DNA of 64,000 nt from Pararhizobium gei (lineage in GTDB: Bacteria; Pseudomonadota; Alphaproteobacteria; Rhizobiales; Rhizobiaceae), in assembly GCF_029223885.1 (NCBI RefSeq), contig NZ_CP119409.1:3002001-3066000 (forward strand), given 5' to 3'. A model generated the notes under the pieces. That model saw nothing but the letters and a program-made list of their open reading frames with translations, had not been told where the DNA came from and searched no databases. The translations under genes and the position numbers were made by a program. Shown piece by piece: positions 1 to 64,000 of the stretch (position 1 is its first letter; each line of letters opens with the position of its first letter).

Positions 1-546
1 AAGGAAGCCGTCTTCCCGTTTGCCCGCTTCCCCGGCGTCGATATTCTGCTCGGCCCGGAAATGCGCTCTACCGGCGAAGTCATTGGTCTTGACACCGACT
101 TCGCGCTGGCCTTTGCAAAAGCCCAGCTCGGCGCCGGCGTCGACCTGCCGCGCGAAGGCACGGTCTTCGTTTCGGTGCGCGACGAGGACAAGGACCGGGT
201 CCTGCCGGCCATCCGCCATTTGACCGAGATCGGCTTCAAGGTGCTGGCCACCGGCGGCACGGCTCGCTTCCTTGGCGAAAACGGCATAACCGCCACAAAG
301 ATCAACAAGGTGCAGGAAGGACGCCCGCACATCGAGGACGCCATCCGCAACCGTCAGGTTCAGCTCGTCATCAACACGACGGATTCGAACAAGGCAATTT
401 CCGATTCGAAGTCGCTGCGCCGCGCCACGCTCATGCAAAAAGTGCCCTATTACACCACGATGGCCGGCGCCGAAGCAGCCGCCAAGGCAATCGGGGCGCT
501 GAAGGCCGGAAGCCTCGAAGTGAGAACACTTCAGAGCTATTTCTGA
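1..546 (+). CDS. carB: Carbamoyl-phosphate synthase large subunit, C-terminal part (5' end outside window)
   Basis: The reading frame is open from base 1 and gives [14 protein letters not shown] then [14 protein letters not shown], the end of the second ATP-grasp half of CarB. The MGS-like allosteric domain follows ([39 protein letters not shown]). CarB makes carbamoyl phosphate from glutamine, bicarbonate and ATP for arginine and pyrimidine synthesis. Only about 181 C-terminal residues lie in the window, so the catalytic halves cannot be checked. The family assignment is very secure. A GC-rich hairpin follows the stop codon. Confidence 0.97.
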
Positions 547-556
547 AAAAGGCGAC

Positions 557-579
557 GGCTGCACCTGCTCGGTGCGGCC
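557..579 (+). terminator. Hairpin after carB, weak terminator candidate
   Basis: GGCTGCACC and GGTGCGGCC form a 9-bp stem with one G-T wobble around the loop TGCTC, eleven bases after the carB stop. No run of T follows, so intrinsic termination is uncertain. It lies between carB and the oppositely oriented diguanylate cyclase gene. Confidence 0.4.
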
Positions 580-644
580 GTGTCTTCAGCGTCGTTGCCC
601 CGGTAAATCGTGTTTCGTGCTGCGCTGAAAAGCGCAGCGGAATT

Positions 645-2567
645 TCAGTCGCGCCGCGCGTCCGATTTCCGGCTCTCGCTAACAGGATGCGGCGCGTCGT
701 TCGGCTCCCAAACCCTGATGCAGTCGCGGCCGGCCGCCTTGGCGTGATACAGGGCTTCGTCAGCCCTGTTGATGATAATGGATGCGCTGATCGTCGTGCC
801 CCCCGGCTCCGCAGTGACGATGCCGATGCTTGATGTCACGATGCCCTTCTCGCTCGCCAGGTGCGGCACCGCTTTCAGCTTTAAAACGGCCTGGAATCGG
901 GAGGCGATCGCCACGGCTCCGGCCCGGTCCGTGTCGGGAAGCAGAATGGCAAACTCCTCGCCGCCGTAGCGCGCGACAGTATCATTCACTCTCACCTTGG
1001 TTTCCGCGAGGCAGGTCGCAAGAACGCGCAGACAGTCGTCACCTGCACTGTGACCATAATAGTCATTAAAGGCTTTGAAGCGATCGACATCCAGAAGGAT
1101 CAGGGAAACCGGGTTTCCGGACTGGAGTGATTTCGCGACGCTATGCTGCAATGCCTTGTCGAAGGCGCGGCGATTGGCCAGTCCGGTCAAACCGTCGGTG
1201 TCGGCCAATATTTTCAGGTGGTCGGCCTGCTTCATGAGGGCGATCTCGTTCGCCTTGAGCTGTGTTATGTCAGAGGCAACGACCAGCGATGTCCCATCTT
1301 CGGCGACACGTGTACGGATGCTCAGCCACCGGCCACTTTCGGTCTGGACCTCGAAATCGCTGTCCGTGCGGAAACTGGCGCCCCGCACGCGAATCTGCTC
1401 AAGTCTTTCTGCCGTGAGAACGCTCACGGCCTCCTTGTTCTGTATCGCGGCTTTCAGGAGCTCGGTGATGTGGACTCCGGGAACCTGAAGATCCGCCGTG
1501 CCGGGAAAATACTCGCGATAGCGGTCATTGCTGAAGACAAGACGACCGTCCTTGTCCAACATCGCCAAACCGTCCGACATCTCCTTCATCGCATGGGCGA
1601 GAAGGTTGCGGCTCGCAATCAATTCCGCTTCCAGCCGTTTACGCTCGGTAATATCGTGAGTAACGCCCGCAAGCCCGATTGGATGACCGCTCTCGTCGTA
1701 CAGCGGTACTTTCGATGTCGAAAACCAACGCTCCACGCCTTCGTTGTCGAGCCGCTCTTCCCTGTTCAAAATCGGCCGCCCGCTCGATATCAGCTCCTGT
1801 TCGTCCTCGAAAAGCTGCTTTGCGCGTTCCGGAGATGCAATGTCGGCGTCGGACAGACCGATCATGTCTCGAGGATTCTCAAAGCCATTATGGCGGGCGA
1901 CCTGATTATTGACGGTGCGGAAGCGGCTTTGCCTGTCTTTCACATAATAGAAGTCCGGGGACTGGCGCAACGCTGCGCGCAACAGATCGCGCTCCACCGT
2001 CGCCCCCCGTATTTTGATGATCGACAATCCGGCTATAACCGTCGACAGAAATCCCATGACCCTCAAAGGGATATAGGCATCGTTCGCTTGACCGGCTTGT
2101 ACCGGGGAAATGGGACTGATCGAAAGAAGGTAGGAAACACCACTCAGAACGGCAGCATAAACGACGATATCCGAAAACGCGAGAGCCCTGCGGTTCAGAG
2201 CAAGATGCGCGACGCATGACATTGCGCCCACGACGCAGATCAAAACGACGCCATAAAGAGCGCCGGCACCACCCATGCTCAGGCGATATGCCAGAGTAAT
2301 GATACACGTCAGCGCAGCGGCAACCGGTCCGCCGAACAGCCCCGACATGGAAATGATGGCCGTACGGAAATCACCGTAAATCCCACGCTCGAATTCGACG
2401 GCCATCGACATGGATACAATTGCCGCGGCGCCCATCCATATCCCGAACAGCGCTGTCCTGCTGATCTTGATACGCGCTTCCACCTGAGGATGAAAATGTG
2501 CCCAGGCCGAAAGGAGCAAGGCGACCATTGCGAGATTTTCGAGCAATTCCTCCCAAATTGTATCCAT
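645..2567 (-). CDS. Membrane-bound PAS-PAS-GGDEF diguanylate cyclase with 5TMR-LYT-type sensor
   Basis: A 640-aa protein. Residues about 1-190 are hydrophobic helices resembling the 5TMR-LYT sensor region. Two PAS-like domains follow (about 195-312, with PDFYYVKDR and GVTHDITERKR, and about 320-435). The C-terminal GGDEF domain carries the active signature GGEEF at residue 535. RVND at 526-529 sits exactly five residues upstream and fits the RxxD product-inhibition site. It should make c-di-GMP from two GTP at the inner membrane in response to an unknown signal, with feedback inhibition. It converges with carB and appears to be a single gene. Enzyme class is secure; the signal is unknown. Confidence 0.92.
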   Translation of the reverse strand: MDTIWEELLENLAMVALLLSAWAHFHPQVEARIKISRTALFGIWMGAAAIVSMSMAVEFERGIYGDFRTAIISMSGLFGGPVAAALTCIITLAYRLSMGGAGALYGVVLICVVGAMSCVAHLALNRRALAFSDIVVYAAVLSGVSYLLSISPISPVQAGQANDAYIPLRVMGFLSTVIAGLSIIKIRGATVERDLLRAALRQSPDFYYVKDRQSRFRTVNNQVARHNGFENPRDMIGLSDADIASPERAKQLFEDEQELISSGRPILNREERLDNEGVERWFSTSKVPLYDESGHPIGLAGVTHDITERKRLEAELIASRNLLAHAMKEMSDGLAMLDKDGRLVFSNDRYREYFPGTADLQVPGVHITELLKAAIQNKEAVSVLTAERLEQIRVRGASFRTDSDFEVQTESGRWLSIRTRVAEDGTSLVVASDITQLKANEIALMKQADHLKILADTDGLTGLANRRAFDKALQHSVAKSLQSGNPVSLILLDVDRFKAFNDYYGHSAGDDCLRVLATCLAETKVRVNDTVARYGGEEFAILLPDTDRAGAVAIASRFQAVLKLKAVPHLASEKGIVTSSIGIVTAEPGGTTISASIIINRADEALYHAKAAGRDCIRVWEPNDAPHPVSESRKSDARRD

Positions 2568-2779
2568 TGATTATCCAGACTACGCGCCATCGCCCGCAGA
2601 GAATGGGGCGATTGGCTTTTACACATGGAGCCGGTTCATCGAGTCAGCACTCATACTTGCCTACAAGATCGATAATAAGTGGTGAATTAATACGACGAGG
2701 GCTGGCTTCTACAAAGTCGGGCGAAAGGTTGTTGGGGAGACAAAGGCGTTTTATCGGACGGATGCGGCAAAAGACTGTG

Positions 2780-3133
2780 TCAGGGAACAAGGGTCGGCTT
2801 GGCCGAACCGGTCGAAACCCCGCCGCTCACGACGCCACGTGGCCCCCTTGCCGCGACGCCATTCCGATCAAGCATCTCCACAACCGCATAGAGCCGCTCG
2901 TTACCAAAGGCGTTGGCATGAGGGATCGGATGTCCGCCGGACTGACTTGCGTCGATTTCGGTGCGATCAAGCTCGGCCGGAGCCGCCGCAACACGGGCAT
3001 CCGCTGACGAAAAGGCACGCACGACAATGTCGCCTTGAAAATCGGCACCATCCCAGCCCGGATCGCCGGCCTGCGCAACGGGGATCAGCCGGTAGAGTTT
3101 CAGTTTTTCGCGAGTCGGAGGATCGTTGAGCAT
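2780..3133 (-). CDS. Small hypothetical protein, second gene of a two-gene unit
   Basis: A 117-aa protein starting MLNDPPTREKLKLYRL. I chose the ATG at 3133 because AAGG lies just upstream and the longer open frame overlaps the preceding gene out of phase. The sequence has a basic N-terminus (TREKLKLYRLIPVAQ), then an acidic, Ala/Asp-rich middle resembling small rhizobial stress-associated proteins (GDIVVRAFSSADARV), and a Gly/Ser-rich tail. No transmembrane segment or signal peptide is visible. It starts 13 bp after the 96-aa gene at 3147-3437, so the two are probably co-transcribed. I do not recognise a function. Confidence 0.6.
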   Translation of the reverse strand: MLNDPPTREKLKLYRLIPVAQAGDPGWDGADFQGDIVVRAFSSADARVAAAPAELDRTEIDASQSGGHPIPHANAFGNERLYAVVEMLDRNGVAARGPRGVVSGGVSTGSAKPTLVP

Positions 3134-3146
3134 AGCTGTGCCTTGT

Positions 3147-3437
3147 TTAGGATATGATCGTCTTTTGTTGTTGTCCTTCGATCGCGTTCGCCCGGGACAA
3201 AGCGGCAAAGACGATCGACCGCATTTCGTCGTCGGCGATTTGCTGCATCGCAAAGCCTTCATTGGGCATGACGCCCGGATCTTCCTCATGGTCCGAGACC
3301 ATTTCCGAATCGCGCGCCAGCGTGTCGAGAAACGTCCGTCCCTCATCCGTCCGTGCTATGAATGCGGCCAGCGCCACGAAAAGCTTGCGGTGCCCGTTCA
3401 GCCTGCCTTCGAGATTTTCCGGTGATGCCTGGCTCAT
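3147..3437 (-). CDS. Small acidic hypothetical protein
   Basis: A 96-aa protein starting MSQASPENLEGRLNGHRK. It is predicted soluble and mostly helical, with an acidic centre (DSEMVSDHEEDPGVM) and no signal peptide or membrane segment. It is the first gene of a leftward pair with the 117-aa gene at 2780-3133. The promoter should lie in the short region shared with the divergent greA. I recognise no domain. It is probably real because it sits in a tidy two-gene arrangement and has no competing frame. Confidence 0.6.
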   Translation of the reverse strand: MSQASPENLEGRLNGHRKLFVALAAFIARTDEGRTFLDTLARDSEMVSDHEEDPGVMPNEGFAMQQIADDEMRSIVFAALSRANAIEGQQQKTIIS

Positions 3438-3657
3438 GTTCCAATCCTTTGCATAACCGAACGAACACGGCTCAGTGTTTGTTCCTGAGTGTGTCCGGCT
3501 TGGCGCGGTTCGATTAAACTGGCTTTTTGAAGCCGGTATCTGCTATAAGCGTTGTTCAAATGTTTCGAACGGTTCTGGAGGTAACGCTCCGGTGACCGTT
3601 TTCTTTTTGCTTTGCCCTGCCGTTGCAGGCTTGGCGCGGACTGTGAAGGACAGTGAA

Positions 3658-4134
3658 ATGGTCGAAAAAGTGCCGATGACTCAAAGCGGTTTCGTCAAGC
3701 TGCAGGAAGAGCTGCGCTGGCGTCAGCAAGAAGAACGCCCGCGGATCATCGAAGCGATTGCCGAAGCGCGCGCCCATGGCGACCTCTCGGAAAATGCGGA
3801 ATATCATGCCGCCAAGGAAGCGCAGAGCCATAATGAGGGCCGCATCGGCGAGCTTGAGGATTATGTCGCGCGCGCCGAAGTGATCGATCTCTCGAAAATG
3901 TCCGGCTCCAAGATCAAATTCGGCGCGACCGTCAAGCTGATCGACGAAGATACCGAGGAAAACAGGACCTATCAGATCGTCGGCGACCAGGAAGCTGACG
4001 TAAAGCAGGGGCGCATTTCGATTTCCTCGCCGATTGCGCGGGCGCTGATCGGCAAGGAGGTTGGCGATTCGATCGAGGTCGTCGCTCCCGGCGGCTCCAA
4101 GGCCTACGAGATCCTGGCGGTCAACTGGGGCTGA
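3658..4134 (+). CDS. greA: Transcription elongation factor GreA
   Basis: A 158-aa protein starting [19 protein letters not shown], the usual GreA length. The N-terminal coiled-coil hairpin includes [19 protein letters not shown], with the acidic tip that stimulates RNA polymerase to cleave backtracked transcripts. The C-terminal FKBP-like domain follows ([18 protein letters not shown], ending in AVNWG). I chose ATG 3658 over the longer upstream frame because AAGGA lies at the right distance and the protein then begins as GreA does in rhizobia. A strong intrinsic terminator follows. The neighbouring lpsB and lrp match the rhizobial gene order. Confidence 0.97.
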
Positions 4135-4154
4135 TGTTCCAACTACAGTGCTGG

Positions 4155-4190
4155 AAAGCCCGGAGGCGAAACTGTCTCCGGGCTTTTCCG
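4155..4190 (+). terminator. Intrinsic terminator after greA
   Basis: AAAGCCCGGAG and CTCCGGGCTTT form an 11-bp perfect stem around a 10-base loop, followed by TTCC. It starts 20 bp after the greA stop and ends before the lpsB start, so lpsB probably has its own promoter or relies on readthrough. Confidence 0.85.
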
Positions 4191-4213
4191 TGACGTAAAG
4201 CGGAGATCAGGCC

Positions 4214-5272
4214 GTGGAAAAGATCAGCGACGTCGAAATCATAGCGCCGAACTTCAAGCGCCGGCTCTCCGGCGTCACCTCCACGATCATCCAGCTCGTT
4301 CCGGTGCAGCGCGCACTCGGCCAGAAGGTTGCGGCGCTGGGCCCTGGTCTTCCTGCTGCTCTTCCGCATATTGGCTATTTGGCTCTCTTGCGGCTTTGGG
4401 ATCGTCCGTCAGCCCGCAAGCGACGCATCTGGCACGCGCGGCGCAATGTCGAGATGCTGCCGGCCATTCTTCTTCGCGACCTCCTGCGCATGCCGTTGAA
4501 GATCGTCTTCACCTCCGCTTCGCAACGCCGGCATTCGGCCTGGACCAAATTCCTCATCCGCCGCATGGATGCGGTGATCGCCACAAGCAGCCGCACCGCC
4601 GGCTATCTCGAAGTGCCGAGTACCACCATCCCGCACGGCATCGACGCCGGACGTTTCTTTCCGGCTGCGGACAAGAGGGCGTCCAAAGCGGCGCTTGGTC
4701 TGCCTGCGGACAGGAAGATCGCAGGTTGCTTCGGCCGGGTGCGGCATCAGAAGGGCACCGATCTTTTTGTCGACAGCATGATCGCGCTTCTGCCGCACCG
4801 GCCGGACTGGATTGCCATCATCGCCGGGCGCGCAACAGGCCCGCATCTTGCCTTTGAAAACGGGCTGAAGGAGCGGGTTCGACAGGCAGGCCTGTCCGAC
4901 CGCATCCTTTTTGTCGGCGAACATACCAATATCCCCGATTGGTACCGGGCGCTCGACCTGTTCGTTGCGCCGCAGCGCTGGGAAGGATTTGGCCTGACGC
5001 CACTGGAAGCCATGGCAACGCGGGTGCCGGTGGTCGCAACTGATGTCGGCGCCTTCTCCGAACTGCTGACGACGGGCTCGGACGAAACAGGCCTGCTGAT
5101 CGCCGCAAATTCGCTCCCGTCGATGGTCGAGGCGGCAGCAAGCTTGATGGACGACCCGGATCGCGCCGCGCGGGCAGGCGAGCGCGGGCTTGCACGCGCC
5201 ATTGCCCGTTTCAGCATTGAAGGCGAGGCTTCGCGTATCGGCGCAGTCTATGACGCTCTTTTTGCCCTTTAG
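4214..5272 (+). CDS. lpsB: Lipopolysaccharide core glycosyltransferase LpsB (GT4)
   Basis: A 352-aa GT-B fold glycosyltransferase. The N-terminal half begins VEIIAPNFKRRLSGVTST and contains WHARRNVEML. The C-terminal half has the GT4 donor-site pattern (GCFGRVRHQKGTDLF, FVAPQRWEGFGLTPLEAMA). The sequence closely matches my memory of Sinorhizobium LpsB, which transfers a sugar (mannosyl-type activity is reported) onto the LPS core and is needed for normal LPS in symbiosis. The start is GTG at 4214 with CGGAG upstream. It follows greA and converges tightly on lrp, with 6 bp between stops. Confidence 0.9.
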   Translation: MEKISDVEIIAPNFKRRLSGVTSTIIQLVPVQRALGQKVAALGPGLPAALPHIGYLALLRLWDRPSARKRRIWHARRNVEMLPAILLRDLLRMPLKIVFTSASQRRHSAWTKFLIRRMDAVIATSSRTAGYLEVPSTTIPHGIDAGRFFPAADKRASKAALGLPADRKIAGCFGRVRHQKGTDLFVDSMIALLPHRPDWIAIIAGRATGPHLAFENGLKERVRQAGLSDRILFVGEHTNIPDWYRALDLFVAPQRWEGFGLTPLEAMATRVPVVATDVGAFSELLTTGSDETGLLIAANSLPSMVEAAASLMDDPDRAARAGERGLARAIARFSIEGEASRIGAVYDALFAL

Positions 5273-5278
5273 GAAGCG

Positions 5279-5749
5279 TCAGAAGCCGATCAGCCCCTCG
5301 TCCTTGACCTGACGAATGGTCAGCATGGTCCGGACGGTATCCACCTGTTCGTTCGCCGTGAGAACTTCGATCACGAAGTCCTGAAAGACCGTGAGATTTT
5401 CGGATACACAATGCAACAGGAAATCGCTGTCGCCCGACACCATCCAAGCCTGGCGCACCAGCCGCCACTTGGCCGTCGCCGCCGCGAAAGCCTTGAGCTC
5501 GGCCTCGGACTGGTGACGCAAGCCCACCATGCAAAAGGCGACCAGATCGAAGCCGAGGGTCGGCGCGTTGAGAAGAGCGTGGTAGCCTCGAATAACGCCG
5601 CCCTCCTCCAGCTTGCGGACGCGGCGCAGACACGGCGGAGCCGAAATTCCAACCCGCTGTGCCAGTTCCACATTGGTCATGCGGCCGTCCGCCTGAAGTT
5701 CGCGCAGGATCTTCAGGTCGATTGCATCAAGCTCCACTCGCACGCCCAT
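5279..5749 (-). CDS. lrp: Lrp/AsnC-family transcriptional regulator
   Basis: A 156-aa protein with the Lrp layout. The N-terminal winged helix-turn-helix runs about 8-60 (LDAIDLKILRELQADGRM, ELAQRVGISAPPCLRRVRKL). A ligand-binding RAM domain follows (WMVSGDSDFLLHCV, TVRTMLTIRQVKD). It senses amino acids and regulates amino-acid metabolism in known relatives; the ligand here is not visible. It converges with lpsB and is divergent from trxB, with 377 bp between the start codons. It corresponds to the lrp gene found at this position in rhizobia. Confidence 0.93.
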   Translation of the reverse strand: MGVRVELDAIDLKILRELQADGRMTNVELAQRVGISAPPCLRRVRKLEEGGVIRGYHALLNAPTLGFDLVAFCMVGLRHQSEAELKAFAAATAKWRLVRQAWMVSGDSDFLLHCVSENLTVFQDFVIEVLTANEQVDTVRTMLTIRQVKDEGLIGF

Positions 5750-6126
5750 GTGTCAGTCTTCCCTCAGTCACTCGCCAATCCCTCACATCGGGATGCGTCG
5801 TTCTTTTCTGGATAGCGGATTTGACTGCTGCAAAAAAGCGGCATCACGAGATGATCGATGCGAAGGAAAGCTTTGCACTATTCCCTCAGCCTCGGCAGCC
5901 GCCAGGAACGCAAAGGACCGGAATTGGATGTATTCACCGCGACGACCGTCACCGCGGCGTGCCAATAGCGTCGAAACCGAAGATTTCAGGATGCATTTGT
6001 GTGTATTATGTAACGCACCCTTGAAAGGCGGGGCGCTGAATCCTTAAAGTAACATCGCTGTTCCAAATTCTTTGATCGCCCGGCGCAAACCGAATTTTTT
6101 GCAGGCCGGAGCTGGAGTTCTCATCT
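5750..6126. other. Intergenic region between divergent lrp and trxB
   Basis: These 377 bases separate two divergent genes and should hold both promoters and any Lrp autoregulatory sites. I found no convincing open frame, hairpin terminator or RNA gene. The part nearest trxB is more AT-rich (around 5990-6080), consistent with the trxB promoter. GGAGCTGGAG just before the start supplies the trxB ribosome binding site. Confidence 0.6.
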
Positions 6127-7101
6127 ATGACTGCCCGACATGCGAAAGTGCTAATCATCGGATCCGGCCCTGCCGGATACACAGCCGCGATCTACTCCGC
6201 CCGCGCCATGCTCAATCCGGTCCTGATCGCCGGAATGGAACAGGGCGGACAATTGATGATCACCACCGATGTGGAAAATTATCCGGGCTATGCCGATCCT
6301 GTCCAAGGCCCCTGGATGATGGAACAGATGCTCAAACAGGCGCAGCATGTCGGCGCGGAAATCGTCAACGACCTCGTGACTGACGTCGATCTGTCCATCC
6401 GTCCGTTCCGGTTGAAAACGGACAGCGGCACGGACTGGACGGCCGACGTGCTGATCATCGCGACCGGCGCCAAGGCCAAATGGCTGTGTATCGAAAGCGA
6501 GCCGACGTTCCAGGGCTTCGGCGTGTCGGCCTGCGCCACCTGCGACGGCTTCTTCTATCGCAACAAGGACGTCATCGTCGTTGGCGGCGGCAATTCCGCC
6601 GTCGAAGAGGCCCTCTATCTGTCGAACCTTGCAAAGACGGTGACCGTCATTCACCGCCGCGACAGCTTTCGGTCTGAGAAAATCCTGCAGGAGCGATTGT
6701 TCGCCAAAGAGAACATCAGGGTGATCTGGGATCACGAGGTGACCGAATATCTCGGCACGCCTGCCAAACCGCCCATGCCCGCTTCGGTGAATGGTGTCCG
6801 GCTGCGCAACACCCGCACAGGTGAAACGAGCGAGATGCCCATCGACGGCGTTTTTGTCGCCATCGGCCATGCACCGGCAGTCGAACTGTTCAAGGATAAA
6901 CTAAAGCTGAAGCCGAATGGCTATCTCTGGACGGCACCCGATTCAACCGCAACGGACGTGGCTGGCGTCTATGCTGCAGGAGACGTCACGGACGACATTT
7001 ACCGTCAGGCGATCACGGCCGCCGGAATGGGCTGCATGGCGGCGCTCGAGGCGGAAAAATACCTGGCGGGCCACATGCCCGTCGCAATTGCGGCCGAATA
7101 G
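6127..7101 (+). CDS. trxB: Thioredoxin reductase (NADPH, flavoprotein)
   Basis: A 324-aa low-molecular-weight TrxB. The FAD motif GSGPAGYTAAIYSA is near the N-terminus, the redox centre is C136-A-T-C139-D-G, the NADPH site is VVGGGNSAVEEALY, and the C-terminal FAD motif is GVYAAGDVTDDIYRQ. It passes electrons from NADPH to thioredoxin in the cytoplasm. A GGAG site precedes the ATG. lsrB follows 109 bp downstream in the same direction. LsrB is linked to redox control in Sinorhizobium, so the pairing is functionally sensible. Confidence 0.97.
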   Translation: MTARHAKVLIIGSGPAGYTAAIYSARAMLNPVLIAGMEQGGQLMITTDVENYPGYADPVQGPWMMEQMLKQAQHVGAEIVNDLVTDVDLSIRPFRLKTDSGTDWTADVLIIATGAKAKWLCIESEPTFQGFGVSACATCDGFFYRNKDVIVVGGGNSAVEEALYLSNLAKTVTVIHRRDSFRSEKILQERLFAKENIRVIWDHEVTEYLGTPAKPPMPASVNGVRLRNTRTGETSEMPIDGVFVAIGHAPAVELFKDKLKLKPNGYLWTAPDSTATDVAGVYAAGDVTDDIYRQAITAAGMGCMAALEAEKYLAGHMPVAIAAE

Positions 7102-7210
7102 AAGCCGCAAATAATCGGGACGGACGACCGCTCCCGAGTGGGAACAGACGATCAGCCTTCAGGCGGAATCGGGAGACCGGATCCGCCACAGGCAGTTATT
7201 GGGAGGCTTC

Positions 7211-8107
7211 ATGCCGTTAGACTGGGATAAATTGCGCATTTTTCATGCGGCGGCGGAGGCGGGCTCCTTTACGCATGCGGCCGACAAGCTGCATCTGTCC
7301 CAATCGGCTATCAGCCGCCAGGTAAGTTCGCTTGAACAGGATGTCGGCATCAAGCTGTTCCACCGCCATGCACGTGGCCTCATCCTGACCGAACAGGGGG
7401 AAATCCTTTATCGCACCGCCCATGAAGTGCTGATGAAGCTGGAAAGCGTCCGTGTTCAACTGACGGAAACCACGGACAAGCCAAGCGGCAAGCTGCGCAT
7501 CACCACAACCGTCGGCCTCGGCCAGGGCTGGCTGACCGACAAAGTGCAGGAATTCCTGGCGCTCTACCCGGAAATGCAGGTTCAGCTCATTCTCGACAAC
7601 GAGGAACTGGACGTCAACATGCGCCATGCAGACTGCGCCATCCGGCTACGCCAGCCGCAACAGTCCGACTTGATCCAGCGCAAGCTGTTCACCGTGCATA
7701 TGCATGTCTATGCCGCCCCCTCCTATATCAACAAGCATGGCGAGCCGCAGTCAATTCAGGATCTCGACAATCACCGGATCATCACCTTCGGCGAACCGGC
7801 ACCGAACTACCTGCTTGACGTCAACTGGCTGGAGATTGCCGGGCGGGATTCGGACAACCCCCGCATGTCGCATTTGCAGATCAACAGCCAGACATCGATC
7901 AAGCGCGCCTGCCTGCTCGGTATCGGCATTGCCATGATGCCGGATTATATCGTCGGCAGGGATCCAGGGTTGATCCAGTTGCCGATCGGCGCGGACATAC
8001 CCTCCTTCGACACCTATTTCTGCTACCCGGACGAGATCAAGAATGCCGCCAAGCTCAAGGTCTTCCGTGATTTCATCGTGGCGAAAGCCCGCAACTGGAA
8101 TTTCTAA
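7211..8107 (+). CDS. lsrB: LysR-type regulator LsrB/VtlR
   Basis: A 298-aa LTTR. The N-terminal winged helix-turn-helix is LRIFHAAAEAGSFTHAADKL to ISRQVSSLEQDVGIKLF, followed by an effector-binding domain ending KARNWNF. I chose ATG 7211 because GGGAGG lies ten bases upstream; the in-frame TTG at 7199 would overlap that site. It matches LsrB of Sinorhizobium and VtlR of Brucella. These regulators are needed for host interaction, and VtlR activates an abcR sRNA. Cysteines lie at 142, 234 and 271 in the sensor domain. The tandem AbcR-like sRNAs begin about 200 bp downstream. Confidence 0.93.
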   Translation: MPLDWDKLRIFHAAAEAGSFTHAADKLHLSQSAISRQVSSLEQDVGIKLFHRHARGLILTEQGEILYRTAHEVLMKLESVRVQLTETTDKPSGKLRITTTVGLGQGWLTDKVQEFLALYPEMQVQLILDNEELDVNMRHADCAIRLRQPQQSDLIQRKLFTVHMHVYAAPSYINKHGEPQSIQDLDNHRIITFGEPAPNYLLDVNWLEIAGRDSDNPRMSHLQINSQTSIKRACLLGIGIAMMPDYIVGRDPGLIQLPIGADIPSFDTYFCYPDEIKNAAKLKVFRDFIVAKARNWNF

Positions 8108-8310
8108 ACCGGCATTTTGGCCTGCACAAAAAACAATCTCAACTTCCCTTCGACTAACCCTATGTTTAAGATGGATTTTTTCGACGGAAGATGCCTCTTC
8201 CACAAAAGAACGGTTTAAATCGCTTTAAAAACGTGCAGGACTGCGTTTCACACATGGCTGACATGCATATTAAATGATTGCCTAGCGCCCAAAAAACCAT
8301 CATACCGACT

Positions 8311-8433
8311 GCAGCTGATGCATCTTGGTGGCTTTTTTCCTCCCAGTGCCACCGCAGCAGCTGTTCCCCTCTGGAGGTTTGAATACCTTCATAACTATAA
8401 AGGGCCCAAGTTTTCTTGTGGCCCTCTTTTTTT
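8311..8433 (+). ncRNA. AbcR-type trans-acting sRNA, first tandem copy
   Basis: About 123 nt from GCAGCTGATGC to a T-rich terminator (AGGGCC stem at about 8401-8426, followed by seven T). Its core, CTCCCAGTGCCACCGCAG then CAGCTGTTCCCCTCTGGAGG, is shared almost base for base with the copy at 8521. The two C/U-rich stretches (CCUCCCA and UUCCCCUCU) look like the anti-Shine-Dalgarno loops of the AbcR/alpha-r15 family, which represses ABC-transporter mRNAs with Hfq. Its place after lsrB also fits. The 5' end is estimated; CATACC at about 8301 may be the -10 element. Confidence 0.85.
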
Positions 8434-8520
8434 GCCTTGATTTCAAGCGCATACCTCTGGTTGCGGCTTTTTGGCTCCTGCCGGCATTGAAAAGTTGCCA
8501 GAGGCTTCCCACATCAGTTT

Positions 8521-8639
8521 CAGCTGATGCAGATGGTGGAGTTCTTCCTCCCAGTGCCACCGCAGCAGCTGTTCCCCTCTGGAGGTTTTTACCTTCACAC
8601 CTAAAAAGGGCCCGGTTCGTCCGCTGGCCCTCTTTTTTT
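8521..8639 (+). ncRNA. AbcR-type trans-acting sRNA, second tandem copy
   Basis: About 119 nt. It repeats the first copy's layout: CAGCTGATGCAG start, TCCTCCCAGTGCCACCGCAG core, GTTCCCCTCTGGAGG, then an AGGGCC/GGCCCT terminator stem followed by seven T. The loop sequences and the region before the terminator differ from copy one, while both anti-SD-like segments are identical. Each copy has its own terminator, so two separate transcripts are expected. The 5' end is inferred by alignment with copy one. The ArsR gene and its operators follow about 35 bp downstream. Confidence 0.85.
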
Positions 8640-8673
8640 GCCTATATCACTCTCACAGGTTTGTGACTTGAAT

Positions 8674-8719
8674 ATCGGAATTTTCCGATTTATAAATCGG
8701 CGCATCGGAATTTGACGAT
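8674..8719. promoter_or_regulatory. Two operator-like palindromes upstream of the ArsR gene
   Basis: ATCGGAATTTTCCGAT at 8674-8689 is a perfect 16-bp palindrome. ATCGGAATTTGACGAT at 8704-8719 is the same word with two changes. The copies are 30 bp apart and sit 14-59 bp before the ArsR start codon. This is where an autorepressor would bind. Two sites three helical turns apart suggest cooperative binding on one DNA face. Confidence 0.7.
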
Positions 8720-8732
8720 ACACTGGACGCCG

Positions 8733-9026
8733 ATGGACAAGGACGAAATTCTGAAGGCTCTCGCCCATCCGAAACGCATCGAAATGCTCGGCTGGATGAA
8801 AGACCCGCAGGCACATTTTTCAAGCCAGCATCACCCGCTGGACATGGGAATTTGCGCCAGCCAGTTCGAGCGCTGCGGCCTGTCCCAATCGACCGTGTCC
8901 GGGCACCTTGCTGTCCTGCAACGCGCCGGCCTGGTGACGACGCAGCGCGTTGGACAATGGATTTTCTACAAGCGGAACGAGGACGCCATAAGGGCGTTCC
9001 TGAAACATATTGGCGATACTTTGTAG
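8733..9026 (+). CDS. ArsR-family transcriptional regulator
   Basis: A 97-aa winged-helix repressor starting MDKDEILKALAHPKRIEML, with the recognition helix region SQSTVSGHLAVLQRAGLV and the wing TTQRVGQWIFYKRNED. I chose ATG 8733; the TTG at 8712 would run through the second operator. The typical ArsR metal motif ELCVCDL is absent, but C-A-S and R-C-G cysteines are present, so an electrophile or thiol signal is more likely than arsenic. The Old Yellow Enzyme gene starts 56 bp downstream in the same direction and is the likely target. Function of the signal is inference. Confidence 0.88.
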   Translation: MDKDEILKALAHPKRIEMLGWMKDPQAHFSSQHHPLDMGICASQFERCGLSQSTVSGHLAVLQRAGLVTTQRVGQWIFYKRNEDAIRAFLKHIGDTL

Positions 9027-9082
9027 AAATTCCTGTGTCGCTCTCCCCTCCCAAGCTTCTCAACGACCAAAAAGGATTCCCC

Positions 9083-10207
9083 ATGGCCTCTCTCTTCGAT
9101 CCTATCGCAATCGGCGATATCGAACTCGCCAACCGTGTCGTCATGGCGCCGCTGACGCGTAACCGGTCGCCGGGCGCCGTCCCGAATTCCCTCAACGTCA
9201 CCTATTACGAACAGCGCGCCACAGCCGGCCTGCTGATCACCGAAGCCACCGCAATCACCCATCAGGGCCAGGGCTATGCCGATGTGCCCGGGCTCTACAC
9301 CGAGGAAGCCCTCAATGGCTGGCGGCAGGTCACCGATGCCGTGCACAAGGCCGGCGGCAAGATCGTCGTGCAGATGTGGCATGTCGGCCGGATTTCCCAC
9401 ACCTCGCTGCAGCCGAACGGCGAAAAGCCTGTTTCCGCCTCCGCCATCACGGCGAAATCGAAGACCTATCTGGTCAATGAGGACGGCACCGGCAGCTTTG
9501 CCGACACCTCCGAGCCTCGGGCTCTCGATGTGTCCGAAATCCCGGGCATTGTCGAGGATTACCGCAAGGCTGCCCGTGCGGCAATCGAAGCCGGTTTCGA
9601 CGGCATCGAAATCCACGCTGCCAATGGCTATCTGATCGACCAGTTCCTCCGGTCAGGCTCGAATGTCCGCACCGACCAGTATGGCGGACCGATCGAAAAT
9701 CGCGCCCGTTTCCTGTTCGAGGTGGTCGAGGCAATCACGAAGGAAATTGGCGAGGGCCGCACCGGTATCCGTCTTTCTCCGGTCACCCCGGCCAATGATT
9801 CGTCCGATCCGGATGCGCAGGCTCTGTTCACCCATGTCATCGAAGGGCTGGCCAAGTACAAGCTTGCCTATATCCACATCATCGAAGGTGCGACGGGCGG
9901 ACCCCGCGATTTCCAGCAGGGCGACAAACCCTTCGACTATAAGGCGCTGTGCACCGCCTACGAAAAAGCCGGCGGTGAAGCCGCATGGATGACAAACAAC
10001 GGCTACGACCGGGCGCTTGCGATCCAGGCCGTGGAAGACGGCAAAACGGACCTTGTTGCCTTCGGTAAACCCTTCATCGCCAATCCGGACCTCGTGCAGC
10101 GTCTGAAGGACGATGTGCCGCTGAACACACCGGACCAGGCAACCTTCTACGGCGGTGGCGCCAAGGGCTATACCGACTATCCGACGCTTGAGCATCAGGC
10201 AGCCTGA
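9083..10207 (+). CDS. nemA: Old Yellow Enzyme-family NADH:flavin oxidoreductase (NemA-like)
   Basis: A 374-aa FMN enzyme with a TIM-barrel layout. It starts SLFDPIAIGDIELANRVVMA and carries the substrate-binding pair H178-A-A-N181 in HAANGYLIDQFLRSGSN; GKPFIANPDL is near the end. Relatives reduce activated alkenes, N-ethylmaleimide and nitrate esters (for example glycerol trinitrate reductase of Agrobacterium). AAGGA lies before ATG 9083; the longer upstream frame overlaps the ArsR gene and is rejected. It probably forms an operon with arsR and ends at a strong terminator. The physiological substrate is not visible. Confidence 0.93.
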   Translation: MASLFDPIAIGDIELANRVVMAPLTRNRSPGAVPNSLNVTYYEQRATAGLLITEATAITHQGQGYADVPGLYTEEALNGWRQVTDAVHKAGGKIVVQMWHVGRISHTSLQPNGEKPVSASAITAKSKTYLVNEDGTGSFADTSEPRALDVSEIPGIVEDYRKAARAAIEAGFDGIEIHAANGYLIDQFLRSGSNVRTDQYGGPIENRARFLFEVVEAITKEIGEGRTGIRLSPVTPANDSSDPDAQALFTHVIEGLAKYKLAYIHIIEGATGGPRDFQQGDKPFDYKALCTAYEKAGGEAAWMTNNGYDRALAIQAVEDGKTDLVAFGKPFIANPDLVQRLKDDVPLNTPDQATFYGGGAKGYTDYPTLEHQAA

Positions 10208-10224
10208 GGGTCTCGATCTCTCCT

Positions 10225-10251
10225 CCCGCCCCTTACGGGGCGGGGCTTTCC
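10225..10251 (+). terminator. Intrinsic terminator after nemA
   Basis: CCCGCCCC and GGGGCGGG form a perfect 8-bp stem with a TTAC tetraloop, followed by GCTTTCCT. It lies 18 bp after the nemA stop. Confidence 0.85.
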
Positions 10252-10368
10252 TGTCGATGCGCGATGCAATCATGGTCTCGGACACGCAGCGGATCGAACC
10301 AGACAGTTGTGCCGTGGACAATCTGTGCCGCGCGATCTAAATCTCCGCGCAGGACTGGAGATGACGTG

Positions 10369-10869
10369 ATGCACCTGCGCGATGCCGAAGAGACCGACCT
10401 GCCTGCCATTCGCGATATCTATAACGACGCGGTCGCCAATACGACGGCCATCTGGAACGACACGCAGGTCGATCTGGAAAACCGGACAGTCTGGTTTACC
10501 GAACGCCGGCGGCTCGGCTATCCGGTGCTGGTTGCAGTCACGCAAGACGGCACTGTTGCGGGATATGCCTCCTTCGGCGACTGGCGCGCCTTCGACGGCT
10601 ATCGCCACACTGTCGAGCATTCCGTCTATGTGGAAAAAAACCAGCGCGGCGGCGGTATCGGGAACTTGCTGATGGTGGCCCTGATCGACCGGGCCTGCGC
10701 CTGCGGCAAGCATGTGATGGTGGCGGGCATCGAAGCCAACAATCAGGCATCGATCCGACTGCATGAAAAACTGGGTTTCCGGATCACTGGCGAGATGAAG
10801 GAAGTCGGCACCAAGTTCGGTCGTTGGCTCGACCTGACCTTCATGCAACTGATCCTGCCGGCGCGGTAG
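10369..10869 (+). CDS. GNAT N-acetyltransferase, phosphinothricin/methionine-sulfone type
   Basis: A 166-aa protein starting MHLRDAEETDLPAIRDIYND. It has the GNAT acetyl-CoA loop (KNQRGGGIGNLLMVALI) and the C-terminal motif NQASIRLHEKLGF. Overall it matches the Bar/Pat/MnaT subgroup, which acetylates glutamate analogues such as phosphinothricin or methionine sulfoximine. I chose the ATG at 10369 because GGAG lies just upstream. It is followed 35 bp downstream by the lytic transglycosylase gene, without obvious functional connection. The natural substrate is unknown. Confidence 0.87.
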   Translation: MHLRDAEETDLPAIRDIYNDAVANTTAIWNDTQVDLENRTVWFTERRRLGYPVLVAVTQDGTVAGYASFGDWRAFDGYRHTVEHSVYVEKNQRGGGIGNLLMVALIDRACACGKHVMVAGIEANNQASIRLHEKLGFRITGEMKEVGTKFGRWLDLTFMQLILPAR

Positions 10870-10904
10870 GCGGCCCCCTTCCGCGTCACAATGGTGAAAG
10901 AACC

Positions 10905-11843
10905 ATGGCACGCAGCCATCGAATATGGAACTGGAAGGGATTCTTCGTCACGCTGCTGACAGCGGGACTGATCCTTGGCACTCAGCCCGATGCGGCGATC
11001 GCGCAGATTGAATGGCGCGCGCCGCCGTGCACCTATTCCGCTGCGACACGAACGGGCGCGCTCTGCGTTCGCGCAGGCAGTTTCAACCGCGACATCTGCA
11101 CGGCGCTTGCTCGTTTTTCCGGTGAAAACGATCTTCCTCCAGACTTTTTCGCGCGACTGATCTGGAAGGAAAGCCTGTTTCGTCCGGACGCGGTCAGCTC
11201 CAAGGGCGCGGAAGGAATAGCGCAGTTCATTCCCTCCACAGCGCGGCTGCGCGGTCTTTCCAACAGTTTCGATGCCTTGGAGGCGTTGGGAGAAGCGGCC
11301 GAGTATCTCGACGACTTGCGGGACCGTTTCGGCAATATCGGTCTGGCAGCCACCGCTTACAATGCCGGCGAAGGCGGGTTGCGCACATTCCTGCGCACCG
11401 GAAATCTGCCGCAGGAAACCCGCAACTATGTTCTCGACATCACTGCCCATCCGGCTGAAGACTGGCGGGACAACCCGCCCGCAACGGTTGATCTGCGCCT
11501 CGACGACCGAAAATCCTTCGAGGACGCCTGTGTTGCCCTGGCCAGCACCCGGCGCCTCAAGGCTGTGGAATTTGAAGCGGAAGGCGTATGGGCGCCCTGG
11601 GGCGCGCAACTTGCGGCGCATTTTCAAAAGCCGGTAGCGGCAAGACTGTTCCTTTTGGCTGTCCGGTCCCTCCCGGAGCCGTTGAACATGGAAAAACCGC
11701 TGATCCAGAAGGAGCGCAACCGTGCCTTCGGAACGAGGCTGCGCTACACCGCCCGGATCGCCCGCCAGACGCGGTCGGAGGCCGAAGCAGTGTGCGCGCA
11801 GGTTCGCAGGAACGGCGGCGCCTGTATCGTTTTCAGGAACTGA
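10905..11843 (+). CDS. Periplasmic lytic transglycosylase (SLT domain)
   Basis: A 312-aa protein with a signal peptide (basic MARSHRIWNWK, hydrophobic FFVTLLTAGLILG, cleavage after AIA). The SLT domain has the catalytic glutamate E89 in IWKESLFRPDAVSSKGAEG, the IAQFIPSTA motif and AYNAGEGGLR. The C-terminal region has paired cysteines and resembles a SPOR-like or repeat end (AEAVCAQVRRNGGACIVF). It should cleave the MurNAc-GlcNAc bond to give 1,6-anhydro ends. The ATG at 10905 gives the proper signal peptide. The hairpin after the stop may end the transcript. Confidence 0.9.
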   Translation: MARSHRIWNWKGFFVTLLTAGLILGTQPDAAIAQIEWRAPPCTYSAATRTGALCVRAGSFNRDICTALARFSGENDLPPDFFARLIWKESLFRPDAVSSKGAEGIAQFIPSTARLRGLSNSFDALEALGEAAEYLDDLRDRFGNIGLAATAYNAGEGGLRTFLRTGNLPQETRNYVLDITAHPAEDWRDNPPATVDLRLDDRKSFEDACVALASTRRLKAVEFEAEGVWAPWGAQLAAHFQKPVAARLFLLAVRSLPEPLNMEKPLIQKERNRAFGTRLRYTARIARQTRSEAEAVCAQVRRNGGACIVFRN

Positions 11844-11845
11844 GC

Positions 11846-11875
11846 CTGCCTTACTACCTTGTCCATGTAAGGCAG
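11846..11875. repeat. Perfect inverted repeat after the lytic transglycosylase gene
   Basis: CTGCCTTAC and GTAAGGCAG form a 9-bp perfect stem around a 12-base loop, two bases after the stop codon. There is no T-run, so it may act as an mRNA 3'-end stabiliser or a weak terminator. Confidence 0.55.
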
Positions 11876-11997
11876 CCGGCGAATCGCCCACAATGCTGGT
11901 CGAGGACTTGCTGGCCTATATAGGACAGTGACGTCGCGCTGCACCGTTTCCTCTTCCGACGAACCTGCTGGGGTCCGTCGGCAATCGGGAGAGCCGG

Positions 11998-13666
<1,669 letters not shown>

Positions 13667-16018
13667 ATGTCTGTCGATACGGAAATGGGCGCCACGACGC
13701 AGCGCCAGCATACGAACTACGTGGAATATCTTTTGGTTGCCGGGCTGACGGCCGTGACGGTCCTTTTGTTTTTCGTCATGGGCTTCTTCTCCGAGGCGTC
13801 GGCCGATACCGGCACGGATAGGCCGCAGCATATGGCCGGCTATGTCAGGCCGAACGACATGGGAACGGGCGCCCTGCTCTTCCCGTCGCGCGAGCCGGGC
13901 TTTTTCGTCGAGGCGCCGCGACTGGCGACCGATGTTCGGATCGACATCAACGGACCGATTATCCGCACCCGCGTCACCCAGAGATTCCAGAACCCCAGCA
14001 AGGGTTGGGTCGAGGGCACCTATGTCTTTCCGCTGCCGGACGACTCGGCTGTCGATACGTTGAAGATGCAAATCGGCGAGCGCTTCATCGAAGGCAAGAT
14101 CAAGGCCCGCGAAGAGGCGCGCAAGATCTATGAACAGGCCAAGGCGGAGGGCAAGAAGACGGCGCTGCTCGAACAGCAGCGGCCGAACATCTTCACCAAT
14201 CAGGTCGCAAATATCGGCCCCGGCGAAACCATCGTGGTGCAGATCGAATACCAGAGCAGCGTGCACCAGTCGAACGGCGTCTTTTCCCTGCGTTTTCCCA
14301 TGGTCGTTGCGCCGCGCTACAACCCGGACCCGATCGTTCAGACGGTCGATCTCGACCCCCGCTCAGGCTTTGCCGTCAGCGACCCGGTACCTGACCGCGA
14401 CAAGATCATGGCCCCCGTGCTCGACCCGGCTGAACACGCGAAGATCAACCCCGTCACCCTGACGCTCAACCTCAATGCCGGCTTTCCACTCGGCGCCGTC
14501 ACGTCAGCCTTTCACGCAGTCGATATGAAATCACCCGGCGACATGGTGCGCACCATCACGCTTCAGGCGGGCAGCGTGCCTGCAGACAAGGACTTCGAAC
14601 TGACTTGGCAAGCCGCCACCGGCAGGACGCCCCATGCCGGCCTTTTCCGGGAGACCATCGATGGCCGCACCTATCTGCTCGGCTTCGTCACGCCACCGGC
14701 GGACGATACGGCGGCGGCGGCCCGTTCGAACCGCGAGGTTGTCTTCGTCATCGACAACTCCGGCTCCATGGCGGGACCCTCGATCGAACAGGCGCGCGAC
14801 AGTTTGGCCCTGGCAATCTCCAGACTGCGGCCGCAGGACAGGTTCAACGTCATCCGCTTCGACGATACGATGAGCGTTCACTTCCCCAGTCTCGTTCAGG
14901 CGACGCCGGACAACCGCGAAAACGCGATCGCCTTCGCCCGCAGCCTTACGGCAGACGGCGGCACGGAAATGCTGCCGGCCCTGGAAGCAGCGTTGCGGAC
15001 ACAGGGTCCGGTCGCAACAGGCGCGCTTCGCCAGGTGGTGTTCCTGACGGATGGCGCCATCGGCAACGAGGCGCAGCTCTTTCAGGAAATTTCCGCCAAT
15101 CGTGGCGACGCCCGCGTGTTCACCGTCGGCATCGGTTCCGCGCCCAACACATATTTCATGACGAAGGCCGCGGAGATCGGCCGAGGCACCTTCACCCTGA
15201 TCGGCGCCGAAAATCAGGTTGCGTCGTGCATGGGCGAATTGTTCGAAAAGCTCGAAAACCCGGCCATGACCGATATTGCAGTCACCTTCGACGGTGCGAA
15301 TGCCAGGGATATAACCCCCAACCCCATGCCGGACCTCTATCGCGGCGAACCGGTGGTGTTGACGGCCCGGCTTGATGGCACATCTGTTGCCGGCAAACTG
15401 CAGATCACCGGCCGGACGGGCGATCAGCCCTGGCGCGTCGAAATGGATGTGGCCAAGGCATCAGAAGGCACCGGCCTCGCCAAGCTCTGGGCCCGCCGCA
15501 AGATCGGTGATCTCGAGGCCGGCGCCTATGCGGTCAATGACAGGGCGGCACTCGACAAGGAGATCGAGACTGTGGCGCTCGCCCATCACATCGTCTCGCG
15601 CGTCACCAGCCTGGTTGCCGTCGATGTCACGCCATCGCGTCCGGCCACCGAAACGCTGGCGAGCACGGATCTACCGGTCAATCTGCCGTTGGGATGGGAC
15701 TTCCAGAAGGTCTTCGGCGAGAAGCCGCTCGAAAACCTGCCCCAGGACCAAAGAAAAGCGGCGCTCGACCATGCCGAGGAACAGGCGATCCTTGTTGCCG
15801 ACCAGATTGCGGCAGCACCGACCGCGCGGGCAGCCAACCTCATCGCGCAACAAGGCGGCAGCCAGGTCGACTTGCCGCAGACCGCTACGCTTGCCGACCG
15901 CTATATTCTGATTGGCATGGCCCTTTTGACGATGGCTATCATGGCCGCAGCCACGTTCGGCCTGTGGCGCTGGCAGATGCGCGGTCTTTACCAGGAGGCA
16001 CGCAGCCGTGTTCATTAA
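13667..16018 (+). CDS. VIT- and VWA-domain surface protein with C-terminal LPQTA sorting signal
   Basis: A 783-aa protein. An N-terminal membrane anchor or signal (YLLVAGLTAVTVLLFFVMGF) precedes a VIT domain (about 80-220, with YVFPLPDDSAVDTLKM and EARKIYEQAKAEGKK). A VWA domain follows with an intact MIDAS motif D363-N-S-G-S. The tail is LPQTA at about 736-740, a hydrophobic helix (YILIGMALLTMAIMAAATF) and a basic end. This is the layout of the proteobacterial sortase target family. GAGGGGG supports the start. The cognate sortase gene overlaps its 3' end by 11 bp, so the sortase probably cleaves this protein and attaches or releases it. Confidence 0.92.
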   Translation: MSVDTEMGATTQRQHTNYVEYLLVAGLTAVTVLLFFVMGFFSEASADTGTDRPQHMAGYVRPNDMGTGALLFPSREPGFFVEAPRLATDVRIDINGPIIRTRVTQRFQNPSKGWVEGTYVFPLPDDSAVDTLKMQIGERFIEGKIKAREEARKIYEQAKAEGKKTALLEQQRPNIFTNQVANIGPGETIVVQIEYQSSVHQSNGVFSLRFPMVVAPRYNPDPIVQTVDLDPRSGFAVSDPVPDRDKIMAPVLDPAEHAKINPVTLTLNLNAGFPLGAVTSAFHAVDMKSPGDMVRTITLQAGSVPADKDFELTWQAATGRTPHAGLFRETIDGRTYLLGFVTPPADDTAAAARSNREVVFVIDNSGSMAGPSIEQARDSLALAISRLRPQDRFNVIRFDDTMSVHFPSLVQATPDNRENAIAFARSLTADGGTEMLPALEAALRTQGPVATGALRQVVFLTDGAIGNEAQLFQEISANRGDARVFTVGIGSAPNTYFMTKAAEIGRGTFTLIGAENQVASCMGELFEKLENPAMTDIAVTFDGANARDITPNPMPDLYRGEPVVLTARLDGTSVAGKLQITGRTGDQPWRVEMDVAKASEGTGLAKLWARRKIGDLEAGAYAVNDRAALDKEIETVALAHHIVSRVTSLVAVDVTPSRPATETLASTDLPVNLPLGWDFQKVFGEKPLENLPQDQRKAALDHAEEQAILVADQIAAAPTARAANLIAQQGGSQVDLPQTATLADRYILIGMALLTMAIMAAATFGLWRWQMRGLYQEARSRVH

Positions 16019-16664
16019 AACAACGACCGGTGCGCGGGGCGGTTTCCTTGCCCGCCTGAACATGCTGGAAACGCTCGTCCTTGCAGCAATTTGCCTGATT
16101 GGCATCGCGGGTGTGATGCTGATCGGCAAGGGCGCCTTCATCAAAGCCAAGGCGGAATTGTCGCAAGTCCTGCTGAAACGCAGTTTTGCCGCACAGCTTG
16201 ACGGCGGAACCGGCGGCAAGCCCTGGCCCTGGGCAGATTTCTCGACCGAGGCGGAAATTGTCGCGCCGCGGATTGGCAGATCGGCCATCGTTTTGTCCGG
16301 CGCCAGCGGCGAGGCGCTGGCCTTCGGGCCGGCACGGCTGGCGAATACGCCCATGCCGGGAGAAAGCGGCACCGCCGTCATCGCCGCCCATCGGGACACC
16401 CACTTTCGCTGGCTGAAGGAGGTGAAGCCCGGCGACCTGCTGATGATCAAACGCCGGGATGGAAAGACACTTACGTTCCGCGCCGGACAGGGGCGAATCG
16501 CACGTTGGGACCAGAGCGGCATAAACGCGAACGCACCCGGCCGACATCTGGCGCTGGCCACCTGCTGGCCCTTCGAGGCAACAGTGCAGGGTCCTCTTCG
16601 CTACATCGTCAGTGCCGAACTGATTTCGGACGCAGGCAAACAATCCTTCGCCAGTTTGAACTGA
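16008..16664 (+). CDS. Class GN sortase
   Basis: A 218-aa sortase. An N-terminal helix (TLVLAAICLIGIAGVML) anchors it, and the beta-barrel carries the triad H128 (AAHRDTHFRWL), C186 (LALATCWPFE) and R198 (GPLRYIVSAE). The TCWPF context is typical of the Gram-negative class GN group. It should cleave the LPQTA signal of the VIT/VWA protein encoded just upstream. The start is GTG at 16008 with AGGAGG before it, inside the end of the substrate gene, so the two are translationally coupled. The acceptor nucleophile in a Gram-negative envelope is not known. Confidence 0.93.
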   Translation: MFIKTTTGARGGFLARLNMLETLVLAAICLIGIAGVMLIGKGAFIKAKAELSQVLLKRSFAAQLDGGTGGKPWPWADFSTEAEIVAPRIGRSAIVLSGASGEALAFGPARLANTPMPGESGTAVIAAHRDTHFRWLKEVKPGDLLMIKRRDGKTLTFRAGQGRIARWDQSGINANAPGRHLALATCWPFEATVQGPLRYIVSAELISDAGKQSFASLN

Positions 16665-17104
16665 AGGTCCTGCCACCGGACCCGACAACGAGATATCGTG
16701 GCCGAGGCAGGGTGCCTTCAGGCGCGCGGTGCAAAGAGATCTATTCTTGGTTACTGCCAACCCATACGTAGAACGGCATTTCAGACGACGCGTTTTGCAC
16801 TGCCTGAGGCTTTAAACGGTCCCAATTACGACATTGCAACCCAAAAACAAGTGTTTTCAAAAGCTTGCAATATATCAGTAGAAAATCCTATTTTTCAGCA
16901 GATGACCGCTTTTTACACAATTCAAATCTGGGCAGTAGCGTCAGGAAACTTTTGCTTGCCAATTTAAAATAAACACAGCAAGTTTACCGCGTTCGGGCAA
17001 CTACGGACACGGAAAGACCTTTCAAGTATGCGGGCCGGGGCACGCAAAACGCGCCGGGCGGACGGGCAAGGAACAGGGTTCTGTGGCCGTCTGCAAGTAC
17101 AGGA
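16665..17104. other. Long non-coding stretch before the cold-shock gene
   Basis: I see no credible gene in these 440 bases. The middle (about 16810-16985) is much more AT-rich than the surroundings, with TTTAAAATAAA and AATATATCAG stretches, and could carry the csp promoter or an UP-like element. The right part (about 17030-17100) is GC-rich and probably belongs to the long csp leader. I recognise no RNA family. Confidence 0.45.
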
Positions 17105-17192
17105 CCTTTCCTCATCGTCGAAGACTGCCTGCCGCACGCCCCTGGGCAAACATTGTAATGCTGCCCGCTGCTTCCGGGCAGAGGAAAAAGGA
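17105..17192 (+). promoter_or_regulatory. Structured 5' leader of the cold-shock gene with possible SD-masking pairing
   Basis: TTTCCTC at 17107-17113 is perfectly complementary to GAGGAAA at 17181-17187, which is part of the cold-shock gene's ribosome binding region (GAGGAAAAAGGA). Between them lies a separate stem, CTGCCCG (17161-17167) with CGGGCAG (17175-17181), ending directly at the SD. The leader could switch between masking and exposing the SD, as cspA-type leaders do with temperature. The base-pairing is seen; the regulatory role is inference. Confidence 0.5.
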
Positions 17193-17200
17193 CCTGATGC

Positions 17201-17416
17201 ATGGCAGACACTGGCATTGTTAAATTTTTCAACACGGACAAAGGCTTCGGCTTCATAAAACCCGACAATGGTGGCGCCGATATCTTCGTGCATATCTCGG
17301 CAGTACAGGCTTCCGGCCTTAACGCGCTGTCGGAAAATCAGAAGGTCAGCTTCGATACCGAACCGGATCGCCGCGGCAAGGGGCCAAAAGCCGTCAACCT
17401 GCAAGTGTCCGGCTGA
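17201..17416 (+). CDS. Cold-shock domain protein (CspA family)
   Basis: A 71-aa single cold-shock domain. RNP1 appears as KGFGFIKPD and RNP2 as DIFVHISA, in a five-strand OB-fold; the C-terminus is VNLQVSG. It binds single-stranded RNA/DNA and melts mRNA structure. The sequence [15 protein letters not shown] is standard except for Thr/Asp replacing the usual Ala/Thr-Lys. GAGGAAAAAGGA lies nine bases before the ATG. The long structured leader and a terminator 26 bp after the stop mark it as a single-gene unit. Several csp paralogues usually exist in rhizobia, so I give no number. Confidence 0.95.
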
Positions 17417-17441
17417 GCCGTCGCCGACATGGATTCACATT

Positions 17442-17467
17442 AAAAGCCCGGCGTAGTGCCGGGTTTT
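17442..17467 (+). terminator. Intrinsic terminator after the cold-shock gene
   Basis: AAAAGCCCGGC and GCCGGGTTTT pair around GTAGT with one bulged G, ending in a short T-run. It lies 26 bp after the stop codon. Confidence 0.85.
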
Positions 17468-17556
17468 CCATTCAGCCTGCGTTCAGTTTCGTCAGGTTAA
17501 TGTGCCTGCATCGTCATGAAAGACGCTCTGGTCCACCCTTTCACAGGATCGAAACA

Positions 17557-17991
17557 ATGAACACCTTTATCAAAGCTGCCGTTCTCGCGGTTGCCACCGC
17601 AGCAACCATCATACCAACTGTAGCGCCGGCTCAAGCCGAAGACTGGGGCGGCCGTCGCCACTATCGTCACGACTATGGACGTCGTCATCACAATGGCGAC
17701 GCAGCCGCTCTTGGCGCGCTCGGCCTTGCAACCGGCGTGATTATTGGCGGCGCCATCGCCAGCCAGCCGCGTTACCAGGAGCGGGTCTATATCGATCCGG
17801 AACCCGACTACTACGAGCCGCGTCCCGTTTATCGCCGCGCCCGCCCGGTAGTCGTCCAGAGCTATGGGTCGCTTGAGCCTTGGACACCCGCCTGGCACCG
17901 CTATTGCTCGCAGCGTTATCGCTCGTTCGACTCCCGCTCCGGCACCTTCGTGGGCTATGACGGTCGCGAACATTTCTGCACAGCCGGCTAA
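17557..17991 (+). CDS. BA14K family protein (secreted, lectin-like family)
   Basis: A 144-aa protein with a clear signal peptide (MNTFIKAAVLAVATAAT, cleavage after AQA). A His/Arg/Tyr-rich region (RRHYRHDYGRRHH) and a Gly/Ala-rich hydrophobic segment (LGALGLATGVIIGGAIA) follow. The C-terminal BA14K domain is WHRYCSQRYRSFDSRSGTFVGYDGREHFC, with its two conserved cysteines. The family was named from a Brucella immunoreactive 14-kDa protein with lectin-like activity; the role in free-living rhizobia is unclear. It probably has its own promoter after the csp terminator and ends at a strong terminator. Confidence 0.9.
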   Translation: MNTFIKAAVLAVATAATIIPTVAPAQAEDWGGRRHYRHDYGRRHHNGDAAALGALGLATGVIIGGAIASQPRYQERVYIDPEPDYYEPRPVYRRARPVVVQSYGSLEPWTPAWHRYCSQRYRSFDSRSGTFVGYDGREHFCTAG

Positions 17992-18007
17992 ACCATAGCC
18001 TGACGCT

Positions 18008-18043
18008 AAAAAAGGCACGGGCTAACTGGCGCGTGCCTTTTTT
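18008..18043. terminator. Bidirectional terminator between the BA14K and MBL-fold genes
   Basis: AAAAAAGGCACG and CGTGCCTTTTTT form a perfect 12-bp stem. A-run and T-run flank both sides, so it can terminate the BA14K gene rightward and the converging MBL-fold gene leftward. Confidence 0.9.
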
Positions 18044-18060
18044 GCTGTCCGGTTGAAAAC

Positions 18061-18702
18061 TCACAAGCCACGAAGATAGGGATTGGTCCGGCGTTCCTCG
18101 CCAATCTGGCCACCCGGACCGTGACCGCAGATAAAGCCGACTGTGTCGCCAAGCGGCAGGATCTTGTCGCGGATCGAAGCCAGCAATTGTTCATGATTGC
18201 CGCCCGGAAGATCGGTTCGCCCGATGGAGCCGCGGAACAGTACGTCGCCCACATGGGCAAAGCCCTGTTTCCGGTTGAAATAGACGACATGACCGGGTGC
18301 GTGGCCGGGGCAGTGCAACACCTCAAAGACATGCTCTCCGAATGAAACGGTGTCGCCGTCTTCCAGCCAGCGGTCAGGCAGAACATTCTCCACCTTCATC
18401 GCCATGCCGAATTTCTCCGCCTGCTCTTCCAGCCGCTCGAGAAGCGGCTGGTCGTCCTTGTGCGGGCCGACAATGTCGATATCCAGAGCTTGCTTCAACT
18501 CTTTGGCGCCGCCGGCATGATCGATATGGCCATGCGTCAGCCAGATCGCTTTCAAAGTGATGCCGTTATCCCGAACAGTCCGGAGGATCAGATCGACGTC
18601 ACCGCCCGGATCGACGATCACACCGTCTTTTGTCTCATCATCGAAAAGGACAGTACAATTCTGCTGAAAATGGGTAACCGGAATAATGCTTGCCTGTAGC
18701 AT
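18061..18702 (-). CDS. MBL-fold metallohydrolase (glyoxalase II-like, YcbL type)
   Basis: A 213-aa metallo-beta-lactamase fold protein starting MLQASIIPVTHFQQNCTVLF. The metal site motif is THGHIDHAGG; further ligands appear as HCPGHAPGHV (His), GDVLFRGSIGRTDLPGG (Asp) and ICGHGPG (His). It resembles YcbL/hydroxyacylglutathione hydrolase-like proteins, smaller than true GloB. GAGG lies before ATG 18702. It probably hydrolyses a thioester such as S-lactoylglutathione; the actual substrate is not visible. It converges with the BA14K gene on a shared terminator. Confidence 0.9.
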   Translation of the reverse strand: MLQASIIPVTHFQQNCTVLFDDETKDGVIVDPGGDVDLILRTVRDNGITLKAIWLTHGHIDHAGGAKELKQALDIDIVGPHKDDQPLLERLEEQAEKFGMAMKVENVLPDRWLEDGDTVSFGEHVFEVLHCPGHAPGHVVYFNRKQGFAHVGDVLFRGSIGRTDLPGGNHEQLLASIRDKILPLGDTVGFICGHGPGGQIGEERRTNPYLRGL

Positions 18703-18816
18703 GTCGCCTCGCTGCCAGTTGTTGCAACGCATATAAAGCGACTGCAGCGCGATGGGAACGGCATTAATCGCGAAACGACTAGTTTCCTAGAATTGAGAGC
18801 TGTATCGCGTCACAGG

Positions 18817-18987
18817 CTACCGCAATTCGGCAAGCTCGATAGCGGCGGGGATCGGCGTCTGGATGTTGACCGTCGTCATGAGCAGCGCAAAGACAGCGAT
18901 CTTGGCAGCAACCACTGTAATAACGACGGGCCGGAGTTGCCGTGCCGCGGATGAGGTTTCGAAAGCAGGGTTCTCTTGCATGTCCAT
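18817..18987 (-). CDS. Small 56-aa single-pass membrane protein
   Basis: ATG at 18987 is preceded by AGAGGACG, a good ribosome binding site, and opens a 56-codon frame: MDMQENPAFETSSAARQLRP, then a hydrophobic segment (VVITVVAAKIAVFALLMTTV) and a short tail ending ELAELR. The layout is a soluble N-terminus, one transmembrane helix and a short periplasmic tail. It stands alone between the MBL-fold gene and the MarR gene. I do not recognise a family. The SD, the helix and the lack of a competing frame make it a plausible real small protein. Confidence 0.6.
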   Translation of the reverse strand: MDMQENPAFETSSAARQLRPVVITVVAAKIAVFALLMTTVNIQTPIPAAIELAELR

Positions 18988-19245
18988 CGTCCTCTTTTGT
19001 GTGCTGTAAACACGACAAATGCTAGAAAGTTCCGGCTAAACCGGAGTGATTCCAGTATTTTAGATTTTCGGCCCCTATGCTGTTCCCTACGGGACTCGAG
19101 AAGAAGCAATTCGGGAGACGGGCAAAGCCGTGGCGACAAATGGCAGCGAGCGTCGTATGATCAGCGTTCCGGAACATCTGCATAAAGCGAAAAACATGTC
19201 GACACGGCCAACGTCTTATGGCGAAGGTTTCCGGAGGAAAATCGG

Positions 19246-19746
19246 TTGAAAGGAAATGACGGCGTGGCAGGACAGCCAAGGCAGACGTCCGATATGGAAC
19301 AGGCTCCCGGTGGAGACAGACAAGACGCGGTGGATTTCGAGATCATCGAACTTTTCTTCTTCGCCTACCGGGATTTCACCTCCGATCCGGATGTCATACT
19401 GGAAAAGCGTGGTTTTGGTCGAGCCCATCACCGGGTGCTGCATTTCGTCGATCGGGAACCCGGCATGACGGTCGCCGACCTGCTGGATACCTTGAAGATT
19501 ACCAAACAGAGCCTGGCCCGCGTTTTGAAACAGCTGATCGATTCAGGGTATATTCACCAAGTTGCGGGGCCGGAGGATCGCCGGCAGCGCAAGCTCTATA
19601 CAACAAAGGAAGGCAAGACATTGGCGCGTGCCTTGGCGAAGCCACAGTCGCGACGCATCGCCAAAGCATTGGAAAAAACCGGTCCTGGAGCCAGGGAAAC
19701 GATCAAACGATTCCTCGCCGGCATGAAGAACGCAGCGGAGAGCTGA
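19246..19746 (+). CDS. MarR-family transcriptional regulator (PetP-like)
   Basis: A 166-aa protein. A winged helix-turn-helix occupies about 55-130 (ILEKRGFGRAHHRVLHFV, LLDTLKITKQSLARVLKQLI, GPEDRRQRKLYTTKEG), with MarR-type helices either side. The start is TTG at 19246, because GGAGGA lies seven bases before it and no SD precedes the first ATG (19294). It is followed 49 bp later by an OmpR-type regulator and then a histidine kinase. The MarR-plus-response-regulator pair resembles petP-petR of Rhodobacter capsulatus, which affects cytochrome bc1 expression. The target here is unknown. Confidence 0.88.
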   Translation: MKGNDGVAGQPRQTSDMEQAPGGDRQDAVDFEIIELFFFAYRDFTSDPDVILEKRGFGRAHHRVLHFVDREPGMTVADLLDTLKITKQSLARVLKQLIDSGYIHQVAGPEDRRQRKLYTTKEGKTLARALAKPQSRRIAKALEKTGPGARETIKRFLAGMKNAAES

Positions 19747-19795
19747 GAAACCCGGTTACCGGCATGAACCGCGGGAAGAACAGGGTACGCAAACC

Positions 19796-20497
19796 ATGAC
19801 AAGAACAACGAGGATCGAAGACGACGCTCCCCACCTGCTGGTTGTCGATGACGACCGGCGAATTCGCGATCTTCTCAACCGCTACCTGATGGAAAAGGGC
19901 TTTCGCATCACAACAGCCGCGGATGCTGCCGAAGCGCGGCGAAAGCTGGTCGGCATCGACTATGATCTGCTGATCGTCGATGTGATGATGCCGGGGGAGA
20001 CAGGTATTTCGCTCACCCAGAGCCTGCGCAAGCTCAAGACGGTGCCGGTCATCATGCTGACGGCGCTGGCGGAATCCAATGCCAGGATAGAAGGCTTGGA
20101 GGCAGGGGCCGACGACTATCTTCCAAAACCCTTTGATCCCAGGGAACTCGTACTGCGCATCAACAATATTCTGAGACGCAATGCCCCTGCCAAGGCGCCG
20201 AAGATCGAACAGGTCATTTTCGGCCCCTTCACCTTCTCGGTTGTGCGCAGGGAACTGCGGCGCGGCCCCGATCATATTCGTCTGACGGACCGGGAGCAGG
20301 AAATCATGATGCTCTTTTCCCAGCGCGCCGGCGAGACGATCCCGCGCCACGAACTGGTGAGCGACGAGGCGGAGGTTGGCGAACGAACGATCGACGTGCA
20401 GATCAATCGCCTCCGGCGCAAGATCGAGGACGACCCCTCCAATCCGGTCTGGCTCCAGACCGTTCGTGGCATAGGCTACCGGCTGAGCGTCGATTGA
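19796..20497 (+). CDS. OmpR-family two-component response regulator (PetR-like)
   Basis: A 233-aa protein. The receiver domain (about 12-125) has the acidic pair in LLVVDDDRRI, the phosphoacceptor D62 in LLIVDVMMPG, the Thr in VIMLTAL and the Lys in DDYLPKPFDP. The C-terminal OmpR winged helix ends VWLQTVRGIGYRLSVD, with ERTIDVQINRLRRKIE as recognition region. The histidine kinase gene begins 15 bp after it, and the MarR gene precedes it, so the three are one operon. It resembles PetR of R. capsulatus; regulated genes cannot be read from the sequence. Confidence 0.93.
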   Translation: MTRTTRIEDDAPHLLVVDDDRRIRDLLNRYLMEKGFRITTAADAAEARRKLVGIDYDLLIVDVMMPGETGISLTQSLRKLKTVPVIMLTALAESNARIEGLEAGADDYLPKPFDPRELVLRINNILRRNAPAKAPKIEQVIFGPFTFSVVRRELRRGPDHIRLTDREQEIMMLFSQRAGETIPRHELVSDEAEVGERTIDVQINRLRRKIEDDPSNPVWLQTVRGIGYRLSVD

Positions 20498-20512
20498 GGA
20501 CACAGGATTTGA

Positions 20513-21889
20513 ATGGCGGGCTTTGACATCATCAAGCGCGGGGCGCAGTCGGGCGACACGGCATGGAAAGAGGCAATGCGATGGCTGCGCCGTCGTCTGC
20601 CGATGGGCCTTTACGCCCGCTCCTTGCTGATCGTCATCATTCCAATGGTGCTGCTGCAGTCCGTCGTCGCCTTTGTTTTCATGGAGCGGCATTGGCAACT
20701 CGTGACCCAGCGACTGTCGGCAGCCGTGACCAACGATATTGCCGCCGTCATCGATCTGATCGAGGCAATGCCAAGCTCGGACGAGGCCACCATCACGCGC
20801 GTCGCGCGGCAACGGTTGAACCTGAACATATCGATCGAGCCGGATGAAGAACTGCCACCACCGCGCCCCAAGCCGTTTTTCGAGATTCTGGACCAGATCC
20901 TCAGCGAGGAGATTTCCGACACGATCCGCCGCCCCTTCTGGATCGACACGGTCGGGGATTCCAATCTTGTTGAAATCCGCATCAAGCTCGGCCCGGAACG
21001 CATCCTGCGCGTCTATGCCCGTCGCGGCCAGGCTTATGCCTCCAACACGCACATCTTTATCGTCTGGATGGTCGGCGCCTCGCTGGTGCTTCTCGCCATT
21101 GCGATCCTCTTTTTGCGTGGGCAGATCCGCCCGATTCTTGCCCTTGCCAAGGCAGCCGAGAGTTTCGGCAAGGGCCAGAAGATCGACGAGTTCTCGCCGC
21201 GGGGCGCCGAGGAAGTGCGCCGCGCGGGCCTGGCCTTCATCCAGATGCGTGAACGTATCGAGCGGCAGATCGAGCAACGAACGGCGATGCTGACGGGCGT
21301 CAGCCACGACCTTCGCACCATTCTCACGCGCTTCAAGCTGCAATTGGCGCTTGCCGGCGACAGCGCCGATCTGGAAAACCTGAACCAGGACGTCGAAGAC
21401 ATGCAAAGCATGCTGGAAGGCTACCTTGCCTTCGCACGCGGCGAAGCCGAGGAGGATGTCGGAGACCTGAAACTCCATGATCTGATGAACCGTCTGACAT
21501 TGGAGGCAGAGTTGCACGGCAAGACGGTAACGACCGCCATCGAAGGGGACGACAATGTCCGGGTCCGCCCCAACGCCTTTACCCGGCTGGTCGCCAATCT
21601 GGCTTCCAATGCGTATCGCTATGCCCAGACCGTGCATATCGATGCCAGACACAGCTCGAAATGGCTGACCATTACCGTCGATGACGACGGTCCCGGTATT
21701 CCCGAGCGCTCGCGCGAAGATGTTTTCAAGCCGTTCTTTCGCCTTGACGAGGCGCGCAACCTCGACAGTTCCGGAACCGGCCTCGGCCTTGCCATTGCCC
21801 GGGACATCGCCCGCAGCCACGGTGGCAACGTAACGCTGTCGGACAGTTCGATGGGCGGGCTAAGGGCCATGGTCAGGGTACCGGCATAG
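20513..21889 (+). CDS. Sensor histidine kinase (EnvZ-like)
   Basis: A 458-aa membrane kinase. Two transmembrane segments (LLIVIIPMVLLQSVVAFVF and FIVWMVGASLVLLAIAILFL) flank a periplasmic region of about 130 residues, which contains a proline stretch (EELPPPRPKPFF). A HAMP linker follows (RGQIRPILALAKAAESFG), then the phosphoacceptor H265 in GVSHDLRTILTRFKL and the ATPase domain (LVANLASNAYRYA, DDDGPGIPE, GTGLGLAIARDIA). It should phosphorylate the response regulator encoded 15 bp upstream. The signal is unknown. Confidence 0.94.
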   Translation: MAGFDIIKRGAQSGDTAWKEAMRWLRRRLPMGLYARSLLIVIIPMVLLQSVVAFVFMERHWQLVTQRLSAAVTNDIAAVIDLIEAMPSSDEATITRVARQRLNLNISIEPDEELPPPRPKPFFEILDQILSEEISDTIRRPFWIDTVGDSNLVEIRIKLGPERILRVYARRGQAYASNTHIFIVWMVGASLVLLAIAILFLRGQIRPILALAKAAESFGKGQKIDEFSPRGAEEVRRAGLAFIQMRERIERQIEQRTAMLTGVSHDLRTILTRFKLQLALAGDSADLENLNQDVEDMQSMLEGYLAFARGEAEEDVGDLKLHDLMNRLTLEAELHGKTVTTAIEGDDNVRVRPNAFTRLVANLASNAYRYAQTVHIDARHSSKWLTITVDDDGPGIPERSREDVFKPFFRLDEARNLDSSGTGLGLAIARDIARSHGGNVTLSDSSMGGLRAMVRVPA

Positions 21890-21975
21890 TCCCAGCCCCG
21901 CCCGGCAGACATGCCGCCTGCCCTTTGGCTCATTGGCAATGTGTTTGAAAAGACCGGGCAGCGTGCTTGCGCACC

Positions 21976-22317
21976 CTACAGCATTCTCTTGCCGTTCGGG
22001 ACCGGCTTATCGACGCTGGCAAGCACGATCGCGCCCGTCTCGTCTTCGAAACCCAGCGTCAGAACTTCAGAGCGGAAGGGGCCGATCTGGCGGGGTGGAA
22101 AATTGACGACACCCAGCACCTGGCGGCCGATCAGGGTTTCCGGCGTGTAGTGAACGGTGATCTGGGCGGAGGATTTCTTGACGCCGATTTCGGGGCCGAA
22201 ATCGATGACCAGCTTTATTGCCGGTTTGCGCGCCTCGGGGAAAGGCAAGGCTTCGACGATCGTGCCGGCGCGAATATCGACCCGTTCGAAATCTGAATAA
22301 GCGATGGTATCGGTCAT
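21976..22317 (-). CDS. CsaA-like tRNA-binding domain protein
   Basis: A 113-aa OB-fold protein of the CsaA/Trbp111 type, starting MTDTIAYSDFERVDIRAGTI. The family signature is KSSAQITVHYTPETLIGRQV with VVNFPPRQIGPFRSEVLTLG. Bacillus CsaA has chaperone-like and export-related activity and binds peptides; homologues also bind tRNA. It lies 15 bp after proC in the same direction and is probably co-transcribed with proC and the ybjN-like gene. The role in this organism is not established. Confidence 0.9.
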   Translation of the reverse strand: MTDTIAYSDFERVDIRAGTIVEALPFPEARKPAIKLVIDFGPEIGVKKSSAQITVHYTPETLIGRQVLGVVNFPPRQIGPFRSEVLTLGFEDETGAIVLASVDKPVPNGKRML

Positions 22318-22332
22318 GGAAGAATCCAGTTG

Positions 22333-23151
22333 TCAGCCGGCCAGTTCTTCGGCGCGCTTGCGGGCGGCGGCGATAGCTTTGTCGAATAGCGGCTGCATGC
22401 CGTCATCCGCCATAAGAACGGTGAGAGCCGCCGCCGTCGTGCCGCCCGGAGATGTCACGTTCTGACGGAGTTTCGAAGCGTCATCGGGGGACTGATGGAG
22501 AAGTTCACCAGCCCCCGCGACGGTTTCCCGTGCGAGCCGCATGGCAAGGTCCGCCTGAAGACCGGCTTTGCGGCCGGCCTCCGCCATGCATTCGACGAGA
22601 TAGAAGACATAGGCCGGACCACTGCCCGAGACGGCGGTGACCGCATCGATATCAGCTTCCGTATCGACCCATTCGACCGGGCCGGAGACCTTCAGAAGAC
22701 CGTGGACGAGATCTCTCTGCAGGGCAGAAACAGCCGCATTCGCAAAAGCCCCGGTGACGCCGCGGCCGATCATCGCCGGTGTGTTCGGCATGGCGCGCAC
22801 CATGGCGGCCTCACCGAGATGGCTGCCCATAAAAGCGAGTGTCGTTCCGGCGGCGACCGATACAACAACGGTGTCCGGGCCGACGAGACCTTGCAGCGGC
22901 GGCAGCACCGCCGCCATCATCTGCGGCTTGACGGCAAGAAACAAAACGCCGGCCTTCAGACCCGCAGGCGCTTCCGTCTTATGAAGCGCGCCATTGTCTT
23001 CGATCAGCTTGGCCATGGACGACGACGGACCGGGATCGATCACCAGAACGTCCGCTCCGGCAATCCCGCTCTTCAGCCAGCCGGTGAGCATCGCGCCGCC
23101 CATGTTGCCGGCTCCGACAAGGACGATCGGACCTGCCGCACCAAGAGCCAT
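22333..23151 (-). CDS. proC: Pyrroline-5-carboxylate reductase
   Basis: A 272-aa NAD(P)-binding enzyme. The Rossmann motif is VLVGAGNMGGAMLTGW, the conserved AVKPQMM follows, and the ProC C-terminal signature is in AVSGSGPAYVFYLVECMAE plus SPGGTTAAAL. It makes proline from pyrroline-5-carboxylate in the cytoplasm. I chose the ATG at 23151 over the in-frame GTG at 23157, which would overlap the upstream stop codon. It starts two bases after the YbjN-like gene, so translation is coupled. The csaA-like gene follows. Confidence 0.95.
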   Translation of the reverse strand: MALGAAGPIVLVGAGNMGGAMLTGWLKSGIAGADVLVIDPGPSSSMAKLIEDNGALHKTEAPAGLKAGVLFLAVKPQMMAAVLPPLQGLVGPDTVVVSVAAGTTLAFMGSHLGEAAMVRAMPNTPAMIGRGVTGAFANAAVSALQRDLVHGLLKVSGPVEWVDTEADIDAVTAVSGSGPAYVFYLVECMAEAGRKAGLQADLAMRLARETVAGAGELLHQSPDDASKLRQNVTSPGGTTAAALTVLMADDGMQPLFDKAIAAARKRAEELAG

Positions 23152-23153
23152 GG

Positions 23154-23654
23154 TCACGCTTCTCCGACAGTTTCGAACATGACGGCCTCAACCGCAGTCT
23201 CAGCAGTGATGCCCGACCAGACGACGAATTGGAAAGCCTGAAAATAGGACTCGCAAGCTTCCAGCGCGCTGGAAAACAGAACCTCGACCTGTTGGTTCGT
23301 GGGCTCCGCACCGCCTGCAAGCAGCAGCGACTGTCGGAAGATCACGACGTCTTCCTGACGCCACAGATCGAAATGCCCCATCAGCACCTGGCCGTTGATA
23401 TGGGACAGAAGCCGGATGACCTCGTTGACCCGGCTTTCGGGAACCTTGATGTCGAAGGCACAGGCGAGATGCAGTGCTTCGAATTCTTCCATCCAGGAGA
23501 AGGAGACGTGATAATCCGTCCACTTGCCCTCGACGGTCATGGCGATCTCGTCTTCGCCGGAACGTTCGAAGGACCAATCGTTGTTGGCCGCGACGAACTC
23601 GATCATGTCGACCGGGTTCGATTGGCGCTCAAGTTCCAGTTCCATCAGGCTCAT
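23154..23654 (-). CDS. YbjN domain-containing protein
   Basis: A 166-aa soluble protein with the YbjN fold features found in rhizobial members: DMIEFVAANNDWSFERSGED, then TDYHVSFSWMEEFEALHLAC, INGQVLMGHFDLWRQ, and a C-terminal helix around CESYFQAFQFVVWSG. YbjN-type proteins are linked in E. coli to stress and motility and resemble secretion chaperones; the role here is unknown. It is the first gene of the ybjN-proC-csaA unit and overlaps neither neighbour. Confidence 0.85.
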   Translation of the reverse strand: MSLMELELERQSNPVDMIEFVAANNDWSFERSGEDEIAMTVEGKWTDYHVSFSWMEEFEALHLACAFDIKVPESRVNEVIRLLSHINGQVLMGHFDLWRQEDVVIFRQSLLLAGGAEPTNQQVEVLFSSALEACESYFQAFQFVVWSGITAETAVEAVMFETVGEA

Positions 23655-24076
23655 GCATCACCCCACAAGTCCTGGCACGGGCATGCGTCATCGTGCTCCC
23701 GCACGACATCTGCAAACTCAAACACCAGAAACAAACACTATGATTACCGGAAACACGACCACCATGCCTGAACTAGCCTGCCTGGAGCTTGCGTGATCCG
23801 TTTCGAATCATCATTTAAAATCAGTGTATAATGCGGGAGTCCGCGTGCCATCCCCCTCGCCGGAAAATAGCGCGGAAGGGTGTGGATATGCTTTGCGAAA
23901 CAGATTCAGCGCTGGTTCTTAAGCGACTCTGGCGTAAGCGTTTTTCGACAGTGTCCACAGGATGAAAAAATTATGAATATTCGGCCGGTTGCAGCGATGG
24001 GACCGTCATAGCTGTTCCAGAATGGGACAAACGGGCGCGGGCGCCGGCGCACGCCCCATCCCCTTCCGGCAGTTGC
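23655..24076. other. Intergenic region between ubiK and the ybjN-like gene
   Basis: These 422 bases contain the promoter of the leftward ybjN-proC-csaA unit and the end of ubiK. A perfect TATAAT occurs at 23827-23832, but I could not pair it with a good -35 element. An AT-rich stretch covers about 23800-23835. The end near 24040 is GC-rich, and GGCGCGGGCGCCGG there may help terminate ubiK. No open frame or RNA gene is convincing. Confidence 0.45.
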
Positions 24077-24337
24077 TCACTTGCCGGCTTCGGCCAGCCG
24101 TGCCTCAAGCGCCGCGACACGAGCCAGAAGGGCGTCGTTTTCTTCGCGCGCCTTCAGCGCCATTTCCCTGACGGCCTCGAACTCCTCGCGCTTGACGATA
24201 TCCATGGAATTGAGGAGCCGCTCGCCCTGCGCCCGGAACATGGTCTCCATCTCGCGGCGCACGCCCTGCGCAGCGCCTGCCGCATCTGTCATCAGCTTGG
24301 CGAAGTCATCCAGAATTCGATTGGTGCCCGTGCTCAT
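24077..24337 (-). CDS. ubiK: UbiK-type accessory factor (BMFP family)
   Basis: An 86-aa protein starting MSTGTNRILDDFAKLM. The membrane-fusogenic helix (TDAAGAAQGVRREMETMF) is followed by RLLNSMDIVKREEFEAVREM and a C-terminal coiled coil with Leu/Ala heptads (NDALLARVAALEARLAEAG). This is the BMFP layout, a trimeric coiled-coil protein in Brucella; E. coli UbiK supports aerobic ubiquinone synthesis with UbiJ. The start is the standard family start. It is divergent from lgt with 181 bp between starts. Confidence 0.88.
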   Translation of the reverse strand: MSTGTNRILDDFAKLMTDAAGAAQGVRREMETMFRAQGERLLNSMDIVKREEFEAVREMALKAREENDALLARVAALEARLAEAGK

Positions 24338-24518
24338 TGCTTCCATCCTATCTTGTCGCCTGCGATAGCAGGCTTGTGAACAGGAGGTAGGAGCACATAG
24401 GAGTTGATGCAAGGAAAAATAGTGGGATGACGGCCTTTCCGCTGACGGACGCGCCTTGACCGCCCCACAAGGGAGGGCCATGTTCCCCGCGACAACGCGG
24501 CCGGAATGAAGCAAGACC

Positions 24519-25409
24519 TTGGAAACAATCGCAACCCTCTTTTCGATCATGCCTTTTCCGGACATTGATCCTGTGCTTCTCGACCTTGGTCTGCTCAAGG
24601 TTCACTGGTACGGCCTTGCCTACGTCGCCGGCATTATGCTGGGATGGCACTACGCACGGCGCGTTGTCCGCAATGGGGCCTTGTGGCGCGGCGGCCAGTC
24701 GCCGATTACCGACGTGCAGATCGACGATTTCGTTCTCTGGGTAGCGGGCGGCATCGTTCTTGGCGGACGTATCGGTTACATTCTTTTCTATGACCTGGCA
24801 GCCGTGCTGGCCGAGCCTATCCGCGCCATCAGGATTCAGGACGGCGGCATGTCGTTCCACGGCGGCCTGATTGGCACCTTCATCGCCATGGTCGTCTTTG
24901 CCCGCCGCAACGGGATCGCCATCTGGTCGCTGTTCGATGTCGTCTCCGCCGTCGTGCCGATCGGCCTGTTCTTCGGCCGCGTCGCCAACTTCGTCAATGG
25001 TGAACTCTGGGGCGCGCCGGCGGATGTTCCCTGGGCGGTCGTGTTCTGCAACACCTATCTGATGGCCGCCAATGGTTGCGTCGCCGGAACGGAGCCCCGC
25101 CATCCGAGCCAGCTTTACGAAGCGGGCCTCGAAGGCATCGTGCTTTTGTCGATCCTTGCCTTTCTCATTTATGCCCGTCGCGCGCTCACGACGCCCGGCC
25201 TTGTTTGTGGCGTTTTCGTAACCGGCTATGGCATTGCCCGTACCTTCGTCGAGTTTTTCCGCGAGCCCGACCAGCAGCTCGGCTATCTCTATGGCGGCTG
25301 GCTGACGATGGGTATGGTCCTGTCCTTGCCGATGGTCGCGATCGGCCTGTGGGCAATCCTGCGCGCGCACCGCGCTGCTGTTGCAACGTCTCAAGAGGGG
25401 GTGCGATGA
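24519..25409 (+). CDS. lgt: Phosphatidylglycerol:prolipoprotein diacylglyceryl transferase
   Basis: A 296-aa inner-membrane enzyme with about seven transmembrane helices. The HGGL motif (SFHGGLIGTF) and the signature FGRVANFVNGELWG are present, followed by RHPSQLYEAGLEG. It attaches diacylglycerol to the lipobox cysteine of prolipoproteins. The start is likely TTG at 24519, with GGAATGAAG upstream; the next ATG (24549) has no SD. Its stop overlaps the start of the MidA-like methyltransferase gene (ATGA), so the two are coupled. Confidence 0.94.
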   Translation: METIATLFSIMPFPDIDPVLLDLGLLKVHWYGLAYVAGIMLGWHYARRVVRNGALWRGGQSPITDVQIDDFVLWVAGGIVLGGRIGYILFYDLAAVLAEPIRAIRIQDGGMSFHGGLIGTFIAMVVFARRNGIAIWSLFDVVSAVVPIGLFFGRVANFVNGELWGAPADVPWAVVFCNTYLMAANGCVAGTEPRHPSQLYEAGLEGIVLLSILAFLIYARRALTTPGLVCGVFVTGYGIARTFVEFFREPDQQLGYLYGGWLTMGMVLSLPMVAIGLWAILRAHRAAVATSQEGVR

Positions 25410-26500
25410 CGACAGCGCTCGCCGAAAAGATCAAGTCGATCATTCTCGCCACCGGCCCGATCAGTGTGACCGACTATTTTTCGCTGTGCCTGGCAGACCC
25501 GGACTACGGCTACTACAAGACCCGCGAGCCGTTCGGACGATCCGGTGATTTTATTACCGCGCCTGAGATCAGCCAGCTGTTTGGCGAGATGATCGGCATC
25601 TTCCTCGTTCAGGCCTGGCAAAGGCATGGCGAGCCCTCGCCCGTCGTCATCGCCGAAATCGGCCCGGGGCGCGGGACGATGATGTCGGATATCCTGCGGG
25701 TCATCGCCAAACTCTCGCCCGCCCTTTATGCATCGGCCGCTGTCCACCTTGTGGAAACCAGCGAGCGCCTGCAGAAAGTCCAGAGCCAGACGCTGGTGGC
25801 GCACAAGTTCAAGATTTCCTGGCATGACAGTTTCGACACCCTGCCGGACGGCTTCATGCTTCTGGTGGCCAACGAATTGTTCGACGCGATCCCGATCCGC
25901 CAGTTCGTCAAAACCACGCAAGGGTTCAGGGAGCGCCTGGTGGGCCTCGATGCAAAGAATGAATTGATGTTCGCGGCAGGTGTTGCGGGCATCGATCCGG
26001 CTTTGCTGCCGCCTGCCGCCACAAACGCTCCCACCGGTACGATTTTCGAGATCGCACCCGCCCGCGACGCGGTGATGACGGCAATTGCGGCGCGTATCCA
26101 CGCAAGCGGCGGCACAGCCCTGATCATAGATTATGGTCATATGGCGACCGGTCTTGGAGACACGCTGCAGGCGGTGCGCGACCATCAGTTCGACCCGCCG
26201 CTGAAACATCCGGGCGAGGCTGATATCACCAGCCATGTCGATTTCGAGCAGCTTGCCCGGCGGGCTGTTACCGAGGGCCTCCAGATCAACGGATTGACCT
26301 ACCAGGGTGATTTTCTGCTGGCGCTTGGGCTCGCCGAACGTGCGGCGGTGCTGGGACGCGACAAGAGCGTCGAGACGCAGGAAAACATCCGTGCCGATGT
26401 CGAAAGGCTGGCGGGAGCCGGCGAAGGCAGGATGGGGGAGTTATTCAAGGTTCTCGCCGTCAGCAGTCCGAATCTTGCCCTTCCCCCCTTCCGGAAATAG
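25406..26500 (+). CDS. MidA/NDUFAF7-like SAM-dependent methyltransferase
   Basis: A 364-aa protein of the COG1565 type. It starts with MTTALAEKIKSIILATGPIS and has DYFSLCLADPDYGYYKTR and GDFITAPEISQLFGE near the N-terminus. The SAM-binding motif is VVIAEIGPGRGTMMSDILR and ANELFDAIPIRQ follows. The human homologue NDUFAF7 methylates an arginine of a complex I subunit during assembly. AGAGGGGG precedes the ATG, and the four-base overlap with lgt couples translation. A complex I role here is inference from the family. Confidence 0.92.
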   Translation: MTTALAEKIKSIILATGPISVTDYFSLCLADPDYGYYKTREPFGRSGDFITAPEISQLFGEMIGIFLVQAWQRHGEPSPVVIAEIGPGRGTMMSDILRVIAKLSPALYASAAVHLVETSERLQKVQSQTLVAHKFKISWHDSFDTLPDGFMLLVANELFDAIPIRQFVKTTQGFRERLVGLDAKNELMFAAGVAGIDPALLPPAATNAPTGTIFEIAPARDAVMTAIAARIHASGGTALIIDYGHMATGLGDTLQAVRDHQFDPPLKHPGEADITSHVDFEQLARRAVTEGLQINGLTYQGDFLLALGLAERAAVLGRDKSVETQENIRADVERLAGAGEGRMGELFKVLAVSSPNLALPPFRK

Positions 26501-26654
26501 GTTTCAGCACGCCCGGCGGCGACATGAACTGTCGCCGCAGACGGATTGACAGGCACAGCACGTTAAGGCCAACATCCGGCCAAATCACCCCGGACAACCC
26601 TTTGCGGCACCCGGAAAGCCCGTCTGATCACAGCCATCGAGAGGCAGGAAACCG

Positions 26655-27449
26655 ATGAAGGATGATGCCTTGCCCTTGCCCGTGCAAAGCCCGCTGCTGC
26701 GTGAAAAGGCCGGACACGCCGCGTTGCACGGCTATTTCACCCGAAAAGGCGGCGTATCGGAAGGCCTCTATCAAGGGCTCAATGTCGGACTGGGGTCCAG
26801 CGACGACCGGGCATGCGTGGAAGAAAATCGCGCCCGCGTGAGTGCCTGGTTCTCCGCGCCGCCGGCCAGGCTGGCGACGGTGCATCAGGTCCATTCGCCG
26901 AATGTCGTGATCGTTGATGCAGCCTATGACGGGACGCGCGCAGAGGCCGATGCTCTCGTTACGGCGGCGCCCGGGCTGGTCATCGGGGTCTTGTCCGCGG
27001 ATTGCGGGCCGGTGCTCTTTGTCGATCCGCAGGCCCGTGTGGTCGGGGCCGCGCATGCCGGCTGGAAGGGCGCTCTCGGCGGCGTCCTTGAAAATACCGT
27101 CGACGTGATGGTTTCGCTTGGCGCCCGCCGCGACCGCATCCTGGCCTGCCTCGGCCCCTCCATCAGCCGCCGCAACTACGAGGTGGGCGCGGAGTTCGTT
27201 CAGCAGTTTCTCGAGAAAGACCCGGCCTATATCCGGTTTTTCTCTCCTTCGAGCCGTGACGGTCATTCCATGTTCGATTTGCCCGGTCTGACGACCATGC
27301 GGCTGACGGATGCGGGCGTAACTGCGGAAAATCTCGACATTTGCACCTATGCGGACGAGGAGCGCTTTTTCTCCTACCGCCGAACGACACATCGCAGCGA
27401 GCCGGACTATGGCCGGCAAATCTCTGCAATATCCTTGACGGAGGCATGA
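26655..27449 (+). CDS. pgeF: PgeF-type multicopper-fold purine nucleoside phosphorylase (YfiH family)
   Basis: A 264-aa protein of the YfiH/LACC1 family. The expected metal and active-site residues are in LATVHQVHSPNV (His), VLSADCGPVLFVDP (Cys) and GAAHAGWKGALGG (His). The E. coli homologue removes wrongly incorporated residues linked to peptidoglycan editing, and LACC1 relatives act on purine nucleosides. The ATG has a GAGG-like site upstream. One base separates its stop from the M24-fold gene, so the two form an operon. Confidence 0.93.
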   Translation: MKDDALPLPVQSPLLREKAGHAALHGYFTRKGGVSEGLYQGLNVGLGSSDDRACVEENRARVSAWFSAPPARLATVHQVHSPNVVIVDAAYDGTRAEADALVTAAPGLVIGVLSADCGPVLFVDPQARVVGAAHAGWKGALGGVLENTVDVMVSLGARRDRILACLGPSISRRNYEVGAEFVQQFLEKDPAYIRFFSPSSRDGHSMFDLPGLTTMRLTDAGVTAENLDICTYADEERFFSYRRTTHRSEPDYGRQISAISLTEA

Positions 27450-27450
27450 C

Positions 27451-28602
27451 ATGGCACTGCATTTCACGCAGGACGAATTCGCAAGCCGGCTGGGCCGGTT
27501 GACGGCGAAGATGAAGGAGGAAAAGCTTTCCGCCATGCTCCTCTTCGCGCAGGAGAGCATGTACTGGCTGACCGGCTATGACACGTTCGGCTACTGCTTC
27601 TTCCAGACTCTGGTCGTCAAGGCCGATGGTTCGATGGTGCTTCTCACTCGTTCCGCTGACTTGCGTCAGGCGAAACACACCTCCAACATCGAACGTGTCG
27701 AGGTCTGGGTCGATCGCGTCAATGCCGACCCGACGATGGACCTCAAGAACCTTCTGAGCGATCTCGATCTGCTCGGCGCCCGCATCGGCATCGAATACGA
27801 CACGCACGGGATGACGGGGCGCATCGCCCGTCTCCTCGACCAGCAACTGATGAGCTTCGGCGAACTGGTGGACGCATCGCTGCTCGTCAGCCGCCTGCGC
27901 CTGATCAAGAGCCCTGCCGAAATCCTCCATGTCGAAAAGGCTGCGAGTTTGGCCGACGACGCGCTGGATGCGGCCCTGCCGCTGATCCACGCCGGCGGTA
28001 ACGAGGCCGATATCCTGGCCGCTATGCAGGGCGCTGTCTTTGCCGGCGGCGGAGACTATCCGGCCAATGAATTCATCATCGGCTCCGGCGCCGATGCCCT
28101 TCTCTGCCGCTACAAGGCCGGGCGGCGCACGCTCGACGCGCAGGACCAGCTGACCCTGGAATGGGCCGGCGTCAGCGCCCATTACCACGCGGCCATGATG
28201 CGCACCGTCGTTATCGGCGAGCCGACCAACCGCCACCGCGAACTCTACAGCGCCTGCCGCGAGACCATACAGGCAATCGAGATGGTGTTGAGGCCCGGCA
28301 ATACCTTCGGCACGGTCTTCGACATTCATTCGAAAATCATGGACGAGCGCGGCCTTGCCCGTCACCGGCTAAACGCCTGCGGCTACTCGCTCGGCGCCCG
28401 CTTCTCTCCCTCCTGGATGGAGCATCAGATGTTCCATGTCGGCAATCCGCAGGAGATCCTGCCGGATATGTCGCTCTTCGTTCACATGATCATCATGGAC
28501 AGCGACAGCGGCACGGCGATGTCGCTGGGACAGACCTATCTGACGACCGAAGGCGGCCCCAAGGCCCTTTCGCGCTACGGGCTCGACTTCATAACTGCTT
28601 AG
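27451..28602 (+). CDS. M24-fold (creatinase/prolidase-like) protein lacking the usual metal ligands
   Basis: A 383-aa protein with the N-terminal creatinase domain (MLLFAQESMYWLTGYDTFG) and a C-terminal pita-bread domain. The metal ligands of prolidase-type M24 enzymes are not there: the Asp-Asp region reads LTLEWAGVSAHYHAAMMRT, the HGxGH region reads CGYSLGARFSPSWMEHQ, and the C-terminal Glu pair is replaced (FVHMIIMD, SLGQTYLTTEG). This pattern recalls metal-independent relatives such as creatinase or ectoine hydrolase. It is coupled to pgeF. An annotation as Xaa-Pro aminopeptidase would probably be wrong. Confidence 0.88.
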   Translation: MALHFTQDEFASRLGRLTAKMKEEKLSAMLLFAQESMYWLTGYDTFGYCFFQTLVVKADGSMVLLTRSADLRQAKHTSNIERVEVWVDRVNADPTMDLKNLLSDLDLLGARIGIEYDTHGMTGRIARLLDQQLMSFGELVDASLLVSRLRLIKSPAEILHVEKAASLADDALDAALPLIHAGGNEADILAAMQGAVFAGGGDYPANEFIIGSGADALLCRYKAGRRTLDAQDQLTLEWAGVSAHYHAAMMRTVVIGEPTNRHRELYSACRETIQAIEMVLRPGNTFGTVFDIHSKIMDERGLARHRLNACGYSLGARFSPSWMEHQMFHVGNPQEILPDMSLFVHMIIMDSDSGTAMSLGQTYLTTEGGPKALSRYGLDFITA

Positions 28603-28684
28603 GACAATTGAGCTATCGTTTGGTGACAGGCGGAGAGGCTGGGGTCCTCGATCATTCCGCCACCGAGAAACCGGACGACCGACG

Positions 28685-29566
28685 ATGCGCAAGCCGATCA
28701 CGCTTATCGCGACACTTGGATTTGTCACAGCCCTTTCCGGCTGCAACAGCATGGACGACCTGACGCCGCAGGTGGATGTCGGAGGCGGAACCTTCCGATC
28801 GCCCCCGGTCAACCAGGCCGATCTCGATTCCATGTCGCAGCAGAGCGCCGAGGTCTTGCCGCAGACGACGCAACCGGTGACGGGAACGAGGCTCGCGCCA
28901 CCCGCGCAGGAAAGTTTTGCAGCCGGGCCATCGGGCACGGACATGGTCCAGGGCGATACCGAATACACCGATCCCGCCGGGTCGCTGGAAGCGCAGGCAG
29001 GACGTCTGCGCGAGGGTGAACTGCCGAGACAACAAGAGACGGTCCGCAGCGAAGCCATTGCGGAAACCGCTGAGGCCGCGCCCGTCGAAGAACCAGCCGA
29101 ACGCGTCGAGGCTCAGACCGAGCCGACGCCGCAGGTCGAGGCAAAGACGTCCGAAATCCGCGAACCAGAAACAAGCGCCGCCGTCGCGCCGGCCGCGGCG
29201 GCGGGAACGATCCGCTTTCTGCCGATCATCGGCGCACCGGTCGAGGCAGTCCAGCCGCTGTCCAAGCAACTCGGAGCCGAGGCCCGCACTCACGGGCTGA
29301 CGATCAAGGGCGCGTCCGACAGGACCAGCGAACACATTCTGAAAGGCTATTTTTCCGCGCTGAAGGACGGCCGCAACACAACCATTGTCTATGTCTGGGA
29401 CGTGCTCGATGGCGCCGGAAACCGTCTGCACCGTATTCAGGGGCAGAACACGGTCAACGCTACCGCCCCTGATCTCTGGACGGTCGTGCCACCGGAAACG
29501 ATGCGCGCCATCGCAGCAAGAACCATCGGCGAATACCTCAGCTGGCGGGCCTCAAAACAAGGCTGA
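28685..29566 (+). CDS. Outer-membrane-type lipoprotein with acidic Ala/Glu-rich linker
   Basis: A 293-aa protein with a lipoprotein signal (MRKPITLIATLGFVTALSGC; lipobox LSGC, acylated Cys 20). Residues about 60-185 are a low-complexity acidic Ala/Pro/Glu/Thr linker. The C-terminal part is folded (about 190-290), with AGTIRFLPIIGAPVEAV, a GYFSALKDGRNTTIVYVWDV core and MRAIAARTIGEYL. Asp/Asn after the Cys is N-S-M, not Asp, so outer-membrane sorting is expected. I recognise no named family. It lies 82 bp after the M24 gene. Confidence 0.8.
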   Translation: MRKPITLIATLGFVTALSGCNSMDDLTPQVDVGGGTFRSPPVNQADLDSMSQQSAEVLPQTTQPVTGTRLAPPAQESFAAGPSGTDMVQGDTEYTDPAGSLEAQAGRLREGELPRQQETVRSEAIAETAEAAPVEEPAERVEAQTEPTPQVEAKTSEIREPETSAAVAPAAAAGTIRFLPIIGAPVEAVQPLSKQLGAEARTHGLTIKGASDRTSEHILKGYFSALKDGRNTTIVYVWDVLDGAGNRLHRIQGQNTVNATAPDLWTVVPPETMRAIAARTIGEYLSWRASKQG

Positions 29567-29755
29567 TGGCGCCCTGTCATCATTGCGCCACGCGCAGCGA
29601 AAAGTTTTTAGGATAAAGCAGAGTGCGGCGCGGCATTCCCCTTGCATTCGAGGTCAAGGGCGTTATGAAGCCCGCATCAGTTCGGGGCGATCTGACCCAG
29701 CTGCCTTACGGAATTTCGCGTGGAGAGTATCCGCGCCAGCACAGGCGGACCATCG

Positions 29756-30688
29756 ATGAAGGTTTTCGCAGGCAACTCGAACCGGCTACTCGCCGAAGCG
29801 ATCTGCAATTATCTTAACCTGCCCCTGGGCAAAGCAACCGTCAGACGGTTTGCAGACCAGGAAATCTTCGTGGAAGTCCAGGAAAACGTGCGCGGCGAGG
29901 ATGTTTTCCTCGTTCAGTCGACATCCTTCCCGACCAATGATCATCTGATGGAATTGCTGATCATGATCGATGCCATGCGCCGGTCGTCTGCCCGGCGCAT
30001 CACAGCCGTCATCCCCTATTTCGGCTATGCAAGGCAGGATCGCAAACCTGGCCCGCGAACGCCGATCTCCGCCAAGCTCGTCGCCAATCTGATCACCGAA
30101 GCCGGCGCCGACCGGGTTCTGACGCTCGACCTGCATGCCGGCCAGATCCAGGGTTTCTTCGATATCCCGACCGACAACCTTTACGCCGTGCCGATCCTGT
30201 CGCGTGACGTGAAGGAACACTACAATCTCGAAAACGTCATGGTCGTCTCGCCCGATGTCGGCGGCGTGGTGCGCGCCCGCGCGCTTGCCAAGCGCCTCGA
30301 CTGCCAGTTGGCCATTGTCGACAAGCGCCGCGAACGGGCGGGCGAGTCCGAAGTCATGAACGTCATCGGCGACGTCACCGGCAAGGACTGTCTTTTGATC
30401 GACGATATCGTCGATTCCGGCGGCACGCTCTGCAACGCGGCCGAAGCGCTTCTCAAAAACGGGGCGACCAGCGTCACGGCCTATATCACCCATGGCGTTC
30501 TGTCCGGCGGCGCGGTAGCGCGTGTCACATCGTCCAAGCTGAAGGAACTGGTGATCACAGACAGCATACAGCCGACCACGGCAGTTCAGTCGGCCCATAA
30601 TATACGGGTGATCTCGACGGCCAGCCTGATCGGCGAAGCGATCAATCGCACCAGCCAGGAAGAATCGGTCTCCAGCCTGTTCGATTGA
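29756..30688 (+). CDS. prs: Ribose-phosphate pyrophosphokinase
   Basis: A 310-aa PRPP synthase starting [20 protein letters not shown]. The catalytic flexible loop is [20 protein letters not shown], and the PRPP-binding motif is [19 protein letters not shown]. It makes PRPP from ribose 5-phosphate and ATP for nucleotide, His, Trp and NAD synthesis. The ATG at 29756 gives the standard start; the longer frame adds a 12-residue artefact. It converges on the GNAT gene with 10 bp between stops. Confidence 0.97.
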
Positions 30689-30698
30689 AACGCCCCCG

Positions 30699-31292
30699 TT
30701 AGGGGACGATGATCGGAACATGCGGCGCAAGATGTCTCTGGCTTTGTTTCGAAAGCCGCGGATCGTCCAGCACTTCAATCTGCCGCCGAAACGGTGTGAA
30801 GCCGGAGCGGACGTAGAAGGCCAAGGCCTGTGGGCTGTCCAGCGTACAGGTGTGCAGCCAGAAGCGGTCGATGGGATGGCTCCAGGCCTTCTCGATGGCG
30901 CGGTTCATCAGCCAACGGCCCGCCCCGGTGCCGATCTGCGTCGCGGAAATACCGAAGAAAACCATTTCACATTCGCCCGCCTTGCGAAAATCCAGTTCCG
31001 CAATGCCCTCGGCGGTGCCGTCGGATTCCAGAATATACATTTCCACGGCAGACGAATGAATGTGCCCCGCCAGTTCTTCGTCCGTCATGGCAAGACGGGA
31101 AATCCACAGCCATTCCGCACCGATCCTGCGGTAGAGGGTCCGATAGATGTCGAGATCGATCGCCTCATGACGCCGAAGGGTCCACGGTCCTTCGGGCTCC
31201 ACGCGCGCCAGGGGTTGCTCAAGCATTTGAAGATGGGTGACGATGGCAGCGATCTTGCCGGCGGGAACGTCGTGATAGCCGTTTTCTAACAT
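30699..31292 (-). CDS. GNAT-family N-acetyltransferase
   Basis: A 197-aa protein starting MLENGYHDVPAGKIAAIVTH. The GNAT core has EWLWISRLAMTDEELAGHI, the acetyl-CoA loop near SATQIGTGAGRWLMNRAIE, and the C-terminal motif DSPQALAFYVRSGFTPFRR. It is a recognised small group in rhizobia, but the substrate is unknown. I chose the ATG at 31292 because the longer frame adds sequence without family character. It converges with prs and its promoter should lie in the 147 bp before the DUF779 gene end. Confidence 0.87.
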   Translation of the reverse strand: MLENGYHDVPAGKIAAIVTHLQMLEQPLARVEPEGPWTLRRHEAIDLDIYRTLYRRIGAEWLWISRLAMTDEELAGHIHSSAVEMYILESDGTAEGIAELDFRKAGECEMVFFGISATQIGTGAGRWLMNRAIEKAWSHPIDRFWLHTCTLDSPQALAFYVRSGFTPFRRQIEVLDDPRLSKQSQRHLAPHVPIIVP

Positions 31293-31439
31293 GGGTGGGA
31301 AAATTCTCGGTGAAAGCTGGTCAATGGACAGACACGCAACGACGCCGTCTTCGGCTGCAGCGGGAAAACCCATTGTGCCTATCCGGCCCCGGCCCGTCCA
31401 GCCGATATGTTCAGATGCCCGTACCGCCGCGCATCGGGC

Positions 31440-31829
31440 TCAGCCGTGCTTGACGAGCGGAATTGCGCAGGCCTCGCCGCCGGCGAACAGCCTCGATCGC
31501 GTCAGGAAACGGCGTTCGCGACCGTTATCGAGCGAGAACATGCCACCCCTCCCCGGCACGACGTCGATGATCAGTTGCGTGTGTTTCCAGACTTCGAACT
31601 GGCTGGCGCTGATATAGACAGGCACACCGCCGATTTCGCCAAGCTTTATGTCGTTGTCGCCGACGATATAGTCATCCGCCGGATAACACATGGGCGACGA
31701 GCCGTCGCAGCAACCGCCGGACTGATGAAAGAGCAGGTCAGGATGATCCTTTTGGATTTCCTTTATAAAGTCGAGCGCGGCATTTGTGGCGAGCACGCGG
31801 GGTTCGCTGGCGATGGGCACGGTCATCAT
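31440..31829 (-). CDS. DUF779 family protein
   Basis: A 129-aa soluble protein starting MMTVPIASEPRVLATNAALD. The DUF779 core has LLFHQSGGCCDGSSPMCYP, EIGGVPVYISASQFEVWKHT, and VPGRGGMFSLDNGRERRF. The Cys-Cys and downstream Cys suggest a metal or redox role, but the function is not known. It lies downstream of the aldehyde dehydrogenase gene in the same direction, separated by a RIME-like repeat. DUF779 genes are often found next to aldehyde dehydrogenases, which supports a shared role in alcohol or aldehyde metabolism. Confidence 0.9.
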   Translation of the reverse strand: MMTVPIASEPRVLATNAALDFIKEIQKDHPDLLFHQSGGCCDGSSPMCYPADDYIVGDNDIKLGEIGGVPVYISASQFEVWKHTQLIIDVVPGRGGMFSLDNGRERRFLTRSRLFAGGEACAIPLVKHG

Positions 31830-31842
31830 TGTCTCCGAAACT

Positions 31843-31978
31843 GTCCCCTCTCCCGGCTTGCGGCAGAGGGTCAGAGTGAGGGGCGGATTGAGCGGCCCCT
31901 CATCCGCTCGTAGGCCTCTCTTGAGCCGGCCCTGGGCAGGTCCCATGGGCACCTTCTCCCCGCAGGCGGGGAGAAGGA
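31843..31978. repeat. RIME-like intergenic mosaic repeat
   Basis: About 136 bases of GC-rich palindromic sequence between the aldehyde dehydrogenase and DUF779 genes. It ends with the perfect hairpin CCTTCTCCCC-GCAGGC-GGGGAGAAGG (31952-31977) and contains CCCCTCTCCCGGCTTGCGGC and a GTGAGGGGCGG unit. These words are typical of rhizobial intergenic mosaic elements. In transcripts from either strand it would fold strongly and could attenuate or stabilise mRNA between the two genes. Confidence 0.75.
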
Positions 31979-31987
31979 AGAATGAGA

Positions 31988-33496
31988 TCAAAAGAACCCG
32001 AGCGCCTTGGGGCTGTAGCTGACCAGCATGTTCTTGGTCTGCTGATAGTGATCGAGCATCATCTTGTGGGTTTCGCGGCCGATACCGGACTGCTTGTAGC
32101 CGCCAAACGCCGCCCCTGCCGGATAGGCATGGTAGCAATTGGTCCAGACGCGGCCGGCCTGGATGCCCCGGCCGAACGTGTAGCAGCGGTTGGCATCGCG
32201 GCTCCACACGCCGGAACCCAGACCGTAGAGCGTGTCGTTGGCGATTTCGAGCGCTTCCTCGTCGGTCTTGAAGGCGGTCACGGATACGACCGGCCCGAAG
32301 ATTTCCTCCTGGAAGACCCGCATCTTGTTATGACCCTTGAAGACGGTCGGCTTGACGTAGAAGCCGCCGGCCAGTTCGCCTTCGAGGTTGTTGCGCTCGC
32401 CGCCGATCAGAACTTCTGCGCCTTCCTGTTTGCCAATGTCCATGTAGGACATGATCTTTTCCAGCTGCTCGCTGGAGGCCTGCGCACCGATCATCGTCGA
32501 CATATCGAGCGGATTGCCCTGCTTGATTGCGGCAACGCGCTTGATCGCCTTTTCCATGAAGCGATCGTAAATCTTTTCGTGGATCAACGCACGGCTGGGG
32601 CATGTGCAGACCTCGCCCTGGTTCAGCGCGAACATGGCAAAGCCTTCGAGCGCCTTGTCGAGATAGTCGTCGTCCTCGCGCATGACGTCTTCGAAGAAGA
32701 TGTTCGGCGACTTGCCGCCAAGTTCCAGCGTGACCGGAATGAGGTTCTGGCTGGCATATTGCATGATCAGCCGGCCGGTCGAGGTTTCGCCGGTGAAGGC
32801 GACCTTGTTGATGCGCGGATTGGTGGCGAGCGGCTTGCCGGCTTCGAGGCCGAAACCGTTGACGATGTTGAGAACACCCGGCGGCAGAAGATCGCCGACG
32901 AGTTCGATCCAGACGAGGATCGAGGCCGGAGTCTGTTCGGCCGGCTTCAGGATCACGCAATTGCCGGCGGCAAGCGCCGGTGCAAGCTTCCAGGCTGCCA
33001 TCAGGATCGGGAAGTTCCACGGAATGATCTGGGCGACGACGCCCAGCGGCTCATGGAAATGATAGGCGACCGTGTCATGGTCGATCTCGCCGATCGAGCC
33101 TTCCTGGGCACGGACGCAGGAGGCGAAATAGCGGAAATGGTCGATGGCGAGCGGCATGTCGGCGGCCATGGTTTCGCGCAGCGGCTTGCCGTTGTCCCAG
33201 GTCTCGGCCTTTGCCAGAAGCTCGATATTGTCTTCCATGCGCTGCGCGATCTTCATCAGTATATTGGCGCGCTCGGTGGACGAGGTGCGGGCCCACTTGT
33301 CCTTGGCAGCATGGGCGGCGTCGAGGGCCGCTTCGATATCCTCCGCCTGCGAACGGGCGATCTGGCATAGAACGCCGCCTGTTACTGGTGTCGTATTGTC
33401 GAAATAGCGGCCGCCAAGCGGCTCGCGCCACTCGCCGCCGATGAAGTTGCCGTATTTCTGCTTGAACGGGTTTTCGACGATTTTCTGGTGCAGCAT
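31988..33496 (-). CDS. Aldehyde dehydrogenase (acetaldehyde type, AldB/ExaC group)
   Basis: A 502-aa NAD(P)+ aldehyde dehydrogenase starting [20 protein letters not shown]. The active-site glutamate lies in [12 protein letters not shown], and the catalytic cysteine is C297 in [16 protein letters not shown]. The C-terminus ([20 protein letters not shown]) is the standard one. This clade oxidises acetaldehyde or short aldehydes. GGAGGAG precedes the ATG. A GAF/Fis-type regulator is encoded upstream in the same direction and DUF779 downstream, an arrangement suggesting alcohol or acetoin-related control. The exact substrate is inference. Confidence 0.94.
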
Positions 33497-33674
33497 GGAT
33501 TTTCTCCTCCGAAACAGACTCCAACAATCTGTGCCGAGGAAGGTGCGGCAGAACCGATCCGATCGATAGGGGCAAGGACGTGGCGGACCGGCCAAGTGTA
33601 TCAGATGTGCGACACAAGACTGCCACCAAACGTGCTGCAATGCCGCAAAAACAGGCAGCACCTCCTGACCGTGG

Positions 33675-34619
33675 TCAATTAATCGAAAGCTTCTTCATCT
33701 TTCGGTAAAGTGTCGCGCGGCTGATCCCCAGCGTATCGGCCGCCAGCGAGACATTGCCGTTGGCGCGCGACAGCACCCGGCGGAGCGCGGCGCGTTCGGC
33801 GTCGAGCAGATCCTCGCCCTGTCCGGCGGGCATCTCATTAAGGAGATCTGCGGCTGGAACGCCTGCGTCGATCCGCCGGTCGTCCAGATTGAGCCTGAGC
33901 CGCGCCGCCCGTGTGGCTCCGAGGACCAGATCGTCCCTGTCGATCGCCAGAAGCGCCGGGCCGCTCTTGCCGTCCTGCACGAGGAGGATGCGGGCGCCGC
34001 TGAAGGCACGCCGGAACAGATTGGCCTCGATACGGGACGCCGCATCCTTGACCGCCTGGGACAGGAGCATCATCGCCATTTCGCCGGCATCGTCCCGGCA
34101 TGTTGATATGTCGATCGCCGCAGTAACGCGACCGCGATGATCGCGGATCGGCGCCGTCGCACAGCTTAGGCCCGTGTTGCAGCTGAGAAAATGCTGGTCG
34201 CGGTGAATGATGACAGCCCGTTCGTCGGCAATCGCCGTGCCGATGCCGTTGGTGCCGACACTCGCCTCGCTCCAGATGGTGCCGGACCACAGACCCAGGC
34301 CGCGAAAATCTTTGTCGTCGCCGGCGGCACCCCGACGCTCAAGCGCGACGCCATTGCCATCGGTCAGCAACAGGCAGCAGCCGGCCTTGCCAACCGTCGT
34401 GAACAGCCGGTCGAGTTCGCCCCGCGCTTCCTCCAGGAGATCGGCCGACTTTTCTCGCGCGGCAAAGAATTCCGGCTCGGAAAGCCTGAGCGGTGAGCGG
34501 TGTTCCTCCGGAGACAGGCCGTGGACCGTCAGGCACCGGCGCCACGAGGCGGCGACAGGCGAACTGGCCGCAGCCGAGGCGTGCTCTGCCACGGCGTGCA
34601 CATGATCTGAATGGTTCAT
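33675..34619 (-). CDS. AcoR-like regulator: GAF domain plus Fis-type HTH, no AAA+ domain
   Basis: A 314-aa protein. The N-terminal AcoR-like part ([18 protein letters not shown]) leads into a GAF sensor ([51 protein letters not shown]), and the C-terminal Fis-type helix-turn-helix is [20 protein letters not shown] then [13 protein letters not shown]. The sigma-54 AAA+ domain with GAFTGA found in full AcoR (over 600 aa) is absent. It probably regulates the downstream aldehyde dehydrogenase but not by sigma-54 activation. It starts 177 bp upstream of that gene, on the same strand. Confidence 0.88.
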
Positions 34620-34745
34620 CTGCTCTCCTCCCCGAGGGCTGACGGTGTGGCCACTATAGGCGGAATATTCAAAAGGTCCACTGCGACCACTGTCGCAGGC
34701 GTCATCTTCCCTTTAGCCCGATCCCACCACTCCGATCATTGCTAT

Positions 34746-35453
34746 TTAACCAACAATAATATGATCGGTAATATATTCGTTTAAAATTGGTCCCCATAAT
34801 TTTTGCGTTTGAGATAAAACCGCATGATGCTCGATTGGAGACTTGGGAATAAAATTCCCCAGTATTCTGTAGTTTTCGTCGACCATTTGGCGGTCAATCC
34901 GTATCGTGCTGACTTCACGCAGATCTGAGACTTTTCCATGCAAGGCATCATTGAACAGAATTACGCGACGTGCCCTTGCTTCGTCCGAAATATCAAATCT
35001 TTGAGCGGCTTTCTTGAGAAGTGCAGGATCTAGCCGAATGTGTTTTGGTGTCTGAACAAAAAAATTATCGGATACGAGCGGAGATACTTGCGGGCAGATC
35101 ACAATCAGCTTTTTGATTACACCCGACTTTCGACCAGCATCAAGTAGGCTTTGAATAAAAGCGTGATAAGTATCGATCCGGTCGGTTAGAAATTTTTCAA
35201 CGTCGACTTCTTCTTTAAGGCAAAATTCTCTTTGAAGCGAGAAATCCAGATCAACACTGCCAAACATTAGAAAAACCGTTTTTTCCTGTTCGGTTGCGAC
35301 GGCTTCCTTGATTAGCTTTGCGTGGCCGGTCTTGGAGACGCTATTTGCTAAACCTTTAACGGTGGCTCCAGAGAAAACGTAATGGCAAAATATTCCATAT
35401 GACGCACCGACAAATTGCCTGGAATGAGAATCACCGACAAACATATTGATCAT
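34746..35453 (-). CDS. SGNH-like hydrolase domain protein in AT-rich DNA
   Basis: A 235-aa protein starting MINMFVGDSHSRQFVGASYG. GDSHS at residues 7-11 resembles block I of SGNH/GDSL-type proteins, and FLMFGSVDLDFSLQREFCL resembles the strand that carries the Gly/Asn or Asp block. Near the C-terminus, ENYRILGNFIPKSPIEHHAV could hold the His. There is no signal peptide. AAAAGGAG lies before the ATG. The DNA is markedly more AT-rich than its neighbours and is flanked by an IS remnant, so it is probably acquired. Relatives often sit in surface-polysaccharide loci; the substrate is unknown. Confidence 0.75.
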   Translation of the reverse strand: MINMFVGDSHSRQFVGASYGIFCHYVFSGATVKGLANSVSKTGHAKLIKEAVATEQEKTVFLMFGSVDLDFSLQREFCLKEEVDVEKFLTDRIDTYHAFIQSLLDAGRKSGVIKKLIVICPQVSPLVSDNFFVQTPKHIRLDPALLKKAAQRFDISDEARARRVILFNDALHGKVSDLREVSTIRIDRQMVDENYRILGNFIPKSPIEHHAVLSQTQKLWGPILNEYITDHIIVG

Positions 35454-35530
35454 TTAAGGGGGCTCCTTTTTATCCTGTGTGTCGCATATAGAATTCTCAA
35501 GTCAAGGTTGCCAATAGAGGCTCAACGGCG

Positions 35531-35672
35531 TTGACCTGCCCAGGTTTCTGGACCACCGGATGCTGGATCAATGCTGGTTCAAGCACTCCGATCGAAACCA
35601 GCCACTGAATGCCTCGATCAAAATGTTGTTCTTAGGTTTTCCCGGACGTGAGAAATCGACGGTTACGGTCGC
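35531..35672 (-). pseudogene. IS3-family (IS407-like) transposase remnant
   Basis: The minus strand encodes VTVDFSRPGKPKNNILIEAF and then SGWFRSECLNQH, the unmistakable C-terminal DDE-domain segment of IS3-family OrfB, followed at once by a stop (35568-35672). Intact relatives continue about 50 residues, and the upstream part is missing after EFA. TGACCTGCCCAGG at 35532 resembles an IS407-type end, placed where the terminal repeat should lie. So this is a deleted copy with both ORF ends lost. The end assignment is inference. Confidence 0.8.
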
Positions 35673-35762
35673 GAATTCTTTCCTTAAGGTCCACAGGCTT
35701 GCACCGGAATGTCGATGTGATAGGGCATGGCGATCCCGTCTCCATTTTTTACGGTTTGCTTC

Positions 35763-36947
35763 ATGCTTCGCGACTTCTCGCTTCAGAGCCTGTTCATGGG
35801 CCTGCTCACCGCCTTCGTCGGCTTTGCCAGCTCTTTTGCCGTCGTTCTGCACGGCCTGACCGGCGTCGGCGCAAGCGAGCCGCAGGCGGCATCGGGCCTG
35901 ATGGCGCTGTCGATTTCGATGGGAGTCTGCGCGATCGTTCTCAGCTTCGCTACCCGCCTGCCCGTCAGCATCGCCTGGTCGACACCCGGAGCCGCCCTTC
36001 TTGCCAGTTCCGGCGCAGTGGAAGGCGGATTCAACACGGCCGTTGGCGGCTTTCTGATCTGCGGCCTTCTGATCGTTCTTGCCGGGCTCTGGAAGCCGCT
36101 TGGCCGCGCCGTTGCCGCCATACCGGCGGCGCTGGCCAATGCGATGCTGGCGGGTGTCCTGATCGGACTTTGTTTCGCGCCGGCCAAGGCCATCGCCTTC
36201 GATCCGCTTCTCGGTCTGCCGATCGTTCTCGCCTGGGTCGTGGTCGGGAGCATCAACCGGTTGTTTGCAGTCCCGGCGGCCCTGCTCGCCTTCGTGCTGG
36301 TTCTTGCCTTCGGTGTCGATATGCCGGCTGACGCCATGGCGCGGATTTCAGCGACGCTGGTGCCGCATGCCGCGTGGGTCGCCCCGCATTTCAGCCTGGC
36401 CGGGCTGGTGAGCATCGCCCTCCCCCTCTTCATCGTCACCATGGCATCGCAGAATATTCCAGGTATTGCCGTGCTGAAAGTGAACGGATACGAGCCCCAG
36501 CCGGGTCCCCTGTTTGCAACGACCGGTGTCTTTTCCGCCCTGAGCGCCCCTTTCGGTGGCCATGCCGTCAATCTGGCAGCGATTACGGCGGCCATGTGTG
36601 CCGGCGAGGACGCGCACCCGGACCCGGCCCGGCGGTACTGGGCAGCAATCGTCGCGGGAGCCGGCTATGTCGTCTTCGGCCTGCTTGCAGCCGCGGTGAC
36701 CGCTTTCGTCAGCCTTGCGCCGCCGATCCTGATACAGGCGGTGGCGGGGCTGGCTCTCATAGGGGCCTTCGCGGGCTCTGCCATGGCCGCCTTCAAGGAG
36801 CCGGACAGCCGCGAGGCAGCGGCCGTGACTTTTCTCGTCACCGCGTCCGGCGTTGGTTTCGCGGGTATTTCGGGTGCATTCTGGGGTCTTCTCGCCGGTG
36901 GCCTTATGCTGGCGCTCGCCCGGTTGACGCGGTCGCGTCGCCGGTAA
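35763..36947 (+). CDS. benE: BenE-family benzoate/H+ symporter-like transporter
   Basis: A 394-aa membrane protein with about 11-12 transmembrane helices starting MLRDFSLQSLFMGLLTAFVG. The BenE features include ASSFAVVLHGLTGVGAS near the N-terminus, WSTPGAALLASSGAVEGGFN, and the core FIVTMASQNIPGIAVLKVNG with SAPFGGHAVNLAAITAA. The E. coli and Acinetobacter homologues import benzoate with protons; no benzoate-degradation genes are seen nearby. The start is uncertain (ATG 35763 or ATG 35727); neither has a good SD, perhaps because the IS remnant lies just upstream. Confidence 0.88.
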   Translation: MLRDFSLQSLFMGLLTAFVGFASSFAVVLHGLTGVGASEPQAASGLMALSISMGVCAIVLSFATRLPVSIAWSTPGAALLASSGAVEGGFNTAVGGFLICGLLIVLAGLWKPLGRAVAAIPAALANAMLAGVLIGLCFAPAKAIAFDPLLGLPIVLAWVVVGSINRLFAVPAALLAFVLVLAFGVDMPADAMARISATLVPHAAWVAPHFSLAGLVSIALPLFIVTMASQNIPGIAVLKVNGYEPQPGPLFATTGVFSALSAPFGGHAVNLAAITAAMCAGEDAHPDPARRYWAAIVAGAGYVVFGLLAAAVTAFVSLAPPILIQAVAGLALIGAFAGSAMAAFKEPDSREAAAVTFLVTASGVGFAGISGAFWGLLAGGLMLALARLTRSRRR

Positions 36948-39047
36948 TCATGCGGCGGCACGCGCCCCCTGGACGGGCAGGTCAATCGCGCCCACGACCG
37001 CTGCAGGATGTTGAGCAGCAAATCCTGTCCCGTTGACCACGTGATCGATGTCGCGGACCGGCATCGGCCTGCCGAACAGATATCCCTGCACCTGCAGGCA
37101 GCCTTCGCCGCGCAGGAAATCCATATGTGCCTCGTTCTCGACACCCTCCGCAAGAACAGGGATATCGAGGCTCTGCGCCAGGATGATCGTCGAGCGTACG
37201 ATCGCGGCAGATTGCCGACTGCTCGTGACGCCATCGACAAAGGCGCGATCGATCTTGATCTTGTCGAAGGGGAAATTCTGCAGCGTCGAAAGCGACGAAT
37301 AGCCGGTGCCGTAATCGTCCATGGCGATCTTGACGCCCAGATCCTTCAATCTTCGGATGATGGTCAGCGCGTGCTGCTGATCGGCAAAAATGCCGGACTC
37401 GGTAATTTCCAGCTCGAGGCGGGATGCACAAAGGCCCGTTTCTGTCAGAATATCAGCGACACGGCCCGGAAAATTCGGGTCGGCAAGCTGCGCCGGCGCC
37501 ACATTGACGGCAATCCCTATCGGGTTGCGCCAGGATGCTGCCTGCTTGCATGCCGTGCGCAGCACCCAGTCGCCGAGTTCATGGATAAACCCGTTCTTCT
37601 CGGCGATCTGGATGAATTCCATCGGCGGGACCATACCGCGGACAGGGTGATGCCACCGCAACAGCACTTCCAGGCCGATCACGTCGCGTGTCATCGAGTT
37701 GTTCTGGTACTGGTAATAGAGTTCGAACTCGTTGCGTTCAATGCCCTGGCGCATGTCCATCGCCAGAACGCTGCGATTGCGCGCGGCATCATCCATCGAC
37801 GGCTCGTAGCAGCGAACGGCGTTTGAGCCGGCCAGCTTGGCGCGATACATGGCAAGGTCGGCCTGCGCCAGAAGCTCTTCGGCGTTATGGGCGTCTGCAG
37901 GGAACATGGAGATGCCGACGCTTGTCCCGACCAGGAAGGTTTGGGCTCCCCAGTTCACGGGTTTTACAACCTCGGCAACCAGCTTCGCCGCAAAATTCCG
38001 GGAATCGCTCTTCTGGAACAGATCTGACGCCAGGGCGACAAATTCGTCGCCGCCGACGCGTGCCAGAAACTCGCCTTCGCCAAGCACCTTCGCCATACGT
38101 TCGGAAATGATCCTCAGAACCGCATCACCGGCCGCATGTCCGTGCACATCGTTGACCTCCTTGAAGCGATCGAGATCGAAGGACAGAACGGCCACCCGTG
38201 CGGTCTCATCCCTCTGGTGTCGGAGCGTGGCTTCCAGGCGCTCGGCAAGGTAGGTGCGGTTGGGCAGTCCAGTCAACGGGTCATGCAGAGCGAGGTGCCG
38301 ATAGCGCTCGGCCGCATGATTGTTCGAGTGAAAATCGATAATGTAGGTCGAAGCCCCAAGGCCCAGCATAAGACCGATCATGGTGAGCACCATGACAAGA
38401 AGGAGGCTGTCCGGAATAAGGGCCGCCGAAGGCAGGATCGTCGCGTCGGGCACGATGGTCAGGGCGCCCATGGCGACGAAATGGACAGTGACGATCGCCA
38501 GCACGAGCGCCAGGGCACCGCCATATTTACAGAAGCGGGTAACCGGTCGTGCGATCCGGCTGGTCGCCACTGCGCCGAAAGCCAATCCCAGCAGCACGGA
38601 CGCCAGGTGATAACGGCGGTCCCACTCCAGATACCCCGAAATCTGATAGGCCATCATGCCCATGTAATGCATGACCGCGATACCGGCCCCCACAACGGCT
38701 CCGCCAAGTTCGATGGTCACTCCGGTAAACCGCAGGGATGTAATAAAGAAGCCAAGCGTCGTTATCGCCATTGCCACTCCCAGCGAGGCAAGCGTCAGGG
38801 TTGGCTCATAGGCGTGGTGCAGAAAAGGCTGGAAACTCAGCATGGCGATGAAGTGGGTTGTCCAGATCGTCGATCCGCCGATGACCCCGCTCAGGAACAG
38901 CCAGTTCATCTTCTGGAAGCCTGTCGTGCGGCGCACCCGGGCAAACAGGCGCATCGTCAGCACCGAGCCAAGACCGCAGACAAGCACGGCGAGAGCGAGC
39001 AATCTGTAATCATGTTCCGTTGCAATGCAGGAGAGAATTTTGAGCAT
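36948..39047 (-). CDS. MHYT-GGDEF-EAL c-di-GMP turnover protein
   Basis: A 699-aa membrane protein. The N-terminal MHYT sensor has seven helices with the His-containing motifs THFIAML, MHYMGMM and VHFVAMG. The GGDEF domain has the canonical RVGGDEF but lacks an RxxD inhibition site (GEGE instead). The EAL domain reads GLEVLLRW in place of EAL, with catalytic residues otherwise present (EITES, DDYGTGYSS, DKIKID, EGVE). It may make and degrade c-di-GMP in response to a gas or copper signal, as proposed for MHYT. I chose ATG 39047. It converges with benE directly. Confidence 0.92.
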   Translation of the reverse strand: MLKILSCIATEHDYRLLALAVLVCGLGSVLTMRLFARVRRTTGFQKMNWLFLSGVIGGSTIWTTHFIAMLSFQPFLHHAYEPTLTLASLGVAMAITTLGFFITSLRFTGVTIELGGAVVGAGIAVMHYMGMMAYQISGYLEWDRRYHLASVLLGLAFGAVATSRIARPVTRFCKYGGALALVLAIVTVHFVAMGALTIVPDATILPSAALIPDSLLLVMVLTMIGLMLGLGASTYIIDFHSNNHAAERYRHLALHDPLTGLPNRTYLAERLEATLRHQRDETARVAVLSFDLDRFKEVNDVHGHAAGDAVLRIISERMAKVLGEGEFLARVGGDEFVALASDLFQKSDSRNFAAKLVAEVVKPVNWGAQTFLVGTSVGISMFPADAHNAEELLAQADLAMYRAKLAGSNAVRCYEPSMDDAARNRSVLAMDMRQGIERNEFELYYQYQNNSMTRDVIGLEVLLRWHHPVRGMVPPMEFIQIAEKNGFIHELGDWVLRTACKQAASWRNPIGIAVNVAPAQLADPNFPGRVADILTETGLCASRLELEITESGIFADQQHALTIIRRLKDLGVKIAMDDYGTGYSSLSTLQNFPFDKIKIDRAFVDGVTSSRQSAAIVRSTIILAQSLDIPVLAEGVENEAHMDFLRGEGCLQVQGYLFGRPMPVRDIDHVVNGTGFAAQHPAAVVGAIDLPVQGARAAA

Positions 39048-39362
39048 GGGGCACCCGTTCCGATATGGCGCACCATGCATGGTGAAGCCTAACAGAGTTT
39101 AACGCCGTTTCCTTTCATGCGGAGGATGGTTACCAAGGAGGCAACCGCCTCCCGCGTGGCGTGTGAATGCAGCATCTTGATCATCTGCCGGTGGATTTCC
39201 GTGCGATGTCGTGGTTTGCTTGCCTTTTGCGGCATTCTCGGTTATGGAGCCGCGTCCGCGCAGACACCCTTGGAGGCAAACGCGGATGAGGCGGTCAAAG
39301 GCCTCGGTTCATCTGGCAAGACAGACAGATGAACTCTCCAAAAACACCAGAAAGGTACTGCC
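39048..39362. other. Region between the divergent MHYT gene and rplY
   Basis: These 315 bases hold the promoters for both genes. GGAGGC-AACC-GCCTCC at 39137-39152 is a perfect 6-bp hairpin. From 39201 a 43-codon frame with a GTG start looks like a signal peptide followed by TPLEANADEAVKGLGSSG and ends at 39332; I treat it as unproven. I saw no RNA gene. Confidence 0.45.
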
Positions 39363-39968
39363 ATGAGCCACGCATCTTACGAGCTCAAGGCCGAAACGCG
39401 CGAACGGGTTGGTAAGGGGTCCTCCCGTGAACTTCGCCGCAACGGTCTTATTCCTGCTGTCATCTACGGTGACAAGCAACAGCCGATTTCCATCGCCCTC
39501 TCCACGAAGGAAGTCACCCGGAGAATTCACGCCGGTGGTTTCATGACCACGATCGCCACCATTGAAGTTGGTGGCGAAAAGATCCGCGTCCTGCCGAAGG
39601 ACTACCAGCTGGATCCGGTCCGTGACTTCACCATGCATGTCGACTTCCTGCGCGTGTCCAAGGACTCGACCGTGACCGTCGAAGTTCCGGTTCACTTCGT
39701 CAACGAAGAACTGTCCCCCGGCCTCAAGGTCGGCGGCGTTCTCAACATCGTTCGCCATGAAGTTGAACTGGTTGTTTCCGCTGATGCAATTCCGGAGTTC
39801 CTGACGGCCGATCTTTCCGGCCTGAAGCTGGGCGACGGCATTCACATCTCCAACATCAAGCTGCCGAACGGCGCGACACCGGTCATTACCGATCGCGACT
39901 TCACCATCGCCACCATTGCCACCCCGGCCGGCGGTGTTTCGGAAGAAGAAGAGACAGCGTCCGAGTAA
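39363..39968 (+). CDS. rplY: 50S ribosomal protein L25 (Ctc type)
   Basis: A 201-aa long-form L25 with the 5S rRNA-binding N-terminal domain ([36 protein letters not shown]) and the extra C-terminal TL5/Ctc domain ([40 protein letters not shown]). The acidic tail ends EEEETASE. It binds 5S rRNA in the large subunit. It is a single gene with a terminator 25 bp after the stop. pth, which often follows rplY in other alphaproteobacteria, is 3.4 kb away here, separated by the GGDEF-EAL/SBP pair. Confidence 0.96.
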
Positions 39969-39992
39969 TCGACGCCAGTCCCGGTTTTTGGA

Positions 39993-40023
39993 ACCCGTCT
40001 CACTCCGTGAGGCGGGTTTTTAT
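39993..40023 (+). terminator. Intrinsic terminator after rplY
   Basis: AACCCG-T-CTCAC and GTGAG-G-CGGGTT form an 11-bp stem with one internal mismatch and the loop TCC, followed by TTTTTA. It lies 25 bp after the rplY stop. Confidence 0.88.
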
Positions 40024-40181
40024 ATGGACTCCTGCCGGAACAGCCGGCACCCGCTAGAGTTTTGGCCGTCCGGTTCAGCAACATTTAAGGTTTCCGTGAT
40101 GGAATGTTGCCGGGGAACATTCGACTTCAGATCCGGGAATTCAATGGGGTGCAATGCTGACATGACGACAGGGAGCATCCG

Positions 40182-42578
40182 ATGATGCGGTCCGTCGAAT
40201 ACCGCTTCATTGCGATCGTCTGCGGCGCAGTCTTGATTTTCGTCGCCCCTCTTATCGTGCTATTTTTGACTTTGTCTTCCGAACGGATCGCCAGGCAGGA
40301 ACTTAAGAATGCTGAAATTCTTCTGGACGCCAACGCCCGGGCTCTTGGAAAACCCCTGTGGGATTTCGACAGGGAAGGCGTCGAGCAGATCGCGAAATCC
40401 CTTGCGGCCGCTGATCATATCGCAGGCGTGGAGATCTGGGACAGTCTGGGCTCCCTGTCATTCAGCATTCCCGACATTTCGCTGGACCCCGGATCGCCGC
40501 ATATAATTCTCTCCCGAAACGTGGTGTATTCGTCCCAGGGAAGCTCCAAGACGATCGGCACAGTCAAGCTCTGGGTTTCCAGCCCCGGAATACTGTCCCG
40601 TTTTGGCGACGATGAAACAGTCGTTCTCTTCATTCTGGTGGTCGCCGTTGGTATCGTCTTCGGATCGGCATTGCTCAGCAACCGGTTCACGGTGATGCGA
40701 CCCTTGACACGCCTTACGGCTGCCATCGAAGCGACCCGGCTGCTTGGCTCGCGCCATCACGTGGATTGGCAATCGGACGATGAAATGGGTGCGCTCGCGC
40801 AGAATTTCAATGAAATGCAGAGCGAACTGGAGCGCGAAGAACAAGAGCTGAAGATCGCGCACCGCCGCTCGACGGACATTTACAATTTGACACCGTCGAT
40901 GCTGTTCTCTCTTGACGCCGGAAACCACATTACGGCTGTCAGCGATTATTGGCTGATGGCGACCGGTTACAGCCGCGAACAGGTTCTTGGCCGCAGCTTC
41001 ACGGACTTCGTCGACGAACACTGGCATGAGACCTACCGGGCGCGCCGAAAGAACGGCAGCGCCGCAAACACAGATATCTGCGAAGTCACCATTCCATTCG
41101 TCAAGGCCGATGGTCACACCATGACTGTGCTGATCCTCGAAACGACAAGTGCGACGAATGACGAACGCGGCGTTCTGTCCCTTTCGGTCATGACCGACGT
41201 TACGGAATTGAAGCAAGCGGAAAGCCGCAACCATGCGCAAGCGATCACCGATCATCTGACCGGACTACTCAACCGCCAAGGCTTCGAGGCGGCTCTCGAC
41301 AAAGCGATCCGCAATGCCGACGAGACCGGGACGCAGTTGGCCTGCATTTTCATCGACCTCGATCGCTTCAAGTGGATCAACGATAATTTCGGCCATGCGG
41401 CAGGCGACGACGTGCTGCGCCAGGTCGTATCGCGCGTCCGCACGACGTTGCGGCCGCTTGACGTCATGTCCCGCCTGGGCGGCGACGAATTCGCCATACT
41501 CGTTAATGCCGATGCCGTCGTGTCGCTTGCAACCGAAATCGGCGAGCGGATCTGTGCAAGCCTGCTCGACCGGATCGTCGTTGATGGCGTGGATCTTGCT
41601 GTCAGCGCCAGCGTCGGCATCGCGCTCTATCCCGACCATGCTGCCAACGCTGCAGAACTGCTTCTGAAATCCGACATGGCCATGTACGCGCGCAAACGCG
41701 ACGGCAAGAACGGTATGCTGGTCTTCGACGTCAGCATGCTCGAAAACGCCCGCCAGCGTCTCGAGATCGAGCAGTACATCGAGTCAGGCCTGAAGGAAGA
41801 CTGGTTCGAAGCCTATCTTCAGCCGATCGTCGGCCTCAGTGATGGCCGCATCGTCGGCTTCGAGGCGCTGATGCGTCTCAACCATCCGGAGAAAGGTGTC
41901 CTGCCCCCGGGCAACATCATCGGTATCGCGGAGGAAACGGGATCGATCGGACGCATCGGCGAGCGGGTTCTGGAGAAGGCAATCAGCCATCTTGCCCGGC
42001 TAACGGAGCTTGAAGGTGCAGAAACAACCTATCTGGCCATCAATTTCTCGCCGCTTCAATTCGAGGAAACCTTGCCGCATAAGCTTGCCGCACTGCTTCT
42101 CAGACATCACATCTCTCCTGTCCGTATCGTCATCGAGATCACCGAAGCGGTCTTCATGCTGGACAATCCGGCAGTTCATGGCGTGTTAAAGCAACTCAGC
42201 GAGTTTGGTTGCCGGATCGCGCTTGACGATTTCGGCACGGGCTATTCCTCGCTCAGTTACCTCAACCGCTTTCCGGTCGATATCGTCAAGGTCGATCAAT
42301 CCTTCACGCGGTCGCTGACCACGGGTACGGCCGAAGTCCGGCGCAAGAGCCGGATGCTTATCAAAGGCATCCGGACCATTTCCCACCAAATGGGCTGCTC
42401 GGTCGTCGCCGAAGGTATCGAAAGCGAGGAACAGTGGCAATTGCTGCGCAAGCTGGGCCTCGATTTCGGCCAGGGCTTCCTTTTTAGCCGGCCCATGCCG
42501 ATTGAAAATATGCTATCGATGCTGGAGATGAACTCGGAAGCCAAGGCAACGAGCCCGGCATGCGACCGGGTTGAATAG
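40182..42578 (+). CDS. Membrane HAMP-PAS-GGDEF-EAL c-di-GMP protein
   Basis: A 798-aa protein starting MMRSVEYRFIAIVCGAVLIF. Two transmembrane segments flank a periplasmic domain of about 110 residues; a HAMP-like linker (RPLTRLTAAIEATRLLGS) and PAS domain follow. The GGDEF domain has RLGGDEF and an intact RPLD inhibition site exactly five residues before it. The EAL domain is canonical (GFEALMRLNHP, EITEAVFML, DDFGTGYSSLSYLNRFP, AEGIES). It can both make and degrade c-di-GMP. The solute-binding protein gene starts 8 bp after it, suggesting its periplasmic domain listens to that protein. Confidence 0.93.
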   Translation: MMRSVEYRFIAIVCGAVLIFVAPLIVLFLTLSSERIARQELKNAEILLDANARALGKPLWDFDREGVEQIAKSLAAADHIAGVEIWDSLGSLSFSIPDISLDPGSPHIILSRNVVYSSQGSSKTIGTVKLWVSSPGILSRFGDDETVVLFILVVAVGIVFGSALLSNRFTVMRPLTRLTAAIEATRLLGSRHHVDWQSDDEMGALAQNFNEMQSELEREEQELKIAHRRSTDIYNLTPSMLFSLDAGNHITAVSDYWLMATGYSREQVLGRSFTDFVDEHWHETYRARRKNGSAANTDICEVTIPFVKADGHTMTVLILETTSATNDERGVLSLSVMTDVTELKQAESRNHAQAITDHLTGLLNRQGFEAALDKAIRNADETGTQLACIFIDLDRFKWINDNFGHAAGDDVLRQVVSRVRTTLRPLDVMSRLGGDEFAILVNADAVVSLATEIGERICASLLDRIVVDGVDLAVSASVGIALYPDHAANAAELLLKSDMAMYARKRDGKNGMLVFDVSMLENARQRLEIEQYIESGLKEDWFEAYLQPIVGLSDGRIVGFEALMRLNHPEKGVLPPGNIIGIAEETGSIGRIGERVLEKAISHLARLTELEGAETTYLAINFSPLQFEETLPHKLAALLLRHHISPVRIVIEITEAVFMLDNPAVHGVLKQLSEFGCRIALDDFGTGYSSLSYLNRFPVDIVKVDQSFTRSLTTGTAEVRRKSRMLIKGIRTISHQMGCSVVAEGIESEEQWQLLRKLGLDFGQGFLFSRPMPIENMLSMLEMNSEAKATSPACDRVE

Positions 42579-42586
42579 GGGAACCG

Positions 42587-43303
42587 ATGAAATTTTCGGC
42601 TTTCTGCTTCACTTTCCTGATGTCAGGCGCCGTTCACGCCGAGACTATCAAATTGCTGACGGAAGAATATCCACCGTACAATTTCGCCGAAAACGGCGTG
42701 GTGCGCGGCGCGTCCGTCGAGCAGACCGAACGAATCATGTCTTCGCTGGGGATTTCCTACACTCTTGACATTCTGCCTTGGGCACGGGCACTGGCGCTGA
42801 CGGAAAAACAACCCTCGACCTGTCTGTTTACGACAGCGCATGACGAGGACCGCGACAATCGGTTTAAATGGGTCGAGCCTCTGCTGGTGGACCGGATGAT
42901 CATGGTGCGCAAGCTCGGATCAGGCGTCAATCCGACGACAATCGAAGAAGCCAGACAGTTTACCGTCGGGACGCAGCGTGAAGATTTTTCTGCGAACTTC
43001 CTGAAAAGGAACGGCTTCCCCAAAGTGGATCTGGCGACCGATCTCGAGGCGACGGCAAAGAAACTGATCGCCGGCAGGGTTGATCTCATGATGACGTCGG
43101 AAAAAACGTTTGAAACCATGCGTGACCAGGGAAAGCCGGTCGAATCCGCACTCGTGCTGAAAGGCATGGTCTACGGGATGGCCTGCAATCTCGATACCCC
43201 GGACGATCTTGTCGCCCGGATGCAGAAAAGCCTCGACGTTTTGATTGCTGACGGCACGCAGCAAAAGATCTTCGCGAAATACGGCCTGCGCACCGACGAT
43301 TGA
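42587..43303 (+). CDS. Periplasmic solute-binding family 3 protein coupled to a GGDEF-EAL gene
   Basis: A 238-aa protein with a signal peptide (MKFSAFCFTFLMSGAVHA, cleaved before ETI). The SBP_bac_3 fold follows: KLLTEEYPPYNFAENGVVRG at the front, SVEQTERIMSSLGI, PWARALALTEKQPSTCLF, and VDLMMTSEKTFETMRDQG. No ABC permease or ATPase is near it. It lies 8 bp after the GGDEF-EAL gene, so they are co-transcribed. A role as a ligand-sensing partner of that protein rather than in transport is inference. The ligand is not visible. Confidence 0.85.
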   Translation: MKFSAFCFTFLMSGAVHAETIKLLTEEYPPYNFAENGVVRGASVEQTERIMSSLGISYTLDILPWARALALTEKQPSTCLFTTAHDEDRDNRFKWVEPLLVDRMIMVRKLGSGVNPTTIEEARQFTVGTQREDFSANFLKRNGFPKVDLATDLEATAKKLIAGRVDLMMTSEKTFETMRDQGKPVESALVLKGMVYGMACNLDTPDDLVARMQKSLDVLIADGTQQKIFAKYGLRTDD

Positions 43304-43402
43304 GGTCCATACTGTTCGCAACGCCCAACTTGGTCTACGCGAGCTTGACATTGCCCGCAGAGAGGCTGCAAGAGGACCGAGTAGCCCTTAGAGACGCATC
43401 CC

Positions 43403-44116
43403 ATGCAGATTTTAGCAGGCCTCGGCAATCCCGGTTCTCAATATGCCGGCAATCGCCACAATATCGGCTTCATGGCCGTCGATGCCATCCAGCAACGCCA
43501 CAGCTTTGCCCCTTGGACGAAAAAGTTCAAGGCGTTGATGTCGGAGGGGGAGATCGGCGGTGAACGCGTCCTGCTCCTAAAACCCCAGACGTTCATGAAT
43601 CTCTCGGGCGAAGCGGTGGGGGAAGCCATGCGCTTCTACAAGCTCGCGCCGAAGGACATTCTGGCCATCTACGATGAACTCGATCTTTTGCCCGGCAAGG
43701 CGCGGATCAAGACAGGCGGTGGCCATGGCGGCCACAATGGCATCAAGTCGCTCGATGCCCATTGCGGAAAGGACTACCGGCGCCTGCGCCTTGGTATCGG
43801 CCATCCCGGCGCCAAGGAAAAAGTCAATGGTCATGTGCTCGGCGACTTCGCCAAGATCGACAAGGTCTGGCTGGAGCCCCTTCTGGACGCTCTGGCCGAG
43901 AACGCGGCAATGCTGGTCAAAGGAGAGGATTCGCAGTTTCTGAACAAGCTTTCCCTAGCCACAGGCGGCAAGCAGGAGCCCGAGCCTGCCGTGGCAAAGC
44001 CCACTGGACAATCCCATATCCGGCAAGCGCGCAACAGCGCCCAGCCGAAAATCCTGCCGACGACCGGCCCCATGGCCGACATGCTGAAAAAGCTGTTCGG
44101 CAACAGGCAAGAGTAA
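43403..44116 (+). CDS. pth: Peptidyl-tRNA hydrolase
   Basis: A 237-aa Pth starting [20 protein letters not shown]. The catalytic His is in [12 protein letters not shown]; also seen are [35 protein letters not shown] and [20 protein letters not shown]. It recycles peptidyl-tRNAs released from ribosomes. The C-terminal 45 or so residues ([20 protein letters not shown]) extend beyond the E. coli enzyme, as is common in alphaproteobacteria. It converges with clpS. Confidence 0.96.
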
Positions 44117-44216
44117 CGGAAACGACAACGGAGACGTCGCTTTAGTTTCGCCTGGCGGCAGAACAGAAGCGGGTGTCAGGCCCGACGGACGGACTATGGG
44201 CAGCCACAGCCCCGGT

Positions 44217-44528
44217 CTACTCCTCCGGTTCCGTGGTGAACATCAACGGAAAACCCGCCGCCTTGGCGAGATCCGTCGCCTCCCTGGCCTTGGTCTCGGC
44301 AATATCCCGCGCGCAGACGACGATGACGCAGACGCCGAACTTGTGCGCCGTCAGCATCATCCGGTATCCGGTTTCCTCGCTCATGCGAAAGACCGCCTTC
44401 AGCACCATGATAACGAATTCGCGCGGCGTGTAGTCGTCATTGATCAGGATGACCTTGTAGAGCTTCGGCCTCTCCAGCTTCGGCTTGGCTTTCGTTTTCG
44501 GCTTGAGCGCTGTCTTGTCTTCCACCAT
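44217..44528 (-). CDS. clpS: ClpS-type adaptor (ClpS2 subgroup)
   Basis: A 103-aa protein starting MVEDKTALKPKTKAKPKLER. The ClpS core is KLYKVILINDDYTPREFVIM with VLKAVFRMSEETGYRMMLTA, and it ends LMFTTEPEE. The sequence fits the second ClpS of rhizobia (ClpS2), which delivers N-degron substrates to ClpAP with its own specificity. I chose the ATG at 44528; the longer frame starts at 44609 with a basic stretch lacking SD support. The VapBC remnant is 77 bp upstream on the same strand. Confidence 0.92.
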   Translation of the reverse strand: MVEDKTALKPKTKAKPKLERPKLYKVILINDDYTPREFVIMVLKAVFRMSEETGYRMMLTAHKFGVCVIVVCARDIAETKAREATDLAKAAGFPLMFTTEPEE

Positions 44529-44605
44529 CGGCGGCCTGCTCTTGTTTGGGGGGTGGGCAAGGCTTCTATTTCGTCTTGCGAAAGGCATCACGAAAGAGAG
44601 GGCTT

Positions 44606-44911
44606 TCAATCGTCCGCGAGCGACATAACAGGCTGATCCATCCTTGTCAGGATCGCGGCGGCGCGTCTGTCGAACGTCGCGACAACCTCGCCGCCCAGAC
44701 GCCGCCCTTCAAATGCGATCACCCCATCCGCAAAATCGCCCCCTGCGTTCATAAATGCAAAACCGTTTGCAACCGCGCCGCGATCAAGAACAATGCTCTC
44801 TGAAGCAGCCAAAGATTCGATCGCCTCGCTGAGTTTCAACGTGACCTGCCCTTTCGACGTGACTTTCAACTTTGCCAATGCATCTCCGATCATTGCCTTA
44901 AAATAAGGCAT
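44606..44911 (-). pseudogene. Fused VapB/AbrB antitoxin start and VapC PIN-domain end (degenerate toxin-antitoxin remnant)
   Basis: A 101-codon frame. Residues 7-25 (MIGDALAKLKVTSKGQVTL) are the start of an AbrB/SpoVT-type antitoxin, whose motif is KVTSKGQVTL. From about residue 27 the sequence is the C-terminal half of a PIN-domain toxin: LSEAIESLAASESIVLDRGA, GGDFADGVIAFEGRRLGGEV, then VATFDRRAAAIL. The rest of the antitoxin and the first PIN acidic residues are missing, so a deletion has joined two adjacent genes in frame. The joint product should be inactive as a toxin. Start could be ATG 44911 or 44893. Confidence 0.7.
44894..44910. promoter_or_regulatory. Palindrome TGCCTTA-AAA-TAAGGCA at the toxin-antitoxin remnant start
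   Basis: A perfect 7-bp inverted repeat around AAA. It lies just before the internal ATG at 44893 and provides AAGG as that start's SD. Its position fits an antitoxin autoregulatory operator that has outlived its system. If translation starts at 44911 it lies inside the frame instead. Confidence 0.5.
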
Positions 44912-45035
44912 GTCAGCCTTACCCGCAAGGCGAAGACACCGCAGCGGACCGCGTTCATAGCGACGAGGCTTGACCTGGCGGCAAGTTTCCGCAAAAGGCA
45001 CTGCAACAGAATTCGATTGGACAGGTTTCAAGACC

Positions 45036-46139
45036 ATGGGTTTCAAATGCGGTATCGTCGGACTGCCGAATGTCGGCAAGTCCACTCTCTTCAATGCGCT
45101 GACGAAAACGGCACAGGCGCAGGCGGCGAACTACCCGTTCTGTACCATCGAGCCGAACACCGGCGAAGTTGCCGTGCCCGATCCGCGCATGCGCAAGCTC
45201 GCCGATGTCGCGAAATCAAAGGAAATTATTCCGACGCGGATTTCCTTCGTCGATATCGCCGGTCTGGTGCGCGGCGCCTCCAAGGGCGAAGGCCTCGGCA
45301 ACAAATTTCTTGCCAATATCCGTGAAGTCGATGCGACCGTGCATGTGCTGCGCTGCTTCGAGGATGACGACATCACCCATGTCGAGGGCCGCATCGATCC
45401 GGTCGGCGATGCCGAGACGATCGAAACCGAACTCATGCTGGCCGACCTGGAAAGCCTGGAGCGCCGCACCGAACAGACCCGCAAGCGCGCCGCCTCCAAG
45501 GACAAGGAATCGCTGACCCTGCTGCCGGTCATGGATGCGGCGATGAAGCTTCTGCAGGAGGGAAAGCCGGTTCGCACGCTTCTGGCCACGCTGGACGCAG
45601 AGGAAAAGCTCATCCTGCAGGGCCTCAATCTGCTCACAGCCCATCCGGTGCTTTATGTCTGCAACGTCGCGGAAAGCGATGCCGTGTCCGGCAATGCCCA
45701 TACCAAGGCAGTCGAGGCAATGGCCAAGGCGCAAGCTGCTGAAACAGTCGTCATTTCGGCTGCGATCGAGTCCGAAGTCGCGCAGTTGCCGGAAGAGGAA
45801 GCCAGGGAATTTCTGGAGGCGCTCGGCCTGCACGAGGCCGGCCTCGACCAGTTGATCCGCGCCGGATACAAGCTGCTGGATCTCATCACCTATTTCACCG
45901 TCGGCCCCAAGGAAACGCGCGCCTGGACCATCCCGCGCGGTACAAAAGCCCCTGCAGCGGCCGGCGTCATCCACACCGACTTCGAACGCGGCTTCATTCG
46001 CGCCTTCACCATCGCCTATGACGACTACATCGCCTACAACGGCGAAGTCGGTGCCAAGGAAGCCGGCAAGGGACGTGACGAAGGCAAGGAATATGTCGTC
46101 CAGGACGGCGATGTGATCCACTTCCGCTTCAACACCTGA
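45036..46139 (+). CDS. ychF: Redox-regulated P-loop ATPase YchF (Ola1 family)
   Basis: A 367-aa protein of the Obg-related group starting [20 protein letters not shown]. The P-loop is GLPNVGKST, switch regions include [20 protein letters not shown], and a coiled-coil helical insertion and TGS domain follow (ending DVIHFRFNT). YchF prefers ATP, binds ribosomes and modulates oxidative-stress responses. I chose ATG 45036 as the universal start. The upstream 124 bp is shared with the divergent toxin-antitoxin remnant. Confidence 0.97.
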
Positions 46140-46228
46140 CCGCTCGAGACAGCCTGTCTGCCCATGGCAGGCTTGCCCTTGCCGTGGACGGCGGTATGTT
46201 GGAGACCCCATCGTCAGAGGAGTTTCCC

Positions 46229-47677
46229 ATGCGCCTTCTATCCGCTCTGCTCATGTCCACGGCCCTTGCCGCACACCCGGTTATGGCCGCCGAGATCAGC
46301 TATGAGGGCGCAAAGCAGATCGAGGAAAAGTTCACCTCTTTTCTGCCGGAGAAATACGCGAAATCAGGTCTGGTCAAGGTCCGCCCGGGCACGACTGATT
46401 ATGAAATCATTCTCGATCCAGCCGTCTTTCTGAAAGATGTGGACGCCAGCCAGTTCAGCATTTCCGGCCTCAAGCCGTTTCTGTCGCTGATCCGCCCGCT
46501 CGACGACGGAACCTGGAACGTCTCCCAGTCGGACAGTCTCGATGTGAAGGGACAGTTCACCGCGCAGGGAGAAAAGACCGATTTCACCTATAAGATCGAC
46601 GCATTCAAGGTGGACGGCATCTACGATCCGGAAATCCTCTATTTCAAGTCTGCCAATATGTCCGCCGGCGCCATCGCCATGGCGTCGAAATCGCCGCTAC
46701 AATCTCTCGACGCGCAGTTCGGAAAAATGACATCCGTCATCGACAGCAATCGCGCTGCGGGAAATACCATCGACATCCGGTCGAAAGCCGTGTTGGAATC
46801 GTTTACGGAAACAATTGTCGATCCTGCGAAGACCAAGGTGGACATTGCCGCTGATCACCTCGCGGCCGATGTCAGCATGAACGGCCTTGCCTACAAGCCG
46901 TTGCAAGACATGGTTCTGTTCGTGATGGACAAGATCAAGGCCGATAAGCTCGCACCCGCCGACCAGGCAAGATTGAAGGAACTGGGACGCGCCAATCTGC
47001 CGATGTTCGGCAGCCTGCTCGAGGCCATCGATGTGACCAATCTCAAGGTTGCAACGCCGACAGGGACCTTCGGAGCGGAAAACCTGCGCTACACGATTCA
47101 ATCGAATGGCCTGAAGGACGGCGCAAAAGCCGGTTTCGGCATTCTGGTGGAGAAGCCGAGTATTCCCCCGGGCCTTGTTCCCGAGGCATTTAAAGCCGCG
47201 CTTCCGGAAACGGTTGCTTTCAATATCTCGCTCGACAATCTCAACCTCAAGAGCGGCATCAGCTACTTTATCGACAACGCGGATTTCAACGCCGACAAGC
47301 CTCTGACCGACGCGCAGTCCGCAGAAGCCGGCCGCATCTTTCTGCCGGGCGGCGCCATGACCATTCGCTATGACGACGTCTATGCACGGTCACCCGTCTA
47401 CGATGTCAGCCTGTCCGGTACGACCACCGTTTATCCCGCGCAACCGGAGCGGCAGGATACCGAGGTGACCATCTATGCCAGGGACTTCGACAAGACGGTT
47501 TCGTATCTGCAGGACAATGCGCAGGCCGTGCCGCAATTCGGCCAGGCCGCCTTCGTCCTCCTGATGGTCAAGGGTTTCGCCAAACAGTCTCCGGACGGAC
47601 GGCAGATGTGGACGATCACGGTCGATGAAACCAAAAAGGTGAAGATCAACGGCCAGGATCTGCCGTTTCAGCAATAG
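46229..47677 (+). CDS. Secreted periplasmic protein of unknown function
   Basis: A 482-aa protein with a signal peptide (MRLLSALLMSTALAAHPVMA, cleaved before AEI). The mature part is a long beta-rich acidic protein without membrane segments: TTDYEIILDPAVFLKDVDAS, then IDAFKVDGIYDPEILYFKSA, and later IAADHLAADVSMNGLAYKPL and VAFNISLDNLNLKSG. It resembles a group of rhizobial hypothetical proteins with repeated short beta units; I cannot name the family with certainty. AGAGGAG precedes ATG 46229. It lies 89 bp after ychF and before the MaoC pair. Confidence 0.8.
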   Translation: MRLLSALLMSTALAAHPVMAAEISYEGAKQIEEKFTSFLPEKYAKSGLVKVRPGTTDYEIILDPAVFLKDVDASQFSISGLKPFLSLIRPLDDGTWNVSQSDSLDVKGQFTAQGEKTDFTYKIDAFKVDGIYDPEILYFKSANMSAGAIAMASKSPLQSLDAQFGKMTSVIDSNRAAGNTIDIRSKAVLESFTETIVDPAKTKVDIAADHLAADVSMNGLAYKPLQDMVLFVMDKIKADKLAPADQARLKELGRANLPMFGSLLEAIDVTNLKVATPTGTFGAENLRYTIQSNGLKDGAKAGFGILVEKPSIPPGLVPEAFKAALPETVAFNISLDNLNLKSGISYFIDNADFNADKPLTDAQSAEAGRIFLPGGAMTIRYDDVYARSPVYDVSLSGTTTVYPAQPERQDTEVTIYARDFDKTVSYLQDNAQAVPQFGQAAFVLLMVKGFAKQSPDGRQMWTITVDETKKVKINGQDLPFQQ

Positions 47678-47734
47678 GGCTGCTGAGCGAGGTGACTGCC
47701 AGTAAAAATTTGTGCTTCTGCCGGGAACCCTGCC

Positions 47735-48190
47735 ATGCTGTATTTAGAGGATTTTTTGCCGGGGACGCGTTTCGAATTCCAGCCGACACCGATGGAAGCG
47801 CAGGATATCGTCGACTTCGCCGCCGAGTTCGATCCGCAACCTATGCACCTGTCGGAAGAAGCCGGCAAGGCGAGCATTCTCGGCGGCCTTGCAGCATCGG
47901 GCTGGCATACCAGCGCCGTCATGATGCGGATGCTTTGCGACAGCTATATCCATGACACGGCATCCGAAGGCTCGCCGGGCGTGAAGAGCATGGATTGGAG
48001 AAAGCCGGTCCTGTCGGGCGATATCCTGTCCGGCACATGCACCGTTCTGGAGGCTCGAACCTCGCGGTCTCGGCCGGAGATCGGCATCGTCCAGTTTCGC
48101 GCCGAAGTCTTCAACCAGCGAGGCGAAACCGTAGCGACCTGCGACTATGCCAACATGATCCGCTGCAGATCATCAGGAGCCGCCGCATGA
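47735..48190 (+). CDS. MaoC-family dehydratase (first of a pair)
   Basis: A 151-aa hot-dog-fold protein. The hydratase-2 motif region is DFAAEFDPQPMHLSEEAGKA with the catalytic Asp/His pair D-P-Q-P-M-H, followed by SILGGLAASGWHTSAVMMRM. It probably hydrates or dehydrates an enoyl-CoA or related thioester. Its stop overlaps the next gene's ATG (ATGA), so a heterodimeric pair is likely. Closest named relatives are short R-specific enoyl-CoA hydratases; the substrate is unknown. Confidence 0.9.
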   Translation: MLYLEDFLPGTRFEFQPTPMEAQDIVDFAAEFDPQPMHLSEEAGKASILGGLAASGWHTSAVMMRMLCDSYIHDTASEGSPGVKSMDWRKPVLSGDILSGTCTVLEARTSRSRPEIGIVQFRAEVFNQRGETVATCDYANMIRCRSSGAAA

Positions 48191-48654
48191 GGCTTTCCGA
48201 GATCCACACGGAGGGTGAAAGGGTGCGTATCGGCAGCGTGACCTTCACGGCCGACGACATTGTCCGTTTTGCAGAAAAATTCGATCCGCAGCCTTTCCAT
48301 CTCGACGCGGCAGCCGCGGCAGGCTCGCTGTTCGGCGGCCTCTGCGCGTCCGGCTGGCACACATGCGCTGGCTGGATGAAGTGTTTCGTGCCCTTCTGGC
48401 TGGGCGAGATGAAGCGGCTGGCTTCAGAAGGCATCGTCGCCCCGAAACTCGGTCCTTCGCCGGGGTTTCGGGACATGCGCTGGCTGCGTCCTGTCTTCGC
48501 CGACGATACAATAACCTATTTCGTGACCTTCGTTTCGGCAAAGGATCTAGCATCGCGGCCGGGATGGCGGATCAACACCATCCTGTGCGAAGGCGAGAAC
48601 CAGAATGGTGACGGGGTCATCCGGTTCGAGAGCAACGTACTCGAGTTTCCCTGA
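48187..48654 (+). CDS. MaoC-family dehydratase (second of a pair)
   Basis: A 155-aa paralogue of the preceding gene, starting MRLSEIHTEGERVRIGSVTF. The motif region is IVRFAEKFDPQPFHLDAAAA with D-P-Q-P-F-H, followed by SLFGGLCASGWHTCAGWMKC. The ATG overlaps the upstream stop by four bases. Both copies retain Asp and His, so neither is obviously degenerate. It probably pairs with the 151-aa protein. It converges with apt. Confidence 0.9.
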   Translation: MRLSEIHTEGERVRIGSVTFTADDIVRFAEKFDPQPFHLDAAAAAGSLFGGLCASGWHTCAGWMKCFVPFWLGEMKRLASEGIVAPKLGPSPGFRDMRWLRPVFADDTITYFVTFVSAKDLASRPGWRINTILCEGENQNGDGVIRFESNVLEFP

Positions 48655-48662
48655 CACAATCC

Positions 48663-49208
48663 TCAGTGGCCGTCGAATTCGATCAGCGTCAACACCTTGA
48701 CGCCAAGTGCTTCGAGCTTCCTGCGACCGCCGAGTTCGGGCAGGTCGATGATGAAGCAGGCAGCGACGATATCGGCGCCCATCTGCTGCAGCAGCTTCGT
48801 TGCGCCCTCGGCCGTGCCGCCCGTCGCGATCAGGTCATCCACCAAAATGACCTTGTCGCCCGGTTTGACGGCATCGCGATGCATCTCCATTTCGTCGATG
48901 CCGTATTCGAGACTGTATGCGATGCGGACCGTATCATGCGGCAGCTTGCCCTTCTTGCGGATCGGCACGAAGCCGGCGGACATCTGATGCGCCATGGCGC
49001 CACCGAGGATAAATCCGCGGGCCTCGACGCCGGCGACCTTATCGATCTTCGTGCCGGCGAAGGGATGCACCAGTTCATCGATCGACCGGCGAAAGGCACG
49101 GGGATTGCCGAGAAGCGTGGTGATGTCGCGAAACATGATGCCGGGCTTCGGGTAGTCCGCAATGTTGCGGATGGAAGCGATCAGTTCCTGCTGCAGAGAA
49201 GAGCTCAT
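48663..49208 (-). CDS. apt: Adenine phosphoribosyltransferase
   Basis: A 181-aa type I PRTase. It has [20 protein letters not shown] near the start, the flexible-loop region [20 protein letters not shown], and the PRPP motif [20 protein letters not shown]. It salvages adenine to AMP. Two in-frame ATGs compete (49208 and 49220), neither with a convincing SD; I chose 49208 from family length. It converges with the second MaoC gene with 8 bp between stops. Confidence 0.95.
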
Positions 49209-49329
49209 TGTGCGAGGCATGCCTTTTCGGGACGTCTGTCAGAAGACGAAGCCATAGCACCAAACCGGAAAAATGCTGAGCCCTTTCTCATGTGCAGCTA
49301 TGCCGCACGCGGCGCATTGGATGACGGAT

Positions 49330-49359
49330 GGAGCAGGACGGGGCTACCCGTCCCGCTCC
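49330..49359 (-). terminator. Long GC-rich hairpin after the DUF4168 gene
   Basis: GGAGC-A-GGACGGG and CCCGTCC-C-GCTCC form a 12-bp stem with one mismatch and a GCTA loop. It starts 11 bp after the stop of the leftward DUF4168 gene. No T-run follows on that strand, so efficiency is uncertain. Confidence 0.55.
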
Positions 49360-49370
49360 GGCATTTGCTC

Positions 49371-49784
49371 TTATTGCTTGGCAGGCGTCGAAGCCCTGAT
49401 CTTTTCCTGCAGCTTGCGGGCGACCTCGGGGTTGGTCTGGGCGGCGGTGATGATCGTCTTGTATTCGTTGAGCGACATATCCGGGGATGTCTCCACCGCG
49501 CTGATCATCTGCTTGTTGGCCTCGTTCTGCAGCTTCTGCTTTGCTGCCGTGTCCTTTTCAACGCCGATCTTCGCGGCATAGTCCTGACGCACCTTGTCGA
49601 CCTGCAGATAGGCGACGGCAAAAGCATCGATCTTCTGCTCGCTGATTGCGGTGGGCGCGGCCCCCTGCATCGGTTGCGTAGCCTGCGGTTCGGCTGCTCC
49701 CTGCGCGAATGCCGGTGCGTTGACGACGATCAGGCTCAATGCGGCAGCGGTCAAAGCTGCGACGGGCATGTGGCGGATGGTCAT
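49371..49784 (-). CDS. DUF4168 secreted protein
   Basis: A 137-aa protein with a signal peptide (MTIRHMPVAALTAAALSLIV, cleavage after AFA). An Ala/Gln/Pro-rich linker is followed by the helical DUF4168 domain: KIDAFAVAYLQVDKVRQDYA, AAKQKLQNEANKQMISAVET, EYKTIITAAQTNPEVARKL. Such proteins are found in cyanobacteria and proteobacteria with no established function. GGAAAGGAAAG precedes the ATG. It is divergent from the DUF1059 gene. Confidence 0.85.
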   Translation of the reverse strand: MTIRHMPVAALTAAALSLIVVNAPAFAQGAAEPQATQPMQGAAPTAISEQKIDAFAVAYLQVDKVRQDYAAKIGVEKDTAAKQKLQNEANKQMISAVETSPDMSLNEYKTIITAAQTNPEVARKLQEKIRASTPAKQ

Positions 49785-49981
49785 AGGCTTTCCTTTCCTA
49801 AGTCAATCTCGAGACGGCTTGTCGCCATCTGTCCGGAGAAACAACTCCGACTCCAAGGGTACGGACGGATCGGGCGAGAATGTGACCCTGCCAAGGAAGC
49901 TTAAAGGCCATGTCGGGGCCGGGGAAGCGGCGAAAGGCAGTTCTTCCGGGTGCCGGGAAGTACAATCGAACCCCGCGATGG

Positions 49982-50007
49982 GGAACCATTCCAAGCGATT
50001 TCCGGTT
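49982..50007 (+). promoter_or_regulatory. Possible EcfG/RpoE2-type general stress promoter before the DUF1059 gene
   Basis: GGAAC at 49982-49986 is separated by 17 bases from GGTT at 50004-50007, close to the alphaproteobacterial general-stress consensus GGAAC-N16/17-CGTT (one mismatch in the -10 element). It lies about 62 bp before the DUF1059 start codon. DUF1059 proteins are often stress-linked in rhizobia, which fits, but one imperfect match is weak evidence. Confidence 0.4.
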
Positions 50008-50069
50008 ATGATGGCGGTGGTCCGCTTCGGAATGCGCCATGGCGGAACCGAAACACAAGGAGGAGTATC

Positions 50070-50255
50070 ATGCGACTATTTGAATGCGGCACCCTCGTGC
50101 CCGGGTGTTCATGGCATACGCGCGCCGACGACGACGCTGAAGTTATCAGGCGCGCAGTCGAGCACCTGCGCGCGTCCCATGGCGAAACGTTGATCCGCGA
50201 GACCATGGTCGACCACATCAAGTCGCGCATCGTCGAGGAAACCAAGGCGGCCTGA
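50070..50255 (+). CDS. DUF1059 small protein
   Basis: A 61-aa protein starting MRLFECGTLVPGCSWHTRAD. DUF1059 features are the C-G...G-C-S-W pair near the N-terminus and the helical rest (DAEVIRRAVEHLRASHGETL). The Cys pair could bind a metal. AAGGAGGAG lies at ideal distance before the ATG, the best SD in the area, so high expression is likely. A possible stress promoter precedes it. It ends 2 bp before the converging CCA-adding enzyme gene. Confidence 0.9.
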   Translation: MRLFECGTLVPGCSWHTRADDDAEVIRRAVEHLRASHGETLIRETMVDHIKSRIVEETKAA

Positions 50256-50257
50256 AC

Positions 50258-51508
50258 TCATATCAAGGACATCAGCCGGGCAACCAGCGTTGCCCGGTCA
50301 GCATTGAAGTTTCCGTCCACCCACCCTTTCTCCAGCTGTTCCAGCAATTCTCCGACGCGCGGTCCAGACGAAACGCCGGCAGAGAGCACGTCGGCCCCGA
50401 CAAGAGGGAAAACCGGTTTCCGCCAATTTTCGGCGCGCGACAGAAGGCGCTGCAAACGCGCCGTTTCCGGCAATTGCGCCGGGTCATTTTCCGATTTTTG
50501 CCGGGACGAGGCTAATGCCAGTTTTAAGGCCGTCGCGAGGCCCGTGGTCCCATTCCGATAGAGCAACCGGTCGAACGCGGTATCGGCGATGGCATTCGGC
50601 AGACGGGGCGCCTTTGCCCAGGCGGCGAGAAACGCCGTTTCTGTCCTGGAAAGGCGCAACCGTTTTGCCATAGCCTCCAGCCGTTCGGCATCCGGCGGCA
50701 CCATGGCGGCGAGCCTCAGGAGCGGTTGCGGGCTCCAGCCGAATATCCGCTCGGCGGAAACCAGGCCGGGAATGGCGTCGATGCCCCATTTTTCCGTCTC
50801 CGGAAGAATTTCCGTCAGCACGCCAGCCTGCCGCATCCAGAGCAGGGAGCGGCCCGGATCGGGCGCCGACAGCAGCTTCTTCATTTCCGACCAGACGCGC
50901 TCGGCCGACAAGCCCGAAAGCTTGGAGCGTGCCTGCGCACAGGCGCGAAGACCACCGGCATCAGGTCTGCCGGATCCGTAATGGGCGAAGAACCGGAAGA
51001 ACCGAAGCACGCGCAGATAATCTTCCGCGACGCGCTCGGCAGCATTTCCGATGAAGCGAATCGTGCGTTTCTCGATATCTGGCAGCCCATCGACGAGATC
51101 GATCACAGTGCCGCTTGCATCGGCATAGAGCGCATTGATCGTCAGGTCGCGCCGCCGGGCATCCTCCGCCCAATCCGTACCGAAAACGACCTGCGCATGG
51201 CGGCCGTCAGTCTCCGCGTCGCGGCGCAGCGTCGTTATCTCGAAGGGGGCACCGTCGATGACCAGCGTCACGGTGCCATGCTCGATGCCCGTCGGCACTG
51301 CCTTGATCGACGCAGCCTTGGCCCGTTTGACCACGTCCTGCGGCAAGAGGGTCGTCGCTATGTCGATATCGGCGACCGGCAGGCCCATCAGGCTGTTGCG
51401 AACCGCGCCGCCGACCACACGCGCCTCTCCGCCATCGACGTTGAGAAGATCGAAGACGCGCGTCAGCGCGGGTGCCGAAAACCAGGTTTCCGCGGCAACG
51501 GAGGTCAT
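50258..51508 (-). CDS. cca: CCA tRNA nucleotidyltransferase / poly(A) polymerase family
   Basis: A 416-aa class II nucleotidyltransferase. The head domain has ARVVGGAVRNSLMGLPVADI and the catalytic DxD in VADIDIATTLLP; the template region includes FGTDWAEDARRRDLTINALY and a neck follows (FIGNAAERVAEDYLRVLRFF, RFFAHYG). It adds CCA to tRNA 3' ends. The C-terminal part is helical. Its start overlaps the stop of the NUDIX gene (ATGA), placing it third in a leftward operon with DUF1285 and NUDIX. Confidence 0.95.
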   Translation of the reverse strand: MTSVAAETWFSAPALTRVFDLLNVDGGEARVVGGAVRNSLMGLPVADIDIATTLLPQDVVKRAKAASIKAVPTGIEHGTVTLVIDGAPFEITTLRRDAETDGRHAQVVFGTDWAEDARRRDLTINALYADASGTVIDLVDGLPDIEKRTIRFIGNAAERVAEDYLRVLRFFRFFAHYGSGRPDAGGLRACAQARSKLSGLSAERVWSEMKKLLSAPDPGRSLLWMRQAGVLTEILPETEKWGIDAIPGLVSAERIFGWSPQPLLRLAAMVPPDAERLEAMAKRLRLSRTETAFLAAWAKAPRLPNAIADTAFDRLLYRNGTTGLATALKLALASSRQKSENDPAQLPETARLQRLLSRAENWRKPVFPLVGADVLSAGVSSGPRVGELLEQLEKGWVDGNFNADRATLVARLMSLI

Positions 51509-52137
51509 GCATAGAGCCTTTCGTAGAGCATCCGGACGATGCTCGCGGTGATACCCCAGATATTCCGCTCGCCATAGGGCATTTGATAGAAATGACGCTC
51601 CGCCCCCTGCCAGTTCGTTCTTCCCCGACGGTGATTGCGCGGGTCCATGAGGAAGGACAGGGGTACGTCGAACACGGCATCGACCTCCGTCGGATTGGGC
51701 ACCAGATCATAGCCCGGCTGCACGACGGCCAGCACCGGCGTAATCCTGAAACCGGACAGGGCCATGTAGTATGGGAGCCGGCCGACAGTCTCGACAAAGC
51801 GCCGGTCGAGACCGATCTCCTCCTCGGTTTCGCGCAAGGCGGCCCGCTCGGGCGTGTCGTCGTCTGGATCGATCGATCCGCCTGGAAAGGAAATCTGACC
51901 GGAGTGCTTTCTAAGTGTGGCCGTGCGCTGGGTGAAGATGACACGCGCATCGTCGCCATCGTCGATGACGGGCACAAGCACGGCTGCATCTTTCAGGGTC
52001 AAGGCTTCGAGTTGCGGAATAATATCGGGATTGAGCAGAAAATCGCCGTGCTCCCGCCAAGCCTCCTCGGTGAACTGACGCGACTGCCGGAACGCGCGCC
52101 GGCGGAAATCTTCGGCAGAAAAAACAGGTCTCGTCAT
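51505..52137 (-). CDS. NUDIX hydrolase, CoA pyrophosphatase type
   Basis: A 210-aa protein of the NudL/CoAse group. The CoA-binding and NUDIX region is RKHSGQISFPGGSIDPDDDT followed by PERAALRETEEEIGLD, which gives the box G-x5-E-x7-R-E-x2-E-E-x-G. It should cleave CoA or similar dinucleotides. The start is ATG 52137, overlapping the DUF1285 stop by four bases; its own stop overlaps the cca start. This DUF1285-NUDIX-cca order is common in alphaproteobacteria. Confidence 0.94.
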   Translation of the reverse strand: MTRPVFSAEDFRRRAFRQSRQFTEEAWREHGDFLLNPDIIPQLEALTLKDAAVLVPVIDDGDDARVIFTQRTATLRKHSGQISFPGGSIDPDDDTPERAALRETEEEIGLDRRFVETVGRLPYYMALSGFRITPVLAVVQPGYDLVPNPTEVDAVFDVPLSFLMDPRNHRRGRTNWQGAERHFYQMPYGERNIWGITASIVRMLYERLYA

Positions 52138-52757
52138 GCCGACAGCGCTGCCAGTTCCGCGGCAGGCATGACCGGGAAGAGAACGCCGCCGGAGCGCACC
52201 GCAAACATCTCCACGCCGTCGATCACTGCCACTTCTCCAAGCTCTGCCAGTTCGTACATGACTGGCCGGGCCACCAGGGCCTCCAGACGACCCCGCACGT
52301 GAAGATAGGGCTTCAACTCGCTGTTGTCGCCGTGGATGACAAAGTGCAGCCGGTGGTCCGCCCCCGCTTCGACCACATCCCCGACATTGGTTCGGAACGT
52401 CAGCACTTGCCCGTCGCCCCTTCCCGTCACCGACAGTTCGACGGCGACGAAAGGCGCGTCGGCGACGCGGATGCCCAGTTTTTCCACAGGCGTCACCAGA
52501 TAGGTCTTGCCGTCCTCCTCCCTGCGCAGGACGGTGGAGAAGAGCCGTACAAGGGGCTGCCGGCCGATCGGCGTGCCGAGGTAGAACCAGGTCCCGTCGG
52601 CGCGAATCTCCATGTCGATATCGCCGCAAAACGGCGGATTCCAGTGCTCGACCGGCGGCAGCGGAGTATCCTTGCCGTTCGTCTGCCCGGCCGCGCGTGA
52701 AATCAGCGCCGCGAGGCTGTCAGCATCGGCAGATGGAGCTATTTGGGCTTCCGCCAT
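52134..52757 (-). CDS. DUF1285 protein
   Basis: A 207-aa soluble protein. DUF1285 core motifs are PPVEHWNPPFCGDIDMEIRA, DGTWFYLGTPIGRQPLVRLF and STVLRREEDGKTYLVTPVEK. It is beta-rich with no membrane segment. The function is not known; structures of the family suggest a small-molecule-binding fold. It is the first gene of the operon with NUDIX and cca. 168 bp separate it from the divergent moxR, a region that should hold both promoters. Confidence 0.92.
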   Translation of the reverse strand: MAEAQIAPSADADSLAALISRAAGQTNGKDTPLPPVEHWNPPFCGDIDMEIRADGTWFYLGTPIGRQPLVRLFSTVLRREEDGKTYLVTPVEKLGIRVADAPFVAVELSVTGRGDGQVLTFRTNVGDVVEAGADHRLHFVIHGDNSELKPYLHVRGRLEALVARPVMYELAELGEVAVIDGVEMFAVRSGGVLFPVMPAAELAALSA

Positions 52758-52925
52758 CGTTCCGTCCCGTTTGGCCTTATTCTTGCGTAGTCTTGTCCAT
52801 AGGCTTCACGAGATAGTGCGCCCTTTGCGTCTTGTCAGCTAGCGGACGGAGCTTAGATTGAAAAACATGCGCCGAATGAACGCTTTTTCCGATTCGGGAC
52901 CGCGGCCGGCCACTGGAGACAGACA

Positions 52926-53939
52926 ATGGGTGTTATGACGACCGCAGACGGCGCTGTTGATGAAAAGATGATCATTGCGGCAGCCGAGAAAGCGCTGAGC
53001 GAGATCGCCCTGATCCGCAAGGAAGTCGGCAAAGTGATTTTCGGACAGGAAAGCGTTGTCGAACAGACCTTGCTGGCGGTTCTGTCCGGTGGTCACGCCC
53101 TCCTCGTCGGCGTGCCCGGTCTTGCCAAGACAAAACTGGTGTCGACGCTCGGCACGGTGCTGGGGCTGCAGTCAAGCCGCATCCAGTTCACGCCGGACCT
53201 CATGCCGTCGGATATTCTCGGGTCCGAAGTCATGGACCAGGACGAAACCGGTCGCCGTTCCTTCCGCTTCGTCCCGGGTCCTATCTTTACGCAGCTCCTG
53301 ATGGCCGACGAAATCAACCGGGCCAGCCCCCGCACCCAGTCGGCGCTGCTGCAGGCCATGCAGGAATATCACGTCACGGTCGCCGGTCAGCGCAACGACC
53401 TTCCGCAGCCGTTCCATGTGCTTGCGACGCAGAACCCGCTGGAGCAGGAAGGCACCTACCCCCTGCCCGAGGCCCAGCTCGACAGGTTCCTGATGCAGGT
53501 CGACGTCGGCTATCCGGAACTTGCCGCCGAACGGCAGATCCTGCTGGAAACGACAGGCACGCGGGAAGCCGAAGCACGCGGCGTGATCGACGCCCGGCAG
53601 TTGCACGATATCCAGCTGCTGATCCGGCAGATGCCGGTCAGCGAGAAGGTGGTCGATGCCATCCTGTCGCTGGTCCGCTCGGCCCGCCCCGGCAATGGCA
53701 ATGCGGCAACCGACAAGAACGTCGCCTGGGGTCCCGGCCCGCGCGCCGGTCAGTCCCTCATGCTTTGCGCCCGCGCCCGCGCGCTCTACGACGGCAGGCT
53801 GGCGCCATCCATCGATGACATCATGGCTCTCGCCGAACCCGTTCTGCAACATCGCATGGCGCTGACATTCGCGGCTCGGGCCGAGGGCATGTCGGTGCGC
53901 GATGTTATTGCCGGGCTCGTCCGTCAAGCCAAGGGATAG
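52926..53939 (+). CDS. MoxR-type AAA+ ATPase
   Basis: A 337-aa AAA+ protein. Walker A is LLVGVPGLAKTKLVSTLG, Walker B is LLMADEINRASPRTQSALLQ, and sensor 1 is VLATQNPLEQEGTYPLPEAQ. MoxR proteins act as chaperones that activate VWA-domain partners. GGAGACAGACA precedes ATG 52926. It heads a four-gene operon with DUF58, BatA-DUF4159 and a VWA/amidotransferase-like protein. The complete set is widespread in alphaproteobacteria and linked to envelope stress or cell shape, but the substrate is unknown. Confidence 0.95.
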   Translation: MGVMTTADGAVDEKMIIAAAEKALSEIALIRKEVGKVIFGQESVVEQTLLAVLSGGHALLVGVPGLAKTKLVSTLGTVLGLQSSRIQFTPDLMPSDILGSEVMDQDETGRRSFRFVPGPIFTQLLMADEINRASPRTQSALLQAMQEYHVTVAGQRNDLPQPFHVLATQNPLEQEGTYPLPEAQLDRFLMQVDVGYPELAAERQILLETTGTREAEARGVIDARQLHDIQLLIRQMPVSEKVVDAILSLVRSARPGNGNAATDKNVAWGPGPRAGQSLMLCARARALYDGRLAPSIDDIMALAEPVLQHRMALTFAARAEGMSVRDVIAGLVRQAKG

Positions 53940-53942
53940 TGA

Positions 53943-54863
53943 ATGGCCGCCATAGGGCATATCGTCGAGCCGACGCCATCCGGGGATGTTCTCTCGCGAG
54001 CGCAAAACCGTGCGCGGCTGATCCCGGACTGCATGGTCGAGGCAAAGCGGATCGCGAACACGGTGATCTCGGGCTGGCACGGACGGCGCAAGCGCGGCAT
54101 GGGTGAAAATTTCTGGCAGTTCCGCCCATATAGCGATGGCGAAAGCCTGTCGCGCATCGACTGGCGCCGCTCGGCCCGTGACGACCATACCTATGTGCGA
54201 GACCGCGAATGGGAGGCCGCCCACACGATCTGGCTCTGGGCGGATCTCTCGCCCTCGATGATGTACAAATCGACCTTCGGCTCGGTGTCGAAGGAAAGCC
54301 GGGCTTTAGTGCTGATGCTGGCGCTTGCCGAGATCCTCGCCCGGTCCGGCGAGCGCATCGGCTGCCCCGGCGTCATGGAGCCTGTATCGGCACGCAACGC
54401 TGCCGAGAGGCTGGCAACGGCACTGATGCACACGTCCCTGTCTGGCGGATTGCCGGAAACGCGCATGATCCGCGGGGCGAGCGACCTTGTTCTAATCGGC
54501 GATTTTCTCGATCCGGCAGATGCCGTCATGGCTCGCCTGGGGCCTTTGGCGCGGCGCGGCATGCGCGGCCATGTGGTCGAGATCGCCGACCCGGCGGAGG
54601 AGAATTTCCCCTATGCCGGGCGCACGGAATTCACGGATCCGGAAACCGGTGAAAAACTGACGGCCGGACGCGCCGAGATCATCCGCGACGACTATCGCCG
54701 CGCCTATGTCGCCCGGCGCGACAGTCTGGGCGAAAACCTGCGCCATCTCGGCTGGACCTTCACGCCCCACCGCACGGATCATCTCGCTTCGGAAGCGCTG
54801 GTCGCGGTACACATGTACCTGTCAGGCATGCCGGGACGCGCGACCCATGGAGGGCAATTGTGA
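53943..54863 (+). CDS. DUF58 VWA-like protein
   Basis: A 306-aa protein. DUF58 core motifs are RRKRGMGENFWQFRPYSDGE and RIDWRRSARDDHTYVRDREW, followed by HTIWLWADLSPSMMYKSTFG, whose D-L-S-P-S is a MIDAS-like DxSxS. The C-terminal half shows VLIGDFLDPADAVMARLG. It is the usual partner of MoxR. It begins 3 bp after moxR, and its stop overlaps the GTG start of the next gene by four bases. Confidence 0.94.
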   Translation: MAAIGHIVEPTPSGDVLSRAQNRARLIPDCMVEAKRIANTVISGWHGRRKRGMGENFWQFRPYSDGESLSRIDWRRSARDDHTYVRDREWEAAHTIWLWADLSPSMMYKSTFGSVSKESRALVLMLALAEILARSGERIGCPGVMEPVSARNAAERLATALMHTSLSGGLPETRMIRGASDLVLIGDFLDPADAVMARLGPLARRGMRGHVVEIADPAEENFPYAGRTEFTDPETGEKLTAGRAEIIRDDYRRAYVARRDSLGENLRHLGWTFTPHRTDHLASEALVAVHMYLSGMPGRATHGGQL

Positions 54864-57667
54864 GTTTCCTGCCCTTCATCTTTGCCAATCCCCTGATACT
54901 GGCGGCGCTGGTCGCCCTTCCCGCGATCTGGTGGTTGCTGCGCATGACGCCGCCCAAGCCGGTCGTCGAGGTCTTTCCGCCGTTGCGCATTTTGGCCGGC
55001 GTGCTGAAAAGAGAGGAAACGCCATCGAAAAGTCCGTGGTGGCTGACGCTGCTGCGCATGCTCATGGCCGCCGCCATCATCCTGGCGATCGCCGAACCGG
55101 TCGTGAACCCCCGCTCCAACACACTGGCCGGCAACGGCCCCTTGGCTTTGGTCATCGACAACAGCTGGGCGACCGCGACCGATTGGGAGCGCCGGGTCGA
55201 GACCGCGGAGGCCATGATCACAGACGCGGAAGCGAAGGACTTGCCCGTCGCCATTGTTTTCACTGCCGACACCGAACACAACGCCGTTCCGGCATCGGCA
55301 GCGGCGGCGCGCAACCGTCTGGCGGCGGCCGCCCCGCAGCCGCTGCAACCCGATCGCATGGCGGCGGTTGACGCGCTTAGGGCAGCACTTGACGGGACGG
55401 CGCCCGGCACACTCGCCTTCCTGTCGGACGGCATGGAAACCGGCGACCGGGAGGTTATGAACGCGCTTGCTTCTCTCGCCCCGGCCAGTTTCCGGCTGAT
55501 CGAGGGCGATGGCGAGCAGGCTGTCGCCATCACCGGTTCGGCCAATGACGCGGAGTCCATGGTGGTCACCGCGAGCCGCCTGACGACTGCCAATGCCCGG
55601 ACAATGCCGATCACCGCCTATGACACGCGCGGCAGGGCGATCGCCGAGGGATCGCTGGCCTTTCCGGCCGGCGAAGGGGTCGCCAAGGCGGCCCTCGCTG
55701 CTCCCTTCGAGTTGCGCAACGATTTCGCCCGCATCGGGATCGATGGCGTATCCACCGCCGGTGGCACGTTCCTGCTCGACGACGGCTTCCGCCGCCGCCG
55801 CGTGGCTCTCTTGAGCGGCGAAGCCCGCGATCAGTCGCAACCCCTTCTGTCGCCTCTCTACTACATCAACCGGGCCTTGGCCCCCTATGCGGATCTTGTT
55901 CAGCCGACGGAATCGGATCTCGGCGTCGTCGTTCCAGAGCTTCTGGCGCAAAAGCCGTCCATGCTGATCATGGCCGATATCGGCCGGCTGCCCGACGAGA
56001 CCTACGCGCCGCTGACCAGATGGATCGAAAACGGCGGCACGTTGATCCGCTTTGCCGGGCCGCGACTGGCCGCAGCGCCTGCCGACGACCCTCTTGTGCC
56101 GGTTACGCTGCGCCAGGGCGAGCGCGCGCTCGGTGGCGCGCTCTCCTGGTCCGAACCGCAGCCGCTCGCAGACTATCCGGCGCTCAGCCCTTTTGCCGGT
56201 ATGCCCCGGCCTGAAGGCATCCTCGTCAAGCGGCAGGTTCTGGCCGAGCCGACGGCAGACCTTTCGTCACGCACCTGGGCAAGCCTTGCAGACGGTACGC
56301 CGCTCGTCACGACAAAGACACAAGGCGCCGGACGCATCATCCTGTTTCACGTCAGCGCCGAGGCGACCTGGTCGAACCTGCCGATATCAGGCGATTTCGT
56401 CGAGATGCTGCGTCGAAGCGTACAACTGTCGCGAAGCGGCGGCGTGGGCGGCGATGCGGCCGCTGCAGCCAGTGCGCTCGCACCGTACCGCCTGTTGAAT
56501 GCCGATGGCGTGCTCGTCAGCGAAACCGGCAAGGCGAGGCCCCTTGACGCCGCGCCCGGCAAAACACCCGTCTCCAGCGCTGAAAACCCACCCGGTCTTT
56601 ACGGCTCCGAAGAAGGCTTTACCGCACTGAACCTCCTGCCCAGCGATACCAGCTTGAAAGCCATCGATGCGACCGGCCTTGCCATCCCCTACACGACCGA
56701 AGCGCTGATTGGGGCCGAGGCTTGGTCCCTGCGCCCGGCCTTGTTCACCGCGGCTCTCCTTCTTTTGCTGATCGATTCCGCTATCGTGCTGTTCATGGGT
56801 GGCGCTTTCACGCTTTTAAGACGACCTGCCGTCGCCGCCATCCTTCTCGCAATCGCGGCATCAGCGCTGCTTGTCTCGCCGGGCCAATCGCTCGCCGACG
56901 ATAGCAAATCCGGCGACGAACGGATTCTTGAACATCTGGACAAGACTCATCTTGCCTATGTCGTCACCGGCGAAACCGAGGTCGATCGTATCTCCGAACG
57001 CGGCCTTGCCGGCCTTACGGAATTTCTCACCTATCGCACCACGCTGGAGCCTGGCGCACCTGTAGGCCTCGACATCGCCGCAGATGAGCTGTCCTTCTAC
57101 TCGCTGATCTACTGGCCTATCTCCGCCAATGCGCCGATGCCGACGCCTCAGGCAATCAGCCGGATCGACGCCTATATGCGCGCCGGCGGTACGGTGTTGT
57201 TCGATACGCGCGACCAGTTCTCCGCGCTTGGCGCAGGCTCGAGCGACAGTCCGAACGCCGCGCGGCTTCAGGCGATCCTTGCTGACCTCGATATCCCGCC
57301 GCTCGAACCGGTGCCGACCGACAATGTGCTGACCAAGTCGTTCTACCTTTTGTCGAATTTCCCTGGTCGCTACAATGGCAGTCCGCTCTGGATCGAGGCG
57401 CAGCAGGACAGCAGCGAGCAACCGAGCGGCAGGCCGGCCCGCTCGGGCGACGGTGTTTCCCCGATCATGATCACCGGCAATGATTTTGCCGGAGCCTGGG
57501 CGATCGATACCGGCGGTGCCCCTCTGCTCCCGACCGTACCGCCAGATGAACAGCAGCGGGAATATGCCTATCGGTCCGGTGTCAACATCATGATGTATAT
57601 GCTGACCGGCAATTACAAGGCAGACCAGGTGCATATCCCGGCCCTTCTCGAAAGGCTCGGACAGTGA
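54860..57667 (+). CDS. BatA-like N-terminal and DUF4159 C-terminal membrane protein
   Basis: A 935-aa protein starting with GTG. The N-terminus has the BatA-type anchor (LPFIFANPLILAALVALPAI, WLTLLRMLMAAAIILAIAEP). A VWA-like domain then appears with a weak MIDAS (ALVIDNSWA). The centre is an extracytoplasmic region with a ThuA/amidotransferase-like segment (RWIENGGTLIRFAGPRLAAA). A second helix (LFTAALLLLLIDSAIVLFMG) is followed by the DUF4159 domain (LTEFLTYRTTLEPGAPVGLD, DAYMRAGGTVLFDTRDQF). It sits in the MoxR operon and is probably the large envelope partner of MoxR/DUF58. Confidence 0.9.
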   Translation: MSFLPFIFANPLILAALVALPAIWWLLRMTPPKPVVEVFPPLRILAGVLKREETPSKSPWWLTLLRMLMAAAIILAIAEPVVNPRSNTLAGNGPLALVIDNSWATATDWERRVETAEAMITDAEAKDLPVAIVFTADTEHNAVPASAAAARNRLAAAAPQPLQPDRMAAVDALRAALDGTAPGTLAFLSDGMETGDREVMNALASLAPASFRLIEGDGEQAVAITGSANDAESMVVTASRLTTANARTMPITAYDTRGRAIAEGSLAFPAGEGVAKAALAAPFELRNDFARIGIDGVSTAGGTFLLDDGFRRRRVALLSGEARDQSQPLLSPLYYINRALAPYADLVQPTESDLGVVVPELLAQKPSMLIMADIGRLPDETYAPLTRWIENGGTLIRFAGPRLAAAPADDPLVPVTLRQGERALGGALSWSEPQPLADYPALSPFAGMPRPEGILVKRQVLAEPTADLSSRTWASLADGTPLVTTKTQGAGRIILFHVSAEATWSNLPISGDFVEMLRRSVQLSRSGGVGGDAAAAASALAPYRLLNADGVLVSETGKARPLDAAPGKTPVSSAENPPGLYGSEEGFTALNLLPSDTSLKAIDATGLAIPYTTEALIGAEAWSLRPALFTAALLLLLIDSAIVLFMGGAFTLLRRPAVAAILLAIAASALLVSPGQSLADDSKSGDERILEHLDKTHLAYVVTGETEVDRISERGLAGLTEFLTYRTTLEPGAPVGLDIAADELSFYSLIYWPISANAPMPTPQAISRIDAYMRAGGTVLFDTRDQFSALGAGSSDSPNAARLQAILADLDIPPLEPVPTDNVLTKSFYLLSNFPGRYNGSPLWIEAQQDSSEQPSGRPARSGDGVSPIMITGNDFAGAWAIDTGGAPLLPTVPPDEQQREYAYRSGVNIMMYMLTGNYKADQVHIPALLERLGQ

Positions 57668-57677
57668 GGAAAAGCGG

Positions 57678-59747
57678 ATGACAATCGATTTCTCGCCGCT
57701 CCTTCCCTGGCCCGCCATCGCAGCGCTTGCGCTTGCTGCCGCTCTTCTCTCGGCACTCGGCTTCTGGTGCGGTATTCGCGGCGCCGTGTTCCGCACGGCG
57801 GCGCTTGCAGCTCTCGTGCTGGCGATCGCCAATCCCGTTTTCTATCAGGAAGAGCGCGAACCCCTGTCCACTATCGTCGGCGTAGTCGTTGACCGCAGCC
57901 AAAGCCAGGACAATGCCGGTCGCCGCGAGATGACGGACCAGGCGCTTGCGACGCTCAAGGAGCGGCTTGCAAGGTTCCCGCAGATTGAAGCCCGGATCGT
58001 CGAAGCCGCCGACGACGAAGATACCGAAACACCCTCGACCAAGCTCTTTACGGCGCTGAGAACGGCGCTCGCGGATGTTCCGCCCGCCCGCGTCGGCGGC
58101 GCGATCTTCATAACCGACGGCCAGATTCACGACGTGCCCGACGTCAACCAGCCGCTCGGCTTCGATGCGCCCGTGCACGGGCTGATCACCGGCAAGCCTG
58201 ACGAATTCGACCGGCGCATCGAAATCGTCAGCGGCCCGCGTTTTGGCATCGTCGGCGAAGAGCAGAAAATCTCGTTTCGCATTGCCGATGACGGTGCATC
58301 GCCGGGCGGAACGGCAGAAGTCTCGATTAGCCTCAACGGCAACGAGATCGCCCGCGAGATAGCGGAGCCCGGTACCGACGTTCCCTTTGCCTTCACGGTG
58401 CCGCGCGGCGGCAACAATATCCTCGAATTCGCGGTTGCACCCGTGCCCGGCGAAGTGACGCAGGCGAACAACCGCGCAGTCCACGTTATCGACGGCATCC
58501 GCGAGAACTTGCGCGTCCTCCTGGTCTCCGGCGAACCGCATTCCGGCGAGCGCGCCTGGCGCAACCTCCTGAAATCCGACGCCGCCGTCGATCTCGTGCA
58601 TTTCACCATCCTGCGCCCACCGGAAAAACAGGATGGAACGCCGATCAATGAACTGTCGCTGATCGCTTTTCCGACTCGCGAGCTGTTCGTCGAGAAGATC
58701 CAGGAATTCGACCTGATCATCTTCGACCGCTACCAGCACCGCGGCGTGCTGCCGATCCTCTACTATGACAATATCGCCCAATATGTCGAAAACGGCGGTG
58801 CGCTTCTGATTGCCGCCGGCCCGGAGCATGCTGGTGACGATTCGATCGCGACCACGCCGCTTTCCGCCGTCTTGCCGGCGACGCCGACGGGCTTCATGAC
58901 CGAAAAGGCCTTCTATCCCCGTCTGTCGGACGAGGGAAAAAAGCACCCGGTGACCCGTGGCCTTCAGGGCGCGACCAGCGAGCCACCGCAATGGGGGCGC
59001 TGGTTCCGGACGGTCGATGTCGATCCGCCGCTCGGTCAGACGGTCATGCAGGCGGCGGATGGCAAGCCGCTCCTCGTGCTCAATCGCGTCGGCAAAGGCC
59101 GGGTCGCCATGCTGCTTTCGGACCAGGGCTGGCTTTGGGCTCGCGGCTTTGAAGGCGGCGGCCCGAGCGTGTCGCTCTACCGCCGCACAGCCCACTGGCT
59201 GATGCAGGAACCGGCGCTGGAAGAAGAAGCGCTCACTGCCCATGCGCGCGGCCGCACGCTGGAAATCGCCCGTCAGACGATCGCCGGCGATCCTGGAGAA
59301 GCGACGCTGACTTATCCTTCGGGCAAGACGGAAAGGGTTGCCCTGACGGAAGGCGAGCCCGGCCTCTACAAAGCAAGCCTGCGCACGACCGAGACGGGTC
59401 TTTTTGACATCGCCAATGGAGACCTGAACACGCTGGTCCATATCGGCAGCGTTGACGCACCGGAGTTCAAGGCAACCATCTCGACCACGGAAACGCTCGA
59501 CCCCTGGGCCGAAAAGACCAAGGGACTTGTGCGACGGCTCGCCTCGGCCGAGGGACCCGTGGACTTGCCGGCGCTTCTGCCCGTTCGCGGCGCTGTCCGC
59601 GTCGCGGATGATCAGCGCCTGTCACTGCGTCTGACGGACGAAACCGTGCTGAAGGGCATCAACTCGCTACCGCTCTTTGCTGGCTTCCTCGGCCTGGCCG
59701 CCCTGCTGTTCGTTCTCTCGGCAACCTGGCACCGCGAGGGACGCTAA
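57678..59747 (+). CDS. Membrane protein with VWA MIDAS and ThuA/amidotransferase-like domains
   Basis: A 689-aa protein. Two N-terminal helices (PWPAIAALALAAALLSALGF and TAALAALVLAIANPVF) precede a VWA-type MIDAS (IVGVVVDRSQSQDNAGR) with D-R-S-Q-S. A beta-sandwich region and a Rossmann-like amidotransferase segment follow (LIIFDRYQHRGVLPILYYDN, IAQYVENGGALLIAAGPEHA). It ends in a single helix (LPLFAGFLGLAALLFVLSAT). It starts 10 bp after the DUF4159 gene. The MIDAS here is intact whereas that in the preceding gene is weak, so the two may form a pair. Confidence 0.9.
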   Translation: MTIDFSPLLPWPAIAALALAAALLSALGFWCGIRGAVFRTAALAALVLAIANPVFYQEEREPLSTIVGVVVDRSQSQDNAGRREMTDQALATLKERLARFPQIEARIVEAADDEDTETPSTKLFTALRTALADVPPARVGGAIFITDGQIHDVPDVNQPLGFDAPVHGLITGKPDEFDRRIEIVSGPRFGIVGEEQKISFRIADDGASPGGTAEVSISLNGNEIAREIAEPGTDVPFAFTVPRGGNNILEFAVAPVPGEVTQANNRAVHVIDGIRENLRVLLVSGEPHSGERAWRNLLKSDAAVDLVHFTILRPPEKQDGTPINELSLIAFPTRELFVEKIQEFDLIIFDRYQHRGVLPILYYDNIAQYVENGGALLIAAGPEHAGDDSIATTPLSAVLPATPTGFMTEKAFYPRLSDEGKKHPVTRGLQGATSEPPQWGRWFRTVDVDPPLGQTVMQAADGKPLLVLNRVGKGRVAMLLSDQGWLWARGFEGGGPSVSLYRRTAHWLMQEPALEEEALTAHARGRTLEIARQTIAGDPGEATLTYPSGKTERVALTEGEPGLYKASLRTTETGLFDIANGDLNTLVHIGSVDAPEFKATISTTETLDPWAEKTKGLVRRLASAEGPVDLPALLPVRGAVRVADDQRLSLRLTDETVLKGINSLPLFAGFLGLAALLFVLSATWHREGR

Positions 59748-60319
59748 AGCTTTATACGGGCGACAGGCAAGATAGCTTGACTTGCCCGATGATCGGAGAC
59801 GTCGCGCCAGCCAATATCGCCGATCAACCGCGCATGGACGTCAGCCGCCATGGGCGCGACGAGAATTCGCTGGGGATCGACAGGGCCGGGAAAATTCAAC
59901 GCGGCATAGGCAACTTTTTCGAAGCCGAGCGGCTGGTAATACGGCGGATCGCCGACGAGGATCACCGCTTCGGAGCCGCTGCGACGCGCGGCATCGACGG
60001 CAATCCGAACCAGTTCTCGGCCAATGCCGCGGTTCTTGTGCGACGGGCGCACGGCAAGCGGCCCGAGCAGATGTCCCTTGACCGTGCCGGCAAGCACAGG
60101 CGTCATCCTGACGGAAGCGATCGTCTCACCGTCATCGGCGCAGACGAACGACAACGACAGGTCATGCGTTCCCTGCTCCCGGATACGCGCGGCGGCGCGG
60201 GCGAAACGACCGGGACCGAAAGCTTCTTCATTGATGACTTCGATGGCTGCGTCATGGGACGCGTCTTCCGTGAGGTAGACGAGATCGTGCTTTTTCATAA
60301 ACATCAGAAAACCGTGCAT
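59744..60319 (-). CDS. GNAT-family N-acetyltransferase
   Basis: A 191-aa protein. The GNAT core has SFVCADDGETIASVRMTPVL, the acetyl-CoA loop GPLAVRPSHKNRGIGRELVR, and a C-terminal region LVGDPPYYQPLGFEKVAYAA. The pattern matches YhbS-type acetyltransferases of unknown substrate. It overlaps the end of the preceding MoxR-operon gene by four bases on the opposite strand. Start choice is uncertain (60319, 60304 or 60298); none has a clear SD. Confidence 0.87.
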   Translation of the reverse strand: MHGFLMFMKKHDLVYLTEDASHDAAIEVINEEAFGPGRFARAAARIREQGTHDLSLSFVCADDGETIASVRMTPVLAGTVKGHLLGPLAVRPSHKNRGIGRELVRIAVDAARRSGSEAVILVGDPPYYQPLGFEKVAYAALNFPGPVDPQRILVAPMAADVHARLIGDIGWRDVSDHRASQAILPVARIKL

Positions 60320-60572
60320 GCGAGGACGTGGGGACAGAACGACGCCTGAAAGGGCGTTTTCAACATCAGCGTCGTCGTGGGCTTCCTGGCAGAAACATCA
60401 GATCGAAATCCGTTCGCGTGAAAAAGACTGGAAGGCCGATAGCAGAATTCGCGGCCCGGTCAAAGCCTAAAACGCAGTGTTCAGCATTTGCGGCCTGTAT
60501 GCCCCGGCATTTACCGCTATCTATCATTCTACAAAACGATACATCGCGACACGGCGCTTCAGGAGAAAATCG

Positions 60573-61556
60573 ATGGGCATGCTGGTTCACGGCGTCTGGC
60601 ACGACGTCTGGTACGACACGAAGGAAACCAAGGGCCATTTCAAGCGGGCGGCATCGCAATTCCGCAACTGGATAACGGCCGACGGAACAGCCGGCCCCTC
60701 TGGCGAGGGAGGGTTCAAGGCCGAGGCGGGCCGGTATCATCTCTACGTGTCCCTTGCCTGTCCCTGGGCGCATCGGACGCTGATCTTCCGCACGCTGAAA
60801 AAGCTGGACGACCTCATCACGGTATCGATCGTCGATCCTCTGATGCTGTCCAAGGGATGGGAGTTCAAGAACGAGAACGGCGGCACTGTCGATCATCTGT
60901 TCGGTTCGGAAGCGCTTTGGCAGGTTTATGTCAAAGCCGATCCGTCTTATTCCGGCCGCGTAACGGTGCCGGTCCTCTGGGACAAGGTGCAGAACCGGAT
61001 GGTTTCAAACGAATCCTCCGAAATCATCCGCATGTTCAATTCCGCTTTCGACGCTCTGACCGGCTCGACAGACGATTTTTATCCACAGGACCTGCGCGGC
61101 GAGATCGATGGTCTGAACGAGCGTATCTATGACACGGTCAACAACGGCGTTTACAAAGCGGGCTTCGCCACCACGCAGGATGCCTATGAAGAGAATGTCG
61201 TGCCACTCTTTGCGACGCTGGATGCTTTGGAAGAGCGGCTAACGACACGCCGGTATCTGACCGGCCCCCAGATCACGGAAGCGGATTGGCGGCTGTTTAC
61301 AACGCTGGTGCGTTTCGATCCGGTCTATGTCGGCCATTTCAAATGCAATATCCGCCGCATCGCCGACTACCCGAACCTGCAGGCCTATCTGCAGGATCTC
61401 TACCAGGTGCCTGGCGTCTCGGACACGGTCAATCTCGATCATATCAAACAGCATTACTACCGGAGCCACACGACCATCAATCCGACGGGCGTCGTTCCAG
61501 TGGGCCCGCAGCTGACGCTCGACGCAGCGCACGGGCGCGAAGTTCTATCCGCCTGA
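60573..61556 (+). CDS. Glutathionyl-hydroquinone reductase (YqjG/PcpF/ECM4 type GST)
   Basis: A 327-aa xi-class glutathione transferase starting MGMLVHGVWHDVWYDTKETK. The catalytic Cys is in YVSLACPWAHRTLIFRTLKK (motif C-P-W-A), the glutathione-binding region is VPVLWDKVQNRMVSNESSEI, and the C-terminal helical domain includes ADWRLFTTLVRFDPVYVGHF. It reduces glutathionyl-hydroquinones to hydroquinones. AGGAGAAAATCG lies before ATG 60573, and the longer frame has no support. It converges with the NUDIX gene, with 2 bp between stops. Confidence 0.94.
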   Translation: MGMLVHGVWHDVWYDTKETKGHFKRAASQFRNWITADGTAGPSGEGGFKAEAGRYHLYVSLACPWAHRTLIFRTLKKLDDLITVSIVDPLMLSKGWEFKNENGGTVDHLFGSEALWQVYVKADPSYSGRVTVPVLWDKVQNRMVSNESSEIIRMFNSAFDALTGSTDDFYPQDLRGEIDGLNERIYDTVNNGVYKAGFATTQDAYEENVVPLFATLDALEERLTTRRYLTGPQITEADWRLFTTLVRFDPVYVGHFKCNIRRIADYPNLQAYLQDLYQVPGVSDTVNLDHIKQHYYRSHTTINPTGVVPVGPQLTLDAAHGREVLSA

Positions 61557-61558
61557 TT

Positions 61559-62080
61559 CTACCAGATATCGGCTGGTGGAGTTCCTCCCGATAGCTCCGC
61601 AAGACGCCGGCGTGTTGCCGGCGTCGTCGCTTCCGGAAGCGCATCGAGCGCGAAGAAGCCTGCCTCCAGAATTTCCCGGTCTGGCAACCGCGGCTCTGTC
61701 TGCCGAACCTCCTGGCATCGGTAGAACAGCACATGGTCGCGTTTGCTCGTCCGCTTGTTGAAATAGACATGGAAAAGCGCCGGCGCTTCGGTCAAGTGCA
61801 GATTACCCTCCTCCCGCAATTCCTTGACGAGCGCGTCGAAGGCGGTTTCATTCCGCTCTATGCCGCCACCCGGCATATGCCAGCCCGGCACATAGGAATG
61901 GCGCACGAGGAAAATGCGGCCCGCGCTGTCGAAACAGGCAGCGCGAACTCCGAGCGTCATACCCCTCGCAAAGCTGAAATAGCCATGAATCAAACGGGTG
62001 ACGAGACGCGTTTTCCAGCTGCGCATTTCCGGTGGTCGATCCGTCGCATTGCTCCGGCCTCGTTCGTTTTGCTCTGACAA
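61559..62080 (-). CDS. NUDIX hydrolase
   Basis: A 173-aa protein. The NUDIX box is GGGIERNETAFDALVKELRE then EGN, matching G-x5-E-x7-[RK]-E-x2-E-E, with Lys in place of Arg. The N-terminal half (VTRLIHGYFSFARGMTLGVR) and VPGWHMPGGGIE are typical of a rhizobial subgroup. The substrate is unknown. It converges with the hydroquinone reductase gene and diverges from the metallophosphoesterase gene with 55 bp between start codons. Confidence 0.88.
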   Translation of the reverse strand: MSEQNERGRSNATDRPPEMRSWKTRLVTRLIHGYFSFARGMTLGVRAACFDSAGRIFLVRHSYVPGWHMPGGGIERNETAFDALVKELREEGNLHLTEAPALFHVYFNKRTSKRDHVLFYRCQEVRQTEPRLPDREILEAGFFALDALPEATTPATRRRLAELSGGTPPADIW

Positions 62081-62135
62081 GGATAAATTGCTCCGATTGA
62101 TTCCCCTTTTTCGGAATATGCGCTAGGTACCCCTC

Positions 62136-63038
62136 ATGTTCAAACTTGCCCATATATCCGACATTCATCTCGGCCCGCTTCCCGACCTGTCCTTTCGCGA
62201 ACTCGTGTCGAAGCGCATCACTGGCTTCGTCAACTGGCACCGCAACCGCCGCAACCATATGGTCGGCGACACGCTGAACCTCCTGATGGACGAGATCGAG
62301 CGCATCGGTCCCGACCATCTCGCGATAACCGGCGACCTGGTCAATCTCGCCTCGTCGCGCGAAATCGAAATCATGACGGAATGGCTGAAGGAGGCGGGCG
62401 AGCCTCAGAACATTTCCGTGGTTCCCGGAAATCACGATGCCTATGTTCCGGGTGCCTACGAGAAAACCACCAAGGCGTGGTACCCCTATATGCGCGGCGA
62501 AGGCAGCCCGGCAGACTGGGACGACGATTTTCACTGCTTCCCATATATGCGTATCCGCGGACCGGTGGCGCTCATCGGCTGCTCGACAGCCGTTGCGACG
62601 CCTCCCTTCGCGGCAAGCGGATATTTCGGCAGCCGCCAGGCACGCGAGACGGTCAACCTCCTGCGCGCCGCTGGCGAAGCGGGTTTGTTCCGTGTCGTCA
62701 TGATCCACCATCCACCGATCCGTGGTGCGGCGTCCATGCACAAGCGCATGCTCGGCATCCGCCGCTTTGGCGCCACCATCTCGGCGGGCGGCGCCGAGCT
62801 CGTTCTGCACGGCCACACCCATCTGAACACTGTGTATTCGCTGAAAGGCCAGATCAAACCGGTGCCCGTAGTCGGCATCGCGTCCGCCTCGCAGGGTCCG
62901 GGGGGAAAGAAACCACCGGCAGCCTTCAACCTGTTTTCAATCTCGGGCAATCCCGGTCAGTGGGAGCTCGTTCGCGAGCGGTTCGAACTGATGGGGGATG
63001 GAAAGACGGCGACGCTTGCGGAAATGACGCAGTTCTGA
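62136..63038 (+). CDS. Calcineurin-like metallophosphoesterase
   Basis: A 300-aa protein with a full metal site: D-I-H in HISDIHLGPLPD, GDLVN, GNHD in VVPGNHDAYV, HHPP in MIHHPPIRG, and HGHTH. This is the Ser/Thr phosphatase/nucleotidase fold. The residues fit the DR1281/CpdA-like group, but the sequence does not fix a substrate (3',5'-cyclic nucleotides or nucleotide-linked lipids are possible). It is divergent from the NUDIX gene and followed 141 bp later by the TPR protein. Confidence 0.93.
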   Translation: MFKLAHISDIHLGPLPDLSFRELVSKRITGFVNWHRNRRNHMVGDTLNLLMDEIERIGPDHLAITGDLVNLASSREIEIMTEWLKEAGEPQNISVVPGNHDAYVPGAYEKTTKAWYPYMRGEGSPADWDDDFHCFPYMRIRGPVALIGCSTAVATPPFAASGYFGSRQARETVNLLRAAGEAGLFRVVMIHHPPIRGAASMHKRMLGIRRFGATISAGGAELVLHGHTHLNTVYSLKGQIKPVPVVGIASASQGPGGKKPPAAFNLFSISGNPGQWELVRERFELMGDGKTATLAEMTQF

Positions 63039-63179
63039 TCGTCAATCCCTACTCGCCAAAACAACAAAACGGGGTATGCTTGATATGACCGGCCTCGGCC
63101 CTCCGTCATGGCAGGCTTGGGCCTGACGGTACGACCGGCAAGGCCCACTGCCCGCAACAGCGTCAATCAGGAGAGAACG

Positions 63180-63728
63180 ATGATTCACAGCAAGACCGCC
63201 CTGACCGCCCTCTATTGTCTCTCCATCGTTGGTTTCGGACAGGCCGCATGGGCTGCCGGCGAAGACACGTCCAATCCGCCGGAAAAGACCAAGACCTCGA
63301 CTGAATGCACCAGCGGTAAAGTCTGGGACGAGGCAAAAAAGGAATGCGTCGACGCCAAGAAGAGCGGACTCTCCGACGATATCCTGTTCAAGGCGGCACG
63401 CGAGCTGGCTTATGCCGGCCAGTTTGAAAACGCCCTGAAGGTTCTCGATGCCGTCGGCGACCAGTCGAGCGCCCGCGTTCTCAATTACCGCGGCTATGCC
63501 AACCGCAAGGCGGGACGCATGGAACTCGGCATGAGCTATTACCGGAAAGCACTTCAGGCCGACGAAAACTACATTCTCGCCCGCTCCTACATGGGGCAGG
63601 CGCTGGTCGAACAGGGTCAGATCGAGGAAGCCAGAGTACAGTTGGTCGAAATCCGCGATCGCGGCGGCGAAGACAGCTGGGCTTATCGGGCTCTTCTGGA
63701 GACGCTGGGCGGCGTGCGCCAATACTGA
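63180..63728 (+). CDS. Secreted TPR-repeat protein
   Basis: A 182-aa protein with a signal peptide (MIHSKTALTALYCLSIVGFG, cleavage after AWA). A short Cys-containing segment (TSTECTSGKVWDEAKKECVD) precedes two or three TPR-like helical pairs (ILFKAARELAYAGQFENALK, VLNYRGYANRKAGRMELG, ARSYMGQALVEQGQIEEA). It should bind partner proteins in the periplasm. AGGAGAGAACG lies before ATG 63180. It precedes the ECF sigma gene on the same strand, perhaps without direct functional link. Confidence 0.87.
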   Translation: MIHSKTALTALYCLSIVGFGQAAWAAGEDTSNPPEKTKTSTECTSGKVWDEAKKECVDAKKSGLSDDILFKAARELAYAGQFENALKVLDAVGDQSSARVLNYRGYANRKAGRMELGMSYYRKALQADENYILARSYMGQALVEQGQIEEARVQLVEIRDRGGEDSWAYRALLETLGGVRQY

Positions 63729-63735
63729 CGAGAGA

Positions 63736-63764
63736 GCCCGAGGCCTATCCTGCGGGCATCTTTC
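63736..63764 (+). terminator. Weak terminator after the TPR gene
   Basis: GCCCG and CGGGC form a 5-bp stem around a 12-base loop, followed by ATCTTTCTT. It starts 7 bp after the stop. The stem is short, so strength is doubtful. Confidence 0.4.
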
Positions 63765-63865
63765 TTGGAAAACGGTGTGGGGAACGTTTAAATAGTCACC
63801 GACGCGCGGCCTGCGGCTTGCGAACTGCGGGTCAAATGTTTCATATCAACCGGCATGTATATCGA

Positions 63866-63892
63866 CCCGGATGAATAAAGACCCCATCCGGG
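63866..63892 (+). promoter_or_regulatory. Perfect hairpin in the leader of the ECF sigma gene
   Basis: CCCGGATG (63866-63873) and CATCCGGG (63885-63892) form an 8-bp perfect stem ending 18 bases before the start codon and about ten before the SD (GGAAGAG). It may act as a leader structure controlling translation, or as a terminator for upstream transcription; ACGTTCTTT after it is a poor T-run. Confidence 0.5.
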
Positions 63893-63910
63893 ACGTTCTT
63901 TGGAAGAGCA

Positions 63911-64000
63911 ATGCGTCCAGCGGCAGAATCGAACGAATTCAGACGTGACTTGGTCAGTGTGCTGCCCAAGCTGCGGCGTTTTGCGATGACGTTGACGCGC
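63911..64000 (+). CDS. ECF RNA polymerase sigma factor, first 30 codons (3' end outside window)
   Basis: The last 90 bases are an open frame, MRPAAESNEFRRDLVSVLPK then LRRFAMTLTR, the usual start of rhizobial ECF sigma-70 family proteins up to the first helix of region 2. GGAAGAG lies seven bases before the ATG. Sigma regions 2 and 4 and any anti-sigma gene are beyond the edge, so the ECF group cannot be decided. The hairpin in its leader is described separately. Confidence 0.8.
   Translation, partial: MRPAAESNEFRRDLVSVLPKLRRFAMTLTR

Follow-up and report, generated by a model that had tools for sequence, protein, structure and literature searches.

The window, a stretch of 64,000 nucleotides from Pararhizobium gei, contains two copies of the ar15 (AbcR) small RNA in tandem between lsrB, which encodes a LysR-type regulator, and an arsR-type gene (Table 1). 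The Rfam ar15 covariance model (RF02345, gathering score 40) matched both copies over all 112 model positions: copy 1 over 118 nt, with a score of 107.4 bits (E 1.2e-21), and copy 2 over 115 nt, with a score of 96.2 bits (E 8.2e-19). The original prediction of an AbcR-like tandem sRNA pair is therefore borne out, as is its count of two copies, although both matches are shorter than the 120 nt it gave. The copies are direct repeats with a spacing of 206–208 nt, 95% identical over a 55-nt block and 80% identical over a 54-nt terminator block, and abcR1 starts 206 nt past the final base of lsrB. The lsrB product is 90–98% identical to the LsrB proteins of the best 80 named relatives kept, with 98% identity to that of Rhizobium sp. 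Root1212. Published passages on Agrobacterium tumefaciens give the same order as in the window, trxB-vtlR-abcR1-abcR2-arsR, with trxB as the neighbour of vtlR (PMC7486931); in Sinorhizobium meliloti, the abcR tandem is placed between SMc01226 and lsrB (PMC3712013, PMC8844928), and an arsR-type gene is likewise a published flanking gene (PMC8844928, PMC7486931). At the level of sequence, the locus is confirmed as an AbcR1/AbcR2 pair, in an arrangement that has already been published and to which one more species is now added.

Table 1. Features of the abcR locus in the window, and the third ar15 copy of the same genome.
Feature	Position	Strand	Basis
trxB, thioredoxin reductase, upstream neighbour	6127..7101	+	NCBIfam TIGR01292, 388.8 bits (cut-off 343.45)
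lsrB (vtlR), LysR-type regulator, 298 aa	7211..8107	+	Pfam HTH_1 and LysR_substrate
LsrB box of copy 1, ACATGGCTGACAT, at -61	8252..8264	+	6/7 fixed positions of GCAT-N3-TG-N3-T
Core promoter of copy 1, TTGCCT-N17-CATACC	8278..8306	+	Read from sequence
abcR1 (ar15)	8313..8430	+	Rfam RF02345, 107.4 bits
Anti-Shine-Dalgarno motif 1 of abcR1, CCTCCC, loop 1	8339..8344	+	Sequence; unpaired in predicted fold
Anti-Shine-Dalgarno motif 2 of abcR1, TTCCCCTCT	8364..8372	+	Sequence; largely unpaired in predicted fold
Rho-independent terminator of abcR1, stem and T run	8401..8433	+	Fold; T run in sequence
RpoH1-like promoter of copy 2, ATTGAA-N16-CCCACAT	8486..8514	+	11/13 versus CTTGAA-N16-CCCATAT
abcR2 (ar15)	8522..8636	+	Rfam RF02345, 96.2 bits
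Anti-Shine-Dalgarno motif 1 of abcR2, CCTCCC	8547..8552	+	Sequence; partly paired with GGAG in predicted fold
Anti-Shine-Dalgarno motif 2 of abcR2, TTCCCCTCT	8572..8580	+	Sequence; largely unpaired in predicted fold
Rho-independent terminator of abcR2, stem and T run	8607..8639	+	Fold; T run in sequence
arsR-type regulator, end of intergenic region	8733..9026	+	NCBIfam NF033788, 62.2 bits (cut-off 55)
Third ar15 copy	Contig 2, G000:C2:239071-239182 (L002:1501-1612)		Rfam RF02345, 103.2 bits (cut-off 40)

Each copy is predicted to fold into three hairpins, the last of which is the terminator, with anti-Shine-Dalgarno (anti-SD) motif 1 in loop 1 and motif 2 between hairpins. The folding energy corresponds to a z-score of -5.5 for copy 1 (0 of 200 dinucleotide shuffles as good) and -2.6 for copy 2 (1 of 200). 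The C/U-rich segments CCTCCC and TTCCCCTCT do not differ between the copies, and both copies have a terminator hairpin and T run of their own, with different terminator loops and linkers, all as originally described. We also observed a GGAG in loop 1 of abcR2 that is predicted to pair with part of CCTCCC (window positions 8538–8552), and that is missing from the second copies of three genomes of the same genus. Such pairing could make targeting by abcR2 weaker.

We next considered the promoters, taking ar15 model position 1 as the start for all distances. In S. meliloti, LsrB drives abcR1, with the consensus GCAT-N3-TG-N3-T located between -61 and -49, and RpoH1 drives abcR2 from the box CTTGAA-N16-CCTATAT (PMC8844928). 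The passages of PMC7486931 on this point describe abcR in S. meliloti as free of LsrB control under the conditions used there; LsrB control of S. meliloti abcR1 was shown in the later study (PMC8844928). Copy 1 of the window has an LsrB box whose one mismatch, A for G, is the same in three genus mates, and the TTG and CATA of its core promoter are conserved among first copies. For copy 2, we found no LsrB box, with two of the seven positions matching at -62 to -60, and an RpoH1-like promoter is present instead. A scan of the + strand with an E. coli-type promoter consensus found nothing. With the LsrB box confined to copy 1 and an RpoH1-like promoter before copy 2, control by LsrB is expected for copy 1 alone, as in S. 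meliloti; an LsrB site upstream of each copy, as the originally proposed binding test assumed, was not what we found, and binding before each copy is unexpected. Control of both window copies by LsrB has a parallel in relatives, where 15 of 47 second-or-later copies carry the box, but the promoter of window copy 2 and the S. meliloti precedent, as described in PMC8844928, both count against it, and we consider it very unlikely. At window positions 8674–8719, just before the arsR-type gene, there is a palindrome, ATCGGAATTTTCCGAT, with an imperfect repeat 30 nt on, which is possibly that gene's own operator.

To place these promoters in context, we fetched 100 loci from relatives, covering most but not all ar15 places among the matches listed. 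Together with the window and a plasmid copy from the same strain, these made 102 loci with 151 ar15 copies: 69 loci linked to lsrB (25 single, 40 double, three triple and one quadruple) and 33 unlinked. Eight copies scoring below 30 were left out, namely four unlinked copies, two second copies and two singles linked to lsrB; six of these eight have a box a few bases nearer. The other 143 copies were kept. With an LsrB box defined as 6 or 7 of 7 positions at -62 to -60, a box preceded 43 of 44 tandem first copies and all 23 single lsrB-linked copies kept, as well as the 15 of 47 later copies mentioned above. The same definition was satisfied by fewer than 0.4% of upstream sequences after single-base shuffling and by 79 of 7,150 dinucleotide shuffles (1.1%), which is higher than the single-base control. 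Among the best 80 named lsrB loci, which overlap with the fetched genomes and so are not an independent sample, two ar15 copies lay within ~1 kb after lsrB in 72 and one in six, and no copy was found within that distance in two; all 78 first copies had a box, at -61 or -62.

The RpoH1-type promoter was less sharply distributed. A score of at least 11/13 without an LsrB box was observed for 22 of 47 second-or-later copies, and a score of at least 11/13 also for five of 44 tandem first copies and six of 23 single copies; at 9 or 10 of 13 the score did not discriminate, and at 11 it was still reached by some first copies. The RpoH1-type assignment of the copy 2 promoter is thus suggestive. Overall, an LsrB box before copy 1 is a general rule, and an RpoH1-type promoter before copy 2 appears to hold in some lineages, including that of the window. 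Later copies elsewhere carry LsrB boxes, indicating that the split in control is lineage-dependent. Longer ar15 arrays also follow lsrB in four of the fetched relatives, with four copies in locus L096 and three in each of L054, L068 and L122; eight of the nine later copies in these arrays have LsrB boxes, and one later copy in L096 has an RpoH1-like promoter (10/13).

The history of the pair was examined with a tree of 137 copies, based on 117 columns of the RNA body and with 64 of its 128 inner branches open. Window abcR1 grouped with the first copies of its genus, and window abcR2 was nearest to second copies from two genus mates, a placement that was not strongly supported. The abcR1 body is near-invariant within the genus, agreeing with genus mates' first copies in 126–127 of 131 columns; for abcR2, the agreement with genus mates' second copies is 99–110 of 127–129. 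The region upstream of copy 2 has 59–70% identity to that of second copies in three genus mates and 48–49% identity to that of first copies, a pattern that argues for descent of copy 2 by position. The invariance of abcR1 and the promoter likeness of copy 2 suggest that the pair is older than the genus and that copy 2 changes faster; the tandem pair most likely predates the genus. A recent tandem duplication, or a partial overwriting of copy 2 by copy 1, either of which would leave redundant copies, is favoured by the 95% identity of the 55-nt block, by the body of copy 2 being about as close to window copy 1 (107/130) as to the genus mates' second copies, and by the fact that no strongly supported branch joins it with the latter. 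The body sequence alone is indecisive on this point, but the promoter likeness and the close match of abcR1 to genus mates' first copies speak against the window copies having arisen by recent duplication or having undergone conversion, which we regard as highly improbable. Small converted tracts may be present in the copy 2 body. That the interval encodes a small protein is almost certainly wrong: a 113-aa ORF (8325–8666, + strand) and an 86-aa ORF (8300–8560, - strand) do exist in the sequence, but both span the two sRNAs and their terminators, the copies of genus mates differ by indels that are not in multiples of three, and the covariance model accounts for the interval sequence.

A third ar15 copy of this genome lies on a contig of 271,879 bases that has repA, repB and repC at its start. 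This 272-kb repABC plasmid also carries Ti-type traG and traC, as judged by protein similarity to plasmid pSinA. The plasmid ar15 copy has a helicase-type gene before it and a ParB-type gene after it, and its LsrB box, GCATAGCTGTATT, has all seven fixed positions at exactly -61, overlapping the stop codon of the helicase-type gene. It is thus of the unlinked type, located away from lsrB and with a GCATAGCTG-type LsrB box at about -61. Plasmid pSinA has a similar backbone, with helicase and ParB proteins that are 93% and 91% identical to those of the strain's plasmid, and no ar15 copy was found in it (L149:6860-7400), ruling out that the copy is universal on this backbone; pSinA is a natural comparison plasmid. 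We are highly confident that the interval consists of abcR1, with a box for activation by LsrB at -61, and abcR2, with an RpoH1-type promoter, and that a third gene with its own LsrB box is on the repABC plasmid. The covariance model, gene order and promoter anatomy agree with the AbcR1/AbcR2 arrangement and the linkage to lsrB that had been claimed for this locus, and support the accompanying proposal of shared targets with different regulation.

The less expected part is the plasmid copy with a probable binding site for the LsrB regulator, of a kind that copies on many rhizobial plasmids seem to have. After filtering, 29 unlinked copies remained, from relatives and from the strain's own genome. 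The LsrB box is present in 26 of them, with all seven positions in 25, and both anti-SD strings are kept in all 29. The three copies without the box (L040, L061 and L106) have lower scores and look like other ar15 subtypes. The stretch GTCCGTACCGAAACTCGG is shared upstream of two unlinked or plasmid copies without an LsrB box (L040:2522-2611 and L246:2984-3089), which points to another regulator. Conservation at the fixed box positions amounts to 1.45 bits per position in the 26 higher-scoring unlinked copies, as compared to 0.50 just upstream, and the RNA bodies of these copies differ by up to 29%. The unlinked promoters are as conserved from -48 to -40 (e.g. L002:1453-1461) as in the LsrB box, with 1.52 bits versus 0.79 in chromosomal first copies. 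The conserved promoter element may therefore be longer than the LsrB box, perhaps comprising a second site or an extended operator. When a single origin of the unlinked copies was considered on the poorly resolved tree of 117 columns, at least six label changes were counted. We also considered whether plasmid copies always follow a DEAD-helicase/methylase gene; this failed, with a helicase or ParB gene in the fetched flanks of seven of 33 unlinked copies and with other neighbours beside the ar15 copy in R. etli p42d, pTiS4 and others.

A search of PLSDB with the plasmid promoter and sRNA matched 379 records (339 with query coverage of 80% or more), typed as conjugative (271), non-mobilizable (89) or mobilizable (19); megaplasmids are among those counted, as are a few records of chromosome size that contain the chromosomal pair. 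By comparison, the RepC of the strain's plasmid matches 2,097 records, a figure that gives a sense of scale but not an exact denominator. We also inspected 19 copies from named plasmids, hand-chosen for variety and including R. etli p42d and p42a, R. tropici pRtrCIAT899b, S. fredii pNGR234b, S. medicae pSMED03 and two Ti plasmids. The LsrB box was present at -60 to -62 in 16 of these 19 copies, and no box was found at those positions in the Phyllobacterium, Labrenzia and Rhizobium sp. AB2/73 plasmid copies. Anti-SD strings 1 and 2 were present in 18 and 17 of the 19, respectively. Plasmid ar15 copies are mentioned in the Figure S1 legend of PMC3712013, and three AbcR homologues are described for S. 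meliloti in a passage of PMC7143759. We found no report of an LsrB box on plasmid ar15 copies in the published passages searched, which is not a claim of priority.

The specificity of the motif supports it as a probable LsrB operator. Across 247 genomes of the family, we counted 24 occurrences of the extended operator GCATAGCTGCNYTGCACAA, distributed over 21 genomes, and none of the reversed control. Twenty-two of these sites precede an ar15 copy by 61 or 62 bases, and the other two, in the opposite orientation, precede an ar14 (NfeR1-family) copy by 47–65 bases. Because the pattern itself came from ar15 copies of the same genomes, these counts show specificity rather than independent discovery. 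The plasmid copy of the window strain is one base off this pattern. In the strain's own genome, four of six exact matches to RCATRGCTGNNNTGCA are upstream of sRNAs (abcR1, the plasmid abcR and two ar14 copies), and the other two look coding by eye; the extended motif with one mismatch was found in 39 places, as compared to 10 for the control. PMC10746234 describes NfeR1 as a target of LsrB in S. meliloti, and the occurrence of the motif upstream of ar14 copies therefore supports it as the probable LsrB operator in this genome. Three of the genome's five ar14 copies (G000:C1:471916-472042, 4058963-4059088 and 973619-973743) have an LsrB-type box that begins 92 bases before the model start, two with an exact GCATAGCTGCACTGCA box and the third with one mismatch to the extended pattern. 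An operator common to the ar14/NfeR1 family in general failed as a candidate, with a box at four of 30 sampled ar14 loci, a count that covers boxes of the GCATAGCTGCACTGCA form; the published form is TGCA-N6-GCAT. NfeR1 (ar14, RF02344) resembles AbcR in being an LsrB-activated anti-SD sRNA in S. meliloti (PMC10746234), but belongs to an RNA family of different structure from ar15.

The nearest described systems, besides NfeR1, are the AbcR pairs of S. meliloti, A. tumefaciens and Brucella. As described in PMC8844928 and PMC3712013, the S. meliloti AbcR1/AbcR2 genes are also in tandem between lsrB and an arsR-type gene, have two anti-SD motifs, and have an LsrB box at -61 on abcR1 and an RpoH1-type promoter on abcR2. 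They differ from the genes described here in that the window LsrB box has one mismatch, the third copy of the window strain is on an accessory plasmid, and the loop-1 GGAG of window abcR2 may partly cover an anti-SD motif. For A. tumefaciens C58 (atu2186-atu2187), which has the published gene order given above (PMC7486931), we saw no anatomical difference, as judged from published passages. In that species, the abcR1 promoter is bound by VtlR, and this binding is not competed away by unlabelled abcR2 promoter (PMC7486931). The Brucella AbcR1 and AbcR2 belong to the same RNA family, and one copy is under VtlR control; however, the passages of PMC7486931 place the two copies on different chromosomes and describe VtlR regulation of abcR2, not abcR1. 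The linkage of lsrB to the sRNAs that was originally proposed by reference to Brucella VtlR holds here, but the analogy is loose.

Beyond the promoter anatomy, the mechanism is most likely that described in relatives; for transcription, control by LsrB and RpoH1, the role of Hfq and target repression, the following outline is modelled on what has been published for S. meliloti and A. tumefaciens. abcR1 and abcR2 would each give an RNA of ~115–120 nt. LsrB, encoded just upstream, would activate abcR1 through the box at -61, raising the levels of AbcR1 and of the plasmid AbcR during growth or oxidative challenge. The RpoH1-type promoter would allow abcR2 to be read independently, with RpoH1 raising AbcR2 under stress. 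With Hfq, the two C/U-rich anti-SD stretches of the AbcR RNAs would block translation of ABC-transporter and metabolic mRNAs, such that AbcR1, AbcR2 and the plasmid AbcR would all occlude ribosome-binding sites of transporter mRNAs.

For the plasmid copies, we think it quite possible, and propose tentatively, that conjugative Rhizobiaceae plasmids have AbcR genes of their own, which a strongly conserved operator wires to the chromosomal LsrB of the host, and that on entry these plasmids add an LsrB-controlled dosage to transporter silencing. In Agrobacterium, AbcR1 represses GABA uptake and has been proposed to guard quorum-sensing-driven plasmid transfer from quenching, as discussed in a review (PMC4231840) whose logic concerns chromosomal AbcR1 and Ti transfer. 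By analogy, a plasmid AbcR could possibly lower GABA uptake and spare the transfer quorum signal for the plasmid's own benefit. Many plasmids typed as conjugative carry this nutrient-uptake sRNA family with a probable host-regulator operator at a fixed spacing. If the proposal is true, plasmids would steer host metabolism through an RNA and an existing host sensor, and this would affect how the phenotypes of AbcR deletions are read in strains with such plasmids.
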